21,221 nt of DNA from Candidatus Aminicenantota bacterium (GTDB lineage Bacteria; Acidobacteriota; Aminicenantia; Aminicenantales; Aminicenantaceae), in contig JAFGNQ010000349.1 of the NCBI GenBank assembly GCA_016926925.1, positions 1 through 21,221 on the forward strand. The letters are read 5' to 3'. The notes under the pieces are model-generated. The model worked only from the letters and a program-made list of their open reading frames with translations, was not told where the DNA came from and did not search any database. The position numbers and the translations under genes were made by a program. Shown one piece after another: positions 1-21,221 of this stretch (the stretch's first letter is position 1; every line of letters starts with the position of its first letter).

Positions 1-204
1 AAAAGAGTAAGTTACGGAGCTGGAAGATCGATGCCCATGGGCTATCAACTTGAGGACAAACGAAGAGGAATTTACGTCGTTTCTCATACGTGGAATTATT
101 CTCTTCACCAAATGATGAACATTGCAGAACAGGAAGTCAGATCCCTCAACAACCCGGACGGAGTCAAATCTTGCTTCGAACGCAATAATAGAGAGAGAGG
201 ATGA
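1..204 (+). CDS. C-terminal fragment of an unidentified protein upstream of rpsA
   Basis: Frame 1 is open from the window edge to a TGA at 202-204, giving about 67 codons of a truncated C-terminus with mixed hydrophobic and charged residues, including GIYVVSHTWNYSLHQMMN. The stop lies 4 bases before the rpsA ATG, and the purine-rich rpsA ribosome binding site (about 191-200) falls inside its last codons, which is typical of an operon junction. I do not recognise the family. Genes often found before rpsA, such as cmk, ispH or an acyltransferase, are not evident in this short tail. It could be a chance open frame, but the close junction favours a real gene. Confidence 0.45.
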   Translation, partial: KRVSYGAGRSMPMGYQLEDKRRGIYVVSHTWNYSLHQMMNIAEQEVRSLNNPDGVKSCFERNNRERG

Positions 205-208
205 TCCC

Positions 209-1978
209 ATGTCAGAAGTAATAAAAAAATTAAAAAAGGATGATAAGATATCTTCAGAAGAATACGAAAACCTGCTTGAGCAATATCAATTCAGCGCAAA
301 GGAGCTCAGTCCGGGAAAGCTGCTCAAAGGGAAAGTGATCAAGGTGACGCCGTCGCATGTTCTGGTGGATGTGGGCTCTAAATCCGAAGGAATCATCCCT
401 TTAGATGAATTCGGGGACACAAAGGATCTCAATACGCTGAATCCCGATGATGAGATAGAAGCGATTCTGATCAGAAGCAACTTGGAAGAGGGCTACCTGC
501 TTCTCTCGCGAAAGAAAGCCATTGCAGAAAAAGCTCTTGATAACCTCGAGACTGCCTTCATGCGGGACAACTGGATCGTGGGCAAAATCACGGAAAAACT
601 AAAAAACGGCTATAGCGTCAACGTGGGGATCGACACTTTTCTCCCCGATTCACATGCAGATATCCGGCCTGTTAAAAACCCGGAAAAACTCATCGGGAAC
701 GTATACAAATTCAAGGTTATAAAATTCGACCGCAGATCGGAAAATGCCGTTGTATCGCGCAAACTCCTCCTTCAAGACGAACGAGAGAAGAGAAAAAAAC
801 GTGTTTTCGACCAACTGAGCAAGGGAAAACATCTCAAAGGAAAAGTAAAATCTCTAACAAACTTTGGCGCATTCATTGATTTGGGTGGAATCGAAGGACT
901 GCTTCACATATCCGATATGTCCTGGGGAAAAATCAATCATCCCTCTGAGCTTTTAGAACAGGGACAGGAAGTGGAGGTCATTGTCCTCGACTTTGATGAG
1001 AAAGAAGAAAAGATATCCCTGGGCTATAAACAGCTCTCCCCGGATCCCTGGCAGGACATCGATTCAAAATATCAAACAGGCCAGAAAATCGCAGGAAAGG
1101 TTGTGAGTTTGACGGACTTCGGCGCATTTGTCGAGCTTGAAGAGGGAGTCGAAGGATTGGTCCATATCTCAGACTTGACTTGGTCGCGCAAACTTGTCCA
1201 TCCTAAAAAGATTCTGTCTGTCGGCGAGGATGTGACGGTGTCTATTCTGGACTTGAACTCCTCGACCAAACGCATATCTTTAGGACTCAAGCAAGTCAAT
1301 CCTCATCCCCTCGAGGTCTTCAAAGAAAAATACAGCCCGGGATCCAGGATAAAAGGGACAATTACCAGCATCACGGATTTCGGAGCGTTTATGGAAGTCG
1401 AAAAAGGAATAGAAGGCTTGATTCATATATCCGACATCAGCTGGGAAAAAATCAAACATCCTTCGGATAAGCTGAAAATCGGAGAAGAAGTCGAGGCCGT
1501 TGTTCTGAACATCGATGTAAAAAAACAAAAACTTTCTCTTGGAATCAAACAGCTTGAGGGAGATATCTGGGAGGATTTCTTCAACCGCCAGAAAACAGGA
1601 GATTTGGTGAACGTCAAGGTAGTGCGGATAGCGAGCTTCGGTCTGTTCGTGGAAATCACTCCTGGGATCGAAGGAGTCGTTTTTCTCTCGGAGCTTGATG
1701 AAAAAAAGATAGATGATCCGGCTGAGTCTTTCACTCTAGGCGAAAAAAGGCTGGCAAAAATAATTAAGCTGAACCAAAAAGAAAACAAGATATCGCTGAG
1801 TTTCAAACAAGCCCAGGTTGAGTTGCAGAAAATGGAATATCAAAAGTTTGTCAGAAGCCAGAACGACAGACACACACTCGGAGATATCATGAAAGACCAA
1901 CTCAAGAATATCAAAACACCCCTTAAATCCCCGAATAAAAAAGCGGCAAAAAAGGAGAAAAAAGATGATAAAAGCTGA
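209..1978 (+). CDS. rpsA: 30S ribosomal protein S1, six S1 domains
   Basis: Ribosomal protein S1, the mRNA-binding protein of the small subunit that helps place structured or weakly Shine-Dalgarno-led messages on the ribosome. The 589-residue product carries six S1/OB repeats at about residues 36-103, 119-186, 207-273, 292-360, 377-446 and 463-532. Repeats 3-5 are the most canonical, each with an FGAF core followed by EGL(L/V/I)HISD. Repeats 1 and 2 are divergent, as is usual for the ribosome-binding half of S1, and the C-terminus is lysine-rich. The frame could open at a TTG at 122, but that would add an unrelated N-terminus overlapping the upstream gene. The ATG at 209 has a GAGAGAGG element about 8 bases upstream and gives the usual acidic/lysine start. 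The stop overlaps the HU start by 14 bases. Confidence 0.95.
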   Translation: MSEVIKKLKKDDKISSEEYENLLEQYQFSAKELSPGKLLKGKVIKVTPSHVLVDVGSKSEGIIPLDEFGDTKDLNTLNPDDEIEAILIRSNLEEGYLLLSRKKAIAEKALDNLETAFMRDNWIVGKITEKLKNGYSVNVGIDTFLPDSHADIRPVKNPEKLIGNVYKFKVIKFDRRSENAVVSRKLLLQDEREKRKKRVFDQLSKGKHLKGKVKSLTNFGAFIDLGGIEGLLHISDMSWGKINHPSELLEQGQEVEVIVLDFDEKEEKISLGYKQLSPDPWQDIDSKYQTGQKIAGKVVSLTDFGAFVELEEGVEGLVHISDLTWSRKLVHPKKILSVGEDVTVSILDLNSSTKRISLGLKQVNPHPLEVFKEKYSPGSRIKGTITSITDFGAFMEVEKGIEGLIHISDISWEKIKHPSDKLKIGEEVEAVVLNIDVKKQKLSLGIKQLEGDIWEDFFNRQKTGDLVNVKVVRIASFGLFVEITPGIEGVVFLSELDEKKIDDPAESFTLGEKRLAKIIKLNQKENKISLSFKQAQVELQKMEYQKFVRSQNDRHTLGDIMKDQLKNIKTPLKSPNKKAAKKEKKDDKS

Positions 1979-2240
1979 CCTCATAAACAAAATTGCTAAA
2001 GAAATGGACATATCCAAGCAAGAGGCGGAAACAGGTGTGAACCTCTTTTTTCAGACCATCAAAGAAGCTCTTGAAAGGGGAGAGGAAATCGAATTGAGAG
2101 GTTTCGGGAGCTTCCGATTTCGAAAGAGACAAGCCCGCTCGGGACGCAATCCACGCACAGGAGATCCCGTTAAGGTTCCCCCCAAAAAAGTATTGTATTT
2201 CAAACCGAGCAAGCTCCTTAAAATGATCATCAACAAGTAA
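1965..2240 (+). CDS. HU/IHF-family DNA-binding protein
   Basis: Small nucleoid protein of the HU/IHF family, 91 residues, the normal size. It binds and bends DNA as a dimer. The N-terminal helices (MIKADLINKIAKEM) are followed by the family signature GFGSFRFRKRQARSGRNP at about residues 46-63 and a KVLYFKPSKLLK C-terminus. The proline that intercalates into DNA sits in the RNPRTGDP arm. The ATG lies inside the last codons of rpsA and overlaps it by 14 bases, with the purine-rich AAAAAAGGAGAAAAAAG of rpsA serving as ribosome binding site. Translation is therefore probably coupled to rpsA. HU cannot be told from an IHF subunit by reading alone. Confidence 0.93.
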   Translation: MIKADLINKIAKEMDISKQEAETGVNLFFQTIKEALERGEEIELRGFGSFRFRKRQARSGRNPRTGDPVKVPPKKVLYFKPSKLLKMIINK

Positions 2241-2728
2241 TGAAGTACATTACTGCGCCATGGCGAAAAGAATACGTCCGCAAAGCCTTTAAAATGACTG
2301 AATGCATTTTCTGCCGTGCCCTTCGCCTCGAAAGAGATGGAGAGGCTTTTATCCTCTATCGCGGAGATTACAACTTTCTCATTTTAAACAGATATCCCTA
2401 CACTCCGGGTCACTTGATGATCGCTCCGTATGAGCATTTGGATTCCATCGAAAGGGCGGATAAGAGGGCTACGGATGAAATGATCGATCTGCTTAAGAAC
2501 AGCTTGAAAGTTCTGAGGGAAACCTACCATCCCCATGGTTTCAATACTGGCATGAACATAGGACACAGCGCCGGCGCCGGTGTCGCCGATCACTACCACC
2601 TTCATGTCATACCGAGATGGACCGGGGATGCCAATTTCATGCCCTTGATCGGAAAAACGAAAGTGGTTATCGAAGATATCCAATCGACCTACGATAAACT
2701 TCTGCCATCCTTCCGAAGGCATGAATAG
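2240..2728 (+). CDS. HIT-family nucleotide hydrolase/phosphorylase
   Basis: Histidine-triad family protein, 162 residues. This family cleaves nucleoside phosphoramidates or dinucleoside polyphosphates such as Ap4A. The triad HYHLHV is at residues 118-123 (His118, His120, His122), the N-terminus has the APWRKEYV motif typical of the Ap4A-phosphorylase-like branch, and CIFC at 22-25 is the usual zinc pair of that branch. The ATG reuses the final A of the HU stop codon (TAATG), so it sits in the rpsA-HU transcript. The alternative ATG at codon 19 would remove the APWR motif, so I keep the first. The exact substrate cannot be read from sequence. Confidence 0.9.
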   Translation: MKYITAPWRKEYVRKAFKMTECIFCRALRLERDGEAFILYRGDYNFLILNRYPYTPGHLMIAPYEHLDSIERADKRATDEMIDLLKNSLKVLRETYHPHGFNTGMNIGHSAGAGVADHYHLHVIPRWTGDANFMPLIGKTKVVIEDIQSTYDKLLPSFRRHE

Positions 2729-2733
2729 GACGG

Positions 2734-2756
2734 CCCCTGCAAGTTTGAGGGGTTTT
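2734..2756 (+). terminator. Weak terminator-like hairpin after the HIT gene
   Basis: CCCCT (2734-2738) pairs with AGGGG (2748-2752) around a 9-base loop and is followed by TTTT (2753-2756), six bases past the HIT stop. The stem is short and the U tract brief, so it would be a weak terminator at most. The position before a 180-bp gap makes it plausible as the end of the rpsA-HU-HIT transcript. Confidence 0.35.
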
Positions 2757-2940
2757 CCAACAAGAGATCATTACAGTATGAATTGTATCCAATAAGATAA
2801 GAAGAATACGAGAATGCGCGACCTTAAGGAATCCATATTCAGCCTGTTCCTCGATCAATTCCGGATATTGAATCGGAAGCGTCGACAGGACGTCAAATGA
2901 GTCATTCTCCTGTGAAAAATGGATTGATGAGGAAGGAAAC

Positions 2941-4086
2941 ATGAATTTTGAAATGACGGAAGACCAGCTTTTGCTAAGGGAGATGATCAGAGACTTTGCC
3001 CGGAATGAAATTTCGCCCCATGTCAAAACATTGGAGGAACAACATAAATTTCCGCACGAAATTCTCCAAAAACTCGGAGAATTGGGCATTCTGGGCATGT
3101 CGGTTCCCGCCGAATACGGAGGTTCAAAAACAGACAACGTATCCCTGTCCATCGCCATTGAAGAACTGGCCCGAGTTTTCCCCTCACTGGCCGTGATCAT
3201 CTCAGTCCATTGCTCTCTCTTTTGTTTCGCGATCAATCGATTCGGAACCGAAGCTCAAAAAAAGGAATATCTACCCAAAGCTGCCACCGGTCAAATCATC
3301 GGTGCCTTCAGCTTGACTGAGCCGGAAGCCGGTTCGGATGCCACCAATTTAAAGACCAAATCCGAGAAAAAAGGGAACGGCTTCGTGTTGAACGGAACAA
3401 AAAGTTGGGTGACAACAGGATATGATTCAGGTGCTCTCATATTGATGACGGCTTCGGAAACTTCCAGTGCTGGAAAAAAGAGGTTGAACGCCTTCATACT
3501 AGACAAAAATACTCCCGGACTCTCGGTTTCCAAGATTGAAGAGAAAATGGGACTGCACGCTTCACCCACGGCAGAAATCGTTCTCGAAAATTGCAGAGTT
3601 CCGGCAGCCCAGCTCTTAGGCGAAGAGGGAAAAGGAGCTTCCATCGCCTTCCAATGTCTGGACAGTTCACGGATAGGCATTGCCGCACAATCCGTAGGAG
3701 TATCCCAAAGAGCTCTCGATGAAGCTGTGAAATATGCCAAACAGCGCGAAGCTTTTGGTCGTAAGATTCATGACTTCCAAGCTATTCAATTCATGATAGC
3801 GGATATGTCCACTCAACTCGATGCCGCTCGATTGCTCACCTACAGAGCGGCAAACCTCAGCGGCCATGGCAAACCCTTCGGCAAAGAATCGGCCATGGCC
3901 AAGCTCTATGCCTCTGAAGCGGCAAACAGGATAGCCTCCCTTTCTCTTCAAATCCACGGAGGCTACGGCTATTCCAAGGAGTTTTTTATCGAGCAACTCT
4001 ACAGAGATGCGCGTGTTTTGGCTATCTACGAAGGAACATCAGAAGTGCAGAGACTCGTCATCGCTCGGCATTTGCTCAAGCAATAA
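2941..4086 (+). CDS. Acyl-CoA dehydrogenase (butyryl/short-chain type)
   Basis: FAD-dependent acyl-CoA dehydrogenase that introduces the alpha-beta double bond in acyl-CoA and passes electrons to an electron-transfer flavoprotein. Its 381 residues are the standard length for short/medium-chain enzymes. The N-terminal helical domain is followed by the FAD/substrate motif AFSLTEPEAGSD at about 122-133, NGTKSWVTTG at 151-160, and a C-terminal helical domain ending IYEGTSEVQRLVIARHLL. The glutamate at 364 in that last motif is the catalytic base position of the short-chain enzymes. The start is backed by GAGGAAGG about 5 bases upstream. No etfAB or thiolase gene adjoins it here, so chain length and pathway (beta-oxidation, branched-chain amino acid degradation or butyrate metabolism) are not settled. 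Confidence 0.93.
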   Translation: MNFEMTEDQLLLREMIRDFARNEISPHVKTLEEQHKFPHEILQKLGELGILGMSVPAEYGGSKTDNVSLSIAIEELARVFPSLAVIISVHCSLFCFAINRFGTEAQKKEYLPKAATGQIIGAFSLTEPEAGSDATNLKTKSEKKGNGFVLNGTKSWVTTGYDSGALILMTASETSSAGKKRLNAFILDKNTPGLSVSKIEEKMGLHASPTAEIVLENCRVPAAQLLGEEGKGASIAFQCLDSSRIGIAAQSVGVSQRALDEAVKYAKQREAFGRKIHDFQAIQFMIADMSTQLDAARLLTYRAANLSGHGKPFGKESAMAKLYASEAANRIASLSLQIHGGYGYSKEFFIEQLYRDARVLAIYEGTSEVQRLVIARHLLKQ

Positions 4087-4204
4087 CGAATACGCCCGGG
4101 AGGCCGGTAATGACACTCGGGTTGACACTTTCGGCGGCAATAAAGGTTATAACAATAGACCGGGATTGAAATCGCCGAACGAATCAAGATAACGAGGTAG
4201 TAAT

Positions 4205-6139
4205 ATGCTGAAAACAATGCGAAAGAACTTGAAATCACTGGCGCCGACTTTATGGTTCGTCATAGCGGCATTCATAATATCCATCTTTGCCGTATGGGGA
4301 GGAGCCGGACGCTTGGGTGAAGGGCGCAACTCGAATACGATTGCATCCGTAGGAAAGGAAAAGATTTCAACCGATCTTTATGTTCTCAATCTCAGGCAGC
4401 GTATTGAATCCGTTCAAAAACAGTTTAAAGAATTGGACAGTAAATTCATCCAGCAACTCAATATACCGCAGCAGGTGCTGGAACAAATGATACAGCAATC
4501 CCTGCTTCTTCAAGCCTCACATGAGTTGGGATTGCGCGTATCCAACCAAGAAATCCTGGAGAAAATCAAAAGCTATCCCGTCTTCCAAAAAGACGGGGAA
4601 TTCATCGGATTCGAAGAATACAAAAGGATTCTGGAATGGAATAGGATCGCCATAGCGGATTTCGAGAAGGGTCTCAGGAGCGAAATCCTGCTGGAGAAAA
4701 CAGTCCAGGTTCTTACCTCAGGAGTATCCATCACCGAGGACGAACTTTGGGAGAATTATAAGATCGGCAATGAAACCGCCAGGATTGAATACATACCGCT
4801 CGAAACGAAGAATATCGAAATCCAGACGGAATTCTCGGCTGATTCTATTCAAGAGTTCTTCGATAAGCACCGGGATGACTACCGCATTCCTGAAAAGAGA
4901 GAGGCCAGCTATGTCTTCTTTAACTCCGACGCTTTCAAGAAGGAAGTCGTGCTCGCGGATAAGGAAATCGAAGCATATTATAAAGACAACACCTCTCAAT
5001 TTACCGACCCTGAAAAAGTGAGAGTGAGCAGAATCTTCCTGCCTTTAGAAGACAAAGACAGAGAGTTGATTGAATCTGAGATGAAAAACATCCAGCAAAG
5101 AATTGCTGACGGAGATGATTTCGGACATCTGGCTAAAATCTATTCCAAAGACACCAAAGCAGGGGAATCCGGAGACTGGGGCCTTTTTGAATGGCAGTCG
5201 CTGACACCTCTCGAAAAAGAAAAAATCTCCGCCCTAGCCGAAGGAGAAGTCTCCAAACCGATTGAGCTCGAAGACGGATTCGCGTTGGTGAAAGTTACCG
5301 AAAAGTCACCTGAGATCCAGAAGCCTCTCGAACAGGTCCACGATCAAGTCCAAACGATTCTTAAAGACCAAAAAGCCCGGGAAATCATCGATAAAAAGGT
5401 GGCACAACTCGAAAAAAGCGCCCGCAAGGAAAAAAGCCTGGAGGTCGCAGCCAAGAGATTCGGATACGAGATCAAATCATCCGGTCTGGTAAAAGAAGGC
5501 GAATCCATCGATGAAGAAATCGATCCTTCCGGTTCAATCAGCACAGCGCTCTTCAGCCTGAAAGAAAATGAAGTCTCATCCCCTCTTTACACATACAAGG
5601 GTATCGGCCTGGCCGAACTCCGAAAAATAGAAGCGCCACGTCAAGCCGAACTCGAAGAAGTCACCGAAGATGTCCAAGCGGACCTCGCAGCAGAGAGGAA
5701 AAAGCAGGTAGCTTTCGAAAGGATCACGAAGATCAAAACTGAGCTTTCCAAAAAATCTTTTGAAACAATCGCTGAGGAGAATAACCTGGAATACAAAACC
5801 GTCGAGGAGCACAAGAGGAACCAGTACCTGGGTGTCATCGGAGAAAATGCAGATATCGACAGGTTGGTTTTTTCTCTGCCGCTGAATGAAGTCAGCGATC
5901 CGGTCGCATTCACCGACGGCTATGCCTTGATCCGGGTTCTCAGCAGGAAAGAGGTGACTCGAGAGGACTTTCAAAAGAACCTGGAAGCTGAGAGAGAAAG
6001 CCAGCTCGAAATGAAGAAAAACAAGCTGTTCGCATCGTGGATGTCACAACTCCGGAAAGATATGGGAGTCAAAATCCGATACGATACCTTTCTGAAAATC
6101 AATTCGGACATCCTCTCCAGATTCACTCGCAGCGAGTAA
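4205..6139 (+). CDS. PpiD/SurA-type membrane-anchored peptidyl-prolyl isomerase chaperone
   Basis: Inner-membrane-anchored periplasmic folding factor resembling PpiD, 644 residues. A short basic N-terminus precedes one transmembrane segment at about 13-31, and the remainder would face the periplasm. A SurA/PpiD N-terminal helical domain spans roughly 45-185, with a parvulin-type domain at about 271-366 (GDDFGHLAKIYSKD, then GESGDWGLFEW). The C-terminus is long, charged and helix-rich with a second parvulin-like tail. The first parvulin histidine (usually A-S-H-I-L) is Arg276 here (VSRIFL), so isomerase activity may be weak or absent, as in E. coli PpiD. The start is backed by GAGG at 4194-4197, seven bases upstream. 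The gene ends 7 bp from the convergent acyltransferase. Confidence 0.85.
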   Translation: MLKTMRKNLKSLAPTLWFVIAAFIISIFAVWGGAGRLGEGRNSNTIASVGKEKISTDLYVLNLRQRIESVQKQFKELDSKFIQQLNIPQQVLEQMIQQSLLLQASHELGLRVSNQEILEKIKSYPVFQKDGEFIGFEEYKRILEWNRIAIADFEKGLRSEILLEKTVQVLTSGVSITEDELWENYKIGNETARIEYIPLETKNIEIQTEFSADSIQEFFDKHRDDYRIPEKREASYVFFNSDAFKKEVVLADKEIEAYYKDNTSQFTDPEKVRVSRIFLPLEDKDRELIESEMKNIQQRIADGDDFGHLAKIYSKDTKAGESGDWGLFEWQSLTPLEKEKISALAEGEVSKPIELEDGFALVKVTEKSPEIQKPLEQVHDQVQTILKDQKAREIIDKKVAQLEKSARKEKSLEVAAKRFGYEIKSSGLVKEGESIDEEIDPSGSISTALFSLKENEVSSPLYTYKGIGLAELRKIEAPRQAELEEVTEDVQADLAAERKKQVAFERITKIKTELSKKSFETIAEENNLEYKTVEEHKRNQYLGVIGENADIDRLVFSLPLNEVSDPVAFTDGYALIRVLSRKEVTREDFQKNLEAERESQLEMKKNKLFASWMSQLRKDMGVKIRYDTFLKINSDILSRFTRSE

Positions 6140-6143
6140 TCAG

Positions 6144-6163
6144 AGATCATTTTTTAATGATCT
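6144..6163. terminator. Perfect hairpin across the convergent ppiD-like/acyltransferase junction
   Basis: AGATCATT (6144-6151) and AATGATCT (6156-6163) are perfect complements around a TTTT loop. The structure spans the 7-bp gap and the last codons of the minus-strand gene. On the plus strand it is followed by an A tract rather than a T tract, so it is not a textbook intrinsic terminator. It may still stop or protect either transcript 3' end. Confidence 0.35.
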
Positions 6164-6905
6164 GAAAAAAAAGGGAATTGACTTTTTTTTCGAGAGCTCT
6201 TCGAAAATTTTCCACAGATTCATTGAAACCTTCTCTCAAGTAATCCGTGGCGTACATCGGCTCACCGACATTCACCCCGATCTTCGCCGGAAAAAAGAGA
6301 GGCAAATGCGTTCCGAAAATGGCCATCGGAATCACGGGCACTCTTAAGCCTTCATTTTTGTACAGATTGTAAGAGATGATGGCCGCTCCTCTCCTGAAAG
6401 GACTCACATAGGGATTGGGATCGTTCTTCATAACACGCCCTCTTCCTTGAAGCGTAATAAGGGCTCTCCCAGCTTTGACCGTTTCCTGGCAATTTAGAAT
6501 GGCATCCCTTTTGCTGGAATAAAGATCCACTGGGACCGTTCCTATTTTTTTTACGGTCCTCGTGACAAAATCGATAAACGGAAGCTTTACAGGTTTAAGG
6601 AGCGCATTCATGAGAAGGCCGACCTCCTTGAAGTGCCTTCTGAGGTGTTTTTTTATGAGGTAATCGAATTCATTTTTTTCGAATATCATTTTGTTTGCCG
6701 TGAACACGAAGGGCCGCGGAATCAACTCATAGATCGTCGCGATATCTTTGAAGGTTCCAATGTGATTGCCGGTGATTATGGTAGGTCCTTTTGGGATGAA
6801 ATTTTCCGTGCCTTCCGCAAAAATTTTTTTTCCTGTCAGAACAAACCGTGACCATCTGCTGAAAACAGGCCGCAATTTTTCGAATTCTTCTTCAAAACCA
6901 GCCAT
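6147..6905 (-). CDS. PlsC-like 1-acylglycerol-3-phosphate acyltransferase family protein
   Basis: Glycerophospholipid acyltransferase-fold protein, 252 residues from the ATG at 6905. Family members transfer acyl chains to lysophosphatidate or related acceptors at the inner membrane. Recognisable blocks are TIITGNH at 42-48, IGTVPVD at 121-127, a basic FRRGAA segment at 170-175 and VPVIPMAIFGT at 189-199, in family order. The catalytic block is NHIGTFKD, with five residues between His48 and Asp54 instead of four, and the usual PEGTRS block reads LQGRGRV at 152-158. Substrate binding may therefore differ from canonical PlsC. The frame could open at a TTG at 6956, but that codon lies in a good -35 element. 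The ATG at 6905 has AGGAA six bases upstream. Confidence 0.72.
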   Translation of the reverse strand: MAGFEEEFEKLRPVFSRWSRFVLTGKKIFAEGTENFIPKGPTIITGNHIGTFKDIATIYELIPRPFVFTANKMIFEKNEFDYLIKKHLRRHFKEVGLLMNALLKPVKLPFIDFVTRTVKKIGTVPVDLYSSKRDAILNCQETVKAGRALITLQGRGRVMKNDPNPYVSPFRRGAAIISYNLYKNEGLRVPVIPMAIFGTHLPLFFPAKIGVNVGEPMYATDYLREGFNESVENFRRALEKKVNSLFFQIIKK

Positions 6906-6927
6906 TTCATTTCCTGAAGAGACGGCT

Positions 6928-6956
6928 ATTGTATCGAAATTCGGGAAAAAGTTCAA
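6928..6956 (-). promoter_or_regulatory. Sigma-70-type promoter of the PlsC-like gene
   Basis: On the minus strand TTGAAC (6951-6956) and TACAAT (6928-6933) are separated by 17 bases. The predicted start of transcription is about 15-20 bases before the ATG at 6905, leaving just enough leader for the AGGAA ribosome binding site. Confidence 0.55.
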
Positions 6957-7196
6957 AACGTGGGAACCTGAAAGTATGCATTCCCTGATCCATATTAGTC
7001 TGAGAGGCGAGCTATCGAGCCCCCCTTAGTGTGCGGATACCTCCATGTTTCCGAGATACTTTCAAATCAAAGGGCAAGAGTCATTTCTCATTTCCCTCCC
7101 ACTTCTATGCGGCTCAACCGACTGCAGCACGCTCATCTTCCCCATCACGATGGCCCAATCATGGAAACAGAAGCGCACACTCCATATTCTCCCTGC

Positions 7197-7225
7197 TTGC
7201 AAAGAAAAGAGAGCCATGATATTTT
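7197..7225 (+). promoter_or_regulatory. Candidate promoter of the iadA-nhaC pair
   Basis: TTGCAA (7197-7202) and TATTTT (7220-7225) are 17 bases apart, each matching four of six consensus positions. Transcription would begin about 40 bases before the iadA ATG. Confidence 0.35.
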
Positions 7226-7274
7226 AGCTATTCCATTCATTTCTCAAAACAAGTGAAAATAGCAGGAGACAAGC

Positions 7275-8444
7275 ATGATAACGCTCATCGAGGGGGGCGA
7301 GGTATACACACCGGTCCCTTTAGGCAAAAAGGACCTTCTGATCCTGGATACCAAAATCGGTGCTGTCTACTCACCAGGTGATATCACCATCACAGGTCTC
7401 GACGTCCACAGGATTTCCGCTAAGGGAAGGATGGTCGTGCCAGGATTCATAGACAATCACGTCCATATCTTAGGAGGTGGCGGCGAGGGCGGTCCAGCGA
7501 CACGAGCTCCGGAAATTATGATCGAAAACATCCTAGCGAGCGGGGTGACGACTCTTATCGGGTGTCTTGGAACCGATGGGACGACTCGCCACATGGAATC
7601 ACTTCTGGCAAAAGCCAGGGGGCTCGAGATCGAGGGCGTCAGCACGTATATTTTCACCGGTTCTTACCAAATTCCAGTTGTCACTATAACGGGAAGTGTG
7701 CGCTCCGACCTCATCCTGATTGATAAAGTTATCGGAGCCGGAGAGATCGCTATCTCCGATCATCGATCGGCACAGCCGACATTTGAAGAATTTGCGCGGC
7801 TCGCGGCAGAATGCCGGGTGGGGGGCATGCTGGGAGGAAAAGCGGGAATCCTACATTGCCATCTGGGGGACGGCCCGCGTAAACTCGAAATGTTGTTCAG
7901 GCTGGTCGCGGATACGGAAATCCCGATCACTCAGATCATTCCCACTCATTGCAACCGCAGTGAAGCCCTGCTGCAAGATGCCATCACTTTCATCAACCAA
8001 GGCGGCACCATAGACCTGACGGCAAACCCAAATCCGGCATCCCAAGATACTGTCGGAATCAGTATTGCCGAAGTTGTCCGCACCTGCCAGGATAGGAATG
8101 TTCCCATCACCCGTATTACCGTGAGCTCGGATGCCAATGGCAGCATGCCTGTTTTTGACAAGGACGGAAAACTCATAAAACTGACCATCGCATCCCAAGA
8201 CAGCCTTCTCAAAAATTTCAAATATCTGATCACTGAAACCATTCTACCGGTCGAGGATGCTCTCCGGTTGTTTGCTACTACGCCCGCAGATTTTTACAAA
8301 CTTGAGAGCAAAGGAAAAATCCAATCCGGGAAGGACGCCGACCTGATCATATTAGACCGGGATCTCAATCTATCGGACGCGTTTCATATGGGGAAACAAA
8401 CAGTGCGCAACGGCCGGCTTTGTGTCACAGGGACATTTTCTTAG
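7275..8444 (+). CDS. iadA: Isoaspartyl dipeptidase (beta-aspartyl peptidase, M38)
   Basis: Amidohydrolase-superfamily metallopeptidase that hydrolyses beta-aspartyl (isoaspartyl) dipeptides released from damaged proteins. It has 389 residues, the usual length. Metal ligands are in place: His62/His64 (DNHVHILGGG), His196 (HCHLGDG), His225 (PTHCNR) and Asp286 (SSDANGS). Glu71 in GGGGEGG matches the substrate-binding glutamate of the E. coli enzyme, and the ISDHRSAQP block is strongly diagnostic. The position of the carbamylated lysine (Lys162 in E. coli IadA) is Glu157 here (GAGEIAISD). The ATG has AGGAG a few bases upstream. The adjacent NhaC-family transporter, 64 bp downstream on the same strand, probably shares the transcript. 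Confidence 0.9.
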   Translation: MITLIEGGEVYTPVPLGKKDLLILDTKIGAVYSPGDITITGLDVHRISAKGRMVVPGFIDNHVHILGGGGEGGPATRAPEIMIENILASGVTTLIGCLGTDGTTRHMESLLAKARGLEIEGVSTYIFTGSYQIPVVTITGSVRSDLILIDKVIGAGEIAISDHRSAQPTFEEFARLAAECRVGGMLGGKAGILHCHLGDGPRKLEMLFRLVADTEIPITQIIPTHCNRSEALLQDAITFINQGGTIDLTANPNPASQDTVGISIAEVVRTCQDRNVPITRITVSSDANGSMPVFDKDGKLIKLTIASQDSLLKNFKYLITETILPVEDALRLFATTPADFYKLESKGKIQSGKDADLIILDRDLNLSDAFHMGKQTVRNGRLCVTGTFS

Positions 8445-8508
8445 CAATCTTGACTCAACCGAGTCTTCGAATCGAACTTATAAATTTATTCCTGTGAGGC
8501 CAAAGATA

Positions 8509-9936
8509 ATGGCAGACAAAACCACAAAAACTCCCATACCCAACCGAAAACCGAGCTTTGTCGTTTCTCTCATCCCCCTGATAGCCATGGCACTGTTGTT
8601 GGGTGTCGGCTACGGAATCTACAAAATTCGGCCTCAGGTGCTCCTCGTGGCCGCAGCCTTTATAACAGGATTTATGGGTTTCTTGCTGAAGTTTAAATGG
8701 CTGGACATGGAACGAGGGATCGTTGACAGCATCCATAAAGCCATGCCCGCCATTCTGATCATGCTCTGTGTGGGCATTCTCATTGGCGCCTGGATAGCCT
8801 GCGGGACCATCCCCATGGTCATTTATTACGGGCTTAAATTGATTTCTCCCAAATTTTTTCTGGTCACCACCTGCTTTGTTTGTTCTCTAACCTCTCTTGC
8901 CACCGGAACTTCATGGGGAACGATCGGGACACTCGGTGTTGCATTTATCGGGATTGCCATGGGACTCGGAATTCCTCTGGGGCCTGCGGCGGGAGCCATC
9001 GTAGCCGGCGCTTACTTCGGTGATAAAATGTCTCCTTTCTCCGATGTGACAAACCTGGCACCGGTCGCTGCAGGATCAAACCTTTTCGATCATATCAAAC
9101 ATATGATGTGGTCGGCCACGCCTGCATGGCTCTTGGGAATGTTGGTGTACTTCATTATCGGGCTGAGGTACGGAGCGGTGAAGGTCAAATCGGAAAGTCT
9201 GAACCTCATTACCCAAACACTCGCCTCTCATTTCAACTTCAGCATTATTTTGCTGCTCCCCATGATCATCGTTTTTTATTTCGCAGCAACAAAAAAACCG
9301 ACCATTCCGGGCATGCTGTTATCCTCTCTTATTGCAGGAATCTTAGCCTTGGTCTTTCAGAACACTTCGGTGGCAGAAATTGCAGCTGCCTTGAACACAG
9401 GTTACGAAGCCCACACCGGCGTTCTTCAGGTTGACCGTCTCATCTCGCGGGGGGGAATGATGAGCATGATGGAAACACAGCTGGTTGCATTCACCGCATT
9501 CAGCTTCGGAGGAATCATGCAACGCACGGGCATGCTCCAAGTCATTCTGGATAAAGTGATGAAATTCACGAATAAAACCTGGAGTCTTGTGCTCACGACC
9601 ATTTCGTCTTCGATCGCGACTGCGCTCATCACCGGAAGTTCCTATCTTTCCATGATAATCCCCGGGGAACTGCTCGCCCCTATCTACAAGAAAACAAATC
9701 TGGCCGCAAAGAATCTTTCACGAATAATCGAAGAGTGCGGGGCTATAGTCGTGCCGCTTATTCCCTGGAGCATGGCCGGGGTCTATATAACCGGGACGAT
9801 CGGAGTATCCACTTTCACCTATCTTCCATGGGCCGTGATGAATTACTGTGCCGTATTGATCCTAGCCGTCTTCGGTTTCACAGGCTTCACCATGGCCGGG
9901 AAGATTCGGGAGGACGAAACACAGATCGGAAGCTGA
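8509..9936 (+). CDS. nhaC: NhaC-family Na+/H+ antiporter or Na+-coupled solute transporter
   Basis: Polytopic inner-membrane protein of the NhaC family, 475 residues from the ATG at 8509, with roughly eleven or twelve hydrophobic segments. Diagnostic blocks are GTSWGTIGTLG beginning at about residue 133 and GDKMSPFSD at 171-179. The frame can open upstream at a GTG at 8422, but that would overlap iadA by 23 bases and add a polar, unconserved-looking extension. The ATG at 8509 has GAGG about 10 bases before it and starts directly before the first hydrophobic segment. NhaC-type proteins include Na+/H+ antiporters and malate/lactate exchangers. The pairing with iadA suggests the substrate could be an amino acid or dipeptide, which is inference only. 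Confidence 0.85.
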   Translation: MADKTTKTPIPNRKPSFVVSLIPLIAMALLLGVGYGIYKIRPQVLLVAAAFITGFMGFLLKFKWLDMERGIVDSIHKAMPAILIMLCVGILIGAWIACGTIPMVIYYGLKLISPKFFLVTTCFVCSLTSLATGTSWGTIGTLGVAFIGIAMGLGIPLGPAAGAIVAGAYFGDKMSPFSDVTNLAPVAAGSNLFDHIKHMMWSATPAWLLGMLVYFIIGLRYGAVKVKSESLNLITQTLASHFNFSIILLLPMIIVFYFAATKKPTIPGMLLSSLIAGILALVFQNTSVAEIAAALNTGYEAHTGVLQVDRLISRGGMMSMMETQLVAFTAFSFGGIMQRTGMLQVILDKVMKFTNKTWSLVLTTISSSIATALITGSSYLSMIIPGELLAPIYKKTNLAAKNLSRIIEECGAIVVPLIPWSMAGVYITGTIGVSTFTYLPWAVMNYCAVLILAVFGFTGFTMAGKIREDETQIGS

Positions 9937-9978
9937 GTCCCGTCCTCAGATTCTTTTTGCGGTCTGAAGCGAAAGCAT

Positions 9979-10013
9979 CCCCTAATGCTTCCATTCAAAA
10001 AAATGATTGGGGG
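9979..10013. terminator. Hairpin between convergent nhaC and GT87-like genes
   Basis: CCCCTAAT (9979-9986) pairs with ATTGGGGG (10006-10013), with one G-T pair and an inner CATT/AATG helix. A competing perfect repeat, AAGCAT-CCCCTA-ATGCTT, overlaps it. Neither has a clean T tract on either strand. Position between two convergent gene ends is the main argument for a transcription-end role. Confidence 0.3.
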
Positions 10014-10115
10014 GAAAGCACAGATGAACATTGCTCGTTCCCGCTTGCATTTAGGGCAAGGGGAGGTGATGCTCGGTACGGTGCAGAGCTCAAAAGCATG
10101 ACTTGTCAACTGGAA

Positions 10116-11273
10116 TCATTCAACAGATGGCACGATCGGAGGCGGCGGGTTCTCTTTCCAAAGTCTGAAAAACAACCAGCCGACGATTCCCGTTAGAAAG
10201 ATATACCCCACTGTCTTGAGATGGAATGCACGCGCCCAGAGCAGCCACGCCCGAGGCACGATATCGGAGTAGAAAACCGGAATCAGGAGCAAACTCATCA
10301 CCCAGGATGACCAGTAAATCCAGGCTCTTCGGGATGTGGACAGGGCTGCCATGCCTATCAAGAAAATACTGGTCGACGCCAGGATGGAAGTGGCGGATTC
10401 GCTGAGATAAGAAAAAAGCAGGATATACAATCCGTTTACAGGAAGCAGGAAACGGTGCAGGCCGTTTTTCCATCCTTTCCGAAAAAGCCAGAAGGATGCA
10501 AATCCGATACCGAACCCCACAAAAACGGCCAAAGGATTACGGATGGACTGTGGGATCCCGAAATGGAGCTCAAGGAAGTTTCCGAGATCCAACATCTCCA
10601 GGTTTCGTGTCTGATCCCAGTGCATGAGGGCAGACCATTCCTGAAGGAGCTTCAGGTTGCGACCAAATCCCAGAAGCACTCCGGGAAGAGCAAACCAGAG
10701 TCCCAACCCCAACCAGAACGCGCTCCAGAATTTTTTTTTGAGATCCGTCATCAGACACAAGGCCAGCGTGAAGGGAAAGAGCTTTATGTTGGTTGCCAGC
10801 GCAAGAACCAGACCTGATTTCAGGAGTTTTCCTTCGATATATTGCGCAGATGCCAAAAGCATCAGGCCGAATATGGCGGCATTTACCTGGCAGATTTGGA
10901 CGGAGAGCGTAACATCCGTAAATACAGAACAAAAGGCGATTATCACGACGAGCTTAGATTGATCCAAGCTGAGACCCACAGTTTTAGCCCATCGCTGGAA
11001 TCCCCAAAAAAACAACCAATATTGAAAAAAAACGAAAATAAATGTTCCGACCTCATCTTGCAAGAGCGAAAAGGGAATCATCATCAAGGCTGCAAGCGGA
11101 CTGTATTTGAAAAAATCCAATCCCTGCCGGTGTGCATAAGGATTCTGTCCCTCCAGAAGGCTGCCTGCGGCCGTGATATAAACCTGGTAATTATTGGGAT
11201 GCTTGACGAGCGCCACATGTAGACAGACGGCAACCGTTAGTAACAGGAGGAAAATAACAGCGGCACGTCTCAC
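10116..11273 (-). CDS. GT87-like (DUF2029) integral-membrane glycosyltransferase
   Basis: Polytopic membrane protein of 385 residues that resembles the GT-C-fold GT87/DUF2029 group, whose characterised members transfer mannose from polyprenyl-phosphate-mannose on the periplasmic face. Around ten hydrophobic segments are visible. The N-terminal helix is followed by an extracytoplasmic loop (NPYAHRQGLDFFKYSPLAA), and the FKYSPLAALMMIPF motif matches the F-K-Y-P-P-L signature of the group. NIKLFPFTL further on fits the conserved K-x-F-P segment. It starts at GTG (11273), and the TGA of the upstream GT4 gene overlaps by 4 bases (GTGA). The two are thus probably co-translated and act in the same glycan pathway. 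Donor and acceptor are unknown. Confidence 0.72.
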   Translation of the reverse strand: MRRAAVIFLLLLTVAVCLHVALVKHPNNYQVYITAAGSLLEGQNPYAHRQGLDFFKYSPLAALMMIPFSLLQDEVGTFIFVFFQYWLFFWGFQRWAKTVGLSLDQSKLVVIIAFCSVFTDVTLSVQICQVNAAIFGLMLLASAQYIEGKLLKSGLVLALATNIKLFPFTLALCLMTDLKKKFWSAFWLGLGLWFALPGVLLGFGRNLKLLQEWSALMHWDQTRNLEMLDLGNFLELHFGIPQSIRNPLAVFVGFGIGFASFWLFRKGWKNGLHRFLLPVNGLYILLFSYLSESATSILASTSIFLIGMAALSTSRRAWIYWSSWVMSLLLIPVFYSDIVPRAWLLWARAFHLKTVGYIFLTGIVGWLFFRLWKENPPPPIVPSVE

Positions 11274-12382
11274 AATAGAAGCTTTACGTTTTTTTCCTTG
11301 GCAATTCGCTCGTACTCGTCAATGACTTTGGACGCCATGGCTCTAGCAGAGAACTTCCGGTGGACGAGTTCATAACCCCTTTGCCCCAGAAGCTTTCCAA
11401 ATTTCCTGTCTTTATATATGCGGATTATTGCATCGGCCAGAGCCGCAGAATCCCGAGAAGGAACGAGCAAGCCTGTCTCTTCGTGCACTACGACTTCAGG
11501 GATTCCACCGGCCTGCGTCGCGACTACCGGCAAACGGCTGGCCATAGCCTCCAGAATGCTGCTCCCCATACCTTCCAGGTAAGACGAAAGCACAAAGAGA
11601 TCCAACGAGGCCATGATCTGCGGGATATCATCCCGAAATCCCAAAAAAAACACCATGTCTTCGACATGAATCTCCCTAGCCTGTTTACTCAATTCTATCT
11701 TCAAAGGCCCCGCTCCAACGATTATCACTTTAACCTTGGGAGCTTTCTGTTTAAGGACTCGAGTGGCCTCGATCAAGTATTTATGGCCTTTGTGGTCAGC
11801 AAGATGGGCAACAATTCCGACCAGAAAATCATCGAGGGCAAAAGAAAGCTCGTTTCGCAGATAGGCACTTGAGGCGACATCCTCAAACGAAGAGTAATCG
11901 ACTCCATCAGGAATGACCCTGATTTTTTCCGGATCGATCCCCCCTTCCGCGAGGACACCCTTCACCTCCTGAGATACGGCGATCACGACATCGATATCTT
12001 TGGTGTATTTGATACGGGAAAGAGGGTTCGCCTTCAAAGGAAAATCTACTTTCCTTGATATCACTCTCAGCGGAATCTTCGCCCATGAGGCCGCGGCCGA
12101 ACCTATAGCCAAGGAATGGGCGTCGTGAAAATGAACCAAGCGACCTCTGTGACGCTTCATTTTCCTGCCTAATTTGAGAACGGCGAGAAAATCCATCTCG
12201 CTTCTCATCCGCAAAGGCCAAACAGGCACCGACGCCTCGGACGCTTTCTGGTGCAGAGGACTATCCGGCTGGACAATGAGATGTACGGAATACCCTCGCA
12301 CGAGCAGTTCCTGAGTGAGCAAAAGAGTTTGCTTTTGACCTCCTCTCCATTCTTTACCGGCATCTAGCTGGAACAGGCTCAC
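11270..12382 (-). CDS. GT4-family glycosyltransferase
   Basis: Retaining GT-B-fold glycosyltransferase of family GT4, 370 residues, cytoplasmic. The N-terminal domain begins LDAGKEWRGGQKQTLLL, with the glycine-rich acceptor-side loop at 14-16. IPDGVD at 157-162 precedes the C-terminal nucleotide-sugar domain. The EX7E motif is Glu270 and Glu278 in YLEGMGSSILEAMA, followed by AGGIPEVV. The N-terminus resembles sugar transferases of lipopolysaccharide core or O-antigen assembly. The start is GTG at 12382 with GGAGAG about 4 bases upstream. It lies 65 bp after the zinc-knuckle gene and overlaps the GT87-like gene by 4 bases. Confidence 0.88.
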   Translation of the reverse strand: MSLFQLDAGKEWRGGQKQTLLLTQELLVRGYSVHLIVQPDSPLHQKASEASVPVWPLRMRSEMDFLAVLKLGRKMKRHRGRLVHFHDAHSLAIGSAAASWAKIPLRVISRKVDFPLKANPLSRIKYTKDIDVVIAVSQEVKGVLAEGGIDPEKIRVIPDGVDYSSFEDVASSAYLRNELSFALDDFLVGIVAHLADHKGHKYLIEATRVLKQKAPKVKVIIVGAGPLKIELSKQAREIHVEDMVFFLGFRDDIPQIMASLDLFVLSSYLEGMGSSILEAMASRLPVVATQAGGIPEVVVHEETGLLVPSRDSAALADAIIRIYKDRKFGKLLGQRGYELVHRKFSARAMASKVIDEYERIAKEKNVKLLL

Positions 12383-12447
12383 GAATCTCTCCTTTTGTTT
12401 GGACTCTGTACATTCAGTTCAAACCACTCGAGAAGGGGATGAAACAA

Positions 12448-12717
12448 TCAATCCTCAGGATCGACCTTGGAAAACGCCTCCTTAAACTTTTCCTGGGCTT
12501 TTTTCTTTTTTTCCCTTTCTAAGGCCGCGGTGGCTTCAAATTTGTGGTCGAATTCGCTCTTTCGTTTTTTTTCCTTGGCAAGCAGCTCATCCAGGGATCC
12601 CTTCTTTTTCTTTCCCTTTTCCGACTTCATCACATCCTGGGTTGCGGGATCAATCCAGAGGTCAGATTGACACACGGGACAGGTTACGACAAACACACTC
12701 TGTTTATCCTTGTTCAT
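12448..12717 (-). CDS. Small zinc-knuckle-like protein with a lysine-rich coiled-coil tail
   Basis: An 89-residue protein starting VFVVTCPVCQSDLWID. It has one CPVC pair (Cys13, Cys16) in a beta-hairpin-like context followed by an extremely charged helical tail rich in Lys and Glu from about residue 31. Only one CxxC is present, so a complete zinc ribbon would need dimerisation or a partner. The frame opens at a TTG at 12735, but the ATG at 12717 gives a more natural start. No Shine-Dalgarno sequence precedes either, and a promoter fits directly upstream of the ATG, so the message may be leaderless. It probably heads the transcript into the two glycosyltransferases. The function is not known to me. 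Confidence 0.7.
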   Translation of the reverse strand: MNKDKQSVFVVTCPVCQSDLWIDPATQDVMKSEKGKKKKGSLDELLAKEKKRKSEFDHKFEATAALEREKKKKAQEKFKEAFSKVDPED

Positions 12718-12725
12718 TTGTAGCC

Positions 12726-12754
12726 AATGTAGCAAAAAATCAAGCGCTTCACAA
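12726..12754 (-). promoter_or_regulatory. Candidate extended -10 promoter of the zinc-knuckle gene
   Basis: On the minus strand TTGTGA (12749-12754) and TACATT (12726-12731) are 17 bases apart, and TGC before TACATT gives an extended -10 (TGnTAnnnT). The ATG begins only 8 bases after the -10 hexamer, so transcription would start at or within about three bases of it. Confidence 0.45.
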
Positions 12755-12913
12755 GCCCAGGCTCAGAGCAGGAAGCATCCCCATTTCCGAAAAGCACACT
12801 GTCTCCATTCTGAAAGGAATTGAGTCAAAGTTTGTTTTCACCAAAGTCGGGCAAGGATATGCCGCATCTCATTTCTATAGAATCTATAAAATCATGGACA
12901 GAAACAGGACCTC

Positions 12914-14350
12914 TTATCCGGCTGTTTCCAAATCCTCTTTTTGATCCACAGGAATGGTTATTTTGTGTTTTTTAATCAGTTTGAAAAGTCCTTGTCTGCT
13001 GATCCCGATTTCCTCCGCCGTTTTGGATCTATTGTACTGAAATTTCGCCAAAGCCTGATTGAGAAATCTCTTTTCAAACTCTGCCTTGGCATGAAAATAG
13101 TTGTATTTAACAGGAGAATGGCTTTCCCCCTTAGGGTTTATCCACCTCGAGAGATGTTCTTCCTTAATGATCTCCCGGCCTTCGCTCAGAATCAGGCATC
13201 TTTGAATTTCATTTTGCATCTCCCTGACATTTCCCGGCCAGGAATAATTCATCAAGAGCTCGAGACATCGTGGAGAAAAATAAGTTCTTTCCCGGTCCAT
13301 TTCCCTGCTGTAAGCAGCAAGAAAGTGATTCAAAAGGCAGAGGATGTCTTCTCTTCGCTCCCTGAGTGGGGGAATTTCTATGGAAATGATCTTCAGGCGA
13401 TAGTACAGGTCCTCACGGAAGGATCTTCTGGCAACTTCCCTTTCCAGGTCCTTATTGGTGGCACTGATGAAGCGCACATCGACCCTGCGCACTCGGTTGT
13501 CTCCCACTCTTCTGAATTCCTTCTCCTGTAACAGCCGAAGAAATTTGGATTGAAGAGAAAACGATAGGTCGCCGACCTCATCGAGAAAAAATGTTCCACC
13601 GTCGGCCTCATCCACAAGACCTATCCTGTCTCTCATCGCGCCCGTAAACGCGCCCCTTACATGGCCGAAAAGTTCACTCTCGAGGAGATACTCGGGAATA
13701 GCCCCACAATTCACAGCGACAAACTTGCCCTGTTTCCGGTGACCCGTCTCGTGTATCGCCCGTGCAGCCAATTCTTTTCCCGTTCCACTCTCGCCCCAGA
13801 TAAAAACAGGAACGTCGTTACTTTTGACTCTATCGATCAACTGCATCACCATTTGGTGGGACTCGCTGGTCCCGACGAGAAGCCCGTTGCGCAAATCCCG
13901 AATCGGACTGTCAAAACAGCAGCCCATTCGATTCTTGAGAATATGATAGAGGGGTTTTATCAATCCCATCACTGAGTCCAGATTAGTTTCAGTAAAGGGA
14001 TTGGATCCAGAGCCTCTCATCAAACAAACAACACCCAGCGGTTTATCCCTGCAAAACAACGGAAGACAGAAAAGAGAGCATCTCTCCAAAGCGATATTGT
14101 TTTCGATACCTAAGAGACTGCCGTCATTATTTTTTAGAGGGAGAACGACCGGACATTTGCTTCTTAAGGTGTGTCGTATAATGCGTTCGAAACAAGGCTC
14201 CTCTTCCCTGGAGAGCAGAGCTGAATTCCCGCTGGACAAGAGGGTTTGAGGGTCATCGCAAAGGTGCAACAAGACACACTCTGCAGGCACCGCTTCCTTT
14301 AGGAAGTCGAGGAATTTGATGAGTGAAGAATGCAACGAAATATTTTCCAT
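12914..14350 (-). CDS. Sigma-54-dependent transcriptional activator, GAF-like sensor/AAA+/Fis-type HTH
   Basis: Enhancer-binding protein that would remodel sigma-54 RNA polymerase using ATP, 478 residues. An N-terminal GAF-like sensor region spans about 1-150. The AAA+ domain follows, with Walker A GESGTGKE (186-193), the sigma-54 contact loop GAFTGA (233-238), Walker B GGTFFLDE (251-258), an FREDLYYRL arginine-finger region (311-319) and WPGNVREM (371-378). A Fis-type helix-turn-helix lies at about 440-463 ([19 protein letters not shown]). There is no receiver domain, so a ligand or redox signal to the sensor region is likelier than a kinase. The sensor region is cysteine-rich, with ten Cys in the first 145 residues. 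No convincing -24/-12 promoter was seen nearby, so targets may lie elsewhere. The ATG at 14350 has only a weak GGA element upstream. Confidence 0.9.
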
Positions 14351-14634
14351 TTTTTGGATCCGGATAAAAAGAATGCATGAAGAGCTTCAGAAAAGCTTCG
14401 AGCATGATCCTCTCAGTTAACGCTCCGGCCTGACTCGTTTTCTCACCGGAAAAACGGCAAGATTCATATAAGGAGCGCATAAGCCCGAGCGAGTCACCAT
14501 CCGTTCGAGACGCATGGTGCTGGGTGGAAGAGTCTTCGACAGAAACGAATAATGCCTCGATTCCTACGGTACGAGAACAGTGCGCTTAACAGAAATGGGG
14601 ATGCCTGGGAAACGGTGTGGCAGGATTGAAAACT
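14351..14634. other. 284-bp intergenic region between the TPR gene and the sigma-54 activator
   Basis: Both flanking genes are on the minus strand. A minus-strand open frame (14253-14480) runs into the activator gene out of frame and has no recognisable product. I see no tRNA, strong terminator or convincing promoter. Confidence 0.5.
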
Positions 14635-16752
14635 TTATGAGTTCCCTTTGAGGGCGGTGACCTTTTCCGAAACATCCCGATAGTCTGGATTCCAGGTCAG
14701 AACCTCTTTGTAAATCTTGGCCGCTTTATCTTTCTCATCCATATCTTCGAACAGCGCTCCAAGTTCATACTTCAGGGCATATGCCTGGTCGGAATCTTTT
14801 TCGGATACACCTTGAGCCTTTTCAAGCCATGTGACGGCTTCCTTGTAATCTTTTTTCTGCTTATAACAGAAGCTTATAACGCTGTAGCATTCCACTTCCA
14901 GAGTCTTGTCCCGGGCAGCCACCTTGCATTCCTCGATGGCCTCATCAAAAAGACCTTGCTCAAGAAATGCAATACCCAGATTGTAATGACTCTCGTAATC
15001 ATCCTTGTCGACTTTGTCCTCAAGTGCTTTGCGGAAATCGGCGACTATATCACTCAATGCTTTCTCTACGACAGTCGTATCTCCTCGAATCTGGTAACTG
15101 AGAGTGGCCTTGATGACCGTCAATTCTTTATCGATGACATCTGTAAGATCGTAGTATCGTTTTTCGTCAACTTCTTTGGTGATAATAGGAACAATATCCG
15201 TTTCAGCAAAAATATCCGCCGAGGTCACCCTCTCTTCTCCAACATCGTCGCCATAGAGATGGGAATCTCCCTCTTTTTCCTTATCTGCGATTTTTCCGAA
15301 GATTTGGGTTTCCTTACGAGTGACCTTTTCCACCCGAGTCGAAATTTCTCCGGCTTTGACCCCGGTCGGAATCATTTTTAATTTTTCAATTCTCTCGAGA
15401 ATTCGAGAATCCTCAGGGAATTTACTCCTCAAATTCTCGAGAATTCGTTTGGCGTTTCTGATCAAACCCTGCTCAACATAAAGCTCGGCTTGGGCCAAAG
15501 TGGCATCAATTGTGGATTGGGCCTCATCGAGTTGAACTGAAGTGACTGCGTCGCCTGAATCTTCCTCTAAAATTCCCATAGCTTTCTTCAGCTGCATGAA
15601 CTCGTACTTGTATTCTTCATTCTCTGGAAAAGTATGCAACAGCTCATTAAAGACGGCCAACATTTTTTCTCTCAGGTTATTCTTACGGTATTCTTCCAAA
15701 AGAACCATGCTGACCAGCTCGAAACTCTTCTTTTGATCTTGAGCTTTATAGATAGAAGCGAGTTTCGTAAGCGTCGGCAGATGTGCTTTTTTTGAAGCCA
15801 GAGTAAGGCCCAGCAAACCTATGGCCTTATCATACTTCTCTTTTCGCAACAGGGTGTCTGCCAAAGGTTCGAAATATTCAAATGCCTGATCAAGATCATT
15901 CTTGTGAATACAGATCCTTCCAAGTTTCACCCTCGCCTCGACTTCCTTTGGACGAATGGAGATGATCCGGGCAAATATTTTTTCGGCTTCCTTCAGGCTT
16001 TTATCTTCAAAGTGAAGATTTCCCAGTATGTAAAGTGCTCTTAAGTTATCTTTATCTTTCTCTAGAATTTCTTCAACCAGGTCCAACGCTTTCTTTTTTT
16101 TGTTCTCTCTCTTGAAAAGCTCGATCAGATTGGTGATGGTGCGTGAATGATCTTCCTTGAGTTCCTTGGCGCGGACAAGAATGTCGCCGGCTTCTTCGAG
16201 CTGGCCGTTCCGCATTTTGAATTCGGCGACTCTGTTGTACTCATCCAAAGCTTTTTCTATCAATTTCTCGCTCGTGTAAAGGTCTGCCAGTTTCAATCGC
16301 GATTCCGTATCATTCTTATCCAGTTTGAGAAGGTTTTCGTACATGGAGATAGCGTCTTTTGTGCGCATCAGGCCGGCCAGCCTCTGGGCCAAACTCAAGT
16401 ATTCCGATTTGGCCTCGGAAGAGAATCCTTGATCTCGGTAAAGAGTTGCCAATTTCTGGGAAGAATCGATGTCCTTCGGGTCCAGCCTCTTGATTCGTTT
16501 GTAAATGGCGATGGCCTTTGAGTACAGACCCTTGTCTTCGTAAAACTCGGCAATCCTTGAGAATTCTTCGACAGCCTTTTTTTTATCGTCGGCTTTGATG
16601 TAGAGATCGCCGAGGATGTTGCGTACGGCGATATCTTGGGCGTTTCCCTCTAAAAGCTTTCTGTATTCGGTGATGGCATCTTGGAGCCGACCTTTTTTTA
16701 TGTACTTTTCGGCTAGGGCTTCAATTTTCGCCCTGTCTGTTTTCGGACTCAT
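14635..16752 (-). CDS. Large cytoplasmic tetratricopeptide-repeat protein
   Basis: A 705-residue protein made largely of TPR helices, a scaffold for protein-protein contacts. Repeats run from about residue 10 to 395 (for example LGDLYIKADDKKKAVEEF at 48-65 and LGNLHFEDKSLKEAEKIF at 243-260). A charged, probably flexible linker covers roughly 400-560 and includes ITKEVDEKRYYDLTDVID. A second TPR block spans about 585-690. No signal peptide or membrane segment is visible. The start has GAGGGG six bases upstream, and its ATGA overlaps the rnhB stop by 4 bases, so it is probably translated with the ribosomal/tRNA-modification block upstream. The specific role is unknown. Similar TPR proteins occur with pili, motility and secretion genes, but none is present here. 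Confidence 0.8.
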   Translation of the reverse strand: MSPKTDRAKIEALAEKYIKKGRLQDAITEYRKLLEGNAQDIAVRNILGDLYIKADDKKKAVEEFSRIAEFYEDKGLYSKAIAIYKRIKRLDPKDIDSSQKLATLYRDQGFSSEAKSEYLSLAQRLAGLMRTKDAISMYENLLKLDKNDTESRLKLADLYTSEKLIEKALDEYNRVAEFKMRNGQLEEAGDILVRAKELKEDHSRTITNLIELFKRENKKKKALDLVEEILEKDKDNLRALYILGNLHFEDKSLKEAEKIFARIISIRPKEVEARVKLGRICIHKNDLDQAFEYFEPLADTLLRKEKYDKAIGLLGLTLASKKAHLPTLTKLASIYKAQDQKKSFELVSMVLLEEYRKNNLREKMLAVFNELLHTFPENEEYKYEFMQLKKAMGILEEDSGDAVTSVQLDEAQSTIDATLAQAELYVEQGLIRNAKRILENLRSKFPEDSRILERIEKLKMIPTGVKAGEISTRVEKVTRKETQIFGKIADKEKEGDSHLYGDDVGEERVTSADIFAETDIVPIITKEVDEKRYYDLTDVIDKELTVIKATLSYQIRGDTTVVEKALSDIVADFRKALEDKVDKDDYESHYNLGIAFLEQGLFDEAIEECKVAARDKTLEVECYSVISFCYKQKKDYKEAVTWLEKAQGVSEKDSDQAYALKYELGALFEDMDEKDKAAKIYKEVLTWNPDYRDVSEKVTALKGNS

Positions 16753-17369
16753 ATTTTCCCCTCAAGGTTAAAAGAGCGCCGGTGCAAAGCGCTGGGTCCC
16801 AACTCACGGAGTGCCTTGAAATGCTCGTTCGTGCCGTATCCCTTATTTTTAATAAGGGCATATCCATGGAAAACAGAGTCCAAACGGACGATCATCTCAT
16901 CTCTGAAAACCTTGGCAACGATGGAAGCCGCTGCGATCGAAATGCTCTTTTGATCACCTTTGAGTACATGCATCTGAGGATAATTTACATCATTAAGCCT
17001 GAATCCGTCAACTAATAGAAAATCCGGGTTCTGCGGCATACTCGCGAATGCTCGTTTCATGGCCTCCAAAGACGCCCAATGAATATTTTTTCTATCGATT
17101 TCTCTATGAGATGCCAAGCCAATGCCCACAGCTTCAGCGGAATCCACGATCTGTTTGGCGAGTCTCGTTCGTTTAGTCGGAGAAAGACGTTTGGAGTCCT
17201 TAACTTCCTTCAACCAATCGGCCAACCGTCTTTGGATTAGAGACTGGGAAAAGATGACGGAAGCGGCAACCACCGGACCGAAGAGTGCTCCTCTCCCTAC
17301 CTCGTCCAGGCCTGCTATGGCTTTAAATCCCGCTTGGCTGATTTCTCTCTCGATCTGAAAATCGGGCAC
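16749..17369 (-). CDS. rnhB: Ribonuclease HII
   Basis: Type 2 RNase H that cuts RNA in RNA-DNA hybrids and single ribonucleotides misincorporated in DNA, 206 residues. The catalytic acidic residues are visible: Asp22-Glu23 in LDEVGRG, Asp121 in LLVDG and Asp157 in FRDE. DSKRLSPTKR at 58-67, GDQKSISIAAASIVAKVFRD at 138-157 and KGYGT at 176-180 are diagnostic. The GTG start at 17369 is the first possible start, because the rplS stop codon lies in the same frame 24 bases upstream. It has only a weak ribosome binding site, which suggests coupling to rplS translation. Confidence 0.95.
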   Translation of the reverse strand: MPDFQIEREISQAGFKAIAGLDEVGRGALFGPVVAASVIFSQSLIQRRLADWLKEVKDSKRLSPTKRTRLAKQIVDSAEAVGIGLASHREIDRKNIHWASLEAMKRAFASMPQNPDFLLVDGFRLNDVNYPQMHVLKGDQKSISIAAASIVAKVFRDEMIVRLDSVFHGYALIKNKGYGTNEHFKALRELGPSALHRRSFNLEGKI

Positions 17370-17393
17370 GTCACCGGCCTGACAAAAGTCCTG

Positions 17394-17735
17394 CTACCGC
17401 GCTTCTTTAATCCGTGCGGCCTTTCCTCTCAATTTCCGAAGGTAATACAGTTTTGCTTGTCTTACTTTTCCCTTGCGTACGACTTCAATTTTACTTACCA
17501 TCTTGGAATTCAAAGGAAAGATTCTTTCGACTCCGATACCAAAGGAGACCTTCCTCACGGTGAAGGTCGCTCTCACGCCGGAGCCTTTTTTGGCAATGAC
17601 ATCACCCCTAAAGATTTGTATTCTTTCTTTCTCCCCTTCTCGGATGACAACATGCACCTTGACTGTATCTCCCACCTCGAAAGAAGCCCCTTCTCCTTTG
17701 ATTTGTTTTTTGTCAACCAATTCAATCAGGTTCAT
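17394..17735 (-). CDS. rplS: 50S ribosomal protein L19
   Basis: Large-subunit protein at the 30S-50S interface, 113 residues, normal length. [21 protein letters not shown] and the block [20 protein letters not shown] followed by ERIFPLNSK are the L19 signatures, and the basic tail [17 protein letters not shown] is typical. The ATG is 3 bases beyond the trmD stop, and its AAGGAAGG ribosome binding site lies inside the trmD 3' end. This matches the common trmD-rplS arrangement. Confidence 0.97.
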
Positions 17736-17738
17736 CGC

Positions 17739-18473
17739 TCAATCCTTCCTTTCCCGCAATTTTTCATCTAGCGTTCTCTTTTTCCCCGGAGAAATACGGT
17801 TTTTCCCCACCAAATCCGGTCTCATCACTGCTGTTTTCTCCAAGGCTTTTTTTTTTCGCCAGCTCTCAATTTTATTATGATCACCGGAAAAAAGAATTTC
17901 CGGAACTTGCATAGATCTAAAATCACGTGGTCGGGTGTACTGAGGATGATCCAACAGCCTATCGAAAAATGAGTCTTCTTGAACGGATTTTATCTTTCCC
18001 ACCACTCTGGGGATGAATCGTGATACGGCATCTACGAGAACTACCGCCGCAGGTTCACCTCCTGTCAGCACATAGTCGCCAATAGAAACCTCATGCGTCG
18101 CTAAAAAGTCGTTCACTCTTTCATCCACTCCTTCGTAGCGCCCGCAGATAATGCAAATCTGCGGAACCGAAGCAAATTCTTTCGCCAATCTGGAATCAAA
18201 CCTCCTGCCTTGCGGGGAGAGCAGAACAACGGGGGACTCCTTTGTGACCCTGATTGTTTCGACAGCCGAAAAAATCGGCTCAGGTTTCAACACCATCCCC
18301 TGCTTCCCGCCGAAAGGTCGGTCATCTACCTGTCGATGCTTACCGGGTGCGAAAGCACGCAAATCATGAATCTTAATCTCGATTATGCCTTTCTCCAGTG
18401 CCTTCCCTATGACTCCTCCGGAAAAAACACTTCCGAACATCTGCGGAAAGATAGTAATTATATCAAATCTCAT
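17739..18473 (-). CDS. trmD: tRNA (guanine-37-N1)-methyltransferase
   Basis: SAM-dependent SPOUT methyltransferase that makes m1G37 next to the anticodon and prevents +1 frameshifting, 244 residues. The trefoil-knot motifs are LSPQGRRF (85-92), GRYEGVDERV (111-120) and SIGDYVLTGGE (130-140), and the N-terminus MRFDIITIFPQMF is standard. The DDRPFGGKQGMVLKPEP segment has Lys-Gln where most family members have Gly-Pro or similar, a mild deviation. The ATG lies within the 3' end of rimM, overlapping by 11 bases, so translation of trmD probably depends on ribosomes finishing rimM. Confidence 0.96.
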   Translation of the reverse strand: MRFDIITIFPQMFGSVFSGGVIGKALEKGIIEIKIHDLRAFAPGKHRQVDDRPFGGKQGMVLKPEPIFSAVETIRVTKESPVVLLSPQGRRFDSRLAKEFASVPQICIICGRYEGVDERVNDFLATHEVSIGDYVLTGGEPAAVVLVDAVSRFIPRVVGKIKSVQEDSFFDRLLDHPQYTRPRDFRSMQVPEILFSGDHNKIESWRKKKALEKTAVMRPDLVGKNRISPGKKRTLDEKLRERKD

Positions 18474-18970
18474 TTATCTCTAAAAGTCCTTCCGGCGGGT
18501 CGATGACGACTTCCTTCTTCTGCAAATTGACCTCAATACATATTTCCCGAGTGAAGGGAACAAGAATCTCGGCTCCGCCTCGATCGACAACCAAGAGATC
18601 GTTGTTTCTGATGGCCACACAATCTTTGACGCGGCCTATCACGGTTCTCGTCAAGCTTAGAACAGAACAGCCGATGAGTTGAAAAAGGTAAAAATGCCCT
18701 CTCTCTAAGCGGGATAAATCTTCCTCAGGAATCAGACATTCCTGGTGCGCGAGTTCCTTTGCTTGGGTGAGGGTTTCGATCCCCTCAAGTTTTATGATGT
18801 AGAAATTCTTGTAGGGACGCAGAGACTCGACACGAAACTCTTTGAGAACTCCTTCTTTACTGAGGAATACCCTTGAAAAAAAAAGGCTTTTCCGCCTTTT
18901 GGGAAAGGAGCGCCAATCTCAACTCTCCTTTCTTTCCCTGACTCTTTAAAAGTTTTCCTATAATTATCAA
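18463..18970 (-). CDS. rimM: Ribosome maturation factor RimM, interrupted by a one-base frameshift
   Basis: RimM assists late 30S head assembly and binds S19. The N-terminal part starts at TTG (18970), one base after the khpA stop, and reads IIIGKLLKSQGKKGELRLAL, matching the family's I-G-K-I-x-x-x-x-G-x-x-G-E-L-x-V opening. The second part, in another frame, begins RVFLSKEG and continues through LSRLERGHFYLFQLIGCSV (the conserved domain junction) and the PRC-barrel NNDLLVVDRGGAEILVPF, ending at 18463. The frames meet at a run of nine T on the minus strand (18876-18884). With eight T the protein is continuous at 168 residues, the usual RimM length. As written, the first frame stops at 18857-18859 after 37 residues. 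Sequencing error, mutation or slippage are all possible. Confidence 0.85.
18876..18900 (-). promoter_or_regulatory. Intrinsic-terminator-like hairpin with U9 tail inside rimM
   Basis: On the minus strand AAAAGGC (18894-18900), loop GGAAAA and GCCTTTT (18881-18887) form a 7-bp stem, and the T run continues without a break to 18876. That is the layout of an intrinsic terminator or attenuator, though only three pairs are G-C. It lies within the coding sequence and exactly at the frame change. It could act as an attenuator before trmD-rplS, as a transcriptional slippage signal, or be coincidental. Confidence 0.5.
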
Positions 18971-18971
18971 A

Positions 18972-19208
18972 TTAGTTTTTTTCAATGATCTCGAGATTGA
19001 ATCTCCTTTTCAGCTTCATCCCGGCGGCACCGAGAATCACCCTGATAGCCCGTGCAGTCCTGCCTTGCTTACCGATGACTTTCCCTAGATCTTCCTGAGC
19101 GACCTTGAGTTCCAATATTGAAGTTTGCTCTCCCTCCAATTGGGATACCTGAACTTTGTCTGGATTGTCAACTAATGATTTGGCAATCATTTCAACGAGT
19201 TCTTTCAC
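18972..19208 (-). CDS. khpA: KH-domain RNA-binding protein KhpA
   Basis: A 78-residue single KH-domain protein, which in other bacteria pairs with KhpB/Jag as an RNA-binding regulator. The nucleic-acid-binding GxxG loop is [12 protein letters not shown] at about 45-56, with [12 protein letters not shown] before it. The GTG start at 19208 has a near-perfect TAAGGAGG Shine-Dalgarno five bases upstream. It sits between rpsP (21 bp) and rimM (1 bp), the conserved position for this gene. Confidence 0.93.
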
Positions 19209-19229
19209 TGTAACCTCCTTATTGTTTTG

Positions 19230-19484
19230 TTAATCGGAAAGTTTTTCTAATTTCATAACTTTATGTATGAGTGATTGAACAGTTTTGGACGCTTGAGCAC
19301 CTCTTTCCAGCCAATAATTTACTTTTTCCATATCAATTTGTATATCCGGGGGTTCTTTAAGGGGATCGTAGTACCCTACTATATCCTTGGATTTACTCTC
19401 ACGAGGCTTCCTAGAATCGGTGACAATAATCCTGTAGAACGGCCGTTTTTTTGCTCCCAATCGCATCAATCTAATTGCTACCAT
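19230..19484 (-). CDS. rpsP: 30S ribosomal protein S16
   Basis: Small-subunit assembly protein, 84 residues, normal length. MVAIRLMRLGAKKRPFYRII at the N-terminus and DSRKPRESKSKDIVGYYDP are the S16 signatures. It is the first gene after the strong promoter at 19519-19547. The ribosome binding site before the ATG is weak (GAG about 11 bases away). Confidence 0.97.
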   Translation of the reverse strand: MVAIRLMRLGAKKRPFYRIIVTDSRKPRESKSKDIVGYYDPLKEPPDIQIDMEKVNYWLERGAQASKTVQSLIHKVMKLEKLSD

Positions 19485-19518
19485 GATTGCATCGCTCTTT
19501 CAGTGAATTAAAAGAAAA

Positions 19519-19547
19519 AATATAGCTGAAATTTGGAACTAAGTCAA
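19519..19547 (-). promoter_or_regulatory. Strong sigma-70-type promoter of the rpsP operon
   Basis: On the minus strand TTGACT (19542-19547) and TATATT (19519-19524) are separated by 17 bases, each matching five of six consensus bases. The leader to the rpsP ATG would be about 28 bases. It separates rpsP and downstream genes from ffh. Confidence 0.7.
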
Positions 19548-19558
19548 CTGATTTGATA

Positions 19559-19572
19559 GGAACACATGTTCC
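19559..19572. promoter_or_regulatory. GAAC-N4-GTTC palindrome upstream of the rpsP promoter
   Basis: GGAACA and TGTTCC form a perfect dyad around CA, twelve bases upstream of the -35 element. The core GAAC-N4-GTTC equals the LexA (SOS) box known from Firmicutes and Actinobacteria. No other LexA-regulated gene is in the window, so this is a candidate operator only. Confidence 0.35.
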
Positions 19573-19614
19573 GGTAAATGCTTGAATAAGATCTATTTTA
19601 TTGATTCCACTTAA

Positions 19615-19637
19615 ATTAGGAATATTTCCAACCTAAT
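19615..19637 (-). terminator. Weak hairpin downstream of ffh
   Basis: On the minus strand ATTAGG and CCTAAT form a 6-bp stem around an 11-base loop, followed by TT only. It lies about 45 bases after the ffh stop and before the rpsP promoter. The short T tract makes it a weak terminator candidate. Confidence 0.3.
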
Positions 19638-19681
19638 GAGAGACCAAGAGGATAACGCCGTCAAGGCAAACTCCGTCAATG

Positions 19682-21007
19682 TTATGCAGGAAATGAAGAG
19701 AGGAACTTTTTAAATTGCGATCTTTTCATCATCTTCTTCATCTCGAAAAACTGTTTCAGCAACTGATTGACTTCTGAGACGGGGCGGCCGCTCCCCCTCG
19801 CAATACGCTTCCGCCGACTTCCGTCTATGATTTTGGGATTCTCTCTTTCCCTTCGGGTCATAGAGCCGATGATGGCTTCGAAATAAATAATCCTCTTGTC
19901 ATCGACCTCCATTTTAGACAGATTCTTGAAGGCCCCTGCTGTGGGCAACATATTCAAGAACTGTGACATAGAGCCCATGCGTTTCAGCTGACTCAACTGC
20001 TTCCGGAAGTCTTCCAACGTAAATTCTTGAGAGCGAAGCTTTTTTGCCAATTCTTCTGCCTCTTTCAAATCCGTCTCGCGCTCCGCCTTCTCAATGAGAC
20101 CCAGGACATCTCCCATGCCGAGAATTCTAGAGGCCATTCGGTCCGGGTGAAAGATTTCGAGATTCTCGAATTTTTCACCGACGCCGATAAATTTAATCGG
20201 TTTTCCTGTGACGGTGACAATGGATAAGGCAGCTCCTCCTCTGGCATCCCCATCCAGTTTTGTCAGGATGATGGAGGTAAGTCCGATTTTTTCTTCGAAT
20301 TGCTGGGCACTTCTGACCGCATCCTGCCCGGTCATCGCATCTCCGACATAAATCACTTCGGTCGGATCAAGCGCGTCTCTCACCAACTTGAGTTCGTTCA
20401 TGAGTTCATCATCCACATGAAGACGGCCTGCAGTGTCCACAATCAACGTGTCATAATTTCCGCTCTTTGTCTGATTGATCACATCTTCCAATGCTTTTTC
20501 GGGTTTTTCCATCTGCGTCGTGGACAGTTCGTGGAACGAAAGGTTCAGCGTTTCCGAAATCATTTTCAACTGGTCCTGCGCCGCAGGCCTTTTAAGATCG
20601 AAAGAAACAAGAAGGGGATTTTTCCCCTGGTTGCGTGCCCACCTGGCCAGTTTGCCACAGGACGTCGTTTTCCCCGAGCCTTGCAGTCCGACCAGCATCC
20701 ATATGGATGGTGGAGGACTCGAATAAACCGGTTTATGCGTCTCTTTGCCGAGCATTGCCGTCAGTTCGTCGCGAACGATTCTAATAACGTGCTGAGATGG
20801 GGTAAGACTTTGCATAATCTCTTCATTCAAGGCCTTCTCTTTGATCCGTGACTCGAAATCTTTAACCACCCTGTAGTTGACATCGGCCTCGAGAAAAGCC
20901 ATGCGGATCATTTTCAAGGCTTCGGCCATGTTCTTCTCGGTAATTTTAACCTCTCCCCTCAGAAACTTGGCCACTTTCTGTAGTCTTTCGGACAATTGTT
21001 CTAACAT
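19682..21007 (-). CDS. ffh: Signal recognition particle protein Ffh (SRP54)
   Basis: GTPase of the signal recognition particle, which binds 4.5S RNA and signal sequences and delivers nascent membrane proteins to FtsY. It has 441 residues. The N-domain (about 1-85) is followed by the G domain with P-loop GLQGSGKTT (107-115), DLKRPAAQDQL (137-147), VDTAGR, and TKLDGDARGG. The C-terminal methionine-containing M domain carries the RNA-binding SRRKRIARGSG block and a methionine-rich helix, EMKKMMKRSQF. The ATG at 21007 has GAGAGGG (21016-21022) eight bases upstream. It precedes the rpsP block on the same strand, a conserved arrangement. Confidence 0.97.
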   Translation of the reverse strand: MLEQLSERLQKVAKFLRGEVKITEKNMAEALKMIRMAFLEADVNYRVVKDFESRIKEKALNEEIMQSLTPSQHVIRIVRDELTAMLGKETHKPVYSSPPPSIWMLVGLQGSGKTTSCGKLARWARNQGKNPLLVSFDLKRPAAQDQLKMISETLNLSFHELSTTQMEKPEKALEDVINQTKSGNYDTLIVDTAGRLHVDDELMNELKLVRDALDPTEVIYVGDAMTGQDAVRSAQQFEEKIGLTSIILTKLDGDARGGAALSIVTVTGKPIKFIGVGEKFENLEIFHPDRMASRILGMGDVLGLIEKAERETDLKEAEELAKKLRSQEFTLEDFRKQLSQLKRMGSMSQFLNMLPTAGAFKNLSKMEVDDKRIIYFEAIIGSMTRRERENPKIIDGSRRKRIARGSGRPVSEVNQLLKQFFEMKKMMKRSQFKKFLSSFPA

Positions 21008-21041
21008 TGTTCAAGCCCTCTCGTTTTTGTAGGCAACACCT

Positions 21042-21071
21042 ATGCTAAGATATCCATCGACTCCAAGTCAA
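21042..21071 (-). promoter_or_regulatory. Candidate promoter of ffh
   Basis: On the minus strand TTGACT (21066-21071) and TAGCAT (21042-21047) lie 18 bases apart. Transcription would begin about 28 bases before the ffh ATG, and the -35 sequence is identical to that of the rpsP promoter. Confidence 0.5.
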
Positions 21072-21221
21072 TGCTTCTCAGTTCACAACACCTCCGATAC
21101 CACGAACTTCAAAAAGCTTGTAAGGAGGCCTACTCGGCCTGGTTTGTATTCCCGTTTCCGCGATAGAGCGGCCAAGATGGAAGATGAGAGCAAATCAACG
21201 TTCGCTTGCGTCGCATGGCGG

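What the first reader, a model, noticed from the sequence alone, without database searches (positions are those of the whole stretch)
18876..18900. Terminator-like stem-loop feeding directly into the slippery run inside rimM
The stem AAAAGGC/GCCTTTT with loop GGAAAA ends in the same T9 run where the frame breaks. Stem-loop-stimulated transcriptional slippage on U/A tracts, sharing features with intrinsic terminators, is established in other bacteria. A single element could both attenuate transcription into trmD-rplS-rnhB-TPR and set how much full-length RimM is made. That would be an unusual control point in a normally constitutive operon. The dual role is inference.
Basis: partly seen in the sequence, partly recalled or inferred. 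Interest (0 to 1): 0.72.

Follow-up and report, generated by a model that had tools for sequence, protein, structure and literature searches.

The report
Conserved slippery run splits rimM
In this uncultured bacterium and in dozens of related species, a ribosome-assembly gene is thrown out of frame at the same run of nine or ten T's, so a whole protein can probably be made only when the copying enzyme slips on that run.

Summary
What matters is the run, not the hairpin. The window falls among Aminicenantia. In 132 fetched genomes of that class plus the window, 47 carry T9 or T10 at the same place; in 46 of these the two halves of RimM lie in different frames (31 need -1/+2 nt, 15 need +1/-2). 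None of the other 49 rows of the 96-row set is broken. Three species of one genus break rimM at another run, A10-A11. Of the neighbours, khpA and trmD show no frame break and rpsP one. Both rimM halves are under purifying selection (pooled dN/dS about 0.25). A terminator-like stem at the run occurs in 2 of 47 loci, 2.9 expected, so the attenuator idea is unsupported. Best explanation: RNA polymerase slips on the run, and only mRNAs of corrected length encode RimM. The principle is known (dnaX, mxiE, IS elements, endosymbionts); the gene, depth, two directions and second site appear new. No transcript data were available; whether regulation or entrenchment keeps it is open.

The parts
18857..18970 (-). 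rimM 5' part: probable TTG start one base after the khpA stop codon, N-terminal RimM motif (GKLLKSQGKKGEL), through the run to TAA in the unslipped frame; product 37 aa
   Evidence: PF01782 15.5 bits alone, below its curated cut-off of 23.5
18876..18884 (-). slippery run, T9 in the sense strand (A9 on +); T9/T10 at the homologous place in 46 fetched relatives
18881..18900 (-). stem-loop AAAAGGC-GGAAAA-GCCTTTT overlapping the first four T's; not conserved
18463..18875 (-). rimM 3' part (rest of the N domain plus PRC barrel) in the frame reached by -1 or +2 nt, stop at 18465-18463; no ATG/GTG/TTG near the run in this frame
   Evidence: PF01782 34.2 and PF24986 52.4 bits alone; PF01782 52.0 when joined
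18972..19208 (-). khpA, upstream neighbour, whole
17739..18473 (-). trmD, downstream neighbour, overlaps the rimM end by 11 nt, whole

Best explanation
rimM of this lineage is a slippage-dependent gene. Shown by sequence: its two halves lie in different frames joined by a T9 run, the arrangement is widespread and old in Aminicenantia, both halves are kept by purifying selection, and in most species no other usual start codon serves the second half. Inferred: RNA polymerase, while copying the T9-T10 run, realigns the weak rU:dA hybrid and makes mRNAs with one or more U's missing or added. In the window the copies with one U less, or two more, give full-length RimM; the faithful copies give a stub of 37 residues. 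Slippage would therefore cap RimM relative to the S16 and L19 genes of the same operon. Once the frame was broken the run became indispensable, which would explain why it is kept at 9-10 T's even in GC-rich genomes. A regulatory benefit is possible but not shown.
For: 46 of 47 rows with T9/T10 have the N motif and the C part in different frames; 0 of the 49 other rows of the 96-row set. No run at the site is longer than 10 (T9 in 39, T10 in 8). Both shift classes occur at the same run (31 need -1/+2, 15 need +1/-2), and the sister species L093 and L096 differ in class by one base: easy for a polymerase that inserts and deletes, hard for a direction-specific ribosomal signal. Pooled dN/dS 0.250 before and 0.241 after the run over 18 close pairs that I chose. 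Control genes in 134 sequences: trmD 0 broken (123 whole), khpA 0 (130 whole), rpsP 1 (126 whole). 41 of 46 broken loci have no ATG/GTG/TTG in the C frame near the run. The joined protein scores as RimM and is predicted to fold as RimM, pLDDT 89, with the join in a loop between the second and third strand. A second, different site: A10/A11 in three species of one genus. Nine is the length at which selection against A/T runs shows in a large share of bacterial genomes (PMC1088944, passages); E. coli polymerase needs at least 7 T's to slip and prefers T to A runs (PMC6260861, abstract and passages).
Against: No RNA or protein data. 14 of the 15 class 2 loci also fit -1 ribosomal frameshifting on U_UUU_UUN (codons), and three of the 15 have strong predicted structure downstream. 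The relatives are metagenome assemblies. L105 keeps a T9 in frame and three relatives have an in-frame T7, so the run is not always out of frame. In single pairs of the dN/dS test the short upstream part scatters, two pairs near 1 and two without any synonymous change.
Confidence: 0.8

Rival explanations
1. Programmed ribosomal frameshifting on the U tract: the ribosome, not the polymerase, changes frame. It could also add to slippage in some species.
For: 14 of 15 class 2 loci place U_UUU_UUN in the right phase for a -1 shift (codon table). Three class 2 loci (L108, L151, L162) have downstream structure with z of -2.9 or lower; the class 2 mean, which I took by hand from the list, is about -0.84.
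Against: 31 of 46 broken loci, the window included, need +1 (or -2), and no stop codon follows the slip codons there (codons); one mechanism would have to work in both directions at one site, and L093/L096 flip direction between sisters. A heptamer needs fewer T's than the 9-10 found in all 46 loci broken here, which include silent positions. Mean downstream z over all 47 loci is -0.40.
Confidence: 0.12
2. Assembly error or dying gene: the run length is wrong in the records, or rimM is being lost.
For: Homopolymers are error-prone; some related records are multi-megabase metagenome contigs, and two of those genomes show short neighbours (L087, L099).
Against: 46 of 47 T9/T10 rows are broken, in two phases. 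Random run lengths would be in frame in a third of cases; 1 of 47 is (naive P 1.3e-7, kinship ignored). Six of the ten run-bearing named loci bear SPAdes- or MEGAHIT-style contig names (styles recalled), two with coverage about 109 and 128. dN/dS about 0.25 on both sides. One RimM match in 130 of 132 genomes, two in G029 and G099.
Confidence: 0.03
3. Terminator-like attenuator: hairpin plus U tract ends part of the transcripts before trmD, with or without slippage. Not exclusive of slippage.
For: Hairpin and U tract are physically there in the window.
Against: Hairpin not conserved: 2 of 47 against 2.9 expected; mean folding z of upstream plus run -0.24; the stem itself is not significant.
Confidence: 0.08
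4. Split gene: a short N peptide and a separately started C part assemble into RimM.
For: Databases hold many of these proteins with starts just upstream of the run.
Against: The starts share no sequence; 41 of 46 broken loci have no ATG/GTG/TTG near the run in that frame, five do; the break falls inside the first beta-barrel.
Confidence: 0.04
5. Replication slippage as a phase-variable switch of RimM.
For: T9 runs mutate easily; an in-frame relative 89% identical to L098 exists in the protein collection (P0002).
Against: Only 1 of 47 T9/T10 rows is in frame; RimM is a ribosome-assembly factor, not a surface trait.
Confidence: 0.06

Closest known systems
Thermus thermophilus dnaX (A9 transcriptional slippage)
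   Same: Nine-base A/T run in a core bacterial gene, heterogeneous mRNA lengths, two products (PMC5009743 and PMC1088944, passages)
   Different: There the templated length gives the full protein; in rimM the full protein needs the slip
Shigella flexneri mxiE / spa13
   Same: Slippage on a U run joins two overlapping frames of one gene (PMC1088944 and PMC5009743, passages)
   Different: Plasmid-borne secretion genes; here a ribosome-assembly gene across much of a class, in both shift directions
Blochmannia / Buchnera frameshifted genes rescued at poly(A/T) tracts
   Same: Frame breaks in homopolymers kept without decay and rescued by polymerase slippage (PMC3017870, passages; of the primary papers I tried one, Wernegreen 2010, not held)
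   Different: AT-rich reduced endosymbionts with many such tracts; here genomes of 1.5-5 Mb, loci of GC up to 0.65, one homologous site, deep conservation, phase switching
Roseiflexus IS630 stem-loop-stimulated slippage
   Same: Hairpin next to a slippery run gives transcripts one base short (PMC5009743, passages)
   Different: Hairpin required there; here it is not conserved

Membership tests
Genes that depend on transcriptional slippage | A/T homopolymer of about 8-9 or more at the frame junction | tested here: met
   T9 or T10 at the junction in all 46 loci broken at this site; A10-A11 in the three broken elsewhere
Genes that depend on transcriptional slippage | Both sides of the junction conserved as one protein | tested here: met
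   PF01782 15.5 and 34.2 bits apart, 52.0 joined; dN/dS 0.250 / 0.241
Genes that depend on transcriptional slippage | Long run where the frame is broken, none needed where it is not | tested here: met
   46 of 47 against 0 of 49; one exception, L105 (T9, in frame)
Genes that depend on transcriptional slippage | mRNA of non-templated length at the run | not testable with these tools
   No RNA data available
-1 programmed ribosomal frameshift genes | X_XXY_YYZ heptamer in phase giving the C frame | tested here: not met
   Met in 14 of 46 broken loci; the window and 30 others need +1/-2
-1 programmed ribosomal frameshift genes | Downstream stimulatory structure | tested here: inconclusive
   Mean z of 70 nt downstream -0.40 over 47 loci, but L108, L151 and L162 are at -2.9 or lower
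Stem-loop-stimulated slippage / intrinsic terminator | Conserved G+C-containing stem ending at the run | tested here: not met
   2 of 47 loci, 2.9 expected from shuffles
RimM | RimM N domain plus PRC barrel, RimM fold | tested here: met
   Read-through product: PF01782 52.0, PF24986 51.8 bits; 3h9n E 1.7e-15 by sequence; Foldseek: six of the seven matches at E<=0.001 are titled RimM, the seventh (2qgg) has no function name; TM by query 0.40-0.74

The most novel reading that the evidence does not exclude
Slippage in rimM is a selected control of ribosome assembly: because slippage efficiency depends on nucleotide levels (recalled from work on other slippage sites), the share of full-length RimM, and so the rate of 30S head maturation and of recovery from growth arrest, would track the cell's nucleotide supply without any regulator protein. 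The same gene acquired a second slippery run (A10-A11) independently in another Aminicenantia genus.
Probability: 0.22. Interest if true: 0.88.

Novelty: new variant of a known kind. Interest (0 to 1): 0.72.

Why it matters
The cases of required transcriptional slippage that I saw described are isolated cellular genes, mobile elements, or genes of reduced endosymbionts. Here a ribosome-assembly gene of bacteria with ordinary-sized genomes (free-living by inference, not tested) appears to depend on it across much of a class, in both shift directions and at two unrelated sites. It makes testable whether slippage is kept for regulation or as an irreversible ratchet, and it warns that gene finders truncate RimM in these genomes.

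Tried and rejected
Hairpin as the conserved signal: rejected (the terminator count printed came from a bug in my search loop and is not used, only its folding z-scores are). Downstream stimulator for ribosomal frameshifting: no consistent signal over 47 loci, three strong single cases. Rfam: no match at gathering thresholds in the window. Codon argument: local Phe codon use makes TTT-TTT in all 47 rows unlikely (log10 about -28, or -16 for 14 rows with GC over 0.55), but the rows were picked for their run and are kin, so I use this only as description. Other slippage genes in two genomes: of the 30 T9 places of G012 and G006 given as loci, my rule flagged L193 and L201; both lie opposite a long reverse-strand open frame, the two L201 pieces had no Pfam match, and neither was pursued. 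A single clade of run-bearing rows: rejected by the AU test, p 0.004, 46 run rows of 91, so the history is an old gain with losses or several gains; parsimony gives 7 changes of the run on the tree (count) and 6 on the tree. The deepest branches, L103 among them, are placed differently in the two trees and weakly supported.

Rows dropped: the tree uses 91 of 96 rows (over 150 residues); 10 of 142 genomes had no RimM match; a second partial match in G029 was not fetched; for L085 my script misplaced the khpA stop, so its distance (689) is ignored while its run and frames are. In the control, trmD of L087 and L222 and khpA of L099 are short without a second-frame piece and were counted neither whole nor broken.

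Papers: search listings only for (two listed nothing); passages of PMC5009743, PMC3711429, PMC1088944, PMC3017870, PMC6260861, PMC13246957; outline with abstract of PMC6149199 and PMC13246957. Sharma 2011 and Wernegreen 2010 are not held, nor anything under a third id that I guessed for Penno 2015; Penno 2015 and Tamas 2008 are known to me only through citing passages or from memory.

Full report
Observation. The minus-strand operon reads ffh, rpsP, khpA, rimM, trmD, rplS, rnhB, TPR protein (names of khpA, rimM, trmD and the TPR protein from Pfam, the others by my reading of the proteins). rimM probably starts with TTG at 18970, one base after the khpA stop codon, reads IIIGKLLKSQGKKGELRLALLSQKAEKP and enters T9 at 18884-18876; the unslipped frame ends at TAA 18859-18857. 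The rest of RimM is open in the frame reached by removing one T or adding two. The stem-loop is as described but unremarkable (z -1.30, 21 of 200 shuffles as stable).

The joined protein is RimM. PF01782 gives 15.5 bits to the first piece and 34.2 to the second and 52.0 to the join; PDB RimM chains match by sequence. The predicted fold (pLDDT 89.1) puts the junction, residues 29-33, in a loop that ends where the third strand begins, and six of the seven Foldseek matches at E<=0.001 are titled RimM. A search of 5.8 billion proteins returned 34 relatives at E<=0.001; 11 of the best 13 are only 127-147 aa long, most of them beginning just before FFSR, on contigs up to 4.4 Mb, and the organism names given among the best 14 are all Candidatus Aminicenantes. 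Gene finders had met the same break.

Relatives. One scan of named genomes showed the run with one extra base in several Aminicenantes. A search of the class of one of them (Aminicenantia in GTDB, a recalled name) gave RimM in 132 of 142 genomes, and I hold a locus for all 132. In the 96-row set (window, L081-L175), 47 have T9 (39) or T10 (8), 84-96 nt after the khpA stop where that distance could be taken; three have T7 and 46 have no run of 7 or more at the place. Frames were judged by scoring the N part in three frames: 46 of the 47 are broken (31 need -1/+2, 15 need +1/-2), one (L105) is in frame; the three T7 and the 46 without a run are all in frame. Of the remaining 37 genomes (L176-L181, L212-L243), three of one genus (L178, L179, L181) are broken at another place, an A11, A11 and A10 run that begins 126-127 nt after the start of the RimM match; their N parts are recognised only weakly (8-9 bits). 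In 32 the RimM match lies in one frame, one gene is split over two contig ends and one is a fragment. In an even sample of 159 genomes of the phylum (154 with a match; the list of matches was cut short by the tool), the listed matches that begin at model position 27-30 are those of G001, G018, G027 and G089, all T9 species of the class; one other, G148, begins at 50 inside a long open frame.

Chance and controls. No other T run of 9 or more occurs in the 302,121 bases of 91 loci; nine A runs of 9-10 do. Genome-wide T9 is not absent: 118+116 overlapping hits in G012 and 17+21 in G006. Neighbours in 134 sequences: trmD 0 broken, 123 whole; khpA 0 broken, 130 whole; rpsP 1 broken (L106), 126 whole; the rest cut, short or not found. 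dN/dS is 0.250 upstream and 0.241 downstream, pooled over 18 close pairs that I chose; single pairs scatter, two upstream values being near 1.

History. On a tree of KhpA, RimM-C and TrmD the run is in L103, in a 33-row clade with the window (all but the three T7 rows), in L110/L117/L131, in a GC-rich clade of 12 and in L108. A careful tree without RimM, 91 rows, needs 6 changes of the run and 9 of the frame, and one clade of run-bearing rows is rejected, p 0.004. The deepest branches differ between the two trees. So the run is old and was lost, or gained, several times, and the phase has flipped. L093 and L096, close sisters, need opposite shifts.

Mechanism. Need for both directions at one site, 9-10 T's in all 46 loci broken here including silent positions outside any ribosomal heptamer, and no usual start codon for the second half in 41 of 46 favour RNA polymerase slippage. 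That E. coli polymerase needs at least 7 T's and favours T runs, and that selection against A/T runs shows at nine in a large share of genomes, are published (PMC6260861, abstract and passages; PMC1088944, passages). Against it stands the lack of any RNA data, and 14 of 15 class 2 loci would also suit a -1 ribosomal shift, three of the 15 with strong structure downstream. The hairpin is not part of the conserved design: 2 of 47 loci have a terminator-like stem at the run, 2.9 expected. It may raise slippage in the window alone.

Why it is kept. Two readings remain. Entrenchment: once out of frame, losing the run is costly, while lineages that regain the frame may lose the run (three T7 rows; L105 still T9). 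Regulation: slippage would lower RimM relative to S16 and L19 of the same operon and could follow nucleotide supply (inference; loss of RimM delays recovery from growth arrest in E. coli, PMC13246957, abstract). The second site in another genus fits either. In the held library, searches for Aminicenantes with frameshift or with transcriptional slippage gave no paper, and those for rimM with transcriptional slippage (4 papers) or with frameshift and ribosome maturation (9 papers) listed none on such a case by title and start of abstract; the word rimM does not occur in the held main texts of PMC5009743 (cut at 300,000 characters), PMC3711429 or PMC1088944. The primary survey of Sharma 2011 could not be read, so a listing there is not excluded. 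The rivals' odds overlap, since attenuation, phase variation or some ribosomal shifting could go along with slippage.

Noticed in passing
L178, L179, L181 (genomes G119, G121, G120), 126-137 nt after the start of the RimM match: rimM is out of frame at an A10-A11 run, a different place from the T9 site, in all three held species of one genus.
   Followed up: yes
window 17847-17856 (A10 on the minus strand, in trmD); A9 at the same distance from the rimM stop in L105: An in-frame A10 run lies near the 3' end of trmD in the window; slippage there would give a second TrmD form.
   Followed up: no
L087 and L222 (trmD), L099 (khpA): Neighbour genes whose open frame is short without a second-frame piece found; L087 and L099 come from genomes with multi-megabase contigs, so these may be indel errors of the assemblies.
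   Followed up: no
L106, locus 899-1143: rpsP is split over two frames in one species, the only control gene scored as broken.
   Followed up: no
P0002 (682-base public contig): A full-length in-frame RimM 89% identical over 136 residues to that of the T9 species L098; whether its contig is DNA with another run length or transcript-derived could not be seen.
   Followed up: partly
L093 and L096: Sister species, both with T10, differ by one base just after the run and so need opposite frame corrections.
   Followed up: yes
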